Made by a program: the position numbers and the translations under genes
The notes under the pieces: model-generated
Database searches by the model: none
Seen by the model: the letters and a program-made list of their open reading frames with translations, nothing else
What the model was told of the DNA's origin: nothing
Origin: an uncultured Bacteroidales bacterium
GTDB taxonomy: Bacteria; Bacteroidota; Bacteroidia; Bacteroidales; Bacteroidaceae
DNA: 64,000 nt
NCBI GenBank assembly: GCA_902776455.1
Contig: CACYQI010000004.1
Span: forward strand, 16,949 to 80,948
Reading direction: 5' to 3'
In this document: positions 1-64,000 of the stretch, in pieces
Position numbering within the stretch: the stretch's first letter is position 1
Layout of the letters: every line of letters begins with the position of its first letter

Positions 1-436
1 CTTGCGGAATCTTCACCTTGTATCCTGCTCCCCAGTTGTTTCCGACGTGGGTGTCGGAGATGACGGCGAAGGCGAGGCGAGCCTCCTGCTTGACGGTGAT
101 GAGCAGCGGATGGAAGTCCTTGCTGCGGACGGTAAGGGTGGCCGTGCGTGCATCCTCGCTGCTGTTCAAGTCCGTGGTGAGGGTGAGCGTCTTGCCTGAA
201 TAAGATGCCCGGCACCAGTTCGCATCGGAAGTGACGGTGGCGTCCTGGTTCGTCTCTATCTCTATGGATTGTGTCGATGCGGTGAAGGGAAGGGTGATGA
301 CGCCGTCTTTAATCATTTCGGAAGAGAAGGTGGCGGCACCTGGAGTGGCCAGCGAGCTGACGATGTAATTCTGCGCCTTGGACATGGTACATGGAGCAAG
401 GAGCAGGGCTATATAAAGGAATATATGTTTTTTCAT
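1..436 (-). CDS. BACON-domain metallophosphoesterase, 5' part only
   Basis: Runs off the left edge of the window; only the first 145 codons are present. It opens with a signal peptide (MKKHIFLYIALLLAPC, cleavage near SKAQ). Residues about 25-120 form a beta-rich BACON-like domain, including TSDANWCRASYSGKTLTLT and a typical RSKDFHPLLITVKQEA ending. This is followed by FAVISDTHVGNNWG, the first metal-binding motif (DxH) of calcineurin-like phosphoesterases. The full protein should therefore be an exported phosphoesterase carried on a BACON adhesion or carbohydrate-binding module. Part of the signal peptide is encoded by a GCTCCTTGCTCCATG stretch that resembles the CCTTGCTCC short repeats seen elsewhere in the window. 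Domain assignment is from motif reading; the catalytic core lies outside the window. Confidence 0.75.
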   Translation of the reverse strand, partial: MKKHIFLYIALLLAPCTMSKAQNYIVSSLATPGAATFSSEMIKDGVITLPFTASTQSIEIETNQDATVTSDANWCRASYSGKTLTLTTDLNSSEDARTATLTVRSKDFHPLLITVKQEARLAFAVISDTHVGNNWGAGYKVKIPQ

Positions 437-456
437 CTTGATAACTATGAATATTA

Positions 457-528
457 ATTGAAAATTGAAAGTTGAAAGTTGAAAGTTGAAAGTTGAAAAT
501 TGAGAGTTGAAAATTGAGAGTTGAAAGG
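457..528. repeat. Short tandem repeat tract (TTGAAAG / TTGAGAG units)
   Basis: Degenerate 7-base units (TTGAAAG, TTGAAAA, TTGAGAG) repeated about ten times just upstream of the BACON phosphoesterase start. A second tract of TTTTTAAC / CTTTTAAC units lies at 589-620, next to the stop of the neighbouring gene. Both belong to the short-unit repeat class that also enters coding sequences in this window. Confidence 0.8.
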
Positions 529-623
529 CCCAAACGGCAAAACTAACGTCTTCTGTCTTCCTCTATCTTCTTCTTTCTTCTTTCATTTTTTAACTTTTTA
601 ACCTTTTAACTTTTTAACCCTAT

Positions 624-1382
624 TTAGGGGACCATCACTTTCACGGTCTTCTGCGGCATCTTCACAACATAGATGCCAGTTGTCAGCGACACGGTGCGGG
701 GCATCTCCTCGCCCTGAGCGTTGAACAGCTGCCATTGCGGACATCCGTTCACGGAGATGTGCTTGCCTTTCACGCGGATAACGGCATTGTCGGTCTTGGC
801 CGAACCGATGCCGGTCTCTATCTCTACAGGAAAGAACTTCCATGCGACGACAGAGGTGCTTTCGCCCGATCCGGGGTAGGCAAGCGCCTCGCCACCACGT
901 TCTGCCAAAGCAAGACAGCGGTTCACACCGTCGTCCTCCACGCTCTCCAGCCTGTAGGCATCGTCGCCGAGGGACGTGACAATGAAGCCGGGCGCGTCGT
1001 TCGAGAAGGTGAGCCAAGTGAAGTTATGGTCGCCCGAATTGGCCGAATGGTTGCTTATCTGGCTGCCTGTAGCGCGGTTCGTGATGACCACTTTGCCGTC
1101 CTCGCCTGCCGTCAGCTTCCATTGCGAGCGGAAGTCCTCTGCCTCTGTGGGCAGCAGATATACTGAGAGGCGGAGTGCATCATCCTGTTCTCCTCCATTT
1201 TCCACAGCGTTGGCGTCCGTCATGGCGTACCCCTCCATGCCTGGAGCGGCATTGCAGATGCGATACCAGCAGACAGCCTCGTCGTCGCTCAGTTGTAGCT
1301 CCGGGGCATATTCCTGAGCGCCTGCCGCCATAGAGACCAGCAGGGCAATGCCCCCCAGTACGTTTCTCATAGTCTTGTTCAT
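624..1382 (-). CDS. Secreted protein with probable T9SS sorting signal, function unknown
   Basis: 252 residues from the ATG at 1382; the frame stays open further upstream, but only this start (MNKTMRNVLGGIALLVSMAA) gives a signal peptide, cleaved near AGAQ. The body (residues about 25-190) is beta-rich and has the look of a ricin-type trefoil or lectin-like fold: repeated pieces such as LTAGEDGKVVITNRATGSQI and FIVTSLGDDAYRLESVED alternate turn and strand. The last 60 residues resemble a T9SS type A signal (WQLFNAQGEEMPRTVSLTTG, then IYVVKMPQKTVKVMVP), which would route it through the outer membrane. I do not recognise an enzyme. It points away from the long repeat-filled gap at 1383-2953. 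Confidence 0.7.
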   Translation of the reverse strand: MNKTMRNVLGGIALLVSMAAGAQEYAPELQLSDDEAVCWYRICNAAPGMEGYAMTDANAVENGGEQDDALRLSVYLLPTEAEDFRSQWKLTAGEDGKVVITNRATGSQISNHSANSGDHNFTWLTFSNDAPGFIVTSLGDDAYRLESVEDDGVNRCLALAERGGEALAYPGSGESTSVVAWKFFPVEIETGIGSAKTDNAVIRVKGKHISVNGCPQWQLFNAQGEEMPRTVSLTTGIYVVKMPQKTVKVMVP

Positions 1383-1611
1383 CATAATTTTACAGATTAC
1401 ACCTTGTTGAATAAATAATAGTTTTAGTTTCCGCGCAAAAATACATTTTTTTGCATTTGCAACCAAACAAAGCGGAAGAAAAAAGTTCTTTTTGTCGCTT
1501 TTGCTTCATCCGAGGGCTGTTTCTGAGGGTTTCCCGCAAGCAGCGACATCGAAGAAAGAAGAAACAGGTGGAAAATGAGGACGACTTCCCAAGCTTTCCC
1601 AAGCATAGAGA

Positions 1612-1690
1612 CACCAAGCCCCTCCCCTAAACGGGGAGGCTGGGAGGGGGCTTTTCCCCCTCCCCTAGGGGAGGGGTTAGGGGTGGGGAC
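1612..1690. repeat. C/G-rich palindromic cluster (copy 1)
   Basis: Alternating CCCCTCCCC and GGGGAGGGG blocks that can fold on themselves, ending in GGGGTTAGGGGTGGGG. The same signature recurs at 7609-7868, 11646-11975, 21385-21528, 21926-22178 and 31045-31345, always between genes. Confidence 0.9.
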
Positions 1691-1745
1691 TGTTGCTTTA
1701 GTCCCGTCCCTTTAGGATAGACTTTTTCGGTTGTTGATAATGACT

Positions 1746-1876
1746 GAGTCGACTTGAAAAAGTCCTGCAAGGACTAAAAGCCCTTAGCCCAGGACATCGC
1801 CCTGGGTAGTAATCAAGCGGTTATGGTTCGCTCTGTAAGAGCAAAAGCAGACATTTGGACTTTTTCAAGTGGACTC
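1746..1876. repeat. Fold-back element with 20-base terminal inverted repeats
   Basis: Left end GAGTCGACTTGAAAAAGTCC (1746-1765) is matched in inverted orientation at 1857-1876 with one mismatch. The interior holds two small hairpins, TCCTGCAAGGA and CCCAGGACATCGCCCTGGG. Part of the interior (ATCAAGCGGTTATGGTTCGC, then TCTGTAAGAGCAAAAGCAG) is repeated in altered form at about 2143-2171. No reading frame; probably a non-autonomous mobile or REP-like sequence. Confidence 0.75.
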
Positions 1877-1928
1877 ATGACTCAACTTTCGCATGTGATT
1901 ATTGCTAATCATATTCACCTAATACTTA

Positions 1929-2071
1929 GTGATATAATCAAACACAAAGACACGAAGACAAGAAGAGCTACGCCGCGGAATTGAAGACACAAAGCTTTCT
2001 GCCAAGACCTTTGTGTCTTCTTCGGCAGGGGAATTACTTTGTTACTTTGAGTCTTTGTGTTTGATTATCAC
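1929..2071. repeat. Fold-back element with CACAAAGAC arms
   Basis: Left arm at 1929-1951 (contains AATCAAACACAAAGAC) is matched by the inverted arm GTCTTTGTGTTTGATTATCAC at 2051-2071, apart from a two-base gap. An inner pair, GACACAAAGCTTTCTGCC and GACCTTTGTGTCTTCTTCGG, forms a second fold. A similar CACAAAGACACAAAGG region lies at 51771-51870. No gene. Confidence 0.7.
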
Positions 2072-2190
2072 ATGGCAGACGGTATGCCAGCCCACATGCT
2101 AAAGTGGAATAATGATAACTCATTCCTTATTAATCAAACGGTTAAGTCTCGCTCCGTAAGAGCAAAAGCAGGCATCTTGACTTCATAGGT

Positions 2191-2256
2191 GAATTCTCCG
2201 TGCAGTGTAAGCGAATTCTCCGTGCAGTGTAGGCGAATTCTCCGTGCAGTGTTTCG
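2191..2256. repeat. Array of three 22-base units
   Basis: Three copies of a unit starting GAATTCTCCGTGCAGTGT at 2191, 2213 and 2235, exactly 22 bases apart. The CTCCGTG core and the 22-base period are shared with the arrays at 11508, 35918, 51342 and 60667. Confidence 0.85.
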
Positions 2257-2332
2257 AAGTGAGACCCTTCACAGTTTTCACAATTCGCAATTAATTTTTG
2301 TGCCCTTGCATGCTATTCCGAAGTAACGATTC

Positions 2333-2515
2333 TGCAATTACCATATATCATCAATAATTTACCGTCACCCGTCACTTTTTGCTCTAACAGATTGAAAACG
2401 AACAGGGTAACGGGGTGACAGTACTGTCACCCTACCGTCACCCTCTTGTCACCTCGCATCCTGTTGAATCACAATGCAATAAGTGGAAAGGTGACGGAGT
2501 GACGGTAATTTTGCA
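2333..2515. repeat. Inverted-repeat element with CCGTCACC arms
   Basis: TTACCGTCACCCGTCAC near 2358-2374 faces GGTGACGGAGTGACGGTAA near 2490-2508. Between them lies a perfect 20-base palindrome, GGGTGACAGTACTGTCACCC (2413-2432). Beyond it, at about 2548-2566, is a piece (CTTTTCCCCGGACACCAATA) matching the end of the element at 35594-35902. The rest of the gap to 2953 is AT-rich and contains the promoter of the next gene. Confidence 0.65.
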
Positions 2516-2729
2516 TCTGTTTGAACAAACCAATTATTGCTGTCCGCTTTTCCCCGGACACCAATAATAATTTATGGTAATTCATGTTTTATCTTAAATA
2601 TATAATTGCCATGTAATTGCCCATTAATTTTTTTTCGTCGAGTTCACGTTAACTTAGTGACTTTGTCTTTGATTAATACCATGTTGGGGAACTTTTTCGG
2701 CATCTAAGATGTTTTTTTCTGTCTTTTTC

Positions 2730-2760
2730 TTGTTTCATAATCTAAAAAAAAGTAAATTTG
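2730..2760 (+). promoter_or_regulatory. Promoter of the 1444-residue secreted protein
   Basis: TTG at 2730-2732, a 20-base spacer and TAAATTTG at 2753-2760 fit the Bacteroidetes primary sigma factor consensus. It lies about 190 bases before the ATG at 2954, implying a long AT-rich leader. Confidence 0.65.
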
Positions 2761-2953
2761 CGTCGATAAATAGTAAATAAAGAGTAGTATCCGCCGGAGC
2801 TTCTCCCTTCAAGGGAAGATTTAGAAGAGGCCGGAGATAGACTCAAAACGACTAACAACTAACAACTAAACAACTAAACGACTAGACAGAAACAAAAATT
2901 CAAAACAAACAAAACAAACAAAAAACCTTATTTATTAACTAAAACCTAACATT

Positions 2954-5900
2954 ATGAGAAAAATTAAACTTCTCTTAGCCTCCGTGCTATCATTGATGGC
3001 ATGGACGGGCGCAATGGCGCAGAACACAAGCGACAATGATTATGTTGCTGCGAAAAACGCCATTACCGACGGTGCGACCTATCGCATCAAGACTGCAGTA
3101 GGTGAAGCTAACTACTACGTAACCACAACCGGTACTTTTACAACCGACAAGAACCAGGCTGGTTACTTCACCATCACAAAGACCTCTGGAGGTTACTTCG
3201 GTACGGGCTTCCGCATCGACACCGGAACAAACCGATTCACCAATCCTCCTTTGAGCAACAACTATGCCAATCTGAAGCCAGGTAGCTTTGCCAATTCAAC
3301 AGGCGACCGTGCAGACTGGGAAAGGCAAATCCTTTATCTGAATGGCGACGGCAAGTATGCCATCCGTTCCTGCAACTGCCAGGATGGTACCAGCAGCTGG
3401 AACGATGCAGCTCGTACACACTGGACATATTATATGGTCGGTGATGTCGTTACTCCCTGCTACACTTACAACAAGGACGAAGCTTACATTTGGGAGTTTG
3501 AAGGCCCTCTGACAGTTGTCAATGTTACCTACAACCTCTATGAGTCCGACGGTACAACCCTGGTCTCCTCAGAGACAAAGAAGCAAGAGGCTAACAGCGC
3601 ACCTCTCTCTCCTCTGCCTGGAACAGGTTCCATATACAACGGCTTCTTCCACGAGAAGTTCTATTTTGACTACATTGTTAGCGGCACTATCGGCGACACC
3701 GATTGCACCCTCAACATCGTCCGCACAGAGAAGGCTGGCGTAGTAAAGTCTCTGTCTGACCTTAGCAACAACAAGGCCTACAACATCGGTTGCGACCGTG
3801 GCGCAATGATTGCCTACAACGGCAGCATGTGTTCAACAGCCCTGAACGACGCAGTAGCCAATGCACAGCCCTACGGCAAGTTCGCTCTCCTCAACTACGA
3901 GGGCAACTACTACATCTTCAGCATCGACGAGAACAAGTTCGTCAAGAACGATGCCAGCGTGGCACTCGACCTGACTGCCGCTGGCTTCAGCACAGAAGAC
4001 GCCATGGTGATGACGCCGCAGACAGCACCCTACTTCCTTTGGAATTTTAATGCAGAAGACAAATATCTCAATACCAACGGCAACCTGCCTTTGGGATATG
4101 TCATCAACGATTACAGCACTCCCGACCCGGGCAACCAGTACTACATGGTAGCAGTTGATGACTTCGACCCGACAAATGCACTGGCAGAACTGGACGCTTA
4201 TTTCCATCCTGCCTACACTGTGACATATGTTGTGAAGGACACCTATGGCAATGTTATCTTCACTTCCGCCCCGCAACCGACAAAGGCTGGTGCTCACATC
4301 ACCACCCTGCTTGATGAGTTCAAGCGTCCACTCTACACCTATAACGATGTAGATGTCACCATTGCTGACCTTGAGACGACCGTTGAGTTCACCGCAACAT
4401 GGACTGGTCCCTTCGAGATTTCTGCCGACTTCGCTACTGCACACTGGTACGACATGGCAATGCGCAGCACTTGGTATGTGACGAGCGCCATTAAGGACGG
4501 AGATGGTGCATACAAGACACAGAACGCCAACACCATGGGCCTCGTTGAGGATTCCTATCAGTGGGCATTCCTTGGCAACGGCTACGACGGCTTCAAGATT
4601 ATCAACAAGGCTGAAGGCGACGGCAAGAGCTTCGGCTGGACAGACGCCACAGCAACCAACTCTGGTATTCCTACTATTATGGATGACGGCGAAGGCCATC
4701 ATACATGGAACGTCGTTGCTTCTACCAACACCTCTGTACCTGCAGGTTCATTCGTCTTGAATGTTCCCGGCACAACTCTCTACATCAACCAGTATGGTGG
4801 TGCAGGCGGCAGCGTGAAGTTCTGGGACAGCGCCAACAACCTTGGCGATGCAGGTTCTGCCTTCACAGTATTTGATGTTCCCAGCAACTTCGCATCCTAC
4901 CTTGTCGATGAAGGAATTGCTGCTGAATACGATGCTACTGGCTACTTCGCATTCACAGATGCTGCAAAGGCTACCCTCGGTTGGGATCCAGTATACAAGA
5001 CAGACTGTCCCTTCGAAACCTATAAGAGCATGAAGGAGAAACTGGAAGCCGCAAAGGCCGACCTCAATAACTTCGTTCTTCCCGAAACTGGTTACTACAC
5101 CCTGAAGAACAAGAACTATGGCACATACATGGGCATTGATCCCAGCGATGCCAATATGTATGGTAACTACGCAACCGCTGTCGCCGCTAAGCAGATTGTG
5201 AAGCTGACAAAGAATGGCGACAACACTTATACCATCGGCTTGATGGGCAAGTTTGCTCCTGCTACCGTATCACAGAGCGCACAAGTTACTGCAAACGAAA
5301 CGGCTGGCAATTACACTGTTGTCATTCCTGCTGCCGGTTCTGCTGTATTCCAGGCTGATCCCAGCAGCAACATGTCCTGCCTGCACTGCGCAGGCGGTGG
5401 TTCTATCGTAGGTTGGGGATCTGCCGCAGTTGCATCTCAGTGGATAGTAGAGGATGCTACCAGCATAGAACTCGCTATCGGCGCTGAAGGCTATGCTACA
5501 ACTTATCTGCCCTTCCCCGTTGAGTACGGAGGAACTCTTCCTGTGCCTGAAGCAATCGGTCGCTGGACATTCGACGATCCTGCTGACCTCCTTGCAGGTA
5601 CCGGCATTGCTACCCTGCAGGCAACAACCCATGAAAAGGACAACGTTACAGTAACTGACGTCGCCACAGCCGGCATTACCACCGTGGATGGTCCCGATGC
5701 AAGCAACGGTGCTGTGGAAGTTCCCGTTGGCTCAAGTCTCTTGATGGCTGCCAACAATGGTGCAACAAGCATGGGCACATATTCTATTATGTATGACGTT
5801 TGCGTAGAAGACGGTTCGACCTACGTTCCTCTCCTGCAGAACAGCCTGACCAATGGTAAGGACGGCAGCCTCTTCATCAATAAGAACCAAGTTGGTCTTG

Positions 5901-7288
5901 GCGGAGGCATCGGCTACCATGGCAGCATCGAAAACAACAAGTGGTATCGCATTGTCTTCACCGTTAGTCCCTCCGAAGCTTCTATCTATGTGAACGGCGA
6001 GCAGCTCACCACATACAACCAGAACTTCGAAAATACCAATGGCGCCTACCTTAAGCATTGGGTTCTGACGACGGGCGCACTCTTCTTTGCCGACGAAGAC
6101 GGCGAGGAGAAAGCCATCAAGACATCAGAACTGCGTTTCTGGGATGTAGCTCTGAACGCAGAACAGGTTGCAACACTTGGCTCTATCAGTGGAGATGCAC
6201 CGAAATTCCCCGTAGCTCTCGGCACATGGACATTCGAAGATGCAACAGATCCTTATGCAGGTACCGGTACAGCTACTATTGCTGAATGGGGCAATGGTGT
6301 TACATTCGACGGCGGCGTTGCAACGGTTCCCGTTGGAGCAGGCATTGAGCTGAACACGAACCTTACGACAACTCCAAGTGCTTACACACTCATGCAAGAC
6401 GTTAAGTTCGCTGACGTCAGCGGCTACATCTCTCTCTTCCAGAATGACGTCAACAACGGTAAGGACGGCAGCATCTTCGTCAAGAACGGACAGGTAGGTC
6501 TTGCTTCTGCAGGCCTTGGCTACAAAGGCACTATCAACGCCGACACTTGGTATCGTATTGTCACAGTCATCGACAACAGCTACTGCACACTCTATGTGGA
6601 CGGCGTTCAGGTTGGCAAGAGCGCCGCTCAGGACGTGAACGCCTGGGCAATGCGCGACTCAAGGAAGCTCATCCTGTTCATCGACAACGACGGTGAGGAG
6701 AAAGAGGTTCAGCTGGCCGAAGCACGCTTCTGGGATACAGCTCTGTCAGCAACGCAGGTAGCACAGCTCGCTAACGTCGGCACAACAATCGACGAAGGCG
6801 AAACGAAGGACGCTGTGGCTTACACTGCTACGCTCGACGGCAACGGCAGCAGCCAGTGGCTGACTCTGTCTAAGCTCGAAGGAACGATTCCCACAAAGAC
6901 GGCCGTAGTCCTCAAGGGTTCGCCCAAGACATACGTTTACAACATCGTTGCCGAGGCTTCTCCCATCACAAACAACGCCTTGAAGGGAACTCTCGAACCC
7001 ATCGAAGCTACTGGCAAGTACGTCCTTGCTAAGCCCGCAGGTGAGGAAGTTGGCTTCTATCTGGCTAACGGAGGCAACATCGCAGCATGCAAGGCTTACG
7101 TGGAGACCAATTCTGATGTTAAGGGCTTCATCTTCAAGTTCGACGATGATGCAACCGGCATTGAAAATCTGAATACTCAGAGCACTCTGAACACTCAGAA
7201 CACTTCAATCTACAACCTCGCTGGTCAGCGCCTGCAGAAGATGCAGAAGGGCATTAACATCGTGAACGGCAAGAAGATTTTGAAATAA
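2954..7288 (+). CDS. Large secreted LamG-domain protein with T9SS signal
   Basis: 1444 residues. A signal peptide (residues 1-22, cleavage at GAMAQ) is followed by a module of about 170 residues that is shared with the 1499-residue protein at 12163: both have a GKYAIRSCNC / GKYAVRACNC segment, then SSWN and YIWE. Two LamG/concanavalin-like domains occupy about 864-1079 and 1084-1272 and are duplicates of each other (GRWTFDDPADLLAGTG versus GTWTFEDATDPYAGTG; NGKDGSLF versus NGKDGSIF). Between the module and the LamG pair are immunoglobulin-like strands and a GYATTYLPFPVEYGG segment. The C-terminus (IYNLAGQRL, then GINIVNGKKILK) is a T9SS type A signal, preceded by a linker encoded by CTCAGAACA-type repeats. 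No catalytic motif is visible; a binding or adhesion role is the likeliest inference. Confidence 0.85.
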   Translation: MRKIKLLLASVLSLMAWTGAMAQNTSDNDYVAAKNAITDGATYRIKTAVGEANYYVTTTGTFTTDKNQAGYFTITKTSGGYFGTGFRIDTGTNRFTNPPLSNNYANLKPGSFANSTGDRADWERQILYLNGDGKYAIRSCNCQDGTSSWNDAARTHWTYYMVGDVVTPCYTYNKDEAYIWEFEGPLTVVNVTYNLYESDGTTLVSSETKKQEANSAPLSPLPGTGSIYNGFFHEKFYFDYIVSGTIGDTDCTLNIVRTEKAGVVKSLSDLSNNKAYNIGCDRGAMIAYNGSMCSTALNDAVANAQPYGKFALLNYEGNYYIFSIDENKFVKNDASVALDLTAAGFSTEDAMVMTPQTAPYFLWNFNAEDKYLNTNGNLPLGYVINDYSTPDPGNQYYMVAVDDFDPTNALAELDAYFHPAYTVTYVVKDTYGNVIFTSAPQPTKAGAHITTLLDEFKRPLYTYNDVDVTIADLETTVEFTATWTGPFEISADFATAHWYDMAMRSTWYVTSAIKDGDGAYKTQNANTMGLVEDSYQWAFLGNGYDGFKIINKAEGDGKSFGWTDATATNSGIPTIMDDGEGHHTWNVVASTNTSVPAGSFVLNVPGTTLYINQYGGAGGSVKFWDSANNLGDAGSAFTVFDVPSNFASYLVDEGIAAEYDATGYFAFTDAAKATLGWDPVYKTDCPFETYKSMKEKLEAAKADLNNFVLPETGYYTLKNKNYGTYMGIDPSDANMYGNYATAVAAKQIVKLTKNGDNTYTIGLMGKFAPATVSQSAQVTANETAGNYTVVIPAAGSAVFQADPSSNMSCLHCAGGGSIVGWGSAAVASQWIVEDATSIELAIGAEGYATTYLPFPVEYGGTLPVPEAIGRWTFDDPADLLAGTGIATLQATTHEKDNVTVTDVATAGITTVDGPDASNGAVEVPVGSSLLMAANNGATSMGTYSIMYDVCVEDGSTYVPLLQNSLTNGKDGSLFINKNQVGLGGGIGYHGSIENNKWYRIVFTVSPSEASIYVNGEQLTTYNQNFENTNGAYLKHWVLTTGALFFADEDGEEKAIKTSELRFWDVALNAEQVATLGSISGDAPKFPVALGTWTFEDATDPYAGTGTATIAEWGNGVTFDGGVATVPVGAGIELNTNLTTTPSAYTLMQDVKFADVSGYISLFQNDVNNGKDGSIFVKNGQVGLASAGLGYKGTINADTWYRIVTVIDNSYCTLYVDGVQVGKSAAQDVNAWAMRDSRKLILFIDNDGEEKEVQLAEARFWDTALSATQVAQLANVGTTIDEGETKDAVAYTATLDGNGSSQWLTLSKLEGTIPTKTAVVLKGSPKTYVYNIVAEASPITNNALKGTLEPIEATGKYVLAKPAGEEVGFYLANGGNIAACKAYVETNSDVKGFIFKFDDDATGIENLNTQSTLNTQNTSIYNLAGQRLQKMQKGINIVNGKKILK
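7165..7206 (+). repeat. In-frame ACTCAGAAC-type repeat in the pre-CTD linker
   Basis: AATACTCAGAGCACTCTG and AACACTCAGAACACTT encode NTQSTLNTQNT just before the T9SS signal. The units resemble the CTCAGAAnn units inside the ABC-F gene at 55854. Confidence 0.65.
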
Positions 7289-7343
7289 CAAAAGGAAAGA
7301 CCTTAAGGTCTCTAAGGACTTTAGGGACTTTAAGGTCTTTAAC
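7289..7343 (+). repeat. AAGGACCTT-type short tandem repeat between genes
   Basis: Degenerate 9-base units (AAGACCTT, AAGGTCTC, AAGGACTTT) directly after the stop codon. The same unit is found in frame in the protease gene (21186) and the GH95 gene (25720), so one repeat type occurs both inside and outside genes. Confidence 0.7.
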
Positions 7344-7358
7344 TAAAAGTAAGGAATT

Positions 7359-7514
7359 ATGAAAAAGTCATATTTAATGCCTGCCTTGCAGGTGGAAGAA
7401 GCTCAGGCAGCCAGCATGTTGGCCGAGAGCTTGAAACTTAGCAATACGACAGTTGACGGCAGTCAAGCCCTCACGAAAGAGGACGACGACTGGGACATTT
7501 GGGACGAGGAGTAA
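7359..7514 (+). CDS. 51-residue peptide with acidic tryptophan tail
   Basis: Begins MKKSYLMPALQVEEAQAASM and ends KEDDDWDIWDEE. It lies 70 bases after a T9SS cargo gene and just before a strong hairpin terminator, so it is probably the last gene of that transcript. It has no convincing signal peptide or membrane segment. Small proteins starting MKK(S/T)Y and ending in an acidic stretch are common beside secreted-protein genes in Prevotella-like genomes, but I know of no established function. The reading frame, ATG and terminator context support a real gene; its role is open. Confidence 0.6.
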   Translation: MKKSYLMPALQVEEAQAASMLAESLKLSNTTVDGSQALTKEDDDWDIWDEE

Positions 7515-7540
7515 ATCCGCGCCACAAAACCCGCTATAGC

Positions 7541-7572
7541 AAAGGCAGCTTCCCGCTTGGGAGGCTGCCTTT
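7541..7572 (+). terminator. Intrinsic terminator
   Basis: AAAGGCAGCTTCCC and GGGAGGCTGCCTTT form a long stem with a CGCTT loop, followed by a short T-containing tail. It ends the 2954-7514 unit. Confidence 0.8.
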
Positions 7573-7608
7573 ACTATTTCTACGGAGAATATGGAGCACA
7601 TGGAGAGA

Positions 7609-7868
7609 CCCCACTCGAAGCCTCTCCCCAACCCTCACCTCGAAGCCTCTCCCAAACCCTCCCCTAAAGGGAAGGGCTAAAGTAACAGTCCCCACCCCCA
7701 TCCGCCTCCCCTTCGAGGGGAGGGGAGCCGCGGCAGACTTCCCAAGCTTAGAGGCACCAAGCCCCTCCCCCAAGGGGGAGGATGGGAGGAGGCTGTTGGG
7801 GTAGCCAGGGAGGAGGCTTCCGCGGGGACTCCCCTCCCCTCGAAGGGGAGGGGTAGGGGGTGGGGTAA
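7609..7868. repeat. C/G-rich palindromic cluster (copy 2)
   Basis: Several CCCTCCCC / GGGGAGGG blocks in both orientations fill most of the gap 7515-8039. They are separated by a recurrent GCCGCGGCAGACTTCCCAAG segment also found three times in the gap 11469-12162. No gene is seen. Confidence 0.9.
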
Positions 7869-7978
7869 ACCATCAGCCTTCCTCTTTTGGCTTCTTGTTC
7901 TCCTTTAGTTTTTTATTCCTATGTACTGCGATTATAAAAAAACCTTGCAGAACTTATCCGCCGTAACGCTTTTTTTCG

Positions 7979-7986
7979 TAACTTTG
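7979..7986 (+). promoter_or_regulatory. Promoter -7 box of the DUF3472 gene
   Basis: TAACTTTG matches TAnnTTTG and lies 53 bases before the ATG at 8040. No clear TTG is seen 20 bases upstream, so confidence is moderate. Confidence 0.5.
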
Positions 7987-8039
7987 CACTGACTAACATC
8001 GATTTTCTATACATTATAATATATAAAAGACATATTACC

Positions 8040-11000
8040 ATGAAACTACGACTTATCCTTTGGGCTTGTCTGGCTCTGATTGCCGCCATGCCCGCCCATG
8101 CTGTCGACTGGCAGGAGAAGACTGACACCATTTGGCCGGCACGCCATTACCGCGAACTCAGCGGCACAGCCATCGGCTTCCAACGTACTAACGCTTGGAT
8201 CGACTGGAAGCACGCCGAAGGAACCGTGCTGGTCTATGGCCTCCATTTCCCTACAGGACACGTCCGTGCTGATGCCCTGTTTAAGGCCAAGAGCGGGAAG
8301 AATGTCACCTTTGGGGTGCGCATCGTACACCCCGCTACGGGTACCGTCGTCCTCGACCATACAGCCACGAGCACCAACACTACTACGACGGAGCAGCGCA
8401 TGGAAGTGATGCCCGACACCGAGATGCCTTTCGACGGCTGGTATCGCTTCGAACTTACCTGTCCAAACGGCGTCAACACCCTCGATCGCCTCAATCTGCT
8501 TCTCTTCCAACGCACTTCGACGCTCAACATCACCGACTCCGAAATCTTCATGGCCCCCAGCGTCCATCTCTGGTGGTCATCGGAGGTTCCCGGCGCTCCT
8601 TCGGGCCAAAGCTACAACTGGACCTACCTGGAAGTGATGTACCCCAGTGCCTACCGCCAGCTTGCTACCTACCAGATGGCCATCGGCACCGACGGCATGT
8701 ACTCCGGCATACAGATGCCAACGCGCAGCGACGGCAGCTACGGGCACACCGTCCTCTTTTCGGTCTGGGACAATGGCGACACCGACAAGGACAAGAACCT
8801 GCCCGACATCATGCGTGCCGCCGCAGTCGATCTCGGTCCGGAGGCCTACGCCACACACTTCGGAGGCGAGGGAACAGGCTCCAGCATCCGTTACAACAGG
8901 GACGACCTCTGGGAGTTCGACCACTGGGTTCAGTTCCTCTACAACGTGCGCCCCGATATCGTCAGCGTCACCAACGCCGACGGCACCGTCTCCGAATACG
9001 AGAGCACGCTGCAGACCGTCTGGTTCAAGCAGGCCGAGGAGGCCGACTGGCACTACATGGGCACCTTGCGCATGGCCGGAGCCAACCGCCTCACCAGCGG
9101 CATATACAGCTTCCTGGAGAACTTCGGCGAAGCAGGCGGCAACCTGATGCGACGTTGCTACTTCCGCAACGGAGCCATGCGCTCGGCTGCCAACGGGCAG
9201 TGGTACCCCCTGAACCATGCAGGCTTCGGCAACACGCAGAACAACGGCAAACGCAATTCGCGCTACGACTTCGGACACGGCGTCACTCAGCTCTTCGACA
9301 AGACCTTCTATCTCGAGACGGGCGGATACATGGGCAAACGCGACAGCGCCTCCACCTGCGAGCCTCCACAGCTCGGGCAGATGCCCTGGGTGGACACCAT
9401 CGACATAGCCCGCCTGGAGCACCGCGTGGACGAAGGCGTCAAGCACTATCAGGGCAAGACCTTGCAGTCGCGCGTAGAACTGACACGCACCGTCTCCGAC
9501 CCCGCCACGTGGAAACTCATCAGCTACAGCGACGAAGAGACCGTGGGCGAAGGCGACAACGGCCGAGCCGCCATGATGCTCGACGGCAACCGGAGCACCT
9601 ATTACCACAACAAATGGAAGAACGGCAGCGTCGCCTACCCGCACATCTTCACCTTCGAGGCACCCGAACCCGTTACCGTCAGCTCGCTGGAACTCTATCA
9701 GAGCCGCGAAAGCAGCTATCGGGCAAAACGCCTGATGCTCTCCGTCTCCGATGACGGAAACCAATGGACCACAGTCTCTTCGAACCTCACCGTCGAGGAT
9801 TCCGACTGCCCCACCATTCCGCTTCCGGAACCCGTCACAGCCAAATACTTCCGCCTGCGCTTCGCCACGGGCTACGGCACCAACCTTGTCATCAACGAAC
9901 TCTACTTCAAGCACGAGTACCGCCTGGAGAGCTTGCTCGAACTCGCCCGCCAGATCTTCGACGAGGCCGATGCCTGGGGCGGCTATGCTCCTGCCGACCT
10001 CGAGCCGCTCCGCACGGTCTATGCCGACGGCACCTGCACCGATGCTGAAGCACTCCGACAGGCCATCGAGAGCATCGGACAGACGGCTCAGCCGCTCACC
10101 TACGGCGTGCTTGCCCAAGCAGAGCACTTCACGCCGATGGCCGTCTATCAGCTCCACAACGCTTCGGGCAGGGGCGACATCATCGCTACTGCCGACAACG
10201 TTCCTTCCATCGCAGCCTCCCAAGTCGCGGCGGCGCTCGAAGCCTATCGCACATCGTGCTCCGTCACCGACCCACGTTGCAACTGGATGATTCTGCACTC
10301 CGAGAAGTACCACGAGAACTACCTCTACAACCTCGGAGCAAGAAAGTATCTCACCCTGAAGGACAACGTCTTCTCCTTCTCCGACACACCCGCTCCCGTC
10401 GTTCTCAAAAAGAACGGCAACGGCTTCACCATCGGCTTCGAGGATAAATACCTGAGCATCAAGGTCGGCAGCGAAGTGCCCCTGACGCCCGTCTCTGCGG
10501 CTGCCTCCACTTCCATCTTCCAGTTGCGCACCAATCAGTACCTGCGGCCCGACCCCATCATCGTGGCCGAACTTGCCGAAGAAGCAGAGCAGTCGTCGCA
10601 CGACAACACGGCCGAGACGCTCTTTGCGCAAGGGCTGGAGACATACGCAAAGGCATTCGTGGCCCATCCCAACATGGAGTCGAAACTCATCCGCAACAAT
10701 ACGTACCTATCCTCCAACGCCAACACGTCGCAGCAGACCGAGCACAATCTGGCCAGGCTCATCGACGGCAGGACAGCCACCTACTACGAGACGTGGTACA
10801 GCGGCATTGTCTGGCCCGACGAGATGTCCTATCTTCAGGCACGTGTCACCACGCCGCTGAGTGCCTTCGCCTTCAGCTTCACGCCCTCGCAGAACCCCGA
10901 ATGGGGCCAGCCCGACATCCCCTCCGACATCGTCGTCACGGCATCGCCCAACGGACGTAACTATCTCTCCGTGGCACACTTAGCCGAGGGGCTGCCGTCC

Positions 11001-11468
11001 TCCATTAGCGAAAGCTACACCTCGCCCGTCATCTTCACCGACGGCCTGACGCGCTTCCTCCGCTTCAACGTGATGCAGACCCTCGGCAAGCGCGACGACA
11101 GCCACATCTTCGCCATGAGCGAGTTCCAAGTCCACGAGGCAACCATCGACGAAGCCGAGTCGGCCTACTGCCAGAGGGAAAACGTCCGCGAGGCCTTCGA
11201 TGCCTTGCAGACCGAGCTGCAGGCCATGCGCGAACTCATCGGGGCGAATGCCGTTACGCCCGAAAGCTGCGAGTCTCTGCGCGAAGCCATCAGGCAGGCA
11301 GAGCTGGCACTCGAGGACGCTACTGCAATAACCGCTCCCGCTTCGGCTCCCGAAGCCAAGGACATCCGGGTTTACAACCTTGCCGGGCAGCAGATGAAGG
11401 GCAGACGGCCGGACGGCATCCTGCCGCGAGGTATCTACATTGTCAATGGCAAGAAAGTGCTCTACTGA
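8040..11468 (+). CDS. DUF3472 protein with discoidin domains and T9SS signal
   Basis: 1142 residues. Signal peptide 1-21 (cleavage at AHA). Residues about 25-170 look like the DUF5077 beta-sandwich and about 180-470 like DUF3472 (VLFSVWDNGDTD, then THFGGEGTGSSI and WVQFLYNVRPD). Two F5/8 type C (discoidin, CBM32-like) domains follow. The first is at about 500-640 (MMLDGNRSTYYHNKWKNG, ending YFRLRFATGYGTNLVINELY); the second, at about 880-1040, starts with LARLIDGRTATYYETWYSG. The C-terminus (VYNLAGQQMKGRRPDG, then GIYIVNGKKVLY) is a T9SS type A signal. DUF3472 has no settled activity; linkage to discoidin domains suggests action on surface-bound carbohydrate. The gene is richer in G+C than its neighbours, which explains the long shadow frames opposite it. 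Confidence 0.85.
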   Translation: MKLRLILWACLALIAAMPAHAVDWQEKTDTIWPARHYRELSGTAIGFQRTNAWIDWKHAEGTVLVYGLHFPTGHVRADALFKAKSGKNVTFGVRIVHPATGTVVLDHTATSTNTTTTEQRMEVMPDTEMPFDGWYRFELTCPNGVNTLDRLNLLLFQRTSTLNITDSEIFMAPSVHLWWSSEVPGAPSGQSYNWTYLEVMYPSAYRQLATYQMAIGTDGMYSGIQMPTRSDGSYGHTVLFSVWDNGDTDKDKNLPDIMRAAAVDLGPEAYATHFGGEGTGSSIRYNRDDLWEFDHWVQFLYNVRPDIVSVTNADGTVSEYESTLQTVWFKQAEEADWHYMGTLRMAGANRLTSGIYSFLENFGEAGGNLMRRCYFRNGAMRSAANGQWYPLNHAGFGNTQNNGKRNSRYDFGHGVTQLFDKTFYLETGGYMGKRDSASTCEPPQLGQMPWVDTIDIARLEHRVDEGVKHYQGKTLQSRVELTRTVSDPATWKLISYSDEETVGEGDNGRAAMMLDGNRSTYYHNKWKNGSVAYPHIFTFEAPEPVTVSSLELYQSRESSYRAKRLMLSVSDDGNQWTTVSSNLTVEDSDCPTIPLPEPVTAKYFRLRFATGYGTNLVINELYFKHEYRLESLLELARQIFDEADAWGGYAPADLEPLRTVYADGTCTDAEALRQAIESIGQTAQPLTYGVLAQAEHFTPMAVYQLHNASGRGDIIATADNVPSIAASQVAAALEAYRTSCSVTDPRCNWMILHSEKYHENYLYNLGARKYLTLKDNVFSFSDTPAPVVLKKNGNGFTIGFEDKYLSIKVGSEVPLTPVSAAASTSIFQLRTNQYLRPDPIIVAELAEEAEQSSHDNTAETLFAQGLETYAKAFVAHPNMESKLIRNNTYLSSNANTSQQTEHNLARLIDGRTATYYETWYSGIVWPDEMSYLQARVTTPLSAFAFSFTPSQNPEWGQPDIPSDIVVTASPNGRNYLSVAHLAEGLPSSISESYTSPVIFTDGLTRFLRFNVMQTLGKRDDSHIFAMSEFQVHEATIDEAESAYCQRENVREAFDALQTELQAMRELIGANAVTPESCESLREAIRQAELALEDATAITAPASAPEAKDIRVYNLAGQQMKGRRPDGILPRGIYIVNGKKVLY

Positions 11469-11507
11469 CGCACTTTTTTGCGGCACGACAAGGGAGGTGA
11501 TTTTACA

Positions 11508-11617
11508 CTCCACGGAGAATCGCCTCACACTCCACGGAGAATCGCCTCACACTCCACGGAGTATCGGCCGATGCTCCACGGAGTATCGGTCGATGCTCCA
11601 CGTTGTGTAAAACCCCA
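11508..11617. repeat. Array of five 22-base units (CTCCACGGAG core)
   Basis: Units begin at 11508, 11530, 11552, 11574 and 11596, exactly 22 bases apart: ACTCCACGGAGAATCGCCTC twice, then variants with AGTATCGGCCGAT, and a last unit with CTCCACGTTGTGT. CTCCACGGAG is itself palindromic. There are no unique spacers, so this is not a CRISPR array. Confidence 0.9.
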
Positions 11618-11645
11618 CCCTTGGCGACGCATTTGCGGGCCTATG

Positions 11646-11975
11646 GTAACCCCACCCCTAACCCCTCCCCTTCGAGGGGAGGGGGAACGGCCGCTGCCCT
11701 CCGCGTCTTCCCCGAAAAGTTGGCAGCATCCTTACTCCCCTCCCCTCAAGGGAAGGGCTAATGTAACAGTCCCCACCCCCATCCCCTCCCCTTCGAGGGG
11801 AGGGGAGCCGCGGCAGACTTCCCAAGTTCTGAGGCACCAATCCCCTCTCCCAAAGGGGAAGGCTGGGAGGGGGCTTCCCCCTTCGAAGGGTGTGGAGCCG
11901 CGGCAGACTTCCCAAGTTCTGAGACATCAAGCCCCTCCCCCAAAGGGGGAGGCTGGGAGGGGGCTTTCCCCTTCG
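11646..11975. repeat. C/G-rich palindromic cluster (copy 3)
   Basis: About 330 bases of alternating CCCCTCCCC and GGGGAGGGG blocks with GCCGCGGCAGACTTCCCAAG repeated three times. With the preceding 22-base array it fills the gap before the next gene. Confidence 0.9.
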
Positions 11976-12088
11976 GAGCGTCTGTTTGCCTTTCTCGGAA
12001 TGCTTTCCAAGTCATCGTTAAATGTTAAAAAAGCCTAAAGAAATTGAAAAACTGTCGTATATATAATATAACGTATTAATAAAAAGAA

Positions 12089-12096
12089 TAAATTTG
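12089..12096 (+). promoter_or_regulatory. Promoter -7 box of the 1499-residue protein gene
   Basis: TAAATTTG matches TAnnTTTG, 66 bases before the ATG at 12163. No good -33 TTG. Confidence 0.45.
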
Positions 12097-12162
12097 TAGG
12101 ACGAAAACTATATTTATCAACTAAAATTAACAAACATTTTTAAACTAAAAACTTTATTAACT

Positions 12163-15100
12163 ATGAGAAAGCGTTACTTACTTCTAACGTTGTTGCTACC
12201 ATTGGCAACGATGTTTTCGTCGGGGCGTGCATTCGCGCAGACCGACGCTGAGTACGAAGCCGCAATGGCAGCCATCGTGGATGGCGACATCTATTTGATT
12301 TCGACGGAGTACGAAGGCTACAAGTATTTCCTTACCAGTGATGGAAGTCTGACAGACACGAAGGATTATGCCGCTATGTTTGCCTTTCAGAAGAAGTCAG
12401 GCGGCAGTTTCAAGACCTATGGCTTCCAGGTTAATAGCGGTGGCAGCTACTTCAGCAACCCTGTCAGCGGCAGCTACGCCGACGACATTATCACGGACAC
12501 TAAACTTAACACTAGCACCCGAGGCGACGCTACTTGGGAGACTCAGGTGTTCTTCCTGAACACAGAGGGCAAGTATGCTGTCCGTGCTTGTAACTGCTCG
12601 CCCGCCGCAAGTAGCTGGAACCATGTGGGCAGTTCATTCTGGACTGTTGTCGATGGTAATGCTACCTATACATGGCAACCCCAGTACATCTGGGAGATAG
12701 AAGCTCCCGATGATAACTTCCGTGTCTATACGGCTTTGAACAATCTCATCGACAAGTATGGAGACCAGGTTTATGATGACGGCACCGGCTATACGATGAA
12801 CAGAGGCATGGGCAATGACTTCGGACAGTACAGCGACTTTGATACTTGGGACAAGTTCTATGCTCTCCTTCAGAATGCCGTGGGTATGTTCGACAGCTTC
12901 GACACATTCGATGACTACAAATGGGTAGGCGATGGCGACTGTCCCACTTTGGACGAAATGAAAGCCATGGCAGCTGAAGCCGATTCTTTGTATGCAGTCA
13001 TCCTCGACAGCGAAGTGCCCTTCATGGTGGACAATGGTTACTACCGCATCTTCGCCCACAACCGCTACAAGTCAACCTTCGACGAGAGCGGCTTCGTGGA
13101 TAAGGCTATTGCCGCTTCCTTCGACGCAGAGCACAAGGACAGAATCGTCTATGCCACACTGAACAGAGAGAGAGCTAACTTCATCTGGAAGTTCACCAAG
13201 AGCGAAGATGGCGACAGCATCCTGCTGCAGAATGCCGGTATGGGAACATACATCAACTTGGAATCCATTAAATTAGGACATCTGGAAACAACCGCTGACC
13301 CAAGCAAGGCCGGCTATGTCATGCTCGACTATGCAGGATACGACTATGTAGAACCCGATGGCATTGCCGACGACCGGGATATCTTCTGCATCCGCTTTGC
13401 CCAGGAGCCAAGAGACGGAAACTATTTCCACCAGAATGGCCACAGCTCAGTGAACGACCAGACATCTCCTTGGGGCAACTATAGCGTTGACTCAGGCAAA
13501 GAACAAGACATGGCCTTCTGGAGAAGGACATACGATTACGATACTTCAAGATCAGACCATTGGACCAGCGAATGGTTCCTCGAACCCGTTGACGATGCCG
13601 AAGCTGAAGAAATCATCGAAAACTTCGAAATGATAAAGAACCACGACGTCCTCGTGGCTCAGAACAACGCCCTGCGTGCAGAAGTCCTCGACGCCTTGAC
13701 AACGGCTAAGGATGTCATCAGGACAAAGCTTATCACCTCTGCCGACCAGATGTCTTCTCCCTATAGCCATAATGATCAGGCTGGTAATAATCGAGATGGC
13801 GGCGACCTCTCTGCAGGTGTCCTCATTGATGGCGACGCATCTACCTATTGGCATAGCGCATGGCAAAACAGCCCCGAAGGACAGCACTACATCGAGCTTT
13901 CCGGCATGGAAGGCATGGTTGGCGATTGCGAGTTCTATCTCCGCGAAAGAGCCGGTGCAGCTAACGACCGTCCAAAGCAGTTCCTGCTCTTGGGTACTGA
14001 CAACCAGAAGAATGCCGACGAAGACTGGGTAGAAATAACAACTATCGATATTCCTAACTTCGCTGCAGGTGCAGAAAGCTCAGTTCCGTTCTTCGTTGAG
14101 ACAGCCTATCCTTACGTCCGTGTCGTAGGCATCGACTGCGATCCTTCCTACAACACCTTCTGGCATGCTGCCGAACTTCAGATACTTACCGTGAGAGATA
14201 ACCCCAACTCTCAGTTCGTTGCTCTCGGTAAGATAGCCCAGAACCTGGAGGATACTTACAACAGCAACGTGAAATTGGCCGACGCTGATATTACCGTCGA
14301 GGCTTACGAGGCACTCCTCGCAGCCTACAAGACATTCCTTGCCGGTATGGTCGATCCTACCGAACTGCGTAATGCAATTACTGAATTCGCCAACGTAACG
14401 ACGGGCGTAGTAGAAGGCACGAATCCCGGTGAATGGGCTGACAAGACCGTTGCCAATGACTACGAAGCTCTCTATGCTGAGGTTACACAGTACGACAAGG
14501 CTGGCCGTTACAATGCAACACAGAACCACAGGTATGCCGTGATGCTCAAGGCTATGCAGAAGAGCGTCATGGAGCAGGCAAACGGCGTTGAAACCAACAA
14601 GTGGTACAACATCATGTTCCCCACGGAAGCTATGTTCACAGACTTTGGCTTCAATCCCACAAAGCCCGGTGGTGAATCACAGATTGTTGACCATCCCGAC
14701 CAGTTCGGTTATGTAGTAGCTCCAGGTGTCAGGACTGATGAAATGGGTCTGAACGAAGAAGGAGTGGAAGCTGCCACAGGCAACTACTATTTGGACTTCG
14801 CTACCAAGGAAACAGCCCGCCACGCCATGAACCTCTACTTCTGTGATCCTCAGGAGCTGGAAGACCCCGATGTCAGCATGTTCCGCTTCATTGAACGTCC
14901 TGTTGATACAAACGACTACACAGGTCTCTTCGCAGAGGTGAAGGAGAATATGTTGATGGCTCTCGACATCAGCGCTGACTATACAAAGGGCGAGGGCTTG
15001 ATTACAAGCGTAGATCAGCTCTCAAGTAACTCTCTCGACAGATCCGAGGGTAACAAACTGGAATATCTGATTGATGGCATGGCCAGCACTTATTGGCACA

Positions 15101-16662
15101 GCGACTATCATCAGGATGTGCTTGCCGCTCCTTATCTGCAAGTTGCCTTTAATGAACCCGTTTCCGGCATGATTCAGGTAGAGATAGCTCGCCGTAATAC
15201 AGCGAACGGTCACATTGAAAGCATGTACGTCATGGGCAGCAACGATGCACAGAACTGGACTAACATCGGTTACATCGAGACACCGTTCACCAACATCAAT
15301 ACTCCCTCTTTGAGTCAGCCGTTCGACCTGGGTGCTTCTTACAGCTACCTGCGTTTCATCATGACGAGGAGGTATGGTACCGATGCTGGCGGCAACGTTG
15401 AATTCGATCCCTTCCCAGAGATTACAAGTAAAGACGATTACAACAAGACGTGGACTTACTGCCACGCTTCCGAGTTCCAGATTTATCCTTTGACTGCTAA
15501 CACGCAACTGAACGCTGCCGGCAAGGCTCTTCAGAAGGCTTACTCAACAGCCAACAAGGTGATCAAGAAGGATGCTTCTGCATCAGACTTTACAGCTGCC
15601 ATCGACGCATACAGGACATATCGCACGTCCTTCAACGCTATTGAAGGCAAGTCTGTACTGCCCTACGGTAATGACAAGGCAGCTCCTGTCTATGCTATTC
15701 AGAACAAGGCAACGGGTCTCTTCCTGAACTGTAAGGGCGTCAACAATGCCAACAACACCCTCGAAGCTATCCCGACCTTCTTCGAGTACTCAGCTCCTGG
15801 CTTCCAGAGAAGCTTCCTCCACGGCAAGAACATCGGCGGCGGTGACTGCTCTTATCTGCACTCTCAGAACTTCGACCACCGCTTCGTGACATGGAACGAC
15901 ACGCAGGTTGACTACAACTCTGCCCTCGTGCTTCGCATTGCCGAAAGCTTCAATCCCGAAGAGCTTACGACATTCAACTTCTACAAGGACATCAAGCCCG
16001 GTAACATCTACAACTGGTGCAACAGCGTTACCCTCCTTCCTCTGAACATTCCTGAAGAGGCCTCAGCCTACATGAGCCTTGGTACTTATAGCGATGAGTA
16101 TAAGAATGAGAATGATGAAATCATGACTGGCGACTTCCTTGCCCTGAGGAAGACTGAAGTCATCTACGCAGGCGTTCCCACGCTGTTCATCTATGGCCAG
16201 CTCGAAGACTACAACGCCGACGATGACTATGCTGAAACCTTTAAGTTCGAAATCGCTGCCAAAGAAATGATTGTTGTAGAGCCTGACACCGTCGGTGGTC
16301 TCGTAGGTAATCTCGTTGCACGTACCCTTAAGAAGGGCGAGATTGAATTCTCCGGCAATCGTGCCGTATGTGTTGAAACAGAGAAGGGCACTACGCTTAA
16401 TAGTGCAGTACTGGATCTCACTCTCTGTCCTCCCATCGATCCCGACGAAATTGAGTTCGACTTCAGCATCCTTCTTGGTGCAGAAGCAGACAAGGCCGAC
16501 GGCGTGAAGAACATTTCGACTGCTCTCGAGAAGATCAGCCAGCCCGGCAATGTTTATAGCATGGACGGCAAGCTGCTCCGCTCCGGCGCAACGTTGAACA
16601 GCCTCAAGTCTCTTGGCAGAGGCATGTATATCCTCAACGGCGTCAAGGTTGTCGTGAAGTAA
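12163..16662 (+). CDS. Large secreted discoidin-domain protein with T9SS signal
   Basis: 1499 residues. Signal peptide 1-26 (cleavage at AFAQ). Residues about 27-190 repeat the module at the start of the 1444-residue protein (EYEAAMAAIVDGDIYLIST, then GKYAVRACNC and YIWE). Two F5/8 type C domains follow: about 522-680 (LIDGDASTYWHSAWQ) and about 944-1110 (LIDGMASTYWHSDYHQD), each starting with an LITS(A/V)DQ(M/L)SS motif. Helical spacers (NSQFVALGKIAQNLEDTYNS and a related one) come after each discoidin domain. The C-terminus (VYSMDGKLLRSG, then GMYILNGVKVVVK) is a T9SS-type signal. There is no catalytic signature; most likely a surface adhesin or glycan-binding protein. A terminator follows the stop. 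Confidence 0.85.
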   Translation: MRKRYLLLTLLLPLATMFSSGRAFAQTDAEYEAAMAAIVDGDIYLISTEYEGYKYFLTSDGSLTDTKDYAAMFAFQKKSGGSFKTYGFQVNSGGSYFSNPVSGSYADDIITDTKLNTSTRGDATWETQVFFLNTEGKYAVRACNCSPAASSWNHVGSSFWTVVDGNATYTWQPQYIWEIEAPDDNFRVYTALNNLIDKYGDQVYDDGTGYTMNRGMGNDFGQYSDFDTWDKFYALLQNAVGMFDSFDTFDDYKWVGDGDCPTLDEMKAMAAEADSLYAVILDSEVPFMVDNGYYRIFAHNRYKSTFDESGFVDKAIAASFDAEHKDRIVYATLNRERANFIWKFTKSEDGDSILLQNAGMGTYINLESIKLGHLETTADPSKAGYVMLDYAGYDYVEPDGIADDRDIFCIRFAQEPRDGNYFHQNGHSSVNDQTSPWGNYSVDSGKEQDMAFWRRTYDYDTSRSDHWTSEWFLEPVDDAEAEEIIENFEMIKNHDVLVAQNNALRAEVLDALTTAKDVIRTKLITSADQMSSPYSHNDQAGNNRDGGDLSAGVLIDGDASTYWHSAWQNSPEGQHYIELSGMEGMVGDCEFYLRERAGAANDRPKQFLLLGTDNQKNADEDWVEITTIDIPNFAAGAESSVPFFVETAYPYVRVVGIDCDPSYNTFWHAAELQILTVRDNPNSQFVALGKIAQNLEDTYNSNVKLADADITVEAYEALLAAYKTFLAGMVDPTELRNAITEFANVTTGVVEGTNPGEWADKTVANDYEALYAEVTQYDKAGRYNATQNHRYAVMLKAMQKSVMEQANGVETNKWYNIMFPTEAMFTDFGFNPTKPGGESQIVDHPDQFGYVVAPGVRTDEMGLNEEGVEAATGNYYLDFATKETARHAMNLYFCDPQELEDPDVSMFRFIERPVDTNDYTGLFAEVKENMLMALDISADYTKGEGLITSVDQLSSNSLDRSEGNKLEYLIDGMASTYWHSDYHQDVLAAPYLQVAFNEPVSGMIQVEIARRNTANGHIESMYVMGSNDAQNWTNIGYIETPFTNINTPSLSQPFDLGASYSYLRFIMTRRYGTDAGGNVEFDPFPEITSKDDYNKTWTYCHASEFQIYPLTANTQLNAAGKALQKAYSTANKVIKKDASASDFTAAIDAYRTYRTSFNAIEGKSVLPYGNDKAAPVYAIQNKATGLFLNCKGVNNANNTLEAIPTFFEYSAPGFQRSFLHGKNIGGGDCSYLHSQNFDHRFVTWNDTQVDYNSALVLRIAESFNPEELTTFNFYKDIKPGNIYNWCNSVTLLPLNIPEEASAYMSLGTYSDEYKNENDEIMTGDFLALRKTEVIYAGVPTLFIYGQLEDYNADDDYAETFKFEIAAKEMIVVEPDTVGGLVGNLVARTLKKGEIEFSGNRAVCVETEKGTTLNSAVLDLTLCPPIDPDEIEFDFSILLGAEADKADGVKNISTALEKISQPGNVYSMDGKLLRSGATLNSLKSLGRGMYILNGVKVVVK

Positions 16663-16679
16663 ACGACTGTTCTATCAAT

Positions 16680-16722
16680 AGAGGGAGTGCTTTGGGTCAA
16701 GCCTGAAGGCTCCCTCTTTTTA
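16680..16722 (+). terminator. Intrinsic terminator
   Basis: GAGGGAG (16681-16687) pairs with CTCCCTC (16710-16716) followed by TTTTT, 18 bases after the preceding stop codon. Confidence 0.75.
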
Positions 16723-16769
16723 ATATGTTAATATAGATATAATAGTATATAACATCTTAGTCTAAGAGT

Positions 16770-19700
16770 ATGAAAAACCTTAAGAGCCTGCTTCTGATAG
16801 CAAGTCTTGTGCCAGCCTTGCAGGGTGTGGCACAGATAGAGGAATACACGTTGCCAGACGGCAAGGTGGTGAAGATAGACCGCAGCGTGTTCCCTGACCT
16901 TAAGTATGATGCTGTGCCGAAGGCCAAGCCTGCCGACTATGTGGCGCGGCGAAAGAGAGGCCGCAAGGCGAAGGCACAGCTGCCGCCTTTCGTCTATAAC
17001 GGGCAGGACAAGTACTTCCCGCCCATCTTCAATCAGGACGGCGGTTCCTGTGGTTCGGCTGCTGGTGTGGGCTATCAGTTCACGCACGAGATAAACAGCT
17101 ATCGCGATGCCGATGCTTCGCTGCCCGAGAACCAATATCCTTCCCACTTCACGTGGCTCATGGCTTACCAGACCAGCACGACGGAAGGCATGGCCAAGGG
17201 CAACGGCATTCCCAATGTTCCCACCTACGGCGGACGTACCTATAGCCGTCTCTTCGGAGCACAGACGCACGACGACCCGGACTATGGCTGGATGCAAGGC
17301 TACGACAAGTGGTACAGCGCTATGTGGAACCGTTCGGCTTACGACTTCAACCTCAGTCCCACGAACACCCCCGAGGGCCGGCAGGAACTTAAGGAGTGGC
17401 TCTTTGACCATTGCGGTGACGAGACGATGCACGGCGGCGGTGTGGCAGGCATCGGAGTGGCTGCCTACGGCACTTGGGCTGCCATCCCCAACAGCTCGGC
17501 CAACAAGGCGGCTGGAGTGGTAGGCATGAAGTATGTCGAGAAGTGGGGTGACACTTTCAACCATGCTCTCACGGTCTGCGGCTATGACGACCGCATTGAG
17601 TTCGACCTCGACCACGACGGCATAGTCGGCGAGGCAGAGGAGGACGAAGTGGGAGCCTGGATTATCGCGAACTCCTGGGGCGACGGCTGGGAGAACAAAG
17701 GCTTCATCTATTGTCCTTATAAGTACAGCTTTGCCGTCAATAACGACACCTGGACTTGGACGCCTGGCGCGTATGTCATCCGAAAGAACTATCGTCCGTT
17801 GCGCACCATCAAGTTGCTCATGGACTACAATCGCCGCAGCGAGCTGCTGTTGTCGGCTGGCATTGCCCAGAACATCGATGCCCTTCGCCCGGAGAAGCAG
17901 ATACCCTTCGAGCACTTCCGCTATGCTGGCAACACCCTTGGCGCTGACCCTGCTCCCGAAGTGCCGATGCTGGGCCGATGGACGGACGGCATGCACTACG
18001 AGCCGATGGAGTTCGGCTACGACCTCACCGACCTTACCTTCACCGTGGACCGCACCAAGCCGCTGAAGTACTTCTTCATCGTCAAGACGAAGACAGACGC
18101 TATCGGAAGCGGTCACATCTACAACGCTTCCATCATCAATTACGAGATAGACAATGAGGGCGTCGAGATTCCTTTCGACCAGCAGAACGTGGAGATAAGG
18201 AACAAAGGCCGTGAGACCGTCATCACCGTCGTTGTGCCTGGCGAACAACTCTATGCTCCCACCAACCTCAGTCTTGAGGACGGTGTGCTGCTATGGTCGG
18301 CTCCGCAGGCTTCCAGCCTCACGCTCACGGGCTACCATGTCTATGAAGGCACAGAACTTGTGGCACAGTTGCCGGCAAGCCAGACCTACTATACTCCTTC
18401 TGCAGCCGCAACCGACGCGTTCACCGTCAGGGCTGTCTATCAGGCAGGACGTTACGAGCAGGAGTCTGCTTCGTCCAATGCCGTAGTGCCCGACATACCT
18501 TTGCCGGGTGCCAACCAAATCGTCAACATGAACGAGAGCGGCATCGTCATTCCGGGTGCCATATCCGAGATGCTGGGAAAGGCCACGATAGAGTTCTGGA
18601 TGCGCAACGACAAGAATGTCAACTATACGCATCAGGTCGGTCCCGGCTGGGGCAAGTTCCTCTTCCACAACAGTAGCAACGGAACGCTCTCCGTGGGTTG
18701 GGACAGCGGCGGCACCGACCGTCTGAACGTCAGCAACGTCTTCTCTGCCCTGAACAGATGGAACCATATCGCTATCGTCATCAATGGCAGCGTGCTCACG
18801 CTCTACGTCAATGGTGTGCGGAAAGGGTCGATTACCTCCAAGACCTTCTCGGGCCTTGTAGCCTTCGGCGACCTTCAGTTTGGCCGCACAGCCGACATCA
18901 ACCAGTGGTGGATAGGCGGCTTGGACGAGATACGCGTCTGGCGGACAGCTCGTACGCAAGCTGAGATAAGGAACAACATGCGCGTCCGCATCGCTGCTCC
19001 CGCCTTGCAGCCCGACCTCCTGATATACGTTCCTATGGAGACGATAGAGGTGGACGGCGTGACGAAGCTGCGCGAGTACGTCAGCGGCAAGCACGCCACC
19101 TTCCGCACCATCGGCACATGGCAGGTTGTGGAGGACAACGGTCCCTTCTCCGGCGCTGCGCCGACACCCGTGCTTACCATAGATGAGGAAGACGGCATAC
19201 ACTTGGCCGGCGTTCCGTTCTGCCTTAAGGCCAACAGTCTGCTCGACGCTACGGCGTGGGATTGGACTGTAGCCAAGTCGGCCGATGCCTCTTCCGACGA
19301 GGCGCTGCCAACGCTCGACGCTCAGTCTCCCACCCTTCATGGCATGAGTCCCACCTTTGTCATTCCGCAAGCCGGTACCTATACCGTGAGCTGCACAACC
19401 ACGTATGCCGACGGCACAACGCTTTCGGCCGAGAAGGAGATTGAAGTAGCCGAGGGCGAGGCTCCCGTAGCAGCCTTCGATGTGCTGAACGACACCCTTC
19501 CAGCCGGCGACCGCTTCAGCTTCACCAACCGCAGCGAAGGCTACGGATGCACCTATCTCTGGAGCATGCCCGGAGCGGAAGTGGAGCAGGTGAGCGGCAC
19601 GAATGCTACGGCTCTCTATCCGCAGACAGGAACCTTCTCCGTGACGCTCACTGCCAGCAATCCCTACGGTTCCAGCAGTGTGACGAAGGAAGTGACGGTA

Positions 19701-21338
19701 CGCGAGTCGGCACCTGCAGCCCGTTTCGATGTGTCGCAGACGGCCATCATGCTGGGCGAGGGCGTACAACTCCTTGATAACAGTCGCTACACCCCCCTCA
19801 CGTGGCATTGGGAACTGAACAACGGCAGTCGCATCCTGACGGTTGACGATCAGTCGCCCTTCATCGTCCCGACGGCTCCCGGCTACTATGACGTCAGCCT
19901 CTTCGTCACGAATCAGCTGGGCGAGAACACGCTCACGCAGAAGCGTTACCTCATTGTCAGCAACGACGACCCCGTATCCTGCCTCAACTTCACGGGTGCA
20001 GAGACACTGCAGCTCCCTTGTCCCTTCAGCGAGGAGCAGAAGTCGCTGACGCTCGACTGGTGGATGCGTCCGCAGCAGTACGAAGGCAGCGTGAGTCTCA
20101 GCTCTGCCGAAGGCGGACTCTCTACGTCCGTCGATAACAAGGGCGCACTCTCTGTCACGTTGGGAACCAGGACGGTACAGTCGGACGAAGGCTACATCAT
20201 CACCGGCGAATGGCATCACTATGCCGTGACCTACAACATAGGCTTGCTCAAGTTCTACCGCGACGGACAGCTCGTCTGCAGCCCAACAGCTCGGACACTC
20301 TCCCGCTTCCCTGCGCTCCAGACCATTACGGTGGGCGAAGCAGGTTTCAAGGGTCAGATGGACGAGGTACGGCTTTGGAACACCGTCCTGACGCCCGAGA
20401 AGATAAATGCCTACAGCAACCAACATATTGACGATGTGGCAGAGGCGCAGGCAGCCGACGGCTTGCTGCTTTACTACGACTTCAATCAGAACGGCGGCGA
20501 CGTAGTGGATCGCACCACAAGCGCTTGCAATGCCCGACGCATCGGCTTCGGTCCCGACGGCGACGCGTGGAACTCCGCACTGGGCGTCTTCACGCTCGAC
20601 ACGCAGGCACAGATGCATGGCGACATCTCCGCTACCTATCTCACCAACTACAAGAACCCTTACATCACGGCTTCGGGTACGGTGAACTCCAACAACAGCA
20701 GCCGCTTCCTCCGACTGGCCATGCGGACAACCCGTTCCAGATGGCAGGATGCGAATGCCATCGTGCAGAACAACATCACGACGGGAGCACACATCGATAC
20801 CTCCCACCACAACGACATCCAGTTCGAGACGCAGTGGAGCGGCTTTGCCACCCCGTTGCTCGACTATCGCCTCTGGCAGGCAGTTACCCTTCCCGCCGGC
20901 AAGTACCACTTCAGCATCAAGCCGGGCGACGTTGACGACATGCAGACCAGCCGACTCGTGGTCTGCAAGGGTAGCAAGATGATCAGCGATGCCGAGTGCG
21001 AGGAGAAAGCTATTGCCTGTTGCAAGCTCATGGACGGCAACGTCAGCTTCACGCTTGCTGAGGAGACAGAGGTGTCGCTTGGTATCATCGTCAACCTTAC
21101 CGGGCAGGCCAGCTTCGGCATCAATGCCTTCAAGCTCGAAGGTGTCACCATCGAGCAGCTCACGCCCGAAGACCCGACAGGAATAAAGGACCTTAAAGAC
21201 CTTAAGGACGTTAAGGACGTTAAGGACCTCAGAGACCTTAGGGAAGGCATCTACGACCTCAGCGGCCGGAAGGTGGCAGACACTCAGCTGAAGTCGGGCA
21301 TCTACATCAAGGAAGGCAAGAAGGTGCTGGTGAAGTAG
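16770..21338 (+). CDS. Secreted papain-like (C1) cysteine protease, multidomain, T9SS
   Basis: 1522 residues. Signal peptide 1-22 (GVAQ). After a basic pro-like stretch (ARRKRGRKAKAQ, 59-70) comes a C1A peptidase domain at about 80-340. The catalytic triad is visible: Cys94 in NQDGGSCGSA, His265 in FNHALTVCGYDD, Asn301 in WIIANSWGDGW. Between His and Asn sits DLDHDGIVGEAEED, an EF-hand/dockerin-like calcium loop. Then follow a fibronectin-like segment (about 495-575), a LamG domain (about 580-765), two PKD-type domains (about 890-965 and 970-1070; LYPQTGTFSVTLTASNPYG) and a second LamG (about 1080-1240). The linker DLKDLKDVKDVKDLRDLRE is encoded by a 9-base repeat and precedes the T9SS signal (IYDLSGRKVADTQ, then GIYIKEGKKVLVK). 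A secreted protease for host or dietary protein is the likely role. Confidence 0.9.
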   Translation: MKNLKSLLLIASLVPALQGVAQIEEYTLPDGKVVKIDRSVFPDLKYDAVPKAKPADYVARRKRGRKAKAQLPPFVYNGQDKYFPPIFNQDGGSCGSAAGVGYQFTHEINSYRDADASLPENQYPSHFTWLMAYQTSTTEGMAKGNGIPNVPTYGGRTYSRLFGAQTHDDPDYGWMQGYDKWYSAMWNRSAYDFNLSPTNTPEGRQELKEWLFDHCGDETMHGGGVAGIGVAAYGTWAAIPNSSANKAAGVVGMKYVEKWGDTFNHALTVCGYDDRIEFDLDHDGIVGEAEEDEVGAWIIANSWGDGWENKGFIYCPYKYSFAVNNDTWTWTPGAYVIRKNYRPLRTIKLLMDYNRRSELLLSAGIAQNIDALRPEKQIPFEHFRYAGNTLGADPAPEVPMLGRWTDGMHYEPMEFGYDLTDLTFTVDRTKPLKYFFIVKTKTDAIGSGHIYNASIINYEIDNEGVEIPFDQQNVEIRNKGRETVITVVVPGEQLYAPTNLSLEDGVLLWSAPQASSLTLTGYHVYEGTELVAQLPASQTYYTPSAAATDAFTVRAVYQAGRYEQESASSNAVVPDIPLPGANQIVNMNESGIVIPGAISEMLGKATIEFWMRNDKNVNYTHQVGPGWGKFLFHNSSNGTLSVGWDSGGTDRLNVSNVFSALNRWNHIAIVINGSVLTLYVNGVRKGSITSKTFSGLVAFGDLQFGRTADINQWWIGGLDEIRVWRTARTQAEIRNNMRVRIAAPALQPDLLIYVPMETIEVDGVTKLREYVSGKHATFRTIGTWQVVEDNGPFSGAAPTPVLTIDEEDGIHLAGVPFCLKANSLLDATAWDWTVAKSADASSDEALPTLDAQSPTLHGMSPTFVIPQAGTYTVSCTTTYADGTTLSAEKEIEVAEGEAPVAAFDVLNDTLPAGDRFSFTNRSEGYGCTYLWSMPGAEVEQVSGTNATALYPQTGTFSVTLTASNPYGSSSVTKEVTVRESAPAARFDVSQTAIMLGEGVQLLDNSRYTPLTWHWELNNGSRILTVDDQSPFIVPTAPGYYDVSLFVTNQLGENTLTQKRYLIVSNDDPVSCLNFTGAETLQLPCPFSEEQKSLTLDWWMRPQQYEGSVSLSSAEGGLSTSVDNKGALSVTLGTRTVQSDEGYIITGEWHHYAVTYNIGLLKFYRDGQLVCSPTARTLSRFPALQTITVGEAGFKGQMDEVRLWNTVLTPEKINAYSNQHIDDVAEAQAADGLLLYYDFNQNGGDVVDRTTSACNARRIGFGPDGDAWNSALGVFTLDTQAQMHGDISATYLTNYKNPYITASGTVNSNNSSRFLRLAMRTTRSRWQDANAIVQNNITTGAHIDTSHHNDIQFETQWSGFATPLLDYRLWQAVTLPAGKYHFSIKPGDVDDMQTSRLVVCKGSKMISDAECEEKAIACCKLMDGNVSFTLAEETEVSLGIIVNLTGQASFGINAFKLEGVTIEQLTPEDPTGIKDLKDLKDVKDVKDLRDLREGIYDLSGRKVADTQLKSGIYIKEGKKVLVK
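21186..21243 (+). repeat. In-frame AAGGACCTT tandem repeat
   Basis: Six or seven 9-base units (AAGGACCTT, AAAGACCTT, AAGGACGTT, AAGGACGTT, AAGGACCTC, AGAGACCTT) encode the DLKDLKDVKDVKDLRDLRE linker of the C1 protease. Related units lie at 7289 and 25720. Confidence 0.8.
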
Positions 21339-21384
21339 TGTCGAAAAGCTGCTTGGCCCGTCCGTGCTTGCTTGCAAAGAGGTT

Positions 21385-21528
21385 CTCCGCCTTTCCCCTC
21401 CCCCTCGAGGGGAGGGGAAAGGGGTGGGGTAGGCAGGTGGCTTCACTTCGCCGAAGGCGACCTTTGTGCTTTCTGTGTGAGAGACCCCACCCCTAACCCC
21501 TCTCCTTGGAGGGGAGGGGAAAGGGCGG
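21385..21528. repeat. C/G-rich palindromic cluster (copy 4)
   Basis: Two CCCCTCC/GGGGAGGGG palindromes flank a spacer (GCTTCACTTCGCCGAAGGCG, then ACCTTTGTGCTTTCTGTGTG). The same spacer appears in opposite orientation at about 31095-31140, so the repeat is longer than the palindrome alone. Confidence 0.85.
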
Positions 21529-21628
21529 TTGTGCCCTATTCGACTGATGAACTTCCCGAAAAACCTTGACAGCATATTGACGCTCGGCGTGAAGGAATTG
21601 ACGAAGCCTTATGGATCGTTATCTGATG

Positions 21629-21875
21629 CAACGTGGAGTGTTGGCCAACACTCCACGTTGTGTTGGCTTTTGCTCCATGGAGAATCAACCGACTCTCTAC
21701 GGCGTTTTTAGCGGAAAATGCTGCTTTGTTTTGCTCTCTACTATAACTCTCTGATAGTATCTTAACTTTGTGTCGAAAAAAGAGCCTCTGTAAGTCATTG
21801 ATTGTTAGTGGTGAATCGATTTAAGCCATTATTTTGCCTTCGGAGTAGAAAAGTGCCACCCAACCCGAGAAATGC
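21629..21875 (-). repeat. Composite 22-base-array element, copy A
   Basis: 22-base units with CTCCACGTTGTGTTGGC (21650) and CTCCATGGAGAATC (21672) are followed by a diverged conserved block read on the minus strand: CTCTGACGGCATTTCTCG, GGTGGCACTTTTC, ATGGCTTAAATCGA and CAATCAATGACTTAC match the block of the copies at 40465 and 60645. No gene in the gap 21339-22324. Confidence 0.7.
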
Positions 21876-21925
21876 CGTCAGAGAGGCCGGAGATGAGAAG
21901 AATCTTTACAACGCAGGTAGCAGAC

Positions 21926-22178
21926 TCCACCCCTAACCCCTCCAAAGCCTCTCCTAAATCCTCCCCTAAAGGGAAGGACTTTTTGAGCTAAGTGCAGCGA
22001 ATGTAATAGAGACCCCACCCCTAACCCCTCCCCTTGGAGGGGAGGGGAAAGGGAGTTTGCATCCATTCCCTAATTTTGTGTGACTTTCCTTGCTTCATAG
22101 TTTTGTCCATGCTTGCTTGCGAGGATGTTCTCCGCGGCCCTTCCCCTCCCCTCTGAGGGAAGGGGTTAGGGGTGGGGT
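21926..22178. repeat. C/G-rich palindromic cluster (copy 5)
   Basis: Three groups of CCCCACCCCTAACCCCTCC / GGGGAGGGG type palindromes spread over 250 bases upstream of the SGNH protein gene. Confidence 0.85.
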
Positions 22179-22324
22179 ACGGCAGGCTTAAGCCATGCTG
22201 CAACCTGTTCTGGCCGCCGAAGCAGCGTTTTCTGTTAAGATGTGTTAAATGGCGGGCGGGCTTTACCTACTATATTATAATAATGTATAACTTTGTGGAA
22301 AATAAAGATACTACCATCCGAATT

Positions 22325-25129
22325 ATGAAGAAACTGCTTGTCTTCCTGCTGTCCCTGGCCTGGATGGGCGCAGATGCCCAAAATCCCGACAGCCTCACCT
22401 TTGCTGTGCTCGGCAATTCCATATCAACCTACTACGACTACCTCCCTGCGGGCTATGCCGTCTTTTACGACCAGAACCGAGAGAACACCTTAGGCTATCA
22501 GGTGGGCGACACATGGTGGATGCAGCTGAGCCGCCTGTCCGGTCTCACCTTCCTTGCCAACGCCTCGTGGAGCGGAAGCCGTGTGGCAGCCGACGTCCTC
22601 AATAGCAATGCGCCCTTCCTGAGCAACCATCGCATGAAAGCTCTGGGCCGTGCCGGCAATCCCGACTTCATCTTCATTGCAGGCGGCACTAATGACTGGA
22701 GCGTCGCCAAAGTGCCCTTGGGCCAATATCGCACAGAGAATTTTACCGATTCCGTCAGTTTTCGAGGCGCTTACCAACGGCTTCTTTGGAAGTTGACCAC
22801 ATGGTATCCCAAGGCACGCATCGTCTGTCTGAGCATCTTTCCACGTGGCAACGGCGTGAACGAAAAGAATGCTCAGGGCTGGAGCCAAGCCGATGCCAAC
22901 GCCAGCATCAAGTACATCGCCAAGCAGTTCGGCCAGTATTTCATCGACTGTACCAGTGTGCCCTGGGCCAACGACTGGGGCGCTTCTACCCTCGACTACC
23001 TTCATCCCACGGCCTACGGTGCCACACAGCTCGCCACCCACATCAACAACTCCCTGATCTCGCAGAAGATTATCACGAGGGCACTGAAGCGAACCAATGA
23101 AGTGGCTGAGGCAGAGCGGCTTCTCGACATAAGCTTCACCGAGGAAGGCATCGTCAACCGTGGCACATACGAGTCGCGTGTAGGCCGACACGGCGCAACG
23201 TCTGTCATCCTCGACGCAGCCTCGGGAGCCTATCTTGGATGCTCCCGTGCCCGCGCCTCCGACTATTTCTATGCTACCTACGACGAGGGTTCGCCCCTTG
23301 CCGAAGCCTTCAACAACAACGTCACCTGGGAGATGCTGGTGCGACTGGACGGTGTGGGCGACCAGAGCGGCAACATCGGCAGGACCTGCATCATGGGCAA
23401 CGAGCAGGACGGCGGTTGGGCTTTCTACAACTCGGCACTGGCAAGCTGCTTCACCTATAGGCACAAGAGCGGCGTGAACAGCACCATGAAGAGCATCGTC
23501 GGCGACTCCATCCTCGTCCCCGGCAAGTTCTATCACCTCGTGGTGACTATGGACCGGACGAGCCACGTCATGCGCTACTTCATCAACGGAAAGCTTGTCT
23601 GTACCGGTACCCGTGCCGGCACCGACATGGCGATGCCGTTATGCGGCTCGCTCAAAGGGCGCAAGGGCATGTGGATCTGCCTCGGCGGCGACGCTACCGC
23701 AGGCACTTTCACCTCCGGCTCCGAAAGCTCGGCTGCATGCAGCTTTGTCTTTGCCCGCATCTACAACGGAGCACTCTCCCAGAAGGCAGCCATCGCACTC
23801 TACGACGACGAAGTGAAGAAGTTCACGGAGCCGCAGCCATCGCATGGCACAGAACTCCTTCTTGACTGCGAGTTCACGCCCGACGGAGCCCTCAACCATG
23901 CCCCATCCTTCCGTAGCAAACCCATCGTCATGCTCGGCGACGTGCCCGTCGGCTACAATCCCGACATCAACCTCTACGAGTCGCAGTTCAGCAGAACGCG
24001 GACACAAGCGTTCAAGTACTACATGGGCGATGCCGCGACAATGCATCAGCTCTCCGATGCCTACAGCGTCGAAGTGTTGTGCCGCACCAGCGAAGCCGTT
24101 CCTACCGTCAACACACGCCCGTTGGGCTTCGTCAACGGCTATGGTTTCGGCCTGCAGATGAACTCGAACGGCAACATCGGCTACACCACTACAACCCAGG
24201 GCAACAAGGCGGACGGCACTTATGCCAAGTCGCAATGGTCGTGGATAGAAGCAGGCGGACACACCGACACTTACACCCATTACGTCATCGTCTATGACCG
24301 CATGAACTACAAGTCGCAGTTCTACATCGACGGCGAACTGGTTCTCTCGCGCTGGCTCACCTTCAAGGAGTGCCCCGTTTACGAGTGGACGCCGTCGGCC
24401 TGGCTTGCCATTGGCGCCGATGCCTATGGCGCATACGATGCATCAGAATCGGCTGGAAACTTTCCCTTTATGGGCGATGTGGCGCTGGTACGCGTCTATG
24501 GCAGGGCATTGAAAAAGGAGGAAGTGCAGGCCCTCCACGGCATTCTCTCCGTGCAGGAACGGAGCTATACGCTGGGAAGCAATGGCTATGTCGCTGTCTG
24601 CCTGCCCTTTGCCTACCGGCTTCCCGCAGGCTATACGGCCTTCGTCGTCACGGAGTTAGCCTCTCCGTCAGCCATAATGAAGGCCATCGCCGAGCCAGGC
24701 GAGTGCGTGCCCTACGGAACGCCCGTCCTCATCCAAGGCGAACCGAAGTCCACTATCACGCTGACGGCTCTGAGAAAAGACGAGGTGATGGATAATTTAC
24801 AAAGCGACACGTTGCCCAACCTCCTTGCCGGTACCTATTCGGGCAGAACCATTACCACGGGCGACGGCTTCTACATAAGGACTACCGGCACGAATCTCTA
24901 CCGCGCCTCGTCAACCATCGTCCTGCCTCCTTTCAGCTGCTATCTGCCTTCTGCCGAGAAGCGGACGTACTTCAAGCTGGAGGAAGATGCCACAAGAATC
25001 AGTCTTCCTTCAAGGAAACAGAACAGCGAAACGCCGAATGGAGAATGCTACGACCTTTCGGGACGCAGGGTCATCAGCCCGCAGCAGAAGGGCATCTACA
25101 TCAAGGACGGCAGGAAAGTAGCCTTCTGA
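22325..25129 (+). CDS. Secreted SGNH/GDSL hydrolase with LamG domains, T9SS
   Basis: 934 residues from the ATG at 22325; the open frame extends upstream to 22172 but only this start gives a signal peptide (MKKLLVFLLSLAWMGADAQ). Residues 24-245 form an SGNH hydrolase domain: block I is GNSIS with Ser32, block II Gly84 in SWSGSR, block III GGTND with Asn123, block V DYLHP with Asp224 and His227. Block I usually reads GDS; Asn31 replaces the Asp, but the catalytic residues remain. Two LamG-like domains follow (about 270-490 and 500-735; FINGKLVCTG and FYIDGELVLSRW), then a GYVAVCLPFAYRLPAGYTAF module and a T9SS signal (CYDLSGRRVISPQ, then GIYIKDGRKVAF). Probably a secreted carbohydrate or glycoprotein esterase. 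Its stop abuts the stop of the convergent gene at 25130. Confidence 0.85.
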   Translation: MKKLLVFLLSLAWMGADAQNPDSLTFAVLGNSISTYYDYLPAGYAVFYDQNRENTLGYQVGDTWWMQLSRLSGLTFLANASWSGSRVAADVLNSNAPFLSNHRMKALGRAGNPDFIFIAGGTNDWSVAKVPLGQYRTENFTDSVSFRGAYQRLLWKLTTWYPKARIVCLSIFPRGNGVNEKNAQGWSQADANASIKYIAKQFGQYFIDCTSVPWANDWGASTLDYLHPTAYGATQLATHINNSLISQKIITRALKRTNEVAEAERLLDISFTEEGIVNRGTYESRVGRHGATSVILDAASGAYLGCSRARASDYFYATYDEGSPLAEAFNNNVTWEMLVRLDGVGDQSGNIGRTCIMGNEQDGGWAFYNSALASCFTYRHKSGVNSTMKSIVGDSILVPGKFYHLVVTMDRTSHVMRYFINGKLVCTGTRAGTDMAMPLCGSLKGRKGMWICLGGDATAGTFTSGSESSAACSFVFARIYNGALSQKAAIALYDDEVKKFTEPQPSHGTELLLDCEFTPDGALNHAPSFRSKPIVMLGDVPVGYNPDINLYESQFSRTRTQAFKYYMGDAATMHQLSDAYSVEVLCRTSEAVPTVNTRPLGFVNGYGFGLQMNSNGNIGYTTTTQGNKADGTYAKSQWSWIEAGGHTDTYTHYVIVYDRMNYKSQFYIDGELVLSRWLTFKECPVYEWTPSAWLAIGADAYGAYDASESAGNFPFMGDVALVRVYGRALKKEEVQALHGILSVQERSYTLGSNGYVAVCLPFAYRLPAGYTAFVVTELASPSAIMKAIAEPGECVPYGTPVLIQGEPKSTITLTALRKDEVMDNLQSDTLPNLLAGTYSGRTITTGDGFYIRTTGTNLYRASSTIVLPPFSCYLPSAEKRTYFKLEEDATRISLPSRKQNSETPNGECYDLSGRRVISPQQKGIYIKDGRKVAF

Positions 25130-25627
25130 CTATTCCTTTTCCCGCTGAAGAGCCTCCCAGCCGCTGCGGTCCTGCCACTGGACGTAGATTGTCTTGAAAG
25201 GGTCGTTGCCCAGTCGCTTCCTGCCAAACGAGATGCGGGCAAAGGTGGATGACCACTCTTCGACGTGGTCCTCGTGCGTATAGTCCCACTTTGCATACTT
25301 GCGGCGCAACTGTTTCCGAATCTGATTCGACTTCATCAGCAGACCAACCTCATTGCCTTCTATCTCGACGAACCATACGGTAACGAGGTGAACGGTATGC
25401 GAGCGAGGCGTGGCATGCACTTCTATTCTGGCGCCAACGCCGTCGAAGAGGCCCGTCAGCGTAGTGCATTCGTCTGTTTGGTCCTCGAAGTCATAGCCCA
25501 TCTCCTCCAGAGCATCCACAAACTCATCCTTCTCTCCTCCCAGCGGAAGGCCGAGGAAGACGGAGTGTTCCTGTGCTTTCAGGCACAGAGACAGCCACAG
25601 AAACAATATGAGAAGCCTGCATTTCAC
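25130..25627 (-). CDS. Small exported protein, unknown function
   Basis: 165 residues, with a signal peptide (KCRLLILFLWLSLCLKAQ) and a compact alpha/beta body (SVFLGLPLGGEKDEFVDALE; TVHLVTVWFVEIEGNEVGLL). The start is GTG at 25627, overlapping the TGA of the upstream GH95 gene in a GTGA junction, so it is probably translationally coupled to that gene. It is highly charged at the C-terminus and has no T9SS signal, lipobox or recognisable catalytic motif. Co-transcription suggests it assists or accompanies the GH95 enzyme, but this is only inference from position. An alternative internal ATG in this frame would remove the signal peptide. Confidence 0.65.
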   Translation of the reverse strand: MKCRLLILFLWLSLCLKAQEHSVFLGLPLGGEKDEFVDALEEMGYDFEDQTDECTTLTGLFDGVGARIEVHATPRSHTVHLVTVWFVEIEGNEVGLLMKSNQIRKQLRRKYAKWDYTHEDHVEEWSSTFARISFGRKRLGNDPFKTIYVQWQDRSGWEALQREKE

Positions 25628-28600
25628 TTAATTACGAACTTCTTTCCCTTCTGCACCAGAACGCCCTTTCTTGGCATAGTGCTCTTCGCTATTTGCTGGC
25701 CTGCCAAGTTGAAGATGAGGGCCTTAGGGTCTTTAAGGTCCTTAAGGCCTTTAGCGTCGTTGAGGCCGGTAGTGTTGTCGAAGTCGATGGTCACGACGTC
25801 GCCTGCCTTGACATTAGGTATGGTATAGACATCGCCGTCGGCAATCGGTGCGATGCATTCGCCGTTCAGCCGGAAGGTGTAGCTTACGTCCTTGAGTTTG
25901 GCATAGCGGATGCGAAGTGGCTGCCCAGCTCCGGACGTGATGGCGATATGCGTGGCCTTGCTGTCCTGCCAGGTCTCATCGACGGTGAAATTGCCTTGTG
26001 CCTTCAAGCCCGTGACGCTTCCCTCCTTCCAAGCCGAGGGGAGGGCCGGGAGCAAGGTAACGATGTCGTCGTAGGACTGCAGGAGCATCTCGGCGATTCC
26101 GCTGGTGCAACCATAGTTGCCGTCAATCTGGAAGGGCGAATGAGCGTCGAAAAGGTTGTAATAGCACCCGCCGTAGTTGCCCATCTCTATGACGTAACTG
26201 CCCGAATGTCGCAGGGCCAGCGAGAGGTTGTTACGGGCGCGGTCGCCGTCGAGGCAGCGACTGTAGGTGTTTGTTTGCCAGCCCATTGACCATCCCGTCA
26301 CGTCGCCGTTGCGGGCAATCTGTCCGTTGTAGGCGGCCTGGAAGAGCCGTTTGCCCTCTGTGCTCTGGTCGAAAGCGCTGACTTGCGAGAAAGGATAGAG
26401 GCACATGAGGTGCGACAAGTGGCGGTGGCCCTGGTCGGAAAGGGCGTTGTTCTTCCATTCCGAGATGCACGGCTTGCCGTTATACGTCTCTGTCCAAAGG
26501 CCTTTGTCGAAGTTGTCGTACAGGTCTTGGATGGCAGCAATCTGCGAGGCGGTGAGAGGCGACTCGTCGCCAAGCTCGGCGTGGCCCTTCATCACTTCGT
26601 CCAAAGCCTCGTAACTCGTCTGCTGAGCAAAGGCTGTAACGTCGCCGGGGCCGTGCTCGGGACTCCATTCGTTAGTGATTTCGTAGAGTCCCTTGCTGTC
26701 CTTCGTGGCGATGGACTTAGTGAAAAGTGCGTTCTCGTACATGACTGGCAGCGCTTTCTTCAGGAATTCGCGGTCCATCGTGTACTTGTAGTAGCGCCAC
26801 AGATGCGTGCAGTACCAGGCACCAAGCGTTTTCATCGAGCCGTTGCTCCATGTCGATGTGCCGCCGAAGATGTTGTTCTCCACGGCTACTGTCCATCCTT
26901 GCGAGCCGCTCCTTATCTTCCTTGCCAGCTGATACCACGGCGAGTTGCTGCCCGGAGCACCGAAGTCGAGGATGTGGTTCAAGAAGGGAAGATGCATCTC
27001 CGAAAGGTTGGTCGGGTCGGCAGGCCAGTAGTTCATCTGCACATTGATGTCGGCATGGATGTCGCAATGCCAGAAGGAAGTGTTGCTGCGGTCGTTCCAG
27101 ATGCCTTGCAGATTAGAGGGCGCGTGGATGCTTGTGTCAAGGTTTGCGCCGATGGTAAAGTAGCGGCCGTACTGGAAATAGAGTGCTTCGAGGAAAAGTC
27201 CGTCGCTGCTCTGCTTGTTCTGGGCAGAGGCGTTGTAGAACTTGATGAGGTCTTCGGTAGTCTTCGTCGAGGAGCCTCCGAGCTGCAGGCTAACGCGGTT
27301 CATCAAGGCGCTGTGTGCTGCCTTGTGATCCGACAGCAGGCTCGTGTAGCCTTTCTGTAGGGCGTCGTCGATGCGGGTGCTTACTGTGCTGGCAAGCTCT
27401 GTGGCTGTCTGTCCGCTAACGCATGAGGCTTTGCTTCCGTCGTAGTCGGTTGCGGCAGCCATGACGATGTCCATCCAGGTCGCGCCGCTTACGCTGATGC
27501 CTGTTGCCGTGATGTTTGTCGTGCCGTCCGTCTTGACCTTGAAGCCTGTGTTGTAGCTGACGATTTGCAGTTTTCCCTTGAAGGAGGCGGAGGCTGTGCC
27601 GTCGTCTTCAGCCTTGTAGGTCACTTTGCCGGCGCCTATTTGCCCGTCGGGAGCGTAGCTGACGTTGAGGGCGAGCGGCTCGTTGCCTATAGCTTCGTAG
27701 TGTGCAACGAATACATGGTCGGTGGCCGACGTGAAGTAGCGGCGTTGGAAACTCGTTGTGCCGTCGGCCGACTGGAAGTTGACGCCGGCCACACCATCGA
27801 TGATGTCGAGGTAGCGGCTGTAGTTCTCGATGGCCTTATTGTCGGAGGCAACAGCCGAGAAGGTGCCGCTCTTGTCTTCTACTAATATAGAGCCGAAGTT
27901 CTGGAAGTAGCCTTGTCCGACGGAGCTGCCGTTGGTATTGTAGCCGCTCCAAAGTGTCTTCTCGTTGAACTGTATGTCGTCGCAGAGCACGCCGCCGCGT
28001 ATGGTGGCACCTATCTGCCCGTTGCCCATCGGCAAGGCGTATTCCATCCAGGTGTCGCTGACGCCCGTTGCGGTGGCGGGAGTATCGTACCAAAGGGAGA
28101 AGTCGTGTATGTCGGTCGGCCTTGTTCCTTTCTGTCCGACGCAGAACTCCGTGGGTTGTACGTCGGCTTCGGCAACAGGATAGAGTATGTTGTTGCCGTC
28201 TGCCGCCTGCCAAAGGCCGATTTCCTTGCCTGCTCCCGTGCCGCCCCACTGGTTGAGATAGCGGAGGTTTTGCGAGGCAGCCCCGTTCCACGAGACTTCG
28301 AACTTGCCTATGTAGTTCGTGTTGGTAGTCAGTTCGATGGTGAAGCCCTTGTCGTCTGCTGTCTGACGGGTCTTTATGCGGCTGCCGTCATAGTAGGCAT
28401 AGCGTCCCGAGCCTTTGTTGACGAGCTGGAAGCCTGTTTCGCTTCCCACGAGTTTCCAGAGCTGGCTTTCTTCGCCATACTTGCGGCTTTGTGTCGTGAC
28501 GTTGCGTGCTGCTCCCATGTCCTGCAGGACGAGGCTGGAATTGGCAAAGGTGATGTAGTAGTATTTGTCTTCTTGTCCGTCGGAAGAGAAGAAGTCCGGG

Positions 28601-29091
28601 ACGCCTTGGATAGTGAAGAGGAAGCGCGAGCCGGTGTCGGAGCTGCCTGCCGCATTGTCCCAATAGGCGAGGTAGTTGCCGCGTTTGTTCCAGAACTTAT
28701 GTTCCGAGCCGTGGTCTTTTATCCAGAATCCGTCGCCGTTCTTGCCGATGTCGAACTTCGTGACGCTCATTGTGGCGGTCTCTGCCACCATTCTGGCGCG
28801 GCCGTTAGCCTCGTTGCCCATTAGGCCGATGACGTAGTTCTCGCCTCGTGCTTTGTTGTAGAAAGCGTAGCCCTCCGTGTCGTTTCCGATGTAGGTCCAC
28901 AGGCCGTTGTCGCTTGTGTCCTCGGCCGTGTTGCTTAAGGTTAGGTACGTGCCGTCCAAGTAGTCGGACTTTGTGCTCAGATAGCCGCCGTTGGCTACCT
29001 TGATGGTGTACCATCTTGCTCCCGACAGGTCGGCTGCGTTGGCCATGCCTGCGAGCATAGAGAGAAGGACGATAGTAAGAAATCGTTTCAT
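25624..29091 (-). CDS. GH95 alpha-L-fucosidase/galactosidase-type enzyme, T9SS
   Basis: 1155 residues. Signal peptide 1-19 (GMANA). Residues about 24-310 form two beta-trefoil-like halves (WYTIKVANGGYLSTKS; YYYITFANSSLVLQDMG). The GH95 domain starts near 331 (WMEYALPMGNGQIGATIRGG) and runs to about 1100. Family landmarks are in order: INVQMNYWPADPTNLSE (about 681-697), SPEHGPGD with the expected general acid Glu812, HRHLSHLMCLYP, TGWSMGWQTN, NLFDAHSPFQIDGNYG and WKEGSVTGLKAQG. GH95 enzymes release alpha-1,2-linked L-fucose or related L-galactose from mucin, milk or plant glycans. The C-terminus (IFNLAGQQIAKS, then GVLVQKGKKFVIK) is a T9SS signal after a repeat-encoded KGLKDLKDPKA linker. It overlaps the next gene by 4 bases. 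Confidence 0.9.
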   Translation of the reverse strand: MKRFLTIVLLSMLAGMANAADLSGARWYTIKVANGGYLSTKSDYLDGTYLTLSNTAEDTSDNGLWTYIGNDTEGYAFYNKARGENYVIGLMGNEANGRARMVAETATMSVTKFDIGKNGDGFWIKDHGSEHKFWNKRGNYLAYWDNAAGSSDTGSRFLFTIQGVPDFFSSDGQEDKYYYITFANSSLVLQDMGAARNVTTQSRKYGEESQLWKLVGSETGFQLVNKGSGRYAYYDGSRIKTRQTADDKGFTIELTTNTNYIGKFEVSWNGAASQNLRYLNQWGGTGAGKEIGLWQAADGNNILYPVAEADVQPTEFCVGQKGTRPTDIHDFSLWYDTPATATGVSDTWMEYALPMGNGQIGATIRGGVLCDDIQFNEKTLWSGYNTNGSSVGQGYFQNFGSILVEDKSGTFSAVASDNKAIENYSRYLDIIDGVAGVNFQSADGTTSFQRRYFTSATDHVFVAHYEAIGNEPLALNVSYAPDGQIGAGKVTYKAEDDGTASASFKGKLQIVSYNTGFKVKTDGTTNITATGISVSGATWMDIVMAAATDYDGSKASCVSGQTATELASTVSTRIDDALQKGYTSLLSDHKAAHSALMNRVSLQLGGSSTKTTEDLIKFYNASAQNKQSSDGLFLEALYFQYGRYFTIGANLDTSIHAPSNLQGIWNDRSNTSFWHCDIHADINVQMNYWPADPTNLSEMHLPFLNHILDFGAPGSNSPWYQLARKIRSGSQGWTVAVENNIFGGTSTWSNGSMKTLGAWYCTHLWRYYKYTMDREFLKKALPVMYENALFTKSIATKDSKGLYEITNEWSPEHGPGDVTAFAQQTSYEALDEVMKGHAELGDESPLTASQIAAIQDLYDNFDKGLWTETYNGKPCISEWKNNALSDQGHRHLSHLMCLYPFSQVSAFDQSTEGKRLFQAAYNGQIARNGDVTGWSMGWQTNTYSRCLDGDRARNNLSLALRHSGSYVIEMGNYGGCYYNLFDAHSPFQIDGNYGCTSGIAEMLLQSYDDIVTLLPALPSAWKEGSVTGLKAQGNFTVDETWQDSKATHIAITSGAGQPLRIRYAKLKDVSYTFRLNGECIAPIADGDVYTIPNVKAGDVVTIDFDNTTGLNDAKGLKDLKDPKALIFNLAGQQIAKSTMPRKGVLVQKGKKFVIK
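25720..25763 (-). repeat. In-frame AAGGACCTT-type repeat in GH95 linker
   Basis: On the minus strand, AAAGGCCTTAAGGACC followed by TTAAAGACCCTAAGGCC encodes KGLKDLKDPKA before the T9SS signal; the same unit as in the C1 protease linker. Confidence 0.75.
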
Positions 29092-29226
29092 GGCTGTTAT
29101 AGTTGTTAGGTTGTTAAAGGCGTTGTTTCGTTGTATTGCTGTCTTGTTGTGGCGAAGTCCTGTTATGGAGTTGTTTCGTTAATTCGTTATGACGTTATAT
29201 CGTTATGACGGTCTTTCATTCTTCTC

Positions 29227-30384
29227 CTACCCTTCGCGCAGGAAGTCGAGTGTCTCGAAAATTTCTTCCTTTGAAGCCTGCTGGTTGATGCGTATGTCGC
29301 CGATGCCGCCAAGCAGGGTGAAGTTGATGATGTCGGCCTCGTTTTTCTTGTCGTGCCGCATGAGTTCGTAGAGGCGCTCGTACTGTTTGCAGTCGATGGC
29401 AGGCACGCCGTAGTGCTGCCGGATGAACTGTACGGTCTGCCGCATCTTGTCCTGCGGGAAGCCGCACTTCACTACGCTCAGGTACAGTTCGCAGACGAGG
29501 CCCCAAGCTACGGCATAGCCGTGCAGGACGGTCCGCCCTTGCTCCATGGCGAGACTTTCCAGAGCGTGCCCTGTCGTGTGCCCTAAGTTGAGAGCCTTGC
29601 GCAAGCCTTTCTCCGTCGGGTCCTGCTCCACGATGCGTTCCTTCACCTGCACGCTCTTCGCCACCAGCGAGCCGAGGAGGCTCCATTGACCATTGACCAT
29701 TGACCATTGACCATTGACCATTGGGCGTTGGTCGATGTTCCTTTCGGAGAAAGCTTCGGGAGTGGCCAAATGGTCTGTAGCCGATGTCGGATGCTCAAGG
29801 GCAGTCAGGTCGAAGCGGAGCAGTTCTGCCCAGCTCTCTTCGTCGCTGATGAGGCCGTGCTTGAGCATTTCGGCAAAGCCGGAGAGGAGGTTGCTGTGGT
29901 CGAGCGTATGCAGGAACTCGGTGGAGAGGATAACGGTCTGTGCGCAGTTGAACACGCCTATCTCGTTCTTCAGCCCACCGAAGTTGATGCCCGTCTTGCC
30001 GCCTACGCTTGCGTCCACCTGGCTGAGCAGCGTGGTTGGGATGTTGATGAAGGCGATGCCTCGCTTGAAGGTGCTGGCGGCGAAACCGCCCAGATCCGTC
30101 ACCATGCCGCCCCCCAGGTTCACCAGGAGCGAGTGGCGAGTGGCACCTCCCCGTTGAAGGGCCGTCCATACGGCAGACAGCGAGTCGAGCGTCTTGTTGT
30201 CGTCCGTCTCGCCAATGGTAATCATTTGCGCCCCTTCGAACTGAGGCATCTGGCTGACCAGCGGCCAGCAGAGACGAAGCGTCGTCGTGTCGGTAAGCAC
30301 AAAGAGCCGGTCGTGCGGGCATTGGGCAATGGCGTCCGCCGTGTCACAACGCAAGTCTTGGCTTATGATAATCTTGTTTTCCAT
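29227..30384 (-). CDS. aroB: 3-dehydroquinate synthase
   Basis: 385 residues; catalyses the second step of the shikimate pathway (DAHP to 3-dehydroquinate, NAD- and metal-dependent, cytoplasmic). Family motifs are present: LVNLGGGMVTDLGGFAAST (NAD site), FINIPTTLLSQVDASVGGKTG, ISTEF-like LSTEFLHTL, SGFAEMLKHGL, metal-binding Glu and His in AEMLKH and LNLGHTTGHALES. The start MENKII at 30384 is chosen over an ATG at 30408 because the -7 promoter box lies between them. Residues RPMVNGQWSMVNGQWSLLG, before the KSVQVKERIVEQDP helix, are encoded by six 7-base repeats and make the protein about 30 residues longer than usual for the family. Downstream is GH95, in the same direction but with a 135-base gap. 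Confidence 0.93.
   Translation of the reverse strand: MENKIIISQDLRCDTADAIAQCPHDRLFVLTDTTTLRLCWPLVSQMPQFEGAQMITIGETDDNKTLDSLSAVWTALQRGGATRHSLLVNLGGGMVTDLGGFAASTFKRGIAFINIPTTLLSQVDASVGGKTGINFGGLKNEIGVFNCAQTVILSTEFLHTLDHSNLLSGFAEMLKHGLISDEESWAELLRFDLTALEHPTSATDHLATPEAFSERNIDQRPMVNGQWSMVNGQWSLLGSLVAKSVQVKERIVEQDPTEKGLRKALNLGHTTGHALESLAMEQGRTVLHGYAVAWGLVCELYLSVVKCGFPQDKMRQTVQFIRQHYGVPAIDCKQYERLYELMRHDKKNEADIINFTLLGGIGDIRINQQASKEEIFETLDFLREG
29683..29724 (-). repeat. Six heptamer repeats (TCAATGG) inside aroB
   Basis: Plus strand CCATTGA repeated six times, 42 bases, encoding MVNGQWSMVNGQWS. The heptamer is not a multiple of three, so gain or loss of one unit would shift the aroB frame; at six units the frame is kept. 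Confidence 0.9.
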
Positions 30385-30395
30385 TTTTTTCAATG

Positions 30396-30403
30396 CAAAG
30401 ATA
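30396..30403 (-). promoter_or_regulatory. aroB promoter -7 box
   Basis: TATCTTTG on the minus strand; only 11 bases separate it from the aroB ATG, so the transcript would have an almost absent leader. It also rules out the upstream ATG at 30408. Confidence 0.6.
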
Positions 30404-30484
30404 CACATTATATATTATTATTTAGCGAAAACAAGAGAGTGAAAACTGAAAAATAAGAAAAAGTGAAAAAAGTGGGGCAAAAGT

Positions 30485-30515
30485 TTGGCCATTCCGCGAA
30501 AAAGCCGTACCTTTG
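30485..30515 (+). promoter_or_regulatory. tRNA promoter
   Basis: TTG at 30485-30487, 20-base spacer, TACCTTTG at 30508-30515: an excellent match to the Bacteroidetes consensus. Transcription would start about 36 bases before the tRNA. Confidence 0.85.
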
Positions 30516-30557
30516 CATCCGCAAATAGCAAAGGCGAGGTTTCTCAGCCTTTGGGAT

Positions 30558-30631
30558 GGCGGGATAGCTCAGCTGGTTAGAGCGTCGGATTCATAATCCG
30601 GAGGTCGTGGGATCGTGACCCACTCCCGCTA
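30558..30631 (+). tRNA. tRNA-Met (anticodon CAT), probably elongator
   Basis: 74 bases. Acceptor stem GGCGGGA / TCCCGCT with a G1-T72 pair and discriminator A; D arm GCTC-AGCTGGTTA-GAGC; anticodon arm TCGGA-TTCATAA-TCCGG; T stem GTGGG / CCCAC. The first pair is not the mismatch typical of the initiator, so elongator Met is likeliest; a CAT tRNA read as Ile after lysidine modification cannot be excluded. The T loop reads ATCGTGA rather than TTCxAxx: positions 54 and 58 are A and T instead of T and A. CCA is not encoded. It is flanked by a strong promoter and terminator as a single-gene unit. Confidence 0.93.
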
Positions 30632-30634
30632 CAA

Positions 30635-30670
30635 CAAAGGGGACGTGTCGAAAGAGACATGTCCCCTTTG
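30635..30670 (+). terminator. tRNA terminator
   Basis: AAAGGGGACGTGTC and GACATGTCCCCTTT form a 14-pair stem with one G-T pair, starting four bases after the tRNA. Confidence 0.85.
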
Positions 30671-30682
30671 TCAATACTTTTC

Positions 30683-30955
30683 GCACCGCGCCGCGTTCTG
30701 GCGGCCTTTACACCCGTTTCCAGTACTTTGTGCCACCCGAGCCAAAAGAAAGGCTTATTTTTAATCGCTATTGATAATCAGCGGCTTACAAAGCCGTGTT
30801 TTCGCGCTCGAAGTAATGAAAGTACTATTGAACTGCTCGGTATAGACAAATTCTGCATAGTTTTCCCCGAAATTTGGCATGAAGAGTCGGCTGATTCTAC
30901 ATGGAGCAAAAGTCAACACAACGTGGAGAGTTGGCCAACACTCCACGTAGTATTT
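30683..30955 (+). repeat. Composite 22-base-array element, copy B
   Basis: Conserved block (GCGTTCTGGCGGCC, ACTTTGTGCCACCCGAGC, TTGATAATCAGCGGCTTACA) followed by CATGGAGC, CAACGTGGAGAGTTGGCC and ACACTCCACG units. It is more diverged than the copies at 40465 and 60645. Together with the cluster at 31045 it fills the gap 30671-31412; no gene is seen. Confidence 0.7.
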
Positions 30956-31044
30956 GAAAATGTCTTGTGCAGCTTCGGCAATTCCTTCACGTCGAGTGTC
31001 AAAATGCTGTCGTGTTTTTTCGGGAAGTTCTGCAGTCGTGTAGG

Positions 31045-31345
31045 GCACAACCTCCCATTCCCCTCCCCTCCAAGGGGAGGGGTTAGGGGTGGGGTCTCTC
31101 ACACAGAAAACAGAACGGTCGCCTTCGGCGAAGTGAAGAGTGAAGAGTGAAGAGTGAAAAATCAAAGTTACTATGCTCCGCAGCAGAAGCCCCTCCCCCT
31201 TGGGGGAGGATGGGAGGGGGCTTTTCCTTTTAGGGGAGGATTTAGGAGAGGCTTCCCCTCCCCTCAAAAGCGAGGGGAATGGCGCTGAGAACAAGTTGGC
31301 ATACAAAAGCCCCCTTCCCCTGCTTTCGGAGGGGAGGGGAGCCAA
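31045..31345. repeat. C/G-rich palindromic cluster (copy 6)
   Basis: CCCCTCCCC/GGGGAGGGGTTAGGGGTGGGG blocks, a CACACAGAAAACAG spacer shared with copy 4, and a GAAGAGTGAAGAGTGAAGAG short tandem repeat at about 31135-31157. Confidence 0.85.
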
Positions 31346-31412
31346 GGGAATCTTCGTTTACGTCCTGTTGCTTTCGTCCTGACTTCCGCAATATACTATA
31401 TATAATGTATAT

Positions 31413-32060
31413 TCAGAAGCAGCATCCAAAGTGTACTCCGCATTCGCGTACACCGGGATATTTGCTCGAGTCGCGGAAGTCGCGCGAGTAGCTGACGCCC
31501 ATGAAGTAGCGGTTGAGATAGAAGCGTATGCCTGCCTGCCACGCGACTTGGAAGCTACTCCAGTCGCCGTCGCAAAGGAGATTGGTGCTCTTTGCGCCGG
31601 TATGCTCGCGTGCCATGGCGACGGCTCGGACAGAAGCTCCGGCGAAGGGAGCTATGGCAAAGTCCTTCTCCCGCCAGGGGTAAAACTTGTAGAGTACGTT
31701 TATGGGAACACGGAAAGTAAGGACACGGGCTTTCATCTTGCTCGTCTCCCACGAGAACTTGATGCTTGCTCCGACCTCGACAAAATAGGGTTTCTCCTCC
31801 ACGACCTGTATGGCACGACCGTAGCCAAGCAGGAACTCGTTGAACTTGATGCGGCTGTCGGCGTTCACCTTATATCGCGAGGGAGAGTACTGCAAGTAGA
31901 GAGCGTTCTTGTACTCCTTGTGCTGTGGCTTGGGAGCCTCTTCCTCTTCGGGATCGAGAGTCCACTCTTCTACGTCGTAGCTATCGTCGAATTGCGCCCA
32001 GGCATTGAGGCTCAGGCACAAAATGGCAAGCAAGGCCATTATCTTGCGGGTGGGTCTCAT
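31413..32060 (-). CDS. Small outer-membrane beta-barrel protein
   Basis: 215 residues from the ATG at 32060, chosen because it gives a signal peptide (MRPTRKIMALLAILCLSLN, cleavage at AWAQ) although the frame is open further up. After an acidic stretch (EEWTLDPEEEEAPKP) come alternating hydrophobic beta strands of an eight- to ten-stranded barrel: NALYLQYSPSRY, FNEFLLGYGRAIQV, YFVEVGASIKFSW, VLTFRVPINVLYKFYPW, FAIAPFAGASVRAVAM, SFQVAWQAGIRFYL and YFMGVSYSRDF. This is the OmpA/PorT-like outer-membrane protein type of Bacteroidetes; ligand unknown. It lies 37 bases downstream of a tiny membrane protein gene and is probably co-transcribed with it. Confidence 0.8.
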   Translation of the reverse strand: MRPTRKIMALLAILCLSLNAWAQFDDSYDVEEWTLDPEEEEAPKPQHKEYKNALYLQYSPSRYKVNADSRIKFNEFLLGYGRAIQVVEEKPYFVEVGASIKFSWETSKMKARVLTFRVPINVLYKFYPWREKDFAIAPFAGASVRAVAMAREHTGAKSTNLLCDGDWSSFQVAWQAGIRFYLNRYFMGVSYSRDFRDSSKYPGVRECGVHFGCCF

Positions 32061-32097
32061 GGCTTCTCCTTTAGGGTGAGAGGTGAAGGCGGCTGCG

Positions 32098-32259
32098 TCA
32101 AGAGCGCTTCGTGACGTAGATGTGGGCCACGATGCCAGCGATGATGAGCACCAGAGCGCCAATGTTGTAGAAGTTGTAGTCCACCAGGTCGGCAAAATAG
32201 CTTACGATGAGCAACAGTGCGCCGAGCACGATGAGGATGATACCGATGTTCTGTTTCAT
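32098..32259 (-). CDS. 53-residue membrane protein with two helices
   Basis: Starts MKQNIGIILIVLGALLLIVS and has a second hydrophobic helix, NIGALVLIIAGIVAHIYV, joined by YFADLVDYNFY; ends TKRS. The two-helix hairpin leaves both ends on the same side of the inner membrane. Similar tiny proteins occur widely in Bacteroidales without known function. It has its own -7 box and leads the operon with the beta-barrel gene. Confidence 0.75.
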   Translation of the reverse strand: MKQNIGIILIVLGALLLIVSYFADLVDYNFYNIGALVLIIAGIVAHIYVTKRS

Positions 32260-32305
32260 AGTAGTTATGTAGTTTGTTTATGTTTGATATTACGCGTTTG
32301 CTCTG

Positions 32306-32313
32306 CAAAGATA
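32306..32313 (-). promoter_or_regulatory. Promoter -7 box of the small membrane protein operon
   Basis: TATCTTTG on the minus strand, 46 bases before the ATG at 32259. No clear TTG box. Confidence 0.55.
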
Positions 32314-32387
32314 CAAAAAAGTTGAGAAATAAGGCTAAGAGTGAAGGAAAAAACATCATTCGCCTTCGACTTTTTCACTTTTTGCTC

Positions 32388-32807
32388 TCAGAACTGCCAC
32401 CATTTCTTCTTCGGTTTCTGCACATCGAGGGCCATGCGTTCCGTCAGCACCTGCTCGTAGGTCTTCCGCTCCGTTATCATCTGATAGATAGTGCCCCAAT
32501 CAGGCAGCCCCCCTATGTTGCGGTCGTCAATCCAAATGTCTGCCTTGAGCTTGCGGCTGAAGCTCTGGTTCTTGCTCAAGTCCTCCTCCGGGAAGTCCTT
32601 GTTGACTGCATAGAACTCCACGCCTCGCTGCCTGCACCACTCCACAGCGTCGTCGAGCAGTTTCCCTTCGCGCACACTCCAGAGGATTAGCTTGTGGCGG
32701 TCCGCAATGAGCATCTTCAGCGTCTGGGTGGCAAAAGGAAGTTCCTTGCCTATCTCGGGGTAACGGTGTTCGACGATTGTCCCGTCGAAATCTACGGCTA
32801 TAGTCAT
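32388..32807 (-). CDS. HAD-family hydrolase (BT0820-like)
   Basis: 139 residues, cytoplasmic. Motif I is DFDGTIVEHRYPEIG with the nucleophile Asp near residue 6 and the second Asp two positions later; motif II is the Ser in LILWSVREG; a conserved Lys lies in FYAVNKDFPEE; motif IV is the acidic pair in ADIWIDDRNIGG. The lack of a cap domain and the short length match the small HAD phosphatases typified by BT_0820 of Bacteroides thetaiotaomicron. The substrate is not evident. Transcribed alone from a -7 box about 28 bases upstream. Confidence 0.8.
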   Translation of the reverse strand: MTIAVDFDGTIVEHRYPEIGKELPFATQTLKMLIADRHKLILWSVREGKLLDDAVEWCRQRGVEFYAVNKDFPEEDLSKNQSFSRKLKADIWIDDRNIGGLPDWGTIYQMITERKTYEQVLTERMALDVQKPKKKWWQF

Positions 32808-32835
32808 AATTGTCTGCTTCTATGTGTTTCTGCTG

Positions 32836-32843
32836 CAAAGGTA
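32836..32843 (-). promoter_or_regulatory. Promoter -7 box of the HAD gene
   Basis: TACCTTTG on the minus strand, 28 bases before the ATG at 32807. Confidence 0.6.
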
Positions 32844-32979
32844 CGAAATTTAATTCATAAATCCACGTTCATCGACCATAATTAACTAAATCTTTGCCCT
32901 CAAGCGGCAAAAAGTATCGAAAAATGTCGTTTAGGGAAGATTTTTTTGCCCCGAACTCTTTATTCTTGTTTTTATTTCT

Positions 32980-32987
32980 TACCTTTG
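32980..32987 (+). promoter_or_regulatory. Promoter -7 box of the Wza-like gene
   Basis: TACCTTTG, 18 bases before the ATG at 33006. The open frame upstream to 32946 overlaps this box, so the later start is preferred. Confidence 0.6.
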
Positions 32988-33005
32988 CGCATCAAAACAA
33001 AGAAA

Positions 33006-33827
33006 ATGTCAATGAAAAAGTCCACATCCCTTCTGCTTGCGTTGATGGCAATGCTGTTGATGTCGAGTTGTGTGTCAACAAAGAAGATTGTTTATTTCCA
33101 AGGCTCTGACGAAGTGTTCAGACAAGGCCAGCAGATTCTGCAGCAATACGAGATGCGTCTGAAGCCTGCCGACCAGGTTCTCATCAAAGTCACCTGCAGC
33201 GAGCCTGAGCTGCTCACTATCTTTGCTCAGGACGTAATGATGGGTACGGCCGGCAACACCAATGCCTCGAGCCTCAGTAGCTCAGGTTCGATGACCAATG
33301 CCTACGGCTACACCGTGAGCAACGAAGGCTTTGTGACGCTCCCGGCCGTAGGACGCGTGAATGTGGCAGGCTGCACTACCGACGAAGCCGCCAAGCGCAT
33401 CGAGAAGAGCATCGTAGATGCAAACCTCATCAAAGACCCCGAAGTGACCGTCCGCCTGCTGAATGCCCGCGTGGCCGTGCTGGGTGCCGTGAAGGCTCCT
33501 CAAGTAGTGAACCTCACCAGCGAGCGCAACACCATCCTTGACGTCCTCTCTCGTTGCGGCGATGTAGGCGACACCGGACTGCGAAAGAAGATTTCGCTCT
33601 ACCGCGAAGAGAACGGAGAGCGCAAGAAGTACAACATCGACCTGACCGACTGCGAAGTGTTCCAGAATCCGGCTTACTACGTGCAGCAGAACGACATGAT
33701 ATATGTAGAGCCTAACAAGAGCCAGAGCATCAAGAGCAGCGCCTTCTATACATTCCTCGGCGCAGGCTCCAGCATCATCGGAGTCATCTCGGCTGTCGTG
33801 TCGATTGTGGTGCTCGTGACGAGATAA
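33006..33827 (+). CDS. Polysaccharide export (Wza-like) lipoprotein
   Basis: 273 residues. Lipoprotein signal MSMKKSTSLLLALMAMLLMS with lipobox Cys (MSSC); an ATG at 33012 is an equally possible start. The polysaccharide-export domain begins at RLKPADQVLIKVTCSEPELL, followed by a SLBB-type part (VSNEGFVTLPAVGRVNVAGC; VAVLGAVKAPQVVNL). A C-terminal hydrophobic helix (SSIIGVISAVVSIVVLVTR) corresponds to the outer-membrane-crossing helix of Wza-type channels. It usually sits in a capsule or exopolysaccharide locus with a chain-length regulator and glycosyltransferases; none are adjacent here, so it is an orphan. Its stop is 5 bases from the stop of the convergent gene. Confidence 0.85.
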   Translation: MSMKKSTSLLLALMAMLLMSSCVSTKKIVYFQGSDEVFRQGQQILQQYEMRLKPADQVLIKVTCSEPELLTIFAQDVMMGTAGNTNASSLSSSGSMTNAYGYTVSNEGFVTLPAVGRVNVAGCTTDEAAKRIEKSIVDANLIKDPEVTVRLLNARVAVLGAVKAPQVVNLTSERNTILDVLSRCGDVGDTGLRKKISLYREENGERKKYNIDLTDCEVFQNPAYYVQQNDMIYVEPNKSQSIKSSAFYTFLGAGSSIIGVISAVVSIVVLVTR

Positions 33828-33832
33828 ACGAC

Positions 33833-34387
33833 TCAGTGCAAGACGATGTTGCCCCATTCGTTAGGGGTGACAGCGGCTAAGTCGAAGCCGTCGATCCAAA
33901 GGCCTGCGGAAACACTCCGCAGGCCTTTTCTGTTCAGATAGCGCGAGGGAACGGCCTTGACGATGAGGCACTTGCGGAAGTGCTCTACGTTGGCGGGGAG
34001 AGAAAAGGCTGCCTTCCATTTGTCGGAGGACAGCTCTACGGGGATGCAACGCGCGGTGTCGTTGCAGAGAGAGTCGGAAGAGAGGAGGATGTTGCTACGG
34101 TTGTCGGCCTCGGCAATGAAGAGGGCGTTGCTCATGGAGCGTGCCGCTGTGCCCACCATGTAACCGATTGTCCATACCGGCTCGCTGTCGGAGAGGGACT
34201 TGGAGCGAATGTCCTTGACGGTATAGGGACGTTCCGCCGTCCCTTCCCCCGTGCCGACTATGTTGTCGGCCCGTGCTTCAGCATCCTCAGCGCCATGCAC
34301 TTCGGGGTCAACGGCGAGGTCAACCTTCTGACAACCCACTAAGAGCAGGCAGAACACGGCCAGACTATTCCTCTTCAGTGAAAGCAT
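33833..34387 (-). CDS. Lipoprotein with DUF6359-like OB fold
   Basis: 184 residues from the ATG at 34387 (MLSLKRNSLAVFCLLLVGCQ, lipobox VGC). The body has GTGEGTAERPYTVKDIRS, WTIGYMVGTA, ALFIAEADNRSNILLSSD and a KAAFSLP/CLIVKAVPSRYL strand pair, the pattern of DUF6359 domains, which look like nucleic-acid-type OB folds used in secreted Bacteroidales proteins. No enzymatic motif. Its start lies within the end of the tiny upstream gene (23-base overlap), so the two are translated from one message. Confidence 0.65.
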   Translation of the reverse strand: MLSLKRNSLAVFCLLLVGCQKVDLAVDPEVHGAEDAEARADNIVGTGEGTAERPYTVKDIRSKSLSDSEPVWTIGYMVGTAARSMSNALFIAEADNRSNILLSSDSLCNDTARCIPVELSSDKWKAAFSLPANVEHFRKCLIVKAVPSRYLNRKGLRSVSAGLWIDGFDLAAVTPNEWGNIVLH

Positions 34388-34499
34388 CCAGCACCTTTTT
34401 GCACATCCGTGGCAGGTTGTACCTATAGTAGAAAGTGTCTCCCCAAAGCAGCACATAGACGAGGCCAACGAAGATGCCCCAGGCGATTAGTATTGTCAT
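34365..34499 (-). CDS. 44-residue single-helix membrane protein
   Basis: Starts MTILIAWGIFVGLVYVLLWG, one membrane helix, then a basic/aromatic stretch FYYRYNLPRMCKKVLDAF and an acidic end. It has its own -7 box 19 bases upstream and overlaps the following lipoprotein gene by 23 bases. Function unknown; the overlap and promoter support that it is real rather than chance. Confidence 0.6.
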   Translation of the reverse strand: MTILIAWGIFVGLVYVLLWGDTFYYRYNLPRMCKKVLDAFTEEE

Positions 34500-34518
34500 A
34501 ACGCATTCTTTTCAAGTA

Positions 34519-34526
34519 CAAAGGTA
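34519..34526 (-). promoter_or_regulatory. Promoter -7 box for the 44-residue protein and DUF6359 lipoprotein
   Basis: TACCTTTG on the minus strand with a TTG (34545-34547) 18 bases further up; 19 bases before the ATG at 34499. Confidence 0.6.
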
Positions 34527-34578
34527 CGACTTTTTACGGATTTGCAAGCATCTTCTGCAAACTTTTTTGCCGTCTCTC

Positions 34579-34609
34579 TTGCTTCGTATGCAAAAATGCG
34601 CTATCTTTG
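34579..34609 (+). promoter_or_regulatory. Promoter of the fimbrillin-like lipoprotein
   Basis: TTG 34579-34581, 20-base spacer, TATCTTTG 34602-34609; 27 bases before the ATG at 34637. Near-perfect consensus; it diverges from the promoter at 34519. Confidence 0.8.
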
Positions 34610-34636
34610 TAGCATCAATATCAAAAAAAGAATAAT

Positions 34637-35581
34637 ATGTCATACTGTAAGTCTTGTACCAGAGGGCTATGTTTGCTCCTCTTTCCCTGCCTTGTGTCGG
34701 TGTTTTCATCCTGTCAGTCAGCGCCGGAAGAAGCAGCCGACCCTGACAATCTTTGCACGATTAATTTCTCAGTAAACAACTACGAGCAGGTCAGCTTCGA
34801 CGACGTCTCGGCCTCATCCTCTGCTTCTGGAGCAACAAGGGCTGTAGCTACAGACCACCCTTCCACGTTGGCGCATCTCATTGTCGCTGTTTTTGATGCG
34901 GAGTCGGGAAAGCAAGCTTGCCAGCCTATTCAGCATGACTATAAAGATTATGAAAGGAATTACAATGCCTACCCGAAGTTCTCCGTGACACTTCCCTACG
35001 GCCGTTATCGTTTGCTCGTACTGGGCTACAATGGTTCACGCCAATGTAATATCGCCTCTGTTACTCGTATTTCATGGGAAGGCGACTATGTGCCCAACAC
35101 GTTTTACTACTGTGAGGAGTTCACGCTCGACCAGAACACCAGCCTTGAACAAACACTTACGCTCAAGCATGCCGTGGCTGCATTCTGCGTTGAGGCTGAG
35201 GATGCCATCCCCTCAGAAATGAAGAAGATGCGTTTCAGTAGTACGGCAGGTGGTACAGCGCTGAATGCCAAGACTGGGTTCGCTACACAAAATACAGGCA
35301 GGACATCAGATATTAGTGTTCCTGAAGATAGTATTGGTAAGAGCAACGTTATGTTCACGGCATATCTCTTCCTGCCCGAAGAGCAAATCAACTGCAATTA
35401 TAACGTCCAGGCTCTCGGTAAGAACGATGCCGTTCTTTATGGGAAGACCTTCAGCGACGTGCCTCTCCGCATCGATTATCTTACTTCGTGGAAGGGCACT
35501 TTCTTCGAGACTTCGGAGGACGTTGGCTTCAGTTTGTACTGGGACACCCAGTGGGCCGACACGATATCCATAGGGCAATAA
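34637..35581 (+). CDS. Fimbrillin-like (Mfa2/FimB type) lipoprotein
   Basis: 314 residues. Signal peptide with lipobox (LVSVFSSCQ). After a Ser/Ala-rich region (SASSSASGATRAVA) the protein has features of FimB/Mfa2-type fimbrial anchors: LIVAVFDAESGK, SVTLPYGRYRLLVLGYN, EFTLDQN, LTLKHAVAAFCVE and later MFTAYLFLPEEQINC. These proteins form two transthyretin-like beta sandwiches and cap or anchor fimbriae at the outer membrane. No major fimbrillin gene is next to it, so it may be an isolated paralog or another cell-surface beta-sandwich lipoprotein. Confidence 0.6.
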   Translation: MSYCKSCTRGLCLLLFPCLVSVFSSCQSAPEEAADPDNLCTINFSVNNYEQVSFDDVSASSSASGATRAVATDHPSTLAHLIVAVFDAESGKQACQPIQHDYKDYERNYNAYPKFSVTLPYGRYRLLVLGYNGSRQCNIASVTRISWEGDYVPNTFYYCEEFTLDQNTSLEQTLTLKHAVAAFCVEAEDAIPSEMKKMRFSSTAGGTALNAKTGFATQNTGRTSDISVPEDSIGKSNVMFTAYLFLPEEQINCNYNVQALGKNDAVLYGKTFSDVPLRIDYLTSWKGTFFETSEDVGFSLYWDTQWADTISIGQ

Positions 35582-35593
35582 AAAAACTATTGG

Positions 35594-35902
35594 TGTCCGG
35601 GGAAAAGCATCGGAGGTGCGAAAGACCACAGACGGGGGTGTAAGCCCCCGGGACAAGCGCATTAACAAAACTAAGCCCCGAGGGGGCGACAGAACATGTA
35701 ACGTGTTTAATAACAACATGCTTAGGTCTCTGTCGCCCCCTCGGGGCTTTCTCTGTTGTTGAAACATTACCGGGGGCTTGCGCCCCCGTCTGTGGTCTCT
35801 CGTCCCTTTGGGACTTTAGAGTAAGCCCCCATGAGCTGCTTTTCGTCAGGGAAGCCGATGGATATGAGCATCAATTGGAGTGCGCATGCTTTTCCCCGGA
35901 CA
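35594..35902. repeat. Fold-back element with 17-base terminal inverted repeats
   Basis: TGTCCGGGGAAAAGCAT (35594-35610) is exactly inverted at 35886-35902. Inside, GACCACAGACGGGGGTGTAA at about 35626 pairs with GCGCCCCCGTCTGTGGTC at about 35780, and GCCCCGAGGGGGCGACAG pairs with CTGTCGCCCCCTCGGGGC, so nearly the whole 309 bases can fold as nested hairpins. End-like pieces recur at 2548-2566 and 52058-52095. No gene: probably a non-autonomous mobile or REP-type element. Confidence 0.8.
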
Positions 35903-35917
35903 GCAGTATAAAAAAAC

Positions 35918-36027
35918 ACTCCGTGGAGTGTGGCCCGATGCTCCGTGGAGAATAAGCCGATACTCCGTGGAGTGTAAGCCGATGCTCCGTGGAGTGTGAG
36001 CCGATGCTCCGTGGAGTATAAACCGAT
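35918..36027. repeat. Array of five 22-base units (CTCCGTGGAG core)
   Basis: Units start at 35918, 35940, 35962, 35984 and 36006: ACTCCGTGGAGTGTAAGCCGAT and close variants. The CTCCGTGGAG core is palindromic. It lies right behind the fold-back element and before the stop of the TonB receptor gene. Confidence 0.9.
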
Positions 36028-36085
36028 GCCCCTGCATGCTCATCTGCATACAGGGGCATCTGTTTTGATTATCAAGCTGTTGTGC

Positions 36086-38476
36086 TTACAACTTTAGGCG
36101 CAGGTCGAGGCCGAACTGGAGCGGTGTGCCTTTCTGCGCAAAGGCTTGGCCGCGGGTGAAGAAGCTGAAGGCATCGTAGTGCGTGGCAGTCAGGTTGTTG
36201 CCCCAAAGAGCCAGCTCCAAGTCGTTGTGGCGGATGGAGAGCCGTGCGTCGAGCAGAGCATAGAAGGGTTGCGAGAGGTTGTTCTCGCGCGTCCAGTAGA
36301 TGCGTCCGTTGCCTCGGCCAATGGTGCCGAGCGTAATGTCCTGCAACCAACCGCTTGTGTGCCAGGTGTATTGTGCGCCGACCGACATCGTGTGCCGTGG
36401 TGCGAAGGGGACTCTGACGTGATGCTCGTTGCCGTCGGCGTCTTCGAGGGTGGCCATGGCGTGCGTGAAGCCGTAGGAAGCGTTGACCGACAGGTCGTCG
36501 GTGACGGCGGCGTGAAGTGCGGCTTCCACGCCTCGGCTGCGGCTCTTGCCCGCATTGATAGTGATGCGTCCCATGCCGCTCTCTGCCATCTGACTGATTT
36601 GCAAGTCGCGCGTCTCAATCCAGAACGCGGCGAGGTCGGCCTTGAGGCGTCCGTCCAGAAGGTTCAGATGCGTGCCTATCTCGTAGTTCCACGCGGTTTC
36701 GGGCTTGTAGTGGGTCACTTCGGCCACGTCCGGCTGCTGCACCTTCGGCATACCTGCACGGATGCGTCCCATGATCATGTCAACGTGTCCGGCCGGAACA
36801 CCGGGGTAGCGGGCAAAGAGTTTCGTCAAGTAGGCTTCTGTGCCGGCATCGATTTCCTGCATCATCAAGCGTTGCATCTCCGTCTGAAGCAAGTCGCTGA
36901 ATAGCTGCACGTTGTATCCACCCGAGCGATATCCACGGCTCACGGACGCATAGACGTTGCTTCCCTGGCCTCCGAAGTCGTATTTCAGGGCCGCTTTCGG
37001 CAGGAGATGGAGGTCGTGGTCGCTGGTCTTACCGACGAAAACGGGTTCGGCATGAAGTCCCGAAAGCTGGACAGAGTTCTGCGGCCGAGCGCCTTTCATG
37101 GCGAAGTCGAAATCGACGTAGCCCGGAGCATCGTAGCTCATCTTGTAGTGCTCATAGTCGAGTCGGATGCCGACGATAAGGGAGAGGTTCTTGACAATCT
37201 CGATGGTCGATTGATGGAAAACGCCGAGGTTGAGCGTGGGGGTGTGGAAGATGCCGCCCATAGGCATCTCTGTGTTGGTCAAGGCAATGGACATCGGCCC
37301 CATGCCCTGTGCCGTGAGGTCGGGCAGATGGCTGCTGATGGTGCCGGAGAGCCAGTCGATGCCTTCCTTGTAGAAGGTGACGGGGGCTTCCGTTCTGAGC
37401 CATTGGTACTGGAAGTTCACGCCGCTGGTCCACTGCCAGCGTCCTTTGTTCTTCGACTTCACGGCAATCTCCTCGCTCAGCACCTTGCTGTTCTGCTTCT
37501 GGCGGAGCGTGTAGAGGTCGAGCCGCGAGAAGTCCTGGTCCATGTTCATATCGTCTTTGAGGAACTGGAAGCCAGTCGTGCTGACGAACATGACGCGGTC
37601 GAGGTCGTGCTCTGCCTTGAGGCCGACGGAGAGATTGTGTCGCAAGTACTTCGACGGCCTGTTGTATGCCACCTCTCCGGCATCAGGGCCTTCCTTGGCT
37701 ACATAAGGGTATGCGCCTTGACTCGTCCATTGGTAACGGGCGGAGAGGTCAAGGCTGACGCGCTCCGAAGGCCGGTAAATGCCCCGCCAATGCGCGGCTA
37801 TGTCGTCGCCTCGGTCAGCGTGACGGTCGTCTTGGGCACGGTTTCGGAAGAATCCCCCCAAGTGTTCGTAGCTGACGCCTGCGCTGAAGGCAAAGTTCTC
37901 GGCAGGCCGATGGTAGTGGGTCACCCGTGCTCGATAATTGTTATAGGTAGCGGCTCCGAGCATGATGTCCGTGCCCTGATAGCTCATGGGGTTCTTTGTA
38001 TAGACGCGGATAAGACCCCCTATGGTGTTGCGCCCAAAGAGAGTGCCTTGCGGGCCGCGCAGTACGTCGATGCGGTCGGCGTCGCTCAGGTCCTGATCCA
38101 TGCTGCTCATGTTGGCCAAAGGGATGTCGTCAACGTACATCCCTATAGCAGGCGTACCGATGCGACTGCCTACGCCGCGGAGGTAGATGCTGCTCGTGAG
38201 GCGGCTTCCATAAGCGGGGATGAAGAGGCCAGGGATGTAGGCTGTGAGGCCTTTAATGTTGTCTATGCCCTTCTGCTGCAGCTGTTCGGCGCCGATGGAG
38301 GTAGAAGAGAGCGGCTGCTGACGAAGCAGCGAGTGCTCCTTCGGCGTGCTGACCACGATTACCTCGTCCATCTCGCTGACGCGCAGCGTGTCGGATGGTT
38401 CGGCAAAGAGAAGGGTGGGGGAGAGAATACACCCTATACATATAAATAATGTATAAGGGAGGAGTTTCCTGTTCAT
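36086..38476 (-). CDS. TonB-dependent outer-membrane receptor
   Basis: 796 residues. Signal peptide 1-25 (LLFAEPS), TonB-box-like EVIVVSTP, then a plug domain (SSTSIGAEQLQQKGIDNIKG; SIYLRGVGSRIGTPAIGMYV; DRIDVLRGPQGTLFGRNTIG) and a 22-strand-type barrel ending FGLDLRLKL with a terminal hydrophobic residue. The overall style (GRNTIGG, RSGGYN, KPETAWNYEIG) resembles proteobacterial siderophore or FyuA-like receptors rather than SusC: there is no N-terminal carboxypeptidase-like extension and no SusD partner. The substrate is likely a small molecule such as a siderophore, thiamine-like or metal complex (inference). Transcribed from a -7 box 29 bases upstream; the regulator gene at 38547 points the same way just upstream. 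Confidence 0.88.
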   Translation of the reverse strand: MNRKLLPYTLFICIGCILSPTLLFAEPSDTLRVSEMDEVIVVSTPKEHSLLRQQPLSSTSIGAEQLQQKGIDNIKGLTAYIPGLFIPAYGSRLTSSIYLRGVGSRIGTPAIGMYVDDIPLANMSSMDQDLSDADRIDVLRGPQGTLFGRNTIGGLIRVYTKNPMSYQGTDIMLGAATYNNYRARVTHYHRPAENFAFSAGVSYEHLGGFFRNRAQDDRHADRGDDIAAHWRGIYRPSERVSLDLSARYQWTSQGAYPYVAKEGPDAGEVAYNRPSKYLRHNLSVGLKAEHDLDRVMFVSTTGFQFLKDDMNMDQDFSRLDLYTLRQKQNSKVLSEEIAVKSKNKGRWQWTSGVNFQYQWLRTEAPVTFYKEGIDWLSGTISSHLPDLTAQGMGPMSIALTNTEMPMGGIFHTPTLNLGVFHQSTIEIVKNLSLIVGIRLDYEHYKMSYDAPGYVDFDFAMKGARPQNSVQLSGLHAEPVFVGKTSDHDLHLLPKAALKYDFGGQGSNVYASVSRGYRSGGYNVQLFSDLLQTEMQRLMMQEIDAGTEAYLTKLFARYPGVPAGHVDMIMGRIRAGMPKVQQPDVAEVTHYKPETAWNYEIGTHLNLLDGRLKADLAAFWIETRDLQISQMAESGMGRITINAGKSRSRGVEAALHAAVTDDLSVNASYGFTHAMATLEDADGNEHHVRVPFAPRHTMSVGAQYTWHTSGWLQDITLGTIGRGNGRIYWTRENNLSQPFYALLDARLSIRHNDLELALWGNNLTATHYDAFSFFTRGQAFAQKGTPLQFGLDLRLKL

Positions 38477-38505
38477 TGTAGTGAGAGGTTTGGTTTAACT
38501 GCCTG

Positions 38506-38513
38506 CAAAGGTA
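38506..38513 (-). promoter_or_regulatory. Promoter -7 box of the TonB receptor
   Basis: TACCTTTG on the minus strand, 29 bases before the ATG at 38476. Confidence 0.6.
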
Positions 38514-38546
38514 CGCCATTTGCGGGACTTTTTCCTTAAGATTGGC

Positions 38547-39257
38547 TTAAGATTCCTGACTTTCCATGGGGATGGCCAGTTCGACGCCCATCGTGTCGCC
38601 TTCGGCCGCGTGCTTGTTGCCCATGCGGATGGGTATGCCGAGGAAGGCTGCCTGCTGCCTTGCTGCCTGAATCTCAGCGAAGTCGGGGCAGGAGCCGCTC
38701 GAAGTGAGCGTCAGCGTATAGTCGCGGAGGGTCAGTTGCGACGTTACTTCCCATCTTGCGCCGCGAGGGGCGTGCTTGAGGAAGAGCGAGAACACGGACG
38801 AGAATATCTGGCGGAGAATGGCTTCGTCTATCATTATTTCATAGACGAAAGGCGTGAGGCGGAAGAAGCAGCGTATGTCTTTCTCGCGCAAAGCCTCTTC
38901 GTGGCACATCAGCAGCTCGCGCAGGAAGGGGTCGATCTTCACTACGCCTGTGGTGGGAGCCTCGTGGGGGAGAATCAGTCCGACGCCGCGGATGGCCTTC
39001 ACGGGGCCTTCTTTTGTCCAGCCCAGCTTGTGCCGGAGCGACGAGAGATGCACGTCGAGTGTGCCTGTGTCGTAGAGGAAACGCTCGCCCCAGACTGCCT
39101 CGATGATGTCGTTGCGACGGCATACGACGCCCTGATGCCTGAGCAGATGGACGAGCAGACGGTACTCGGTCTCGGTGAGCATCACGGGTTTGCCCGACTG
39201 CAACGTCTGGTGGGAAGCCGTATCGACCAGTATGTCCTCGTAGCCAATCACTTGCAT
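38547..39257 (-). CDS. Winged-helix regulator with degenerate histidine-kinase ATPase-like domain
   Basis: 236 residues. Residues 1-97 are an OmpR/PhoB-type winged helix (LTETEYRLLVHLLRHQG, then LDVHLSSLRHKLG and KAIRGVGLILP). There is no receiver domain before it. Residues 108-231 resemble the ATP-binding (HATPase) domain of histidine kinases: KIDPFLRELLMCHEEALREK, MIDEAILRQIFSSVFSLFLK and HAPRGARWEV match the N-box region and its preceding strand, and GDTMGVELAIP matches the closing strand. The canonical N-box Asn and the glycine-rich lid motifs are missing, so ATP binding is doubtful. It starts 7 bases after a lipoprotein gene (same operon) and precedes the TonB receptor. It could sense through the fold as a scaffold; function inferred only from architecture. 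Confidence 0.6.
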   Translation of the reverse strand: MQVIGYEDILVDTASHQTLQSGKPVMLTETEYRLLVHLLRHQGVVCRRNDIIEAVWGERFLYDTGTLDVHLSSLRHKLGWTKEGPVKAIRGVGLILPHEAPTTGVVKIDPFLRELLMCHEEALREKDIRCFFRLTPFVYEIMIDEAILRQIFSSVFSLFLKHAPRGARWEVTSQLTLRDYTLTLTSSGSCPDFAEIQAARQQAAFLGIPIRMGNKHAAEGDTMGVELAIPMESQES

Positions 39258-39264
39258 GTCAACA

Positions 39265-39669
39265 TCATTTGCCGTAGTCTTCGGGCGAGAAGGTCATTTG
39301 GAGCAGCGTCTTCCCTGTGGTGGTGCTGCGGTACTCGTAGCAGAAGGCGATGCCCTCGTCCTTGTATTGCTTCAGTTGGAGGCTGCCCTTCACGCTTTTC
39401 AGCTTGTCTTCGTAGAGGGTTTCTATCAGCTCGTCGGTGTAGAGTTCTTCGTTGTCGAGGTCGTCCTGCACCGTGTAGTAGTAGGCGATGGTGCGTGTCT
39501 CGATGTCGTAGCAAGCGCTGTCGAGCCGTGTGCAGGGGTCGATGTGCTTCGGGCACTCCTTGAGCGTGTACTGTTCGAAGTCGAGTTTGATCTTCTCGTC
39601 CTTGCTTACTCGGTTGCATGCCACGCAGACGAGCAACAGGCAAGCCCAATACAATTTGTACTTCAACAT
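39265..39669 (-). CDS. Small lipoprotein, unknown function
   Basis: 134 residues from ATG 39669 (MLKYKLYWACLLLVCVAC, lipobox VAC); an in-frame ATG at 39681 would add MVND, but these codons belong to the TTTACCAT repeat next to the gene. The mature part is charged, with a possible Cys pair (ECPKHIDPCTRLDSACYD) and a beta-rich end (TRTIAYYYTVQDDLD; GIAFCYEYRSTTTGKTLLQM). It sits 7 bases upstream of the winged-helix regulator, so it may be the periplasmic partner in a signalling pair (inference). No family recognised. Confidence 0.7.
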   Translation of the reverse strand: MLKYKLYWACLLLVCVACNRVSKDEKIKLDFEQYTLKECPKHIDPCTRLDSACYDIETRTIAYYYTVQDDLDNEELYTDELIETLYEDKLKSVKGSLQLKQYKDEGIAFCYEYRSTTTGKTLLQMTFSPEDYGK

Positions 39670-39782
39670 GTCATTTACCATTTATTCATTTACCATTTAC
39701 CATTTGAATGCCGTGCATTTACCATTTATTCATTTACCATTTACCATTTGAATGCTGGGCATCTGCCATTTGTTCATTTACC
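39670..39782. repeat. CATTTACCATTT short tandem repeats
   Basis: Degenerate 7-8-base units (TTTACCA, TTCATTTACCA) with a longer duplicated block (ACCATTTGAATGC). Similar units in opposite sense occur in frame in the Gate-protein gene at 50610. Confidence 0.8.
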
Positions 39783-39857
39783 ATTTCGTGGTTCCTCGTT
39801 ATGGTTTCTGCGGGGGCAGGGGGCATAGGACAAAGAACAAGAGCATACCGACTCCTT

Positions 39858-39898
39858 CTGCACTCCTCTTGCCCCTTGCTCCTTGCCCCTTGCTCCAA
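39858..39898. repeat. CCCCTTGCTCCTTG short repeat between genes
   Basis: CTCTTGCCCCTTGCTCCTTG followed by CCCCTTGCTCC; near-identical to the right arm of the insert in the ABC ATPase gene (49484-49517). The left side (39811-39845) is only loosely inverted. The rest of the gap to 40126 holds the DUF2582 gene promoter. Confidence 0.8.
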
Positions 39899-40029
39899 AG
39901 GAACTCTTCAAGGCGGGAGCCTCCCCGATTTTGTCGCGCAAAGATATACTTTTTTCTGTAAAAAACAACAAAAAACACTTGATTAAAATCAAAAACATGT
40001 TATAAAACATAAAAAATACCACAAAAGGT

Positions 40030-40060
40030 TTGGCAATTCTCCAAAGTTGCCGTACCTTTG
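40030..40060 (+). promoter_or_regulatory. Promoter of the DUF2582 gene
   Basis: TTG 40030-40032, 20-base spacer, TACCTTTG 40053-40060. The spacing and sequence are as good as the tRNA promoter, suggesting strong expression. Leader of about 60 bases. Confidence 0.85.
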
Positions 40061-40126
40061 CACGCGAGATTTGAATCTCACACAAAGATTGATAAAAGAA
40101 AAACAATCAAAAAAAGAAGTAAAAAA

Positions 40127-40327
40127 ATGACAGCAACAGTTGGAACATTGGCAGGTGCCGTATGGACTGCCCTCAATGAGAATGGTACTCTGAACACAAA
40201 GGATCTGAAAAAGGTAGCTAAGATTAAGACCGATAAGGACTTGTTCCTGGCTCTCGGTTGGCTGCTCCGCGAGGACAAAGTAGTCGTAGAAGAGAACGAC
40301 AAGGTTGTGAATGTTTGCCTGAAGTAA
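40127..40327 (+). CDS. DUF2582 winged-helix protein
   Basis: 66 residues: MTATVGTLAGAVWTALNENG, LNTKDLKKVAKIKTDKDLFL, ALGWLLREDKVVVEEND, ending VVNVCLK. This is the compact winged helix of family DUF2582 (PF10771), a helix-turn-helix with a wing used presumably for DNA or protein binding. The ATG at 40127 is chosen because the upstream frame is within the promoter and leader. Strong promoter, strong terminator and single-gene unit suggest an abundant small protein. No target known. Confidence 0.85.
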   Translation: MTATVGTLAGAVWTALNENGTLNTKDLKKVAKIKTDKDLFLALGWLLREDKVVVEENDKVVNVCLK

Positions 40328-40367
40328 GACAGTCCTTTCATTCTCGCCTCCCTGATGGGAGACAGAA

Positions 40368-40416
40368 AATGCCCTCCGAAGGTTCATGTAGCCTTCAGAG
40401 GGCATTCTTTTTTTTT
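40368..40416 (+). terminator. Intrinsic terminator
   Basis: AATGCCCTCCGAAGG and CCTTCAGAGGGCATT form a stem with one mismatch followed by C and nine T. Confidence 0.9.
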
Positions 40417-40464
40417 GCTGCCGACGCATCGGGTGTTGGCAACGATTTTTGTAAAGATTGTTCG

Positions 40465-40765
40465 CAATCCGACGCGCTCTGGCGGCTTCTTTTTGCTTCT
40501 CTGGCACTTTGGTTCACCCAGAGCGAGAAATGGCCTCAAATCGGATAGCGCGTGATAATCAATGGGTTACAAAGAGGCTTTTCGTGGGGCTGTGTTAAGA
40601 AAGTGTCGGGACGGCACACAGTGCCGTCAAACGGAACAAAGAATGAAGTGGAAAAGTGAACGTAGAGAGGGGAAAGTTAACGTGGAGGAAAAAGCGATGC
40701 AACGTGGAGAATCGGCCGACACAACGTGGAGTGTTGAACGAGTCGGCACGTAGAGAGCCTCCACG
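40465..40765 (+). repeat. Composite 22-base-array element, copy C
   Basis: Conserved block of about 175 bases (GCGCTCTGGCGGCTTC, TGGCACTTTGGTTCACCC, AGCGAGAAATGGCCTCAAAT, CAATGGGTTACAAAGAGGCT, hairpin GACGGCACACAGTGCCGTC), then a short-repeat piece and units AACGTGGAGGAAAAAGCGAT, CAACGTGGAGAATCGGCC and CAACGTGGAGTGTTG. Very similar over 300 bases to the minus-strand copy at 60645. It fills most of the gap 40328-40919; no gene. Confidence 0.85.
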
Positions 40766-40919
40766 AGCCTGCAAGAGAGGGATTTTGCTGTAAGGATTTT
40801 TCGGACGTTATGTTGCCGAAGTAGCGCAAGCTGTTAGCAGGAGTTAAATCGAGAGCCGCGTTCCCATTAATAGAGACCCCCAAAATCTCGTATCATTCCG
40901 TACCAATTCGCGGCAGCCG

Positions 40920-42086
40920 CTACTTGAAGCTGGGCAGTTCGTCGCGGGTTATGACGCATTCCTGGCCGAGGGCATCGAGCCAATAGTCGATGTCGGCATT
41001 GTTGTGGTCGGTGCTGTTGAAGGCTTCGCTGCTGGGGGAGTTCGTGCGGTCGTAGTCGTACCACGGGATGAGGAAGCTCCAGTACTGGCCGTCGGCCCAC
41101 AGCTCCGACACCTTGGGTATGCTGCCAAATTCGCTGATGGCATACAACTTGCCCGGGTATTCCTTGTGGAAGAGGTCGTACCACTGGTGCATTTCGCTGA
41201 GGCTCTTGTTGTAGAAGTCGAAGGCAACGACGTCCACATACTCGTCGCCCGGGTACCAGCGTTTCGAATCTCCTGCGTTGAAAATCCAGATGAGATTAGT
41301 CAGTCCGTGGTGGTTGACAAGCCTGTCGTACATGACGCGCCACAGCTCCTTGAAGGCTTCCGGACCGTCGCTTCCCCACCAGAACCAGGCTTTGTGCCAT
41401 CCGGTGCCCGGATAGGCTTCCGTCCAATTGCCCTGTGCCTCGTGCAACGGCCGCCAGAGGACCGGGATATTGGCAGACTTCATGGGCTTCAGCCACTTGG
41501 CCACCTGGTCGATGCGGCTGAGCATTGTCTTGTAGTCCTCGCATCCGGGGGAGAAGATGGCAGAGGGGCTGAAGCTCGTCTGCCCGGGTTCAGAGCCGGG
41601 AGTGCAAGTCCAGTCGTTGCCGTCGTTGGTAGGCATGTTCCAATGCCACATGGCCGACATGATGCCGCCCTCCTTCGTCCAGTTGCGCCAAAGCGTAGAA
41701 CTGGAGTAGTTTATCCAGCTGCCCGAGCCGGAATGGATGTCGTGGATGAAGTCGATAGTGTTGATGGCCGGGTACTTGCCCGTGTGCTTATAGACCCATT
41801 CGGCCTCGTTTGTGTTGTAGTTGACGCAGGCATGTGTGCCGGTGAGTATCTTCTGGCCGACGTTCTCCTCGAGGTAGGTGAGCAGCTTCTTCGCCTGGTC
41901 CGAGCGGTCGCCCCATTTGGGGACCTGCTTGAAGCCGATGCTGTCGATGCCCTCCACGTCGAGGCGGATTGCAGTCCCGTCGGTTTTGTAGATAATCATG
42001 TTCTGCACCTGGGCACGAAGAATGCTTGACCAGAGGAACGCGAAAAGCGAGAAGAGAATGAAGGCAGAAAGCTTGAAGTTTTTCAT
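40920..42086 (-). CDS. GH26 beta-mannanase
   Basis: 388 residues from ATG 42086 (signal peptide MKNFKLSAFILFSLFAFLWS, cleavage LRAQ). A short N-terminal strand pair (NMIIYKTDGTAIRLDVEGID) common in Bacteroidales secreted enzymes precedes a GH26 barrel. Key residues: acid/base Glu216 in WRPLHEAQGNW and nucleophile Glu319 in YAISEFGSIP; WHWNMP and GTHACVNY near the active site also fit. GH26 enzymes cleave beta-1,4-mannan internally; this one has no lipobox or T9SS tail, so it is periplasmic or released. It is divergent from the tandem-discoidin gene across 160 bases holding both promoters. Confidence 0.9.
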   Translation of the reverse strand: MKNFKLSAFILFSLFAFLWSSILRAQVQNMIIYKTDGTAIRLDVEGIDSIGFKQVPKWGDRSDQAKKLLTYLEENVGQKILTGTHACVNYNTNEAEWVYKHTGKYPAINTIDFIHDIHSGSGSWINYSSSTLWRNWTKEGGIMSAMWHWNMPTNDGNDWTCTPGSEPGQTSFSPSAIFSPGCEDYKTMLSRIDQVAKWLKPMKSANIPVLWRPLHEAQGNWTEAYPGTGWHKAWFWWGSDGPEAFKELWRVMYDRLVNHHGLTNLIWIFNAGDSKRWYPGDEYVDVVAFDFYNKSLSEMHQWYDLFHKEYPGKLYAISEFGSIPKVSELWADGQYWSFLIPWYDYDRTNSPSSEAFNSTDHNNADIDYWLDALGQECVITRDELPSFK

Positions 42087-42107
42087 TTTGCTGTTAGTTT
42101 TACCCTG

Positions 42108-42115
42108 CAAAGATA
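42108..42115 (-). promoter_or_regulatory. Promoter -7 box of the GH26 gene
   Basis: TATCTTTG on the minus strand, 21 bases before the ATG at 42086. Confidence 0.6.
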
Positions 42116-42210
42116 CAGAAGAAATAGGAAATAAACGTGAAGAAAGAAGTTTTTTTTCGGTTTTCACCTTTTTTCACTATTCCATTTTCTCTCCTTATTA
42201 CTTTTTTTTG

Positions 42211-42218
42211 TACCTTTG
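42211..42218 (+). promoter_or_regulatory. Promoter -7 box of the tandem-discoidin gene
   Basis: TACCTTTG, 28 bases before the ATG at 42247; about 100 bases from the divergent GH26 box. Confidence 0.6.
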
Positions 42219-42246
42219 TGCGCAAAATATAAAAACGATACTCGAC

Positions 42247-43206
42247 ATGAAACTTATCCAGACGAATCATTGCTTGGCAGCGGCCTTCCTGCTGCTTGCC
42301 TCTTTTAGCTGCGACCTGTTGGCACAGACAGACGCAAAGCTTTCCCTGGTGAGCGGTCCTGGCCGCGACCGAAACGAAGGCCCCGCCATGGTGTGCGACG
42401 GGCAGCTCTCCACGAAATGGTGCATCGACTCACCGCGACAGATGCCCTATACCATCGTCCTCGATGCAGGTAAACAGGCTACCTTTGCCGAATACGGCCT
42501 CGTTACGGGCGACGACACAGAGGCCTACCCCGAACGCAATCCCGTCACATGGCGCGTGAGCGGCTCCAACGACAAGCAGGAATGGACGCTCCTCGACAAC
42601 CAGAAGAACACCCGCAGCATGGGTGCGGAGAACTGGCAGGAGTACCGCTTCCGCTTTAGCAGCAAGGGAGCTTACCGCTACTACCGCTTCGAGTTCTCCC
42701 AAGTGGCTGGCGGCACACGCATCCAGCTCAGCGAGATAAACTTCCACGAGACAGAGCAAAAAGCGCTCAAGGCGACACTCTCCTCAGAGAGCCTCAAGGA
42801 AACTTCCCCTCGGAGAAACGCAGAAGGAGTAGAGATGGCTTGCGACGGACGTCTTTCTACCAAGTGGTGCATCGACGACCCCCAGCAGATGCCCTATAGC
42901 ATCGTGCTCGATGCCGGCTCTCAGACAAGCCTCACCGAATACGGCCTCGTCACAGGCGACGACACGCATTCCTATCCCAGCCGCAACCCCGTCACGTGGC
43001 GTGTGAGCGGTTCCAACGACAAGCAGGCATGGACCGTCATCGACGAACAGAAGTACAACCGCCGTCTTCGCGACGAAAACGAGCAGGAGTACCGCTTCAA
43101 ACCAGCCGTGAAGGGGCAGTTCCGCTACTACCGCTTCGAGTTCATCCGCATGGCTGAGGGTACACGCCTCCAGCTTAGCGAAGTCAAACTCTACGGCCCG
43201 CTCTGA
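42247..43206 (+). CDS. Secreted protein of two tandem discoidin-like domains
   Basis: 319 residues from ATG 42247, chosen because the -7 box at 42211 lies just before it although the frame is open upstream. Signal peptide includes FLLLASFSCDLLAQ; the Cys makes a lipoprotein possible. Two near-copies of a 130-residue F5/8 type C domain follow (about 35-170 and 180-319). Each has a CDG(Q/R)LSTKWCID motif, MPY(T/S)IVLDAG, EYGLVTGDDT, NPVTWRVSGSNDKQ and a closing YRYYRFEF / GTR(I/L)QLSE. Identity between copies is high, pointing to recent duplication. Probably a carbohydrate-binding protein; the shared divergent promoter region suggests co-control with GH26. Confidence 0.8.
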   Translation: MKLIQTNHCLAAAFLLLASFSCDLLAQTDAKLSLVSGPGRDRNEGPAMVCDGQLSTKWCIDSPRQMPYTIVLDAGKQATFAEYGLVTGDDTEAYPERNPVTWRVSGSNDKQEWTLLDNQKNTRSMGAENWQEYRFRFSSKGAYRYYRFEFSQVAGGTRIQLSEINFHETEQKALKATLSSESLKETSPRRNAEGVEMACDGRLSTKWCIDDPQQMPYSIVLDAGSQTSLTEYGLVTGDDTHSYPSRNPVTWRVSGSNDKQAWTVIDEQKYNRRLRDENEQEYRFKPAVKGQFRYYRFEFIRMAEGTRLQLSEVKLYGPL

Positions 43207-43377
43207 GAAAAAGCTTAAGTCCCCTTCCCGTTCCCCCTGGAGGAGTGCCTCATCCCCGCCGGACAGGGAGTTTATGCCCCTGCAAAGTCCTCCCCGAAAG
43301 GAGAGCAGAAAGATGGCTGCGGGAGCAGGGAAGGGAGGCTCAAAGGTAATCGGAAAATGTTCAATGCAACTTAATCA

Positions 43378-45885
43378 ATGGACGCAAAGAAAAGCGTAAG
43401 ACAATATAAACCCACCGGCAAATCATCCAAAAAGCCGAAGGCCAAAGAGCCGCAACCTGCTTGGAAACGCTCGTTCAAGTGGTTCCGCTCGAATATCGTG
43501 GCAGGGGGCGACGTTGACCCCGAGGTGAGAGGAGAGCACAAAGACAACCTCCGCTTCGTATGGGGTGCGGTGCTTGCCGTCCTCTCGCTCGCCATCCTCA
43601 TCGCTCTCGTCTCCCACGTCTTCACGGGAGCCGAGGACCAGAAGTACGTAGCCAGCGACTCCTATACCGCTGCCAACTGGCTTGGACGCTGGGGCTACGA
43701 GGTGGCGCACTGGATGATGGACAATACATTCGGACTTTCCAGCATCCTCATCCCCGTATTCATGCTTGCGGCAAGCATCCGCATCATGGGGCTGGCGAAG
43801 GTTCGCCTTCACCTCTGGTTCATCAACTGCATGCTCATCATGTTCTGGGCCTCAGCTTTTGCCGCCTACGTCGTACGCATCTTCCCCAGTGCCCAAGATA
43901 CGTACATCATCTGGGGAGGCATGATAGGACAGAACGAACTACGCCTTCTCATGGAGAAAGTAGGGGGGCTTGGCACCTTGCTCATCTTCATCCTCTCCGC
44001 TCTCCTGTATATCTTCTACCTGAGCGAAGAGGCGATAACGGGCTTGCGGCACCTTGTCATCCGCGAAAAGAAGGAGGAAGCAGGCGAAGAGGAAAGTGCG
44101 GACGAAGAGGAACACGACGGGTTTGTTCCCCTCATGCCCAACAGCGAAGAGACGGACGGCAAGGAAACCCTCTCTCCAAAGGATAGCGGAGAAACGCCCT
44201 TCTCTGACCAAGCAGCCGACACCGCCACGACGATCGACTTCTCGGAAGACCCGTTGGCACCCCTCAAGGGCATAGGGGAAACGAACTCCAGCGATGATGA
44301 CATCACGGTAGTCGTTGGCCACGACCCGGAGAAGGCTAACCTCTTCAGCGACGGTGCCATTGAGCCTTACGACCCGAAGCTCGACCTGGAGAACTACAAA
44401 TACCCCACCATCGACCTGCTCAGGCATTACGACACCTCCTCCAACGCCATCGACATGGAGGAACAACGCAACAACAAGAACCGCATCAAAACGGTGCTCC
44501 GCAACTTCCGCGTAGAGATTCTGGACAACACGAAAGCCACCATTGGCCCCACCATCACGCTCTACGAGATAACGCCCGCTCCCGGCATACGCATCAGCAC
44601 TATCCGTAACCTCGAAGACGACATTGCCCTCAGCCTCAGCGCCCTCGGCATACGTATCATCGCACCCATCCCCGGCAAGGGAACCATCGGTATTGAGGTG
44701 CCGAATGCCAAGCCTCAGATGGTCTCGATGGAGAGCATCTTGAACAGCCGCAAATTCCAGGAATCGAACTTCGAACTGCCGATGGCACTCGGAAAGACCA
44801 TCACCAACGAAGTCTTCATGGCAGACCTCACCAAGATGCCGCACTTGCTTGTGGCCGGTGCAACGGGTCAAGGCAAGTCCGTCGGCCTGAACGTCATCCT
44901 TACTTCGCTCCTTTATAAGAAGCATCCTGCTGAGCTGAAGCTCGTCATGATTGACCCGAAGAAGGTCGAGTTCAGCCTCTATGCGCCCATCGTCAACCAT
45001 TTCCTTGCGCAAGTGGAAGGCAATGAGGACATCGAAGAACCTATCATTACCGACGTCAACAAAGTAATCCAAACGCTCAAGAGCCTCTGTATCGAGATGG
45101 ACAACCGCTACGACCTCTTGAAGAAAGCCCATGCGAGAAACGTCAAGGAGTACAACGAAAAGTTCCGCGAGCGCCAGCTCAACCCGCATAACGGCCATCG
45201 GTACATGCCTTATATCGTAGTAGTCATCGACGAGTACGGCGACCTCATCATGACGGCAGGCAAGGAGATAGAACTCCCCATCGCCCGCATCGCCCAGCTG
45301 GCACGCGCTGTGGGCATCCACATGATTATCGCTACGCAACGTCCCACGGCCAACATCATCACGGGCACCATCAAGGCGAACTTCCCTGCCCGCATGGCGT
45401 TCAAGGTGTCGTCGGGCGTGGACAGCAAGACCATCCTCGACCGAACCGGCGCCAACCAGCTCGTCGGCAAGGGCGACATGCTGCTGATGACTGGCTCCGA
45501 ACCTGTCCGCATTCAATGCGCCTTCATTGATACAGACGAGCTTGAGGACATCGTTCACTACATCGCCAAGCAGCAGAGCTACCTCTCGCCCTACCTTCTG
45601 CCCGAAGTACCGCTTGACGGCGACGACGATGGCGGCGTGCAGGACGTGGACATGACGCACCTCGACCCGATGTTCGAGGACGCAGCCCGCATGATAGTCA
45701 GCGAGCAGAACGGCAGCACAAGCATGATTCAGCGCAAGTTCTCTATTGGCTACAACCGTGCCGGCCGCCTCATGGACCAGCTTGAGAAGGCAGGCGTGGT
45801 AGGTCCCGCCAAAGGCAGCAAGCCCCGCGAAGTGCTGTGCGTCAGCGAAGAGCAGCTGATGATGATAATGGACAACCTACGTTAA
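43378..45885 (+). CDS. ftsK: DNA translocase FtsK
   Basis: 835 residues, inner membrane. Residues 1-55 are basic and cytoplasmic; four membrane helices follow (FVWGAVLAVLSLAILIALVS; LSSILIPVFMLAASIRIMGL; NCMLIMFWASAFAAYVV; LGTLLIFILSALLYIFYLS). An acidic linker (about 235-340) leads to the motor: Walker A GATGQGKS at about 494, Walker B region with DEYGDLIM, IATQRPTANIITG, and a C-terminal gamma winged helix (RKFSIGYNRAGRLMDQLEKA) that reads polar DNA sequences. FtsK links chromosome dimer resolution and segregation to division. It is followed by lolA and trxB, the usual Bacteroidales order. Confidence 0.95.
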   Translation: MDAKKSVRQYKPTGKSSKKPKAKEPQPAWKRSFKWFRSNIVAGGDVDPEVRGEHKDNLRFVWGAVLAVLSLAILIALVSHVFTGAEDQKYVASDSYTAANWLGRWGYEVAHWMMDNTFGLSSILIPVFMLAASIRIMGLAKVRLHLWFINCMLIMFWASAFAAYVVRIFPSAQDTYIIWGGMIGQNELRLLMEKVGGLGTLLIFILSALLYIFYLSEEAITGLRHLVIREKKEEAGEEESADEEEHDGFVPLMPNSEETDGKETLSPKDSGETPFSDQAADTATTIDFSEDPLAPLKGIGETNSSDDDITVVVGHDPEKANLFSDGAIEPYDPKLDLENYKYPTIDLLRHYDTSSNAIDMEEQRNNKNRIKTVLRNFRVEILDNTKATIGPTITLYEITPAPGIRISTIRNLEDDIALSLSALGIRIIAPIPGKGTIGIEVPNAKPQMVSMESILNSRKFQESNFELPMALGKTITNEVFMADLTKMPHLLVAGATGQGKSVGLNVILTSLLYKKHPAELKLVMIDPKKVEFSLYAPIVNHFLAQVEGNEDIEEPIITDVNKVIQTLKSLCIEMDNRYDLLKKAHARNVKEYNEKFRERQLNPHNGHRYMPYIVVVIDEYGDLIMTAGKEIELPIARIAQLARAVGIHMIIATQRPTANIITGTIKANFPARMAFKVSSGVDSKTILDRTGANQLVGKGDMLLMTGSEPVRIQCAFIDTDELEDIVHYIAKQQSYLSPYLLPEVPLDGDDDGGVQDVDMTHLDPMFEDAARMIVSEQNGSTSMIQRKFSIGYNRAGRLMDQLEKAGVVGPAKGSKPREVLCVSEEQLMMIMDNLR

Positions 45886-45890
45886 ATCCT

Positions 45891-45984
45891 CAAACTACAC
45901 GTGCCAACTTCTCAAACTTAACGTGCTTAATCGACAAACTTAACGTGCTTAATTGACAAACTTAACGTGCTTAATTGACAAACT
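45891..45984 (+). repeat. Four 22-base units between ftsK and the lolA-like gene
   Basis: Units start at 45891, 45913, 45935 and 45957: CAAACTTAACGTGCTTAATTGA with variants, plus a partial fifth. AACGTG and the 22-base period recall the CTCCACGTT units of the other arrays. The array starts 6 bases after the ftsK stop and ends 14 bases before the next ATG. Confidence 0.9.
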
Positions 45985-45997
45985 ATCCTAGAGTAAT

Positions 45998-46642
45998 ATG
46001 AAAAGACTCCTCATTTTTCTGCTCCTCATTGAATGTTCAATGTTCAATATTCAATGGTCAATGGCTTTCGCTCAGGATGCCATGAAGGTGCTCGACATCA
46101 CGGCCGACCGCATCCGCAAGGCAGGCAACGTGAAGATAGAGTACAAAGCAAGCGTCTTTGCCGGCTCCACCGAAAAGTTCTCGGCCACAGGAACGATGTG
46201 GTTGCAGGAGAGCAAAATGAAGCTGGAAGCCGAAGGCGTCACTACGTGGTACAACGGAAAGACGCGTTGGTGCTATGCTCAATCAGCAGGCGAAGTAAAC
46301 ATCGACGAGCCTTCCAAGAAGGAAATGGCAGCCATGAACCCTTACACCTTCATGGGCATCTACAAGAAAGGCTTTAAGATGACAGTCAAGGAAACCGTGC
46401 TGAGGGGCGAAGCTGTGTATGAAGTCTATCTCAAGGCCCGTTATGCTAAGATGGAGGTCAAGGAGGTGTACGTCGATATCCGCAAGAGCGACTACCAGCC
46501 CCTTTGCATCCGTGTCCGCGAAGACAACGACTGGCAGCGTGTCAGCATCAATAGCTTCAAGGGCGGGCTTCAGCTTGGCGACGACTTCTTCACGTTCCCC
46601 GAAAAGGACTATCCCAATGTGCTTATCAACGATATGCGATGA
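45998..46642 (+). CDS. lolA: LolA-like outer-membrane lipoprotein carrier protein
   Basis: 214 residues. Signal peptide ending AFAQ, whose middle (ECSMFNIQWSMAF) is encoded by 7-base repeats. The mature part has the LolA fold signature: VKIEYKASVFAGSTEKFSAT, GTMWLQESKMKLEAEG, VTTWYNGKTRWCY and later KEVYVDIRKSDYQPLCIRV. LolA ferries lipoproteins across the periplasm to the outer membrane. Bacteroidetes relatives are divergent, so transport rather than another lipid-binding role is likely but not certain. Placed between ftsK and trxB as in related genomes. Confidence 0.8.
   Translation: MKRLLIFLLLIECSMFNIQWSMAFAQDAMKVLDITADRIRKAGNVKIEYKASVFAGSTEKFSATGTMWLQESKMKLEAEGVTTWYNGKTRWCYAQSAGEVNIDEPSKKEMAAMNPYTFMGIYKKGFKMTVKETVLRGEAVYEVYLKARYAKMEVKEVYVDIRKSDYQPLCIRVREDNDWQRVSINSFKGGLQLGDDFFTFPEKDYPNVLINDMR
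46030..46064 (+). repeat. 7-base repeats in the lolA signal peptide
   Basis: TGTTCAA, TGTTCAA, TATTCAA, TGGTCAA (46034-46061) encode part of the signal peptide. Seven is not a multiple of three, so unit number affects frame. Confidence 0.8.
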
Positions 46643-46645
46643 GAG

Positions 46646-46743
46646 TTTAGAGTTGAGAGTGTAGGGTTGAGTGTTGAGAGTTAGTTAAGAGTTAAGAGCT
46701 AGGATGCAAACTCGACGTAAAACTGAATTATGAATTAAGAATT
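46646..46743. repeat. GAGTTGAGAG / GAATTAAGAATT repeats before trxB
   Basis: GAGTTTAGAGTTGAGAGTG and relatives, then AATTATGAATTAAGAATTATGG; the last unit overlaps the trxB start codon. Confidence 0.75.
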
Positions 46744-47676
46744 ATGGATTATACTAAGCTTCTGATTATCGGCAGCGGGCCAGCAGGCTACACGGCTGCC
46801 ATCTATGCTGGTCGTGCTAACCTCCAGCCCACTTTGCTCGAAGGGATGCAGCCTGGCGGGCAACTCACCATTACGACCGAAGTGGAGAACTTCCCCGGAT
46901 GGCCCGAAGGCGTTGATGCCAACGAGCTGATGGACAACATGCGACGGCAGGCAGAACGCTTTGGCACTCAGATGCTACCGAATGCCGCAACCCAGGTTGA
47001 CCTTAGTGTGCGCCCCTTCCTCGTCACTCTCGACGACAACAGCCAATGGACGGCCGACAGCATCATCATTGCCACAGGTGCCAGCGCTAAGTACCTCGGA
47101 CTGAGCGACGAGCAAAAGTACATGGGCAAGGGCGTAAGTGCCTGTGCCACTTGCGACGGCTTCTTCTACCGCAAGAAAGTGGTGGCTGTGGTCGGCGGCG
47201 GCGATACGGCCTGCGAAGAGGCGAGCTATCTGGCCGGACTTGCCGCGAAGGTCTATCTTATCGTCCGCAAGCCTTTCCTTCGTGCCAGCAAAATCATGCA
47301 GGAGCGCGTCTTTGGTAACGAGAAGATTGAGGTGCTCTTCGAAACCAACACCCTTGGCCTCTATGGTAAGGACGGCGTGGAGGGCGCACATCTTATATAT
47401 AGAAAAGGAGAGAGCGACGAGCGGCAGTACGACCTGCCCATCGACGGCTTCTTCCTTGCCATCGGGCATCATCCCAACAGCGAACTCTTTTCTCCTTGGC
47501 TCGAGAGGGACGAGAACGGCTACATCGTGACAGAGGGCGACTCGCCCTGCACAAAGGTGGACGGAGTCTTTGCTGCAGGCGATGTGGCCGACCCGAAGTA
47601 TCGCCAAGCCGTCATTGCTGCTGGTAGCGGTGCAAAGGCTGCTATGGAAGCGGAGAAGTTCTTAAGCGAAAAGTAA
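46744..47676 (+). CDS. trxB: Thioredoxin reductase
   Basis: 310 residues, cytoplasmic flavoenzyme reducing thioredoxin with NADPH. FAD site GSGPAGYTAAIYAGRANL (10-27), redox pair Cys134 and Cys137 in SACATCDGFF, NADPH site VVGGGDTACEEASYLAGLA, and the closing FAD motif GVFAAGDVADPKYRQAV. Length is normal. The ATG lies inside a short repeat (AAGAATTATGG), and the gene follows ftsK and lolA in the same direction, probably a loosely spaced operon. Confidence 0.96.
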   Translation: MDYTKLLIIGSGPAGYTAAIYAGRANLQPTLLEGMQPGGQLTITTEVENFPGWPEGVDANELMDNMRRQAERFGTQMLPNAATQVDLSVRPFLVTLDDNSQWTADSIIIATGASAKYLGLSDEQKYMGKGVSACATCDGFFYRKKVVAVVGGGDTACEEASYLAGLAAKVYLIVRKPFLRASKIMQERVFGNEKIEVLFETNTLGLYGKDGVEGAHLIYRKGESDERQYDLPIDGFFLAIGHHPNSELFSPWLERDENGYIVTEGDSPCTKVDGVFAAGDVADPKYRQAVIAAGSGAKAAMEAEKFLSEK

Positions 47677-47710
47677 AAGAGGACACGTCGTAACTTGTCA
47701 ACGCTGAACT

Positions 47711-49210
47711 ATGAATTCATACAAGCTCTACAAACTGATTTGCAAGAACGCAGACCTCAAGGAAGCGCGGCATCCGATGCTCGACAAGAACCGCTTCATG
47801 AAGTTCCTCATGGCTTTCATGTGGCTCTATTATGCCGCCATCCTACTCTTCATGGGTGTCGTGATGGCTATGGGCATGCGGAACAGCTACAATGGGGTGG
47901 CAGCCTTTCATGTCTTCGATGGCGGCTTACTGTACCTCCTGATAACAGACTTTTGGGTTCGCTTTATTCTTCAAGAGACGCCGGCCCAGCAAGCACAGCC
48001 CTACGCCCTGCTGCCCATTCGCCGTTCCTTCCTGATGAAGGTCTATCTCACTCGTTCCGGCCTTGCTTGGGGCAACCTCTACTGGGGCTTCCTGCTCGTC
48101 CCCTTCGCCCTCATCGCTATCGCTATTCCCTTGGGCTGGGGTGCTACGATAGGGTGGCTGCTTGGCTGGTGGCTGCTTCTTGTGATGAACGGATACGCCT
48201 ACCTCTTCTGCCGTGCTTTGATAATGAAGCACATGGCTTGGCTTCTTTTACCCATCGCTATCCACGGAGCCTTGCTTGCCATCATGCTTGTCCCTGACAA
48301 GGACCCGCTCGACATGCCCTGCACGCTGTTCATGTATGGCTTCCTCAAGTGGGAAGTCCTGCCCTTCCTTTGTGTCGGCACCCTGATAGCTTTCCTCTAC
48401 TGGGCCAACTACAAGTTGCAGATGGGCATGGTCTATGACGAGGTGGGCAAGAAGGAAGAGAAGGAAATCAAGCACGCCACGCAGCTCAACTTCCTGAACC
48501 GTTACGGCAAGCTCGGCGAGTACCTGAAGCTCGAGGTCAAGCAAAGGCTTCGCAACAAGACGGTGAGGATGAGCTTCTTCGTGGGACTGGGATTCATGAT
48601 TCTGCTGAGCGGCCTCATGTACTTCAGCGATGTTTACGACAACAGCTTCATGCGCTCATTCATCTGCCTCTACAACTACATCGTGCTGGGTATGATGACA
48701 CTCATCACGATTATGTGCTACGAGGGTAACTATATCGACGGCCTGATGAGCCGCCGCGAGAGCATCCTGCAACTGCTCACGGCCAAATACTACTTCAACG
48801 TGCTGCTGCTCTTCATCCCGCCCATCATCCTGCTGCCCTTGATGATTATCGGCAAGATGTCTGTCTGGATGAACGTCGGCTACTTCTTCTTCACGGCAGG
48901 TGTAATCTATCCGGCCTTCTTCCAAATGGCTGTCTATAACAACAACACCTTGCCCATGAACACGAAGATAACAAGCAAACAAGGCAATACCACCCAGCAA
49001 ATCTTCAGCACAATCATCTTCTTCATCCCAATCGGGTTGGAGAGAGCAGCCACAGCCTTGCTTGGCGAACCTTGGGGCTACTTGTTCCTGGCTGTGCTTG
49101 GTATCATTGGTGTGGCAACTCATCAATATTGGCTTCGAAATGTTTATACGCGCTTCATGGCCCGACGATACAAGAACATGGAAGGCTTCCGTGCCTCAAG
49201 ACAAAGTTGA
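47711..49210 (+). CDS. DUF5687 membrane protein (ABC transporter permease-like)
   Basis: 499 residues with about ten to twelve membrane helices (FLMAFMWLYYAAILLFMGVV; LYWGFLLVPFALIAIAIPLG; FFVGLGFMILLSGLMYFSDV; YYFNVLLLFIPPIILLPLMI; WGYLFLAVLGIIGVATHQYW). The layout and the neighbouring ATPase gene fit the DUF5687 family, thought to be the permease of a two-part ABC exporter. Substrate unknown. The gap to the ATPase (39 bases) contains GTTGAAAAGTTGAAAAGG short repeats. Confidence 0.8.
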   Translation: MNSYKLYKLICKNADLKEARHPMLDKNRFMKFLMAFMWLYYAAILLFMGVVMAMGMRNSYNGVAAFHVFDGGLLYLLITDFWVRFILQETPAQQAQPYALLPIRRSFLMKVYLTRSGLAWGNLYWGFLLVPFALIAIAIPLGWGATIGWLLGWWLLLVMNGYAYLFCRALIMKHMAWLLLPIAIHGALLAIMLVPDKDPLDMPCTLFMYGFLKWEVLPFLCVGTLIAFLYWANYKLQMGMVYDEVGKKEEKEIKHATQLNFLNRYGKLGEYLKLEVKQRLRNKTVRMSFFVGLGFMILLSGLMYFSDVYDNSFMRSFICLYNYIVLGMMTLITIMCYEGNYIDGLMSRRESILQLLTAKYYFNVLLLFIPPIILLPLMIIGKMSVWMNVGYFFFTAGVIYPAFFQMAVYNNNTLPMNTKITSKQGNTTQQIFSTIIFFIPIGLERAATALLGEPWGYLFLAVLGIIGVATHQYWLRNVYTRFMARRYKNMEGFRASRQS

Positions 49211-49245
49211 AAAGTTGAAAAGGTAAAAAAGTGAAAAAGATATAG
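49203..49245. repeat. GTTGAAAAG short tandem repeat
   Basis: AAGTTGAAAAGTTGAAAAGG and AAAAAAGTGAAAAAG between the permease and ATPase genes; matches the arms of the insert in the TonB receptor at 60201. Confidence 0.75.
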
Positions 49246-49249
49246 AGAT

Positions 49250-50041
49250 ATGGACATCATTATAAAAGACCTCAAGAAGACTTTCGGCGAGAAGGTTGCC
49301 GTCGATATACCCGAACTGACCATCCACAGCGGCGAGTTGCTGGGATTGGTGGGCAACAATGGTGCCGGCAAGAGTACGCTCTTCCGCCTCATCCTCGACC
49401 TCATCAAGGCCGACACGGGAACGGTACACATGGGGCAAGGAGCAAGGGGCAAGGAGCATGAGAATCCTTCCTGCCCCGACAATCCTCTTGCCCCTTGCTC
49501 CTTGCCCCTTGCCCCTTGTTTTATCAATGTGGCCGAGACTGAAGTCTGGAAGGACTGGACGGGCGCTTTCGTGGACGAAAGCTTCCTTATCGACTACCTC
49601 ACGCCCGACGAGTACTTCCAGTTCATCGCCCGCCTCACAGACACGAGCGACGAGCAGTTGGAGGCGTTTCTTGCAGAGTATCAGCACTTCATGGCCGACG
49701 AGCTGGCCGGACAGAAGAAGCTCATCCGCACCCTCAGCGCGGGCAACAAGCAGAAGGTGGGCATCATGGCGGCCATGCTACTGAGGCCCAAAGTGCTCAT
49801 CCTCGACGAGCCTTTCAACTTCCTCGACCCCAGCAGCCAGAACGCCATCAAGCATCTGCTGAAGAAGTACAACGAGGAGACGGGCGCAACCATCCTCGTC
49901 AGCAGTCACAACCTGCAGCATACCGTCGATATCAGCCAGCGCATCGTCCTGCTCGAGCACGGCAAAGTCATCCACGACATAGACAATCGCGAGAAGCAAG
50001 CGCAGGACATCCTTGAAAACTACTTTGAGATAAATGAATAA
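49250..50041 (+). CDS. ABC transporter ATP-binding protein with repeat insert
   Basis: 263 residues. Walker A GNNGAGKST (36-44), signature LSAGNKQKVG, Walker B VLILDEPF, then LVSSHNLQ. It pairs with the DUF5687 permease upstream. Residues about 62-91 (GQGARGKEHENPSCPD, then NPLAPCSLPLAPC) are unlike any ABC protein: they are encoded by a palindromic CCTTGCTCC-type repeat inserted where the family normally has a short turn between GTV and the (N/D)VA..EVWK segment. The frame is kept and all catalytic motifs remain. The gene overlaps the next by 8 bases. Confidence 0.9.
   Translation: MDIIIKDLKKTFGEKVAVDIPELTIHSGELLGLVGNNGAGKSTLFRLILDLIKADTGTVHMGQGARGKEHENPSCPDNPLAPCSLPLAPCFINVAETEVWKDWTGAFVDESFLIDYLTPDEYFQFIARLTDTSDEQLEAFLAEYQHFMADELAGQKKLIRTLSAGNKQKVGIMAAMLLRPKVLILDEPFNFLDPSSQNAIKHLLKKYNEETGATILVSSHNLQHTVDISQRIVLLEHGKVIHDIDNREKQAQDILENYFEINE
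49432..49517 (+). repeat. Palindromic insert inside the ABC ATPase gene
   Basis: Left arm GGGGCAAGGAGCAAGGGGCA plus AGGAG (49432-49456) is inverted at 49484-49507 with one base missing; the loop is ATGAGAATCCTTCCTGCCCC plus GACAATC. A further CCCCTTG unit follows. The right arm matches the intergenic repeat at 39858. Confidence 0.9.
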
Positions 50042-51218
50042 GATACCTCGTGGCATTCCCTGCCTGGCGGTCATCATCATCTTCTTCGGCTACCTGTCGT
50101 CGGTGATGGGCTTCACCAACATGCTCAACACCATCATGCGCACAGCCCACGACCTGCTGCTCAACACCGTCTTCTACCTCATGGCCATGTGCGTGCTGAC
50201 GGCCGCTCTGAGCCGCATCTTCAGCGTCTTCGGCGTGGTGGACCTCTTGCAACGCATCCTCAAGCCTGTCCTTCGCCCGCTCTACGGGCTGCCGGGCGTC
50301 TCGTCGGCCGGTGCTCTGATGACGTTCCTCAGCGACAAACCCGCCATCATCTCCGTGGCGAAGAACCCGCAGTTCGCGCGTTACTTCAAGCGCTACCAGC
50401 ACATCAGCCTCGTCAACTTCGCAGGCAGTTTCGCCATGGGGCTGCTCGTCGTCATCTTCATGATGGGCCACGGCTACTACACCGAGCCGCTCTACGGCCT
50501 TGTGGGAGCCGTCTGCGGCAGCATCATCGCCACCCGACTCATGCAGCGACTCGTGCTCCGTGAACATCCCGAATACTTGAACGAGGACGTCGTCGGCAGC
50601 AAGGAGCAGGAAATGGTAGATGGGAAATGGGTGAATGGCAAGTACGAGACGCATCCCCACGAACCCGGGCAGACGCTCTTCATCCGCATCCTCGATGCCC
50701 TGCTCGACGGAGGCAAGACGGGCGTAGAAGTGGGCCTTGCCATCATTCCCGGCGTGCTCATCATCTCCACCCTCGTCATGATGCTCACCTTCAGCGGCGT
50801 TCCTGCGCCCGACGGCCACGGCGTCATCTACACGGGCGAAGCCTATCAGGGCACGGAGCTGCTGCCGCATCTGGCCGGCAAGCTCAGCTATCTGCTCGAC
50901 TGGCTCTTCGGCTTCAAGTCCAGCCAGCTGGTGGCCTTCCCCATCACCGCGCTCGGAACGGTCGGCGCAGCCCTCGGCCTCATCCCCGAGATGATGAAGA
51001 GCGGCATCATCGACAGCAACGCCATCGCCGTCTTCACCGCCATGGGCATGTGCTGGAGCGGCTTCCTCAGCGCCGATGCCGCAACGCTCGACTCCCTTGG
51101 CTACCGCCATTTCATCTCCCGCTCCTTCACGTGTACCTTCGTGGCGGGTCTCTCGGCAGGCATCATCACCCATTGGCTCTACTTCCTCGTCACGTATCTC
51201 AGCGCCAACCTCGGTTGA
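50034..51218 (+). CDS. Nucleoside-recognition (Gate) domain membrane protein
   Basis: 394 residues. Two Gate-type halves: residues about 30-175 (LTAALSRIFSVFGVVDLLQR; LSDKPAIISVAKNP; FAGSFAMGLLVVIFMMG) and about 235-394 (VEVGLAIIPGVLIISTLVMM; FGFKSSQLVAFPITALGTVG; GFLSADAATLDSLGYR). Such proteins sit in the inner membrane and are thought to transport or gate a small molecule; nucleoside specificity is only a family label. The hydrophilic loop between the halves carries EMVDGKWVNGKY, encoded by an ATGGGAAATGG-type short repeat. Translated with the ABC ATPase through an 8-base overlap. Confidence 0.8.
   Translation: MNKIPRGIPCLAVIIIFFGYLSSVMGFTNMLNTIMRTAHDLLLNTVFYLMAMCVLTAALSRIFSVFGVVDLLQRILKPVLRPLYGLPGVSSAGALMTFLSDKPAIISVAKNPQFARYFKRYQHISLVNFAGSFAMGLLVVIFMMGHGYYTEPLYGLVGAVCGSIIATRLMQRLVLREHPEYLNEDVVGSKEQEMVDGKWVNGKYETHPHEPGQTLFIRILDALLDGGKTGVEVGLAIIPGVLIISTLVMMLTFSGVPAPDGHGVIYTGEAYQGTELLPHLAGKLSYLLDWLFGFKSSQLVAFPITALGTVGAALGLIPEMMKSGIIDSNAIAVFTAMGMCWSGFLSADAATLDSLGYRHFISRSFTCTFVAGLSAGIITHWLYFLVTYLSANLG
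50610..50642 (+). repeat. In-frame AAATGGTAGATGGG repeat in the Gate protein
   Basis: GAAATGGTAGATGGGAAATG then GGTGAATGGC, coding for EMVDGKWVNG in the loop between the two Gate halves. The unit is that of the intergenic repeat at 39670 in reverse. Confidence 0.7.
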
Positions 51219-51334
51219 ATGGGACGACGGATTGGCTGGTCAAATTGTCAGCGTTTCGAGCTGTTTGCTTTCATATAGTCAATTATTGCACACTCCGAAA
51301 AGTGGAGAAGAAGCGTCCGAAACACGGGGTTTTG

Positions 51335-51650
51335 GCCGATGCTCCACGAAGCTTCGGCCTACACTCCACGTTGTGTTGGCTTACACTCCACGTTATGTTT
51401 TCAAATTCTCCGTGCCGCGTCGGCAGAACTCGCACGCGAAAAAGTGTGCAAAAACGAGCGAAAATGCCCTGTTTTGCAAGCTGGAGATGCCAATCAGACA
51501 CTTTTCGATGAACGACAATCCTCAAGCGGTTCCCTATAATCGCCTAAAAGTGAATGCGTTGCAAAACGTCTTTCGATTTAAGCCCATCTTTTTGTTTTGA
51601 CGAGGAAAAGTGCAGCCGGAGGCAAAAAAGGCGATTCTGGAGCGATTGCC
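51335..51650 (-). repeat. Composite 22-base-array element, copy D
   Basis: Four units at 51342, 51364, 51386 and 51408 (GCTCCACGAAGCTTCGGC; ACTCCACGTTGTGTTGGC), then about 150 bases, then a weak match to the conserved block (minus strand GAATCGCCTTTTTTGCCTCC and GGGCTTAAATCGAAAG). The most diverged copy. Upstream part of the gap 51219-52164; no gene. Confidence 0.6.
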
Positions 51651-51770
51651 GGAAAGTCGAGTGTAAGCAAAAACCGCATTTTGGCTTGCATTTTGTCACT
51701 ATGTAATTCCGTCTGCAATCACCCTTGTTGCCTATTTACGCGAAGGTTGTAGCCCGAAATGCCGATTTAT

Positions 51771-51870
51771 AATGGAACACAAAGACACAAAGGCGCAAAG
51801 AGTTACGCAGGAAAGTAAGACACAAAGCCAGCGTACCCCGTCCTTTGTGCCTTTTGCTTTGGGCTGTTAC
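51771..51870. repeat. CACAAAGACACAAAGG repeat
   Basis: GAACACAAAGACACAAAGGC with an imperfect inverted partner GTCCTTTGTGCCTTTTGC; same type as the element at 1929-2071. Confidence 0.6.
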
Positions 51871-51883
51871 TTCGTGTCCTGTT

Positions 51884-51994
51884 CTGGCGGATTTGCAATC
51901 CGCCAGCATCGAATAAAGGCATTTGCAATGCCTTCAATCGTGTTCTTTGGGATTACAAATCTCTATCTCCTTGCGGTCGGATTACAAATCCGCC
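51884..51994 (+). repeat. Four palindromes spaced about 30 bases (copy 1)
   Basis: GGCGGATTTGCAATCCGCC, AAGGCATTTGCAATGCCTT, GGGATTACAAATCTC and CGGATTACAAATCCG, with centres near 51895, 51926, 51956 and 51986. The same element lies in opposite orientation at 61008-61117. Confidence 0.85.
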
Positions 51995-52096
51995 CGAACC
52001 GCGGACTTCCTTTCAAGTCTCTGCCGAAGGCCGATTCGCCCGAAAGATAATGCTGTCCGCGGGAAAAGCGCCGTAGGTGCGATAGGACACATAGCA

Positions 52097-52133
52097 AAGC
52101 GGGGAGCATCACTCATCGTGTTGCCCCCCGCTT
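52097..52133 (-). terminator. Probable rho terminator
   Basis: AAGCGGGG and CCCCGCTT enclose an inner pair; on the minus strand the stem follows the rho stop after about 30 bases but has only a weak T run. Just beyond, at 52058-52095, is TGTCCGCGGGAAAAGCGCCG, resembling the end of the 35594 element. Confidence 0.45.
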
Positions 52134-52164
52134 CAAATCATTATTCACTTTCAAAAAACTTTCT

Positions 52165-54012
52165 CTACGAGTTCATGCTGAGGAGGAACTCCTCGTTGCT
52201 GTCGGTGTTTTCGAGGCGCGACTTCACTTCGTTCATGGCTTCGATGGACGTCATGTCGGCCAGGAACTTGCGGAGAATCCACATGCGGTCAAGCGTCATC
52301 TTGTCCTGCAGCAAGTCGTCGCGGCGCGTACTGCTGGCGATGATGTTCACAGCAGGGAAGATGCGCTTGTTCGAGAGCATGCGGTCGAGCTGCAACTCCA
52401 TGTTGCCCGTGCCCTTGAACTCCTCGAAGATGACCTCGTCCATCTTGCTGCCCGTGTCGATGAGGGCTGTGGCGATGATGGTCAGACTGCCGCCGTTCTC
52501 GATGTTGCGGGCAGCTCCGAAGAAGCGTTTGGGCTTGTGGAGGGCATTGGCGTCCACGCCGCCGCTGAGCACCTTGCCGCTGGCGGGAGAGACCGTGTTG
52601 TAGGCTCGGGCCAGACGCGTAATGGAGTCGAGGAAGATGACCACGTCGTGTCCGCATTCCACCATGCGCTTTGCCTTCTCCAAGACGATGCCGGCTATCT
52701 TGACGTGGCGCTCGGCAGGCTCGTCGAAGGTGCTGGCTATGACCTCAGCCTTGACGGTACGGGCCATGTCGGTCACTTCCTCGGGACGCTCGTCGATGAG
52801 CAGCATCATGAGGTAGGCCTCGGGGTGATTGGCCGCGATGGCGTTGGCTATGTCCTTCATCAATAGCGTCTTACCCGTCTTCGGCTGCGCCACGATGAGG
52901 GCGCGCTGTCCCTTGCCGATGGGGGCGAAGAGGTCCACCACGCGGGCCGAAAGCGAGTCGCCCTTGCCCGAGCATAGCTTGAACTTCTCGTCGGGGAAGA
53001 GGGGCGTAAGGTTCTCGAAGGGGCTGCGGTCGCGAACCGTGTCGGGGTTGCAGCCGTTGATGCGTTCCACGCGAATCAGCGGGAAGAACTTCTCGCCGTG
53101 CATGGGCGGACGCACAGGGCCTTCCACCACGTCGCCTGTCTTGAGGCCGAACTGTCGGATCATCTGCGTGGTGACGTAGATGTCGTCGGGACTGCTCAGG
53201 TAGTTGTAGTCGCTGCTGCGCAGGAAGCCGAATCCTTCGGGCATGACTTCGAGCACACCTTCGCCGCGAATCTTGTCGCCAAAGCTGAATGCGGCGGTTG
53301 CGGTTCCCTCCGTCTCCCCCGATGGAGCGGGAGTGAAGGCCTCTCCTCGTGCAGGCTTCGACGAAGCTTCGGCAGTCAGCGTCTTGCCCTCTGAGAGGTT
53401 CTTTAGCTGCTCTGCGGCAGTAGGTATGTCCTGAATGATGATGAAGTCGGGTTCCTCAGTCACGATGGGCTGCTCGCCTGCTTCTTCTGGGGCAAGGTCG
53501 GGCGCGGGTTCTTGGCTTTCGTCCTTGTCGTCGGACATCGAATCGTCCTGTTTTTGGCTCTCGGCCGCTTGTTCCGCCCTTGTCTCTCCTATGCGTTTGC
53601 GGCGCTTCTTTTCTGGCTGAGGCTCAGCAGGAGCCGCTTCTTCCGGTGCGTTGACAGCGGTTTCGGCCTCTGCTTCGGCCTGCTGTTGCTGTTCTGTTTG
53701 CTCTTGGCTGGCGGCCAGGGCTGCTGCTTCAGCCGCCTTCTCCGCATTCGACTTGCGTCCGCGTTTCTTCTTCGGAGCCGGTGTCTCGCTTGCAGTAGCG
53801 GCTTCCACGGCTGCTTCCTCGGCAGCAGGTTCGGCAGCTTTGGGCTTCCTTCCCCTCTTCTTTGGTGTGGGTTCCGCCGTGGCCTGCAGGGACTGGGCGT
53901 CAAGTATGTTGTAGATGAGTGTAGTCTGGTCGTCGCTTAACTCCGCGCCAAGTTTTCCGGCAAGCGCAGTTAGCTCTGCCAGAGTCATTCCTTCAAGTTC
54001 GCTTTTGTGCAT
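52165..54012 (-). CDS. rho: Transcription termination factor Rho
   Basis: 615 residues. N-terminal Rho-N helices ([19 protein letters not shown]), then an inserted low-complexity region, about residues 45-245, rich in Ala, Glu, Lys and Pro with AT-hook-like KKRGRKPK and [11 protein letters not shown]-binding cold-shock part: [20 protein letters not shown]. ATPase: Walker [11 protein letters not shown] (about 375), [24 protein letters not shown] (Walker B) and the Q/R-loop region with [14 protein letters not shown]. Long disordered inserts are known in Rho of Bacteroidetes, where they promote condensate formation in B. thetaiotaomicron. Divergent from the ABC-F gene. Confidence 0.95.
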
Positions 54013-54125
54013 AAGCTGAGTATGCTTAGTAAGTAAGTTATTATATAAATAAATGTATGAGGGAAACTTTCGAACTGTCGGAAACGGATAGAAAGCCGAC
54101 AGTGTTATTTCGTTGATTTCAGGTG

Positions 54126-54133
54126 CAAAGATA
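54126..54133 (-). promoter_or_regulatory. rho promoter -7 box
   Basis: TATCTTTG on the minus strand, 113 bases before the ATG, giving a leader of about 105 bases that could carry autoregulation. Confidence 0.55.
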
Positions 54134-54240
54134 CGACAAAAAACTGAAAACTGAAAAGCGAAAAGAGAAAAATTATTTCCTTTCTTGCAGTTTTTGCTTA
54201 TTTTCCCTGTTCTCTACTCCCTAATCTCTAATCTTTTTTG

Positions 54241-54248
54241 TACTTTTG
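54241..54248 (+). promoter_or_regulatory. Promoter -7 box of the ABC-F gene
   Basis: TACTTTTG, only 14 bases before the ATG at 54263; supports that start over the upstream in-frame ATG at 54185. Confidence 0.6.
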
Positions 54249-54262
54249 CAAGAAAAAAGTGT

Positions 54263-56182
54263 ATGGTTTCGTACTTGCAGGTTCAAAATCTGACGCGTAG
54301 TGTAGGCGACAGAACCCTCTTCAGCGACCTCTCGTTCAGCATAGGGGAGGGGCAGAAAGTGGGGCTTATAGCCAAGAACGGAACGGGCAAAAGCACGCTG
54401 CTGAACATACTGGCCGGGGCGGATCAGGCAGATGAGGGACAAGTAGTCTTCCGCAACGGACTGCGCATCGGCTACCTGGAGCAGACGCCAAGCTACCCGT
54501 CCGAGCTTACCGTCATAGAGGCTTGCTTCTGGCAAGGCAACGAGACGACCAACCTCATCCGCGAGTACGAGTCGTGCATGGCCTCGGGGCATCAGGAAGG
54601 ACTGCAAGACATCCTCGACCGCATGGAGCATCTGAAGGCATGGGACTACGAGACGCGGGCCAAGACCATCCTCTCGCAGCTCTACATCTCGGAGTTCGAC
54701 AAACCGCTATCCCAACTGTCGGGCGGACAGCTGAAGCGCGTCGCTCTCGCCAACACGCTCATCATGGAGCCTGACCTCCTCATCCTCGACGAGCCGACAA
54801 ACCACCTCGACCTGCAGATGATAGAATGGCTTGAGAACTATCTCTCCCGCTCCAACGTCACGCTCCTCATGGTTACGCACGACCGTTACTTCCTCGACCA
54901 CGTCTGCTCCGTCATACTCGAACTCGACGAAGAGGCTATCTACACCTATCATGGCAACTATGCCTATTACCTCGAGAAGCGTGCCCAGCGACTCGAAGTG
55001 GCAAGGGCAGAGGTGGCTCGGGCAACGAACCTCTATCGCACGGAACTCGACTGGATGCGCCGCATGCCACAGGCTCGAGGACATAAGGCCCGCTACCGCG
55101 AAGAGGCATTCTACGAGCTGGAGAAGCAGGCCCATCGCCGCATCGAGGAACAGCAAGTGAAGCTCGAGATGAAGTCGGCCTATATAGGCAGCAAGATCTT
55201 CGAGGCGGAGTACGTGAGCAAGGCTTACGGCGACCGCGTTCTGCTTAAGGATTTCTACTACAACTTCTCGCGATACGAGAAGCTGGGCATCGTAGGAGCA
55301 AACGGCACAGGCAAGAGCACTTTCGTCAAGATGCTGCTCGGCCTCGTCAAGCCCGACAGCGGGCGCTTCGTCGTAGGCGAGACCGTTCGCTTCGGCTACT
55401 ATAGTCAGGAAGGCATGCAGTTCGACGAACAGATGAAAGTCATTGATGCCGTCCGCAAGACAGCCGAGTTTGTTGACCTCGGAGGAGGCAGGCATCTCTC
55501 CGCCATGCAGTTCCTTCAGCACTTCATGTTCTCGCCCAAACAGCAGCAAAACTACATCTACAAGCTCTCGGGCGGCGAGAAGCGCAGGCTCCACCTTTGC
55601 ACCGTGCTGATGCAAAGTCCTAACTTCCTCGTCCTCGACGAACCGACCAACGACCTTGACATCCCTTCTCTGCAGATTCTCGAGCAATACCTGCAAGATT
55701 TCCGCGGCTGCGTCATCATCATCAGCCACGACCGCTACTTCATGGACAAGGTAGTCGATCATCTCTTCGTCTTCAAGGGGAATGGCGAAGTAAAGGACTT
55801 CCCCGGCAACTACACACAGTACAGAAGCCTCAACCCCGACCTCTCGCCGAAGCCTCAGAAGGCTCAGAATCCTCAGAGTTCTCAGAATAATCAGAATCCT
55901 CAGAACACTCAGAATTCTCAGACTACTCAGAGCTCTCAGAATCCTCCGAGCACTCAGAGAGAAAGGAAGCGCAAGCTCTCTTTCCGCGAAAAGCAAGAGT
56001 TCGAGGCCCTAGGAAAAGAGATAGACCAGCTTGAACAAGAGAAGGCCGACATCGAAGCAGCGCTCAGCAGCGGCACCCTCAGCACGCAGGAAATCATCGA
56101 CCTGAGCAAGCGTCTGCCCGTCGTAAACGACCTTCTCGACGAGAAGTCCATGCGTTGGCTCGAACTAAGTGAAATAGAATAA
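54263..56182 (+). CDS. ABC-F family ATPase (Uup-like)
   Basis: 639 residues; soluble, ribosome-associated family. ABC1: Walker A AKNGTGKST, signature LSGGQLKRVAL, Walker B LLILDEPTNHLD. A linker with coiled coil (RAQRLEVARAEVARATNLYR) precedes ABC2: GANGTGKST, LSGGEKRRLHL, FLVLDEPTNDLD. A C-terminal coiled coil (REKQEFEALGKEIDQLEQEK, then ADIEAALSSG) is as in Uup. Between ABC2 and the coiled coil lies a repeat-encoded SSQNNQNPQNTQNSQTTQ tract. Start at 54263 is fixed by the promoter box. Probable role in translation or ribosome quality; drug resistance is not implied. Confidence 0.9.
   Translation: MVSYLQVQNLTRSVGDRTLFSDLSFSIGEGQKVGLIAKNGTGKSTLLNILAGADQADEGQVVFRNGLRIGYLEQTPSYPSELTVIEACFWQGNETTNLIREYESCMASGHQEGLQDILDRMEHLKAWDYETRAKTILSQLYISEFDKPLSQLSGGQLKRVALANTLIMEPDLLILDEPTNHLDLQMIEWLENYLSRSNVTLLMVTHDRYFLDHVCSVILELDEEAIYTYHGNYAYYLEKRAQRLEVARAEVARATNLYRTELDWMRRMPQARGHKARYREEAFYELEKQAHRRIEEQQVKLEMKSAYIGSKIFEAEYVSKAYGDRVLLKDFYYNFSRYEKLGIVGANGTGKSTFVKMLLGLVKPDSGRFVVGETVRFGYYSQEGMQFDEQMKVIDAVRKTAEFVDLGGGRHLSAMQFLQHFMFSPKQQQNYIYKLSGGEKRRLHLCTVLMQSPNFLVLDEPTNDLDIPSLQILEQYLQDFRGCVIIISHDRYFMDKVVDHLFVFKGNGEVKDFPGNYTQYRSLNPDLSPKPQKAQNPQSSQNNQNPQNTQNSQTTQSSQNPPSTQRERKRKLSFREKQEFEALGKEIDQLEQEKADIEAALSSGTLSTQEIIDLSKRLPVVNDLLDEKSMRWLELSEIE
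55854..55961 (+). repeat. Twelve 9-base units (CTCAGAAnn) in the ABC-F gene
   Basis: Units CTCAGAATC, CTCAGAGTT, CTCAGAATA, ATCAGAATC, CTCAGAACA, CTCAGAATT and so on; each codes a P/S/T/N-Q-N/S triplet, giving a flexible linker. Nine-base period keeps the frame whatever the copy number. Confidence 0.9.
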
Positions 56183-56208
56183 CATTAATCACTATAAATT
56201 ATACTACT

Positions 56209-57078
56209 ATGAAACTAACAGGAAGAAGAGAGAGTACTAACGTTGATGACCGTCGCGGAATGCGTACAACCGCCAAGATGGGCGGCATGGGCATCGGAGG
56301 CATCATCATTGCATTGCTTTTGACATGGGCTACAGGCGGCAACCTGGGCGACTTCTTGGGCAACACGGGCTTGCTTGAGGGCAACGTCACCGAGCAGACA
56401 GCCGACGGACGTTCCTTTACGCCTGAGGAAGAAGAACTTGCCAAGTTCTCGCGACAGATACTGGCAGGAACCGAAGACGTGTGGACTGAGGAATTCAAGA
56501 AGCTGGGCCGTACCTACGAGCCGCCTAAGATGGTGCTCTATACGGGCAGCGTGCAGACGGCATGCGGCGGCGGGCAGTCGAGCATGGGGCCCTTCTATTG
56601 CTCTGCCGACCAGTGCCTCTACATCGACCTCTCCTTTTTCTCTTCCATGAAGCAGCAGCTGGGAGCCGACGGCGACTTTGCCTATGCCTATGTGATAGCC
56701 CACGAAGTAGGACACCACGTGGAGTACCTCTTGGGTTCGCTCCAAAAGGCGCACGAGCAGATGTCGAGGCTGAACCAGAAGGATGCCAACAGGGTGAGCG
56801 TCCGCCTGGAGCTTTTGGCCGACTTCTATGCCGGCATCTGGGCTTACCACGACAACAAGATGTTCGGCAGCCTGGAGGACGGCGACCTGGAGGAAGCCAT
56901 CCATTGTGCTGAGGTCATCGGCGATAACTATCTGCAGGAAAAGGCTCGCGGATACTCTCAGCCCGAAAGCTTTACCCACGGCACCAGCAAGCAGCGCATG
57001 AAGTGGCTCAAGCTGGGACTGACCACAGGCGACATCAGTCGCGGCACGACCTTCCAGTGTAGCGATGCAGAACTCTGA
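56209..57078 (+). CDS. ypfJ: YpfJ-type zinc metallopeptidase family protein
   Basis: 289 residues. N-terminal cytoplasmic piece (RRGMRTTAKMGGMGIGG) and one membrane helix (IIIALLLTWATGG), then a metallopeptidase-like domain with HEVGHH at 165-170 (zinc His165 and His169, Glu166), preceded by ACGGGQSSMGPFYC and CLYIDLSFF, all typical of the YpfJ/KPN_02809 family (PF04228). Proteolytic activity of the family is little documented. It lies 26 bases after the ABC-F gene and ends before a GAAAATG / CATTTTC hairpin. Confidence 0.88.
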   Translation: MKLTGRRESTNVDDRRGMRTTAKMGGMGIGGIIIALLLTWATGGNLGDFLGNTGLLEGNVTEQTADGRSFTPEEEELAKFSRQILAGTEDVWTEEFKKLGRTYEPPKMVLYTGSVQTACGGGQSSMGPFYCSADQCLYIDLSFFSSMKQQLGADGDFAYAYVIAHEVGHHVEYLLGSLQKAHEQMSRLNQKDANRVSVRLELLADFYAGIWAYHDNKMFGSLEDGDLEEAIHCAEVIGDNYLQEKARGYSQPESFTHGTSKQRMKWLKLGLTTGDISRGTTFQCSDAEL

Positions 57079-57135
57079 ATATAACGAAGAAAAGGCGAAA
57101 ATGGTATGTTTTTGCAACATTTTCCCTTTCTTTTG

Positions 57136-57166
57136 TTGACAAATTGAAATAAAAGCTCTACCTTTG
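57136..57166 (+). promoter_or_regulatory. asnA promoter
   Basis: TTGAC at 57136-57140, 20-base spacing, TACCTTTG at 57159-57166; 40 bases before the ATG. Near-perfect consensus. Confidence 0.8.
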
Positions 57167-57206
57167 CATGGAAAATTGAAAGAAACACTGAAAAAGAAGG
57201 CAAAAC

Positions 57207-58244
57207 ATGAGCAAACTCTCAAAGCCTGCCGGGTACAAAGCTTTGCTGGACCTCAGCCAAACGGAGCAGGCAATAAAGAAGATTAAAGACTTTTTCCTTT
57301 GCAGTCTCAGTACGGAGTTGCGTCTGAGCCGTGTAACGGCACCGCTTTTCGTGCTGCGCGGCTTGGGCATCAACGACGACCTCAACGGTGTGGAACGCCC
57401 TGTCAGCTTCCCCATCAAGGACATGGACGATGCTGTGGCCGAGGTGGTACACTCCTTGGCTAAGTGGAAACGCTTGACGCTTGCCGAGTACAAAACTAAG
57501 CCGGGCTTCGGCATCGTGACCGACATGAACGCCATCCGTGCCGACGAGGAGCTGGACAACATACATAGCCTTTACGTTGACCAGTGGGACTGGGAGCGTG
57601 TGCTGCTGCCTGAACATCGCAACGAGGCATACCTGCGTCGCATCGTCCAGAAGATATACAGCGCCATCCTTCGCACCGAGTTCTACATCTGCGAAACGTA
57701 TTCGCAGCTTCGGCCTTACCTGCCCGAGGACATCCACTTCATACATAGCGAAGAACTGCTACAGATGTTCCCCGACAAGACGGCGAAGGAGCGCGAGCAC
57801 CTCATCTGCCAGAAGTACGGAGCCGTGTTCATTATGGGCATTGGCGGCAAGCTGAGCAATGGCGAGGTACACGACAACCGCGCCCCCGACTACGACGACT
57901 GGAGCACACCCAACGAGAGCGGCTTCATGGGCCTCAATGGCGACCTGCTTGTCTGGTATCCCATGTTGGGACGAAGCATCGAGCTTAGTTCGATGGGCAT
58001 CCGCGTTGACAAGGAGGCCCTCTTGCGCCAGCTTGCCCTGCAAGGCAAGGAAGAACGCGAGCAGCTTTACTTCCATCAGCGACTGCTGAGCGACACGTTG
58101 CCCCTGACCATCGGCGGCGGCATCGGTCAGAGCCGTCTCTGCATGGTGCTGCTGCACAAGGCGCATATCGGCGAGACGCAGGCCAGCATCTGGCCCGACA
58201 GCATGAGGCAGGAATGCCGAGAGGCAGGAATGCAACTTATATAA
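57207..58244 (+). CDS. asnA: Aspartate-ammonia ligase
   Basis: 345 residues; makes asparagine from aspartate, ammonia and ATP (class II tRNA-synthetase-like fold). Landmarks: LSRVTAPLFVLRGLGINDDL, RPVSFPIKD, VVHSLAKWKRLTLAEY, GIVTDMNAIRADEELDNIHS, YVDQWDWERV, FIMGIGGKLSNGE and the closing GGGIGQSRLCMVLL. Length is that of the family. Transcribed alone from a strong promoter. Confidence 0.97.
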   Translation: MSKLSKPAGYKALLDLSQTEQAIKKIKDFFLCSLSTELRLSRVTAPLFVLRGLGINDDLNGVERPVSFPIKDMDDAVAEVVHSLAKWKRLTLAEYKTKPGFGIVTDMNAIRADEELDNIHSLYVDQWDWERVLLPEHRNEAYLRRIVQKIYSAILRTEFYICETYSQLRPYLPEDIHFIHSEELLQMFPDKTAKEREHLICQKYGAVFIMGIGGKLSNGEVHDNRAPDYDDWSTPNESGFMGLNGDLLVWYPMLGRSIELSSMGIRVDKEALLRQLALQGKEEREQLYFHQRLLSDTLPLTIGGGIGQSRLCMVLLHKAHIGETQASIWPDSMRQECREAGMQLI

Positions 58245-58250
58245 TTAATT

Positions 58251-58339
58251 AAGAATTAAGAAAGAAGAATTAAGAATTAAGATTGAAAGCTAAGAACGAG
58301 CATTATATCAGGATTCTTAATTCTTCTTTCTTAATTCTT
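58251..58339 (+). repeat. Perfect 27-base inverted repeat of GAATTAAG units
   Basis: AAGAATTAAGAAAGAAGAAT plus TAAGAAT (58251-58277) is perfectly inverted at 58313-58339 with 35 bases between. Lying 7 bases after asnA it may also serve as a terminator-like hairpin. It has the same build (tandem short units as arms) as the inserts within genes. Confidence 0.9.
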
Positions 58340-58364
58340 CATTTATCATTAAAATCATTAGTCA

Positions 58365-60557
58365 ATGTACAACAAACATCAAGACAGGCCCGTTGTCGTC
58401 ACTTGGAGGCAGTTTGCCAACAAGGGTTACAGCGCTTTCGCCAGTCTTCATCGTCAGGTGCGCATCGGTGTGCTCAGCGTCGCAACGCTTGCTGTGGCAG
58501 CTCAGGCACATGCGCGGCTCAACGACAACGTCGTGGTTACGGCCGAGGAGAAGGAGACCATCGACGAGGGAGACTTGCGGGAAGTGACCGTGAGCGGCAC
58601 GATGGCTCCGCTGACGCAGTTGCAGTCGGCACGAATCGTGACTGTACTCAGCCGCCAGGACATCGAGCAGGCGGCGGTAGAAAGCATCAACGATCTCTTT
58701 AAATTAGTCACCGGCGTGGACGTCCGGCAACGCGGTGGCTTTGGTATTCAGACGGACATCAGCATCGATGGCGGCACCTTCGACCAGGTCACGCTCCTGC
58801 TCAACGGCATCGACATCGGCAACCCCCAAACAGGACACTTATCGGCAGACTTCCCCGTCAGCATCGGCGACATCGAGCGCATCGAGGTGCTCGAAGGCGC
58901 GGCCAGTCGCGTCTATGGCGGCCAGAGCTTCGGAGGAGCCATCAACATCGTCACGCGGCACGATAAAGGCCATACGGCCGACCTTGCAGCTTCGGGCGGT
59001 TCCTTCGGTACGGCTACGGGCGAGGCACGCCTTTCTCTTACGACAGGCAAGGTGTCGAACCGCATCAGCGGCGGAGGCGGCAGGAGCGACGGAGGCACAC
59101 AGAACAGCTCTTGGCGAAAGGGACAGCTCTTTTATCAGGGCGACTACGAGAGCGACGACTTGAAGCTCGACTGGCAGTTCGGCCTCTCGAAGAAGAGCTA
59201 TGGCGCCAACACCTTCTACAGCGCCGCCTATCCCGACCAGTACGAGCGAAACCAGCGGCTCATGGCAAGCGTTGATGCTGAGTATAAAGTGAAGGGTGAT
59301 GAACGAAGAGTGAAGGATAAAAACTATATGAAGGACGAGACAAACGCTAATTCTTCACACCTCACACTTCTCTCTTCAGTCTTCTGGAACCGCTCGTGGG
59401 ACAACTTCCAACTGGTGCATAACTCCACTTTCGGCGAGAACTTCCATCGGACAGACGTCTTTGGCATCAAGGCAGGAGGGCACGTCGATTGGAAACTCGG
59501 CAAGACGGCAGTCTCGGCACTCCTGCGACACGAAAACATCTTAAGCACCAATCTGGGATGCAATCGCCAGCCGGAAGGGAGCTTCTATGCATGGAACGAC
59601 AATCGGACGACAGTCTCCTTCAGCCTCGAACACAACATCTTGCTGAGGCATTGGACTATCTCTGCAGGCGTGATGGCAAGCATGACTTCGGCCATCGACC
59701 ATCGTTTCCGCTTCTATCCGGGCGTCGATGTCGCCTATCGTCCCACATCCCGCTGGAAGCTGCTCTTCTCCTACAACAAGGGCTTCCGCTTGCCCACCTT
59801 CACCGAGCTTTACTACAAGAGTCCCACCCATGAAGGCAATCGCGACTTGAAAGCCGAACACAATCACTCCTTCTCGCTTGGCGGACAGTACTCGACACAG
59901 GGTCTGAGCGCATCCGTCCGCGGCTTCTACCACCGAGGCACGCAGATGATCGACTGGGTGATGTATGCGCCCGACGACATCTACCATACGGCTTCCTTCG
60001 ACCTCGATAACGTCGGAGTGCAGGTCCAGGGCAAAGCCTCCTTCGCTCAGCTCCTTGGGCACGACACCTGGGTGCGCTCCCTCAGCGTGGGTTATACCTA
60101 CATCCATCAGACGAAGCACGATGCCGAGGGCGTCGTCAAGAGCAACATGGCAATGGAGTATCTGCGGCATAAGGCTGTGGCGAGCCTCACGCATCGCATA
60201 ATAAAAAGTAAAAGGGTAAAAAGGTTAAAAGGCAGAGCGAAGCTTTCTCAATTTTTCAACCTTTCACCTTTTCAACTTTCCATGACGTGGGACGTGCGTT
60301 GGCAAGAGCGCGTAGGCAGCTATGTGAGCGACGGCAGTCTGGTCGGCTACCATCCCTACTGGCTGCTCGACGCCAAGTTGCTGTGGTCGATGCCGGAGGC
60401 TTCAGACTCCAAGTCTCAACTTTCAGCTTGCAATTTTCAACTTTCAGAGCTTTACGTCCAGGCCACCAACCTCACCAACCATCGCTACCGCGACCTGGGT
60501 GCTGTGCCTCAGCCCGGCATTTGGGTCATGGCAGGCGCAAAGGTGAGACTGAAATAA
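58365..60557 (+). CDS. BtuB-like TonB-dependent receptor with three repeat inserts
   Basis: 730 residues. Long signal peptide: RPVVVTWRQFANKGYSAFAS, then LHRQVRIGVLSVATLAVA, a form seen in BtuB-like receptors of Bacteroidales. TonB-box-like LREVTVSGT, plug (ESINDLFKLVTGVDVRQRGG; DIERIEVLEGAASRVYGGQS) and barrel (GFRLPTFTELYYKSPTHEGN; closing VMAGAKVRLK). The probable substrate is a corrinoid or another large cofactor (inference; no cobalamin riboswitch is visible in the 120-base leader). Three segments are repeat-encoded: about 305-340 (KVKGDERRVKDKNYMKDE), about 612-640 (KSKRVKRLKGRAKLSQFF, then NLSPFQLS) and about 683-696 (SKSQLSACNFQLS), all probably in loops or turns. Confidence 0.85.
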   Translation: MYNKHQDRPVVVTWRQFANKGYSAFASLHRQVRIGVLSVATLAVAAQAHARLNDNVVVTAEEKETIDEGDLREVTVSGTMAPLTQLQSARIVTVLSRQDIEQAAVESINDLFKLVTGVDVRQRGGFGIQTDISIDGGTFDQVTLLLNGIDIGNPQTGHLSADFPVSIGDIERIEVLEGAASRVYGGQSFGGAINIVTRHDKGHTADLAASGGSFGTATGEARLSLTTGKVSNRISGGGGRSDGGTQNSSWRKGQLFYQGDYESDDLKLDWQFGLSKKSYGANTFYSAAYPDQYERNQRLMASVDAEYKVKGDERRVKDKNYMKDETNANSSHLTLLSSVFWNRSWDNFQLVHNSTFGENFHRTDVFGIKAGGHVDWKLGKTAVSALLRHENILSTNLGCNRQPEGSFYAWNDNRTTVSFSLEHNILLRHWTISAGVMASMTSAIDHRFRFYPGVDVAYRPTSRWKLLFSYNKGFRLPTFTELYYKSPTHEGNRDLKAEHNHSFSLGGQYSTQGLSASVRGFYHRGTQMIDWVMYAPDDIYHTASFDLDNVGVQVQGKASFAQLLGHDTWVRSLSVGYTYIHQTKHDAEGVVKSNMAMEYLRHKAVASLTHRIIKSKRVKRLKGRAKLSQFFNLSPFQLSMTWDVRWQERVGSYVSDGSLVGYHPYWLLDAKLLWSMPEASDSKSQLSACNFQLSELYVQATNLTNHRYRDLGAVPQPGIWVMAGAKVRLK
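59286..59384 (+). repeat. Insert 1 in the TonB receptor: GTGAAGAGTGAAG arms
   Basis: AAAGTGAAGGGTGATGAACG then AAGAGTGAAGGA on the left, TTCTTCACACCTCACACTTC then TCTCTTC on the right: an imperfect inverted repeat around a 35-base loop, in frame. Confidence 0.75.
60201..60283 (+). repeat. Insert 2 in the TonB receptor: AAAAGGTTAAAAGG arms
   Basis: AAAAAGTAAAAGGGTAAAAA then GGTTAAAAGG faces TTTTTCAACCTTTCACCTTT then TCAACTTTCC; loop CAGAGCGAAGCTTTCTCAAT. In frame; codon content is much richer in A+T than the flanks. Confidence 0.85.
60413..60450 (+). repeat. Insert 3 in the TonB receptor: TCAACTTTCA units
   Basis: TCTCAACTTTCAGCTTGC then AATTTTCAACTTTCAGAGC, in frame; units match the intergenic tract at 457-528 in reverse. 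Confidence 0.75.
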
Positions 60558-60558
60558 G

Positions 60559-60587
60559 ACCACGGAAGTGGAGACCACTCCTGTGGT
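60559..60587 (+). terminator. Probable terminator hairpin after the TonB receptor
   Basis: ACCACGGAAGTGG pairs imperfectly with CCACTCCTGTGGT, immediately after the stop codon; no T run. Confidence 0.45.
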
Positions 60588-60644
60588 AAGATACGCGAAA
60601 AACCTTGACATGAAAATGTGTCACGGCATAGGGAAAAAGGCGAT

Positions 60645-60935
60645 GCCGCACGGCTCGTAGTCCGACGCTCCACGTTGTGTCGGCCTACGCTCCACGTAGC
60701 ATCGCCTTTTCCTCCACGTTAACTTTCCCTTCTCAATTCTCAATTTTCAACTTTATTCTTTGTTCTGTTTGACGGCACTGTGTGCCGTCCCAACACTTTC
60801 TTAACACAGCCTCACAAAAAGCCTCTTTGTAACCCATTGACTATCAAGCACCATTCGATTTGAGGCCATTTCTCGCTCTCGGTGGGACCAAAGTGCCACA
60901 GAAGCAAAAAAAGGCCGTCAGAACGCGCCTCAATG
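60645..60935 (-). repeat. Composite 22-base-array element, copy E
   Basis: Inverted copy of the element at 40465. Plus strand: units at 60667, 60689 and 60711 (GCTCCACGTTGTGTCGGCCT; GCTCCACGTAGCATCGCC; CCTCCACGTTAACTTTCC), then hairpin GACGGCACTGTGTGCCGTC, TCACAAAAAGCCTCTTTGTA, TGAGGCCATTTCTCGCTCTC and GACGGC/GCCGTC-type ends. Similar over about 300 bases including unit order. Occupies most of the gap 60558-61331 with the next repeat; no gene. Confidence 0.85.
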
Positions 60936-61007
60936 AGAAATATCTTGACAAAAGTTGCGTAGGTTTTGAGATGAAGTTAAATGGGGAATCAAGTTCCCTG
61001 TTTGGTT

Positions 61008-61117
61008 GGATTTGTAATCCGACCGCAAGGAGTATAGGGATTTGTAATCCCGCAATACTTTGCTGTCGGCATTACAAATGCCCAGACTCGCTTCTGGCGG
61101 ATTACAAATCCGCCAGA
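61008..61117 (-). repeat. Four palindromes spaced about 30 bases (copy 2)
   Basis: GGATTTGTAATCC, GGGATTTGTAATCCC, GGCATTACAAATGCC and GCGGATTACAAATCCGC, centres near 61014, 61044, 61075 and 61105. Inverse orientation of the element at 51884, with the same GACCGCAAGGAG and TTCTGGCGG flanks. Confidence 0.85.
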
Positions 61118-61297
61118 ACAGGTTGCTGACTGTCCAATAGCAACATCCGTTATAACACTTTTTGTAGCTTACGGAACTTGAATAAATGGTCAATGGAGAA
61201 CGGTAAATGACATACCTTTCGTGCGAACAATATATAAATAAGTATAATTTGCAAAATAAATCTGCTTTCATATCCCTTCATTCTTCAATTTTTTTTG

Positions 61298-61305
61298 TAC
61301 CTTTG
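61298..61305 (+). promoter_or_regulatory. Promoter -7 box of the amidase gene
   Basis: TACCTTTG, 26 bases before the ATG at 61332; T-rich upstream but no TTG. Confidence 0.6.
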
Positions 61306-61331
61306 CACGCGGAATAATGTAACTACTCTCT

Positions 61332-62072
61332 ATGGTGAAACGATATATAGCCGCTTTGCTGCTGCTTTGTTGGGGCTTGGCTGCTCTGCCCTATACGCTG
61401 GTCATCGATGCCGGTCACGGCGGGAAAGACCCCGGCGCTCAGTCGAAGACGGCGAAGGAAAAGAATATCAATCTGGCCGTGGCCCTTGCTTTCGGCAAGC
61501 TCGTGGAGCAGAACTTCAAGGACGTCAAGGTGGTCTATACGCGCAAGACGGATGTGTTCGTCGAGCTGGACGAGCGTGCCAACATCGCCAATCGCGCCAA
61601 GGCCGACCTCTTCATCAGCATCCACACGAATGCCACCGCTGCCAAGGTGGGGCCGCAAGGCACTGAGACTTACACGCTTGGTATGCACAGAGCCGCCGAC
61701 AACCTTGCCGTCGCCAAGCGCGAAAACTCCGTCATCACGCTCGAGAAGGGCTACGAGGAGAAGTACGAAGGCTTCGACCCGAACTCCAGCGAAAGCTACA
61801 TCATCTTCGAGCTGATGCAGGACATGAACATGGAGAGCAGCGTCAAGCTGGCAGGTCTCATACAGAAGCAGTTCCGCAATACTGCCAAGCGCATCGACAA
61901 AGGCGTACACCAGGCCGGCTTCCTTGTGCTTCGCGCCACCAGCATGCCCAGCGTCCTCATCGAGTTGGGCTACATCAACAACCCCAACGAAGCAGCCTAC
62001 CTCACCTCTACGGCAGGAGTAAACGCCCTCGCCAAGAGCATATACAACGCTTTCGTTGCGTACAAGAAGTGA
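61332..62072 (+). CDS. N-acetylmuramoyl-L-alanine amidase (Amidase_3)
   Basis: 246 residues, periplasmic. Signal peptide 1-19 (LLLLCWGLAALP). The zinc amidase fold shows VIDAGHGGKDPGA (zinc His29), KEKNINL (zinc Glu43), DLFISIHTNA (zinc His98) and the catalytic Glu in SVLIELGYINN. It lacks an AMIN domain, so it is a minimal AmiC-type enzyme cutting the glycan-peptide bond of murein, used in cell separation. The MlaD gene follows after 78 bases in the same direction, a common pairing in Bacteroidetes. Confidence 0.93.
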   Translation: MVKRYIAALLLLCWGLAALPYTLVIDAGHGGKDPGAQSKTAKEKNINLAVALAFGKLVEQNFKDVKVVYTRKTDVFVELDERANIANRAKADLFISIHTNATAAKVGPQGTETYTLGMHRAADNLAVAKRENSVITLEKGYEEKYEGFDPNSSESYIIFELMQDMNMESSVKLAGLIQKQFRNTAKRIDKGVHQAGFLVLRATSMPSVLIELGYINNPNEAAYLTSTAGVNALAKSIYNAFVAYKK

Positions 62073-62150
62073 GAAGCCCCTCCCTTTTAGAGCGGGGCTT
62101 GCAAGGCTTTCAAACGGTAAATAGTTAAATGATTAAATAGTAAACGTTAG

Positions 62151-63038
62151 GTGAAAACAGAAGTAAAGATAGGTCTCGTGGGTGTCATTGCCCTTGTTGC
62201 GCTCTTCCTCGGCATCAACTTCCTGAAAGGTGTTAACTTGTTCAGTACAAGCGAGAAGTACTACATCACCTTTGCCAATGCCAAAGGACTGACGAAGAGC
62301 AGTGCCGTCTATGCCGACGGCTACAAGGTGGGCATCGTGAGCAACATCAAGTACGACTTCAACCACTTGGGCGAAGTCATCGTCGAAATCAGTACTGACA
62401 AGGGACTCCGCATCCCCAAAGGCAGTTCGGCACAGCTCGACGAAGCCTTGCTCGGCGGCTGTACGCTCAACCTCCTGCTTGCCACCAACCTCACCGAAGC
62501 CTACCATTCCGGCGACACCATCAAGGGCAACGATGTGAACGGTCTGATGGCAAAGGTCGGCGACATGGTGCCGCAGCTGGAACAAGTGGTGGCTAAGGTC
62601 GATACACTCGTTGCCACGCTCAACACCCTGCTTTCCAATCCCAATCTGCCTCTCATCATTCAGAACGCAGAACTCGTCACAGAGAACCTCAACAAGAGCA
62701 GCGAACAGCTTAACACCTTGCTACGCAACGACATCCCGCAGATGACGGGCACCTTCACCAAAGCAGGCGAGAACGTCACCATGCTGACCGACAAGCTGAA
62801 CCAACTCGACCTTCAGGCTACCCTCGACAACGTCAACCAGACCATCAGCAGCGTCCACGCCACGATGGAACAGATAAAAAATCCCAACGGAACACTCGGC
62901 AAGCTGATGTCCGACCCGTCGGTTTACGACAACCTCAACCATACGGTTCAGAGCGCCGACAGCCTCGTCACCGACCTCAAGGCGCATCCCAAGCGCTACG
63001 TCCACTTCTCTGTGTTCGGAAAGAAAGAAGGAAAATGA
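62151..63038 (+). CDS. mlaD: MCE/MlaD family lipid-transport protein
   Basis: 295 residues from a GTG start (no usable ATG in frame; the upstream ATG at 62130 runs into a stop). One membrane helix near the start (VKIGLVGVIALVALFLGI), then the MCE domain (YYITFANAKGLTKSSAVYAD; GYKVGIVSNIKYD; GCTLNLLLA) and a long helical tail (about 120-295) that may form the channel-like rod. MlaD proteins bind phospholipid between inner and outer membrane; its ATPase and permease partners are not in the window. It overlaps the sugar kinase by 4 bases (ATGA). Confidence 0.9.
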   Translation: MKTEVKIGLVGVIALVALFLGINFLKGVNLFSTSEKYYITFANAKGLTKSSAVYADGYKVGIVSNIKYDFNHLGEVIVEISTDKGLRIPKGSSAQLDEALLGGCTLNLLLATNLTEAYHSGDTIKGNDVNGLMAKVGDMVPQLEQVVAKVDTLVATLNTLLSNPNLPLIIQNAELVTENLNKSSEQLNTLLRNDIPQMTGTFTKAGENVTMLTDKLNQLDLQATLDNVNQTISSVHATMEQIKNPNGTLGKLMSDPSVYDNLNHTVQSADSLVTDLKAHPKRYVHFSVFGKKEGK

Positions 63039-63928
63039 TGAAAGATACAGTCGTCGGCATCGGCGAGGCACTTTGGGATTGCCTGCCAGAAGGACGTAAG
63101 TTGGGCGGCGCTCCTGCCAACTTCGCCTATCACGTCAGCCAGTTTGGATGGCGTAGCGCAGTCGTTTCCGCCGTTGGAAACGATGCCTTGGGCGACGAGA
63201 TACTGCAAGTATTCGATAAAGTAAGGCTTTCCTATGACATAGCTCGCGTCGGCTATCCCACTGGAACCGTGCAGGTTACGCTTTCGCAGGACGGCATCCC
63301 TTCCTACGAGATATGCGAAGATGTGGCTTGGGACAACATTCCTTGGACGGAAGAACTGACTGCGCTTGCCGCCCGCACCAAAGCCGTCTGCTTCGGTTCG
63401 CTGGCTCAACGCTCGCCCGTCAGCAGGCAGACCATCATGCGCTTTATCGCTTCGATGGACGAGGACACGGAGCGCATCTACGACATCAACCTTCGGCAGC
63501 ACTTTTACAGCCTTGATGTCATCGAAGAAAGTCTTCGCTCTGCCACCATGCTCAAACTGAACGATGAGGAAATCGCCGTCGTGGCAAAGCTCCTTGGCCT
63601 AAGTGGAGGCATGGAGGAGCAATGCCGCCGGATGCTGAGCTGCTATCCCCGTTTGCGCCTGGTCGTGCTTACTTGCGGAGCCGTCGGCAGCTATGTCTTC
63701 GATGCAGCCGAAACGTCGTACATCGAGACACCGAAGGTCGTCGTCGCCGATACCGTAGGTGCTGGCGATTCCTTTACTGCCACCTTTGTCGCACACATTC
63801 TTGCAGGCGCTTCCATCCGCGAAGCCCATCGCAAAGCCGTCGCCGTCAGTGCCTACGTCTGCACACAGCATGGCGCTATGCCAAAACTGCCGGAAGAGTT
63901 GAACCCAAATCGGTCATTAGAATTTTAG
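63035..63928 (+). CDS. PfkB-family carbohydrate kinase (fructokinase-like)
   Basis: 297 residues, cytoplasmic. N-terminal GIGEALWDCLPEGRKLGGAP with the substrate-binding GGAPANFAYHV, then SAVGNDALGDE; ATP site and catalytic base in the C-terminal DTVGAGDSFTATFV (Asp in GAGD). DINLRQHFYS and KLNDEE match the fructokinase branch of ribokinase-like enzymes. It begins inside the mlaD stop (ATGA), so it is translationally coupled despite the unrelated role. The remaining 72 bases to the window end show no gene. Confidence 0.9.
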   Translation: MMKDTVVGIGEALWDCLPEGRKLGGAPANFAYHVSQFGWRSAVVSAVGNDALGDEILQVFDKVRLSYDIARVGYPTGTVQVTLSQDGIPSYEICEDVAWDNIPWTEELTALAARTKAVCFGSLAQRSPVSRQTIMRFIASMDEDTERIYDINLRQHFYSLDVIEESLRSATMLKLNDEEIAVVAKLLGLSGGMEEQCRRMLSCYPRLRLVVLTCGAVGSYVFDAAETSYIETPKVVVADTVGAGDSFTATFVAHILAGASIREAHRKAVAVSAYVCTQHGAMPKLPEELNPNRSLEF

Positions 63929-64000
63929 TCAGCGTGCATTTCTTTTTAGAGCAGGTTTTCGTCTTATGTAAGGGAGCAATGCGGGCATTGTGACCGCACA

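Follow-up and report, generated by a model that had tools for sequence, protein, structure and literature searches.

An ABC ATPase gene in the window, i.e., the whole 64,000-nucleotide stretch of DNA from an uncultured Bacteroidales bacterium analysed here, carries an 84-bp palindromic element in its reading frame, and a second copy lies elsewhere in the same window. The features are as follows.

49250..50041, + strand: ABC ATPase gene, 263 aa, with the element in frame (ORF, PF00005 match and structure model)
49432..49515, + strand: complete 84-bp palindromic element, starting at the last base of codon 61 and running to codon 89
49432..49459, + strand: left arm, four 7-bp units GGRGCAA
49460..49487, - strand: 28-nt core, 19 of 28 positions as in GAGGATTGCTCTGGCTGTTGGTATTCTC
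49488..49515, + strand: right arm, four complementary units TTGCYCC
39813..39896, - strand: second, degenerate copy of the element, in no family-supported ORF (neighbours outside the scan)

The 263-aa ORF matches ABC_tran (PF00005, E = 4.3e-23). The arms, at 49429-49453 and 49487-49511, are 25 nt long and 96% complementary, and the palindrome extends imperfectly over 38 nt at 84% complementarity. The insert folds with a z score of -7.0, and none of 300 dinucleotide shuffles is equally low. Arms, ORF, PF00005 match and folding together confirm what an earlier sequence-only reading had claimed, a palindrome in frame within an ABC ATPase. That reading had given its extent as 49432-49517, of which the start stands, while the element proper ends at 49515 and measures exactly 84 bp; it had also located the right arm near 39858, where a relative is indeed found, yet as the degenerate full-length copy at 39813-39896 and not as the right arm alone. 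Within the 64-kb window, CAAGGRGCAAGG has 13 matches with at most one mismatch vs. 0.77 expected. No clear second case of an in-frame palindrome was found in the window, in which four candidate ORFs lay outside the family scan, and Rfam gave no match at gathering score across positions 49000-50100. In a structure model of the ABC ATPase that is based on a 29-sequence alignment (mean pLDDT 85.6), residues 66-86 have pLDDT values below 50 and lie between predicted strands 56-63 and 90-93, and a Foldseek search with the model returned ABC ATPases, such as LptB (4p33, E = 3.9e-19). On this prediction, the insert would lengthen a turn and the ABC fold would stay in place.

The source genome is a draft of 3.39 Mb in 94 contigs with 87% completeness. 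The arms, whose absence from the rest of the genome would have told against the sequence-only reading, are abundant elsewhere in it: the arm 18-mer CAAGGRGCAAGGRGCAAG has 80+86 occurrences, compared to none for the reversed control. Forty regions chosen by hand from the listed matches (the first 100 of 166 in one listing), together with the window, gave 36 detections, from which L128:1656 (the same element as L128:1642) and the doubtful L160:1457 were dropped, leaving 34 distinct elements as a census of the chosen regions only. Their common plan is a 28-nt core (GAGGATTGCTCTGGCTGTTGGTATTCTC and variants) between four 7-bp units on one side and four complementary units on the other. The length is 84 nt in 19 of the 34 copies (11/21 in genes and 8/13 elsewhere) and ranges from 63 to 92 nt. 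The 26 copies chosen for the 28-nt core align without gaps over 84 columns with a mean column identity of 87%, and pairwise identity among them averages 0.78 for the core and 0.81 for the arms. Ten fetched regions (L153-L159, L162, L163 and L165) contain 7-mer arrays that lack the canonical core and are outside the 34; such arrays also occur in family-supported ORFs, i.e., in L155 (GH43), L159 (PrmA) and L163 (PolyA_pol/HD).

A 7-bp period recurs in unrelated repeats of the source genome. Other 7-bp arrays in the window lie at 458-527, 29683-29723, 31132-31158 and 58241-58349, with the sequences TTGAAAG, CCATTGA, AGTGAAG and AATTAAG, and one is palindromic. The window also holds 22-bp tandem arrays at 2191-2252, 11505-11588, 35919-36029 and 45913-45984, of which those at 11505 and 35919 are apparently related to one another.

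Pfam or NCBIfam families are matched by the ORFs that hold 20 of the 34 elements in frame; a further one (L138) lies in an 824-aa ORF that matches no family, and the remaining 13 are elsewhere. The host genes are those for RNase R (TIGR02063), ArgS (TIGR00456), RecG (TIGR00643), EngB (TIGR03598), AroA (TIGR01356), AroE, an RsmF-like methyltransferase, a RecD2-like helicase, a GH43 protein, an AMP-ligase/acyltransferase, LolA, a SpoU methylase, an acyltransferase (two copies), a GSCFA protein, an HU-domain protein, an ODP protein, an FAD-dependent protein, a polysaccharide synthesis protein and the ABC ATPase. The matches to the named TIGR models exceed the curated cut-offs, and where other NCBIfam matches fall short of theirs, as some do, Pfam supplies the support. 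At least 17 of the 20 have a family or domain match to either side of the element, L147 has one on a single side, and the matches listed do not show both sides for L161 or the second copy in L143. Among the 13 copies elsewhere, L131, L133:3383, L135 and L149 each sit in an open frame that precedes a domain; they may be N-terminal or upstream DNA and are not counted in genes. The neighbouring ORFs of 11 of the 13 (all but L139 and the copy at 39841) were scanned in part, and among these no two flanking ORFs matched one family. The 20 in-frame copies in family-supported genes are in favour of the earlier inference that the element tolerates expression as protein.

The consensus core can be read in six ways, of which two are strongly hydrophobic (RIALAVGIL and GLLWLLVF) and one mildly so. 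None of the 21 in-gene copies is in the two strongly hydrophobic frames, and in 20 of them the reading used is among the three most hydrophilic that their own core allows (binomial P = 2e-5, assuming independent insertions, with a few copies on contig C10 being near-identical neighbours). The core is opposite to the coding strand in 18/21 (P = 0.0015). This use of hydrophilic frames is a sign of selection on the translated peptide, and because the arms are near-identical in either orientation, the frame bias is best read as removal of the copies that encode hydrophobic peptides. The consensus is stop-free in all six frames, as is the whole segment in 11 of the 21 gene copies and 6 of the 13 others vs. 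means of 0.24 and 0.04 for whole-segment shuffles, which break the palindrome. Selection for six-frame stop-freedom was considered and is weakened as an explanation, because the arms have no T and are therefore stop-free in any order, and 5% of the core shuffles are stop-free too, which makes this property only mildly surprising.

The homologs of the ABC ATPase comprised 109 loci and 85 distinct proteins, with the first 24 (L082-L105) used from one 44-locus listing, and all 85 linker lengths at the site are divisible by 3. The linker is 9-48 nt long in 57 of the 58 more distant homologs, the exception being L072 with 84 nt. Of the 27 close homologs, defined by an identity of 86% or more across the C-terminal part, 14 carry 21 or 33 nt at the site and the other 13 carry 48-141 nt. 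The 7-mer element occupies the site in L052, L082 and L053, CCCCTTTAAGGGG-type palindromes occupy it in L054, L088, L094, L095, L096, L099, L104 and L178, and a GGACAAT palindrome is found in L090 and an insert of no clear type in L103. When these 13 inserts were folded, eight beat all 300 shuffles and three stood at 1, 3 and 9 of 300, and the inserts of L096 and L103 did not stand out from their 300 shuffles. On a quick protein tree of 45 rows, with the linker excluded and most branches weak, insert vs. short linker requires at least seven changes and the family labels 12, the degenerate row L103 being left out of these counts; the well-supported branches alone force only two changes for the 7-mer element and two for the largest other type. 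A stop codon was flagged inside one G134 match, and none is within the site segments read. The named records of the closest homologs are of uncultured Bacteroidales, Prevotellaceae or Bacteroidaceae, L082 among them having the same insert, and their titles suggest the rumen as the host habitat. Most homologs are without the segment, the presence of which in all distant orthologs would have told against the sequence-only reading. That reading had further expected the segment to be missing exactly at the arm borders, which does not hold in the ABC gene because the loop is variable by nature and the old linker is only partly kept.

Sites in four other host genes were read in 14 hand-chosen genomes of the genus, with palindromes judged by eye, and were readable in 13 genomes for EngB, 13 for RNase R, 12 for ArgS and 12 for RecG. 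All site lengths are multiples of three, and the element is present in some species and absent from others at the same position, where other palindromes use the same loops. The cleanest empty or near-empty sites are those of EngB and RecG. At the RecG site, the source genome has 84 nt, 10 of 12 relatives have 6-9 nt and two have other palindromes. At the EngB site, 7 of 13 have no insert, four have other palindromes, G119 has the 7-mer element and G079 a possible remnant of 21 nt. The ArgS site holds the 7-mer element in G137, G020 and G119, a single arm in G079, other palindromes in G013 and G085, short palindromes in G027 and G080 and plain linkers of 33-36 nt in four, and the RNase R site holds the 7-mer element in G020, other palindromes in six and non-palindromic linkers of 63-81 nt in six. 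A stop codon was flagged within one match each of G013 (EngB) and G085 (ArgS), and none is in the site segments read. No target-site duplication was evident by eye at the four gene sites, whose flanks are diverged. The 21 nt in EngB of G079 (L226) are in frame and carry arm-like bases from both sides without the core, a possible trace of in-frame collapse or excision.

The occurrence of an 84-bp unit at many unrelated places implies mobility, and the element has the terminal inverted repeats that characterize a MITE. It could be a REP element mobilised by a REP-associated Y1 transposase (RAYT), given that Y1_Tnp matches are found in 8 of the 12 genomes searched out of the 139 of the genus and that REPs of subclass 2.4 are reported in frame inside tnpAREP (PMC6006769). 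However, heptamer arms are present at none of the 21 Y1 loci in flanks of up to about 1.5 kb on each side, four of these loci bear a different, CTGGCGGATTNNNAATCCGCCAG-type palindrome nearby and four of the 12 genomes have the element and no Y1 match, though those genomes are 62-89% complete. We therefore regard mobilisation by RAYT as unlikely. The Y1 transposase gene of L166 is flanked by CTGGCGGATTNNNAATCCGCCAG-type palindromes at 1283-1305 and 2210-2232, which likely constitute with it a separate REP/RAYT pair, and similar palindromes occur in L285, L287 and L293 and at 51881-51999 and 60997-61122 of the window. Repeats or palindromes are also seen in or near Y1-transposase-like frames of L167 (1650-1730) and L295 (733-789).

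By eye, many extragenic and some in-gene copies are placed between small hairpins of another palindrome family. This placement hints at insertion into existing hairpins, which could explain how families succeed one another at one place. In L139, L150, L152 and others, the element is between two small GACCC..GGGTC hairpins, and the palindromes look nested or modular.

The arm 18-mer is found in 24 of the 139 genomes of the genus and, in a sample of 393 genomes from the order, in 6, the source genome (G000) being included in both counts. G505 of the order sample has 22 matches, and in four of its regions the first matches are 7-mer arrays without the core. Phage or plasmid carriage was considered and rejected: among 32 viral stretches with the 18-mer, none fits the palindrome pattern, and blastn returned no match to phages and a single 35-nt match to a plasmid. 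In five pairs (ArgS in G137, G020 and G119, RNase R in G020 and the ABC gene in L082/G137), the shared insert is 94-100% identical vs. 84-87% at 60-300 nt upstream. Such conservation, along with a frame choice that reflects selection at the protein level, would be in keeping with a domesticated element whose mRNA hairpin or added peptide has a selected function in the host. However, the high identity extends into the 60 nt directly upstream, where it is 93-97% in sharers vs. non-sharer means of 74 (ArgS), 72 (RNase R) and 88 (ABC), which is what transferred alleles would show; the ABC case of sharing is weak, because the best non-sharers reach 95 in these 60 nt. In ArgS, mismatches return shortly downstream of the insert. 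Two further pairs are without such conservation, i.e., the insert of the same family in the ABC gene of L053, which is 85% identical with no raised flank, and L224 in EngB of G119, where the insert differs in unit number and the flanks are not raised. With most homologs also lacking the element and others having unrelated palindromes at the same position, domestication appears quite improbable. From these comparisons we infer, with moderate confidence, that insert-bearing alleles have occasionally been transferred between species by short recombination tracts.

It is very probable, in our judgement, that the element belongs to a small, non-autonomous palindromic repeat family of a rumen-type Bacteroidales genus whose in-gene copies are filtered by frame and peptide. 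Under this model, copies of the 84-bp hairpin element would have inserted around the genome, presumably moving as hairpin DNA with help supplied in trans, and a copy within a gene would persist only where the frame stays open, the peptide forms a soluble, flexible loop and the surface position is tolerant. The in-gene element would be translated, the element would be mainly selfish and insert-bearing alleles would sometimes pass between species via short homologous recombination. An origin by slippage that expands 7-bp repeats in place, with template switching making the palindromes and no dispersed element, is consistent with arms of tandem 7-mers that vary by G/A, with the common 7-mer arrays of different sequence in the window and with the ten core-less regions, but is highly unlikely, since the 28-nt core shared by 26 copies (0.78) and the 4+28+4 plan (84 nt in 19/34) need copying from locus to locus and the core homology speaks strongly against it. 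Of the selfish or slippage-driven origins named in the sequence-only reading, slippage is thus not the main driver, given the homologous core and the 84-bp plan common to the copies.

More tentatively, and with the balance tipped slightly against it, the filtered repeat family may be one instance of a pattern within the genus, in which fixed, permissive loops in conserved proteins serve as shared docking sites for several unrelated palindrome families in succession and provide a general route to loop lengthening. The element, with its 84 bp or 28 codons, T-free G-arm and stop-free core, would be readable in any frame and orientation, and alleles would cross species by short tracts, some of which end beside the hairpin.

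A rumen-type Bacteroidales genus of 139 genomes thus shows behaviour like that of Rickettsia palindromic elements (RPEs) in many core genes, with single sites represented by empty, filled, possibly collapsed and differently filled alleles. Such alleles make the movement of the element, its loss rate, any benefit to the host and the origin of new protein loops testable, and offer a new system for studying how selfish DNA becomes parts of proteins. They also carry a warning for gene calling and structure modelling in such genomes, where many added peptides of 20-45 residues will turn out to be repeat DNA.

Several known systems share some features with the element. Enterobacterial RU/ERIC and Neisseria Correia elements are described as small repeats with open frames that are fused in frame to genes (PMC2759123; PMC2229807); unlike them, 20 of the 34 recovered copies of the present element are in family-supported genes, and no target duplication was recognised by eye. 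REPs of subclass 2.4 are reported to be abundant in Cyanobacteria and Bacteroidetes, and the definition of REP given there includes a GT[AG]G foot at the stem (PMC6006769). The present element is likewise a short dispersed hairpin, but its arms are absent beside the 21 Y1 loci and no GT[AG]G foot was seen by eye at its ends in the 26-copy alignment. The TAACTGA-type heptamer repeats of Beggiatoaceae, Cyanobacteria and five Bacteroidetes, described as direct and mainly intergenic (PMC4679880), have the same tandem unit of 7 bp, whereas in the present element a pair of arrays encloses a conserved core and forms a hairpin. BrickBuilt of Porphyromonas gingivalis, a Bacteroidales MITE holding a minisatellite, is described as having a 23-bp unit and as always intergenic (PMC4596501), unlike the present 7-bp unit with copies in genes. 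Inverted repeats of up to 284 bp are reported inside protein-coding genes of Nematomorpha mitochondria (PMC6649704), which the present repeats resemble, by description, in lying inside coding genes and differ from in their bacterial host.

The nearest known kind, judged from the published descriptions, is that of RPEs (PMC2229807; PMC3767692; PMC10969869). RPEs and Wolbachia palindromic elements are described both from intergenic DNA and in frame within conserved genes, at solvent-exposed positions (PMC2229807; PMC3767692), and different groups, RPE-4, RPE-6 and RPE-7, are reported at or near one place in orthologs (PMC3767692). Coding palindromes have been described as peculiar to Rickettsia and then Wolbachia, according to the titles of cited papers, and among open-licence papers on in-frame palindromes or on repeats in Bacteroidetes and Bacteroidales, our search listed none that reports comparable coding palindromes from Bacteroidales. 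The present element is likewise a palindromic repeat in frame within conserved genes, and its class behaves like the Rickettsia palindromes to which the sequence-only reading had compared it, with most homologs lacking the segment, abundant arms and 20/34 copies in frame. It differs from RPEs in its Bacteroidales, not Rickettsiales, host, in its length of 84 bp vs. 105-146 bp (PMC2229807), in arms made of four tandem 7-mers and in the empty sites and unrelated palindromes shown by near relatives of the host. Compared by behaviour, host, build and length, the present element appears to work like an RPE and is not filed as one.
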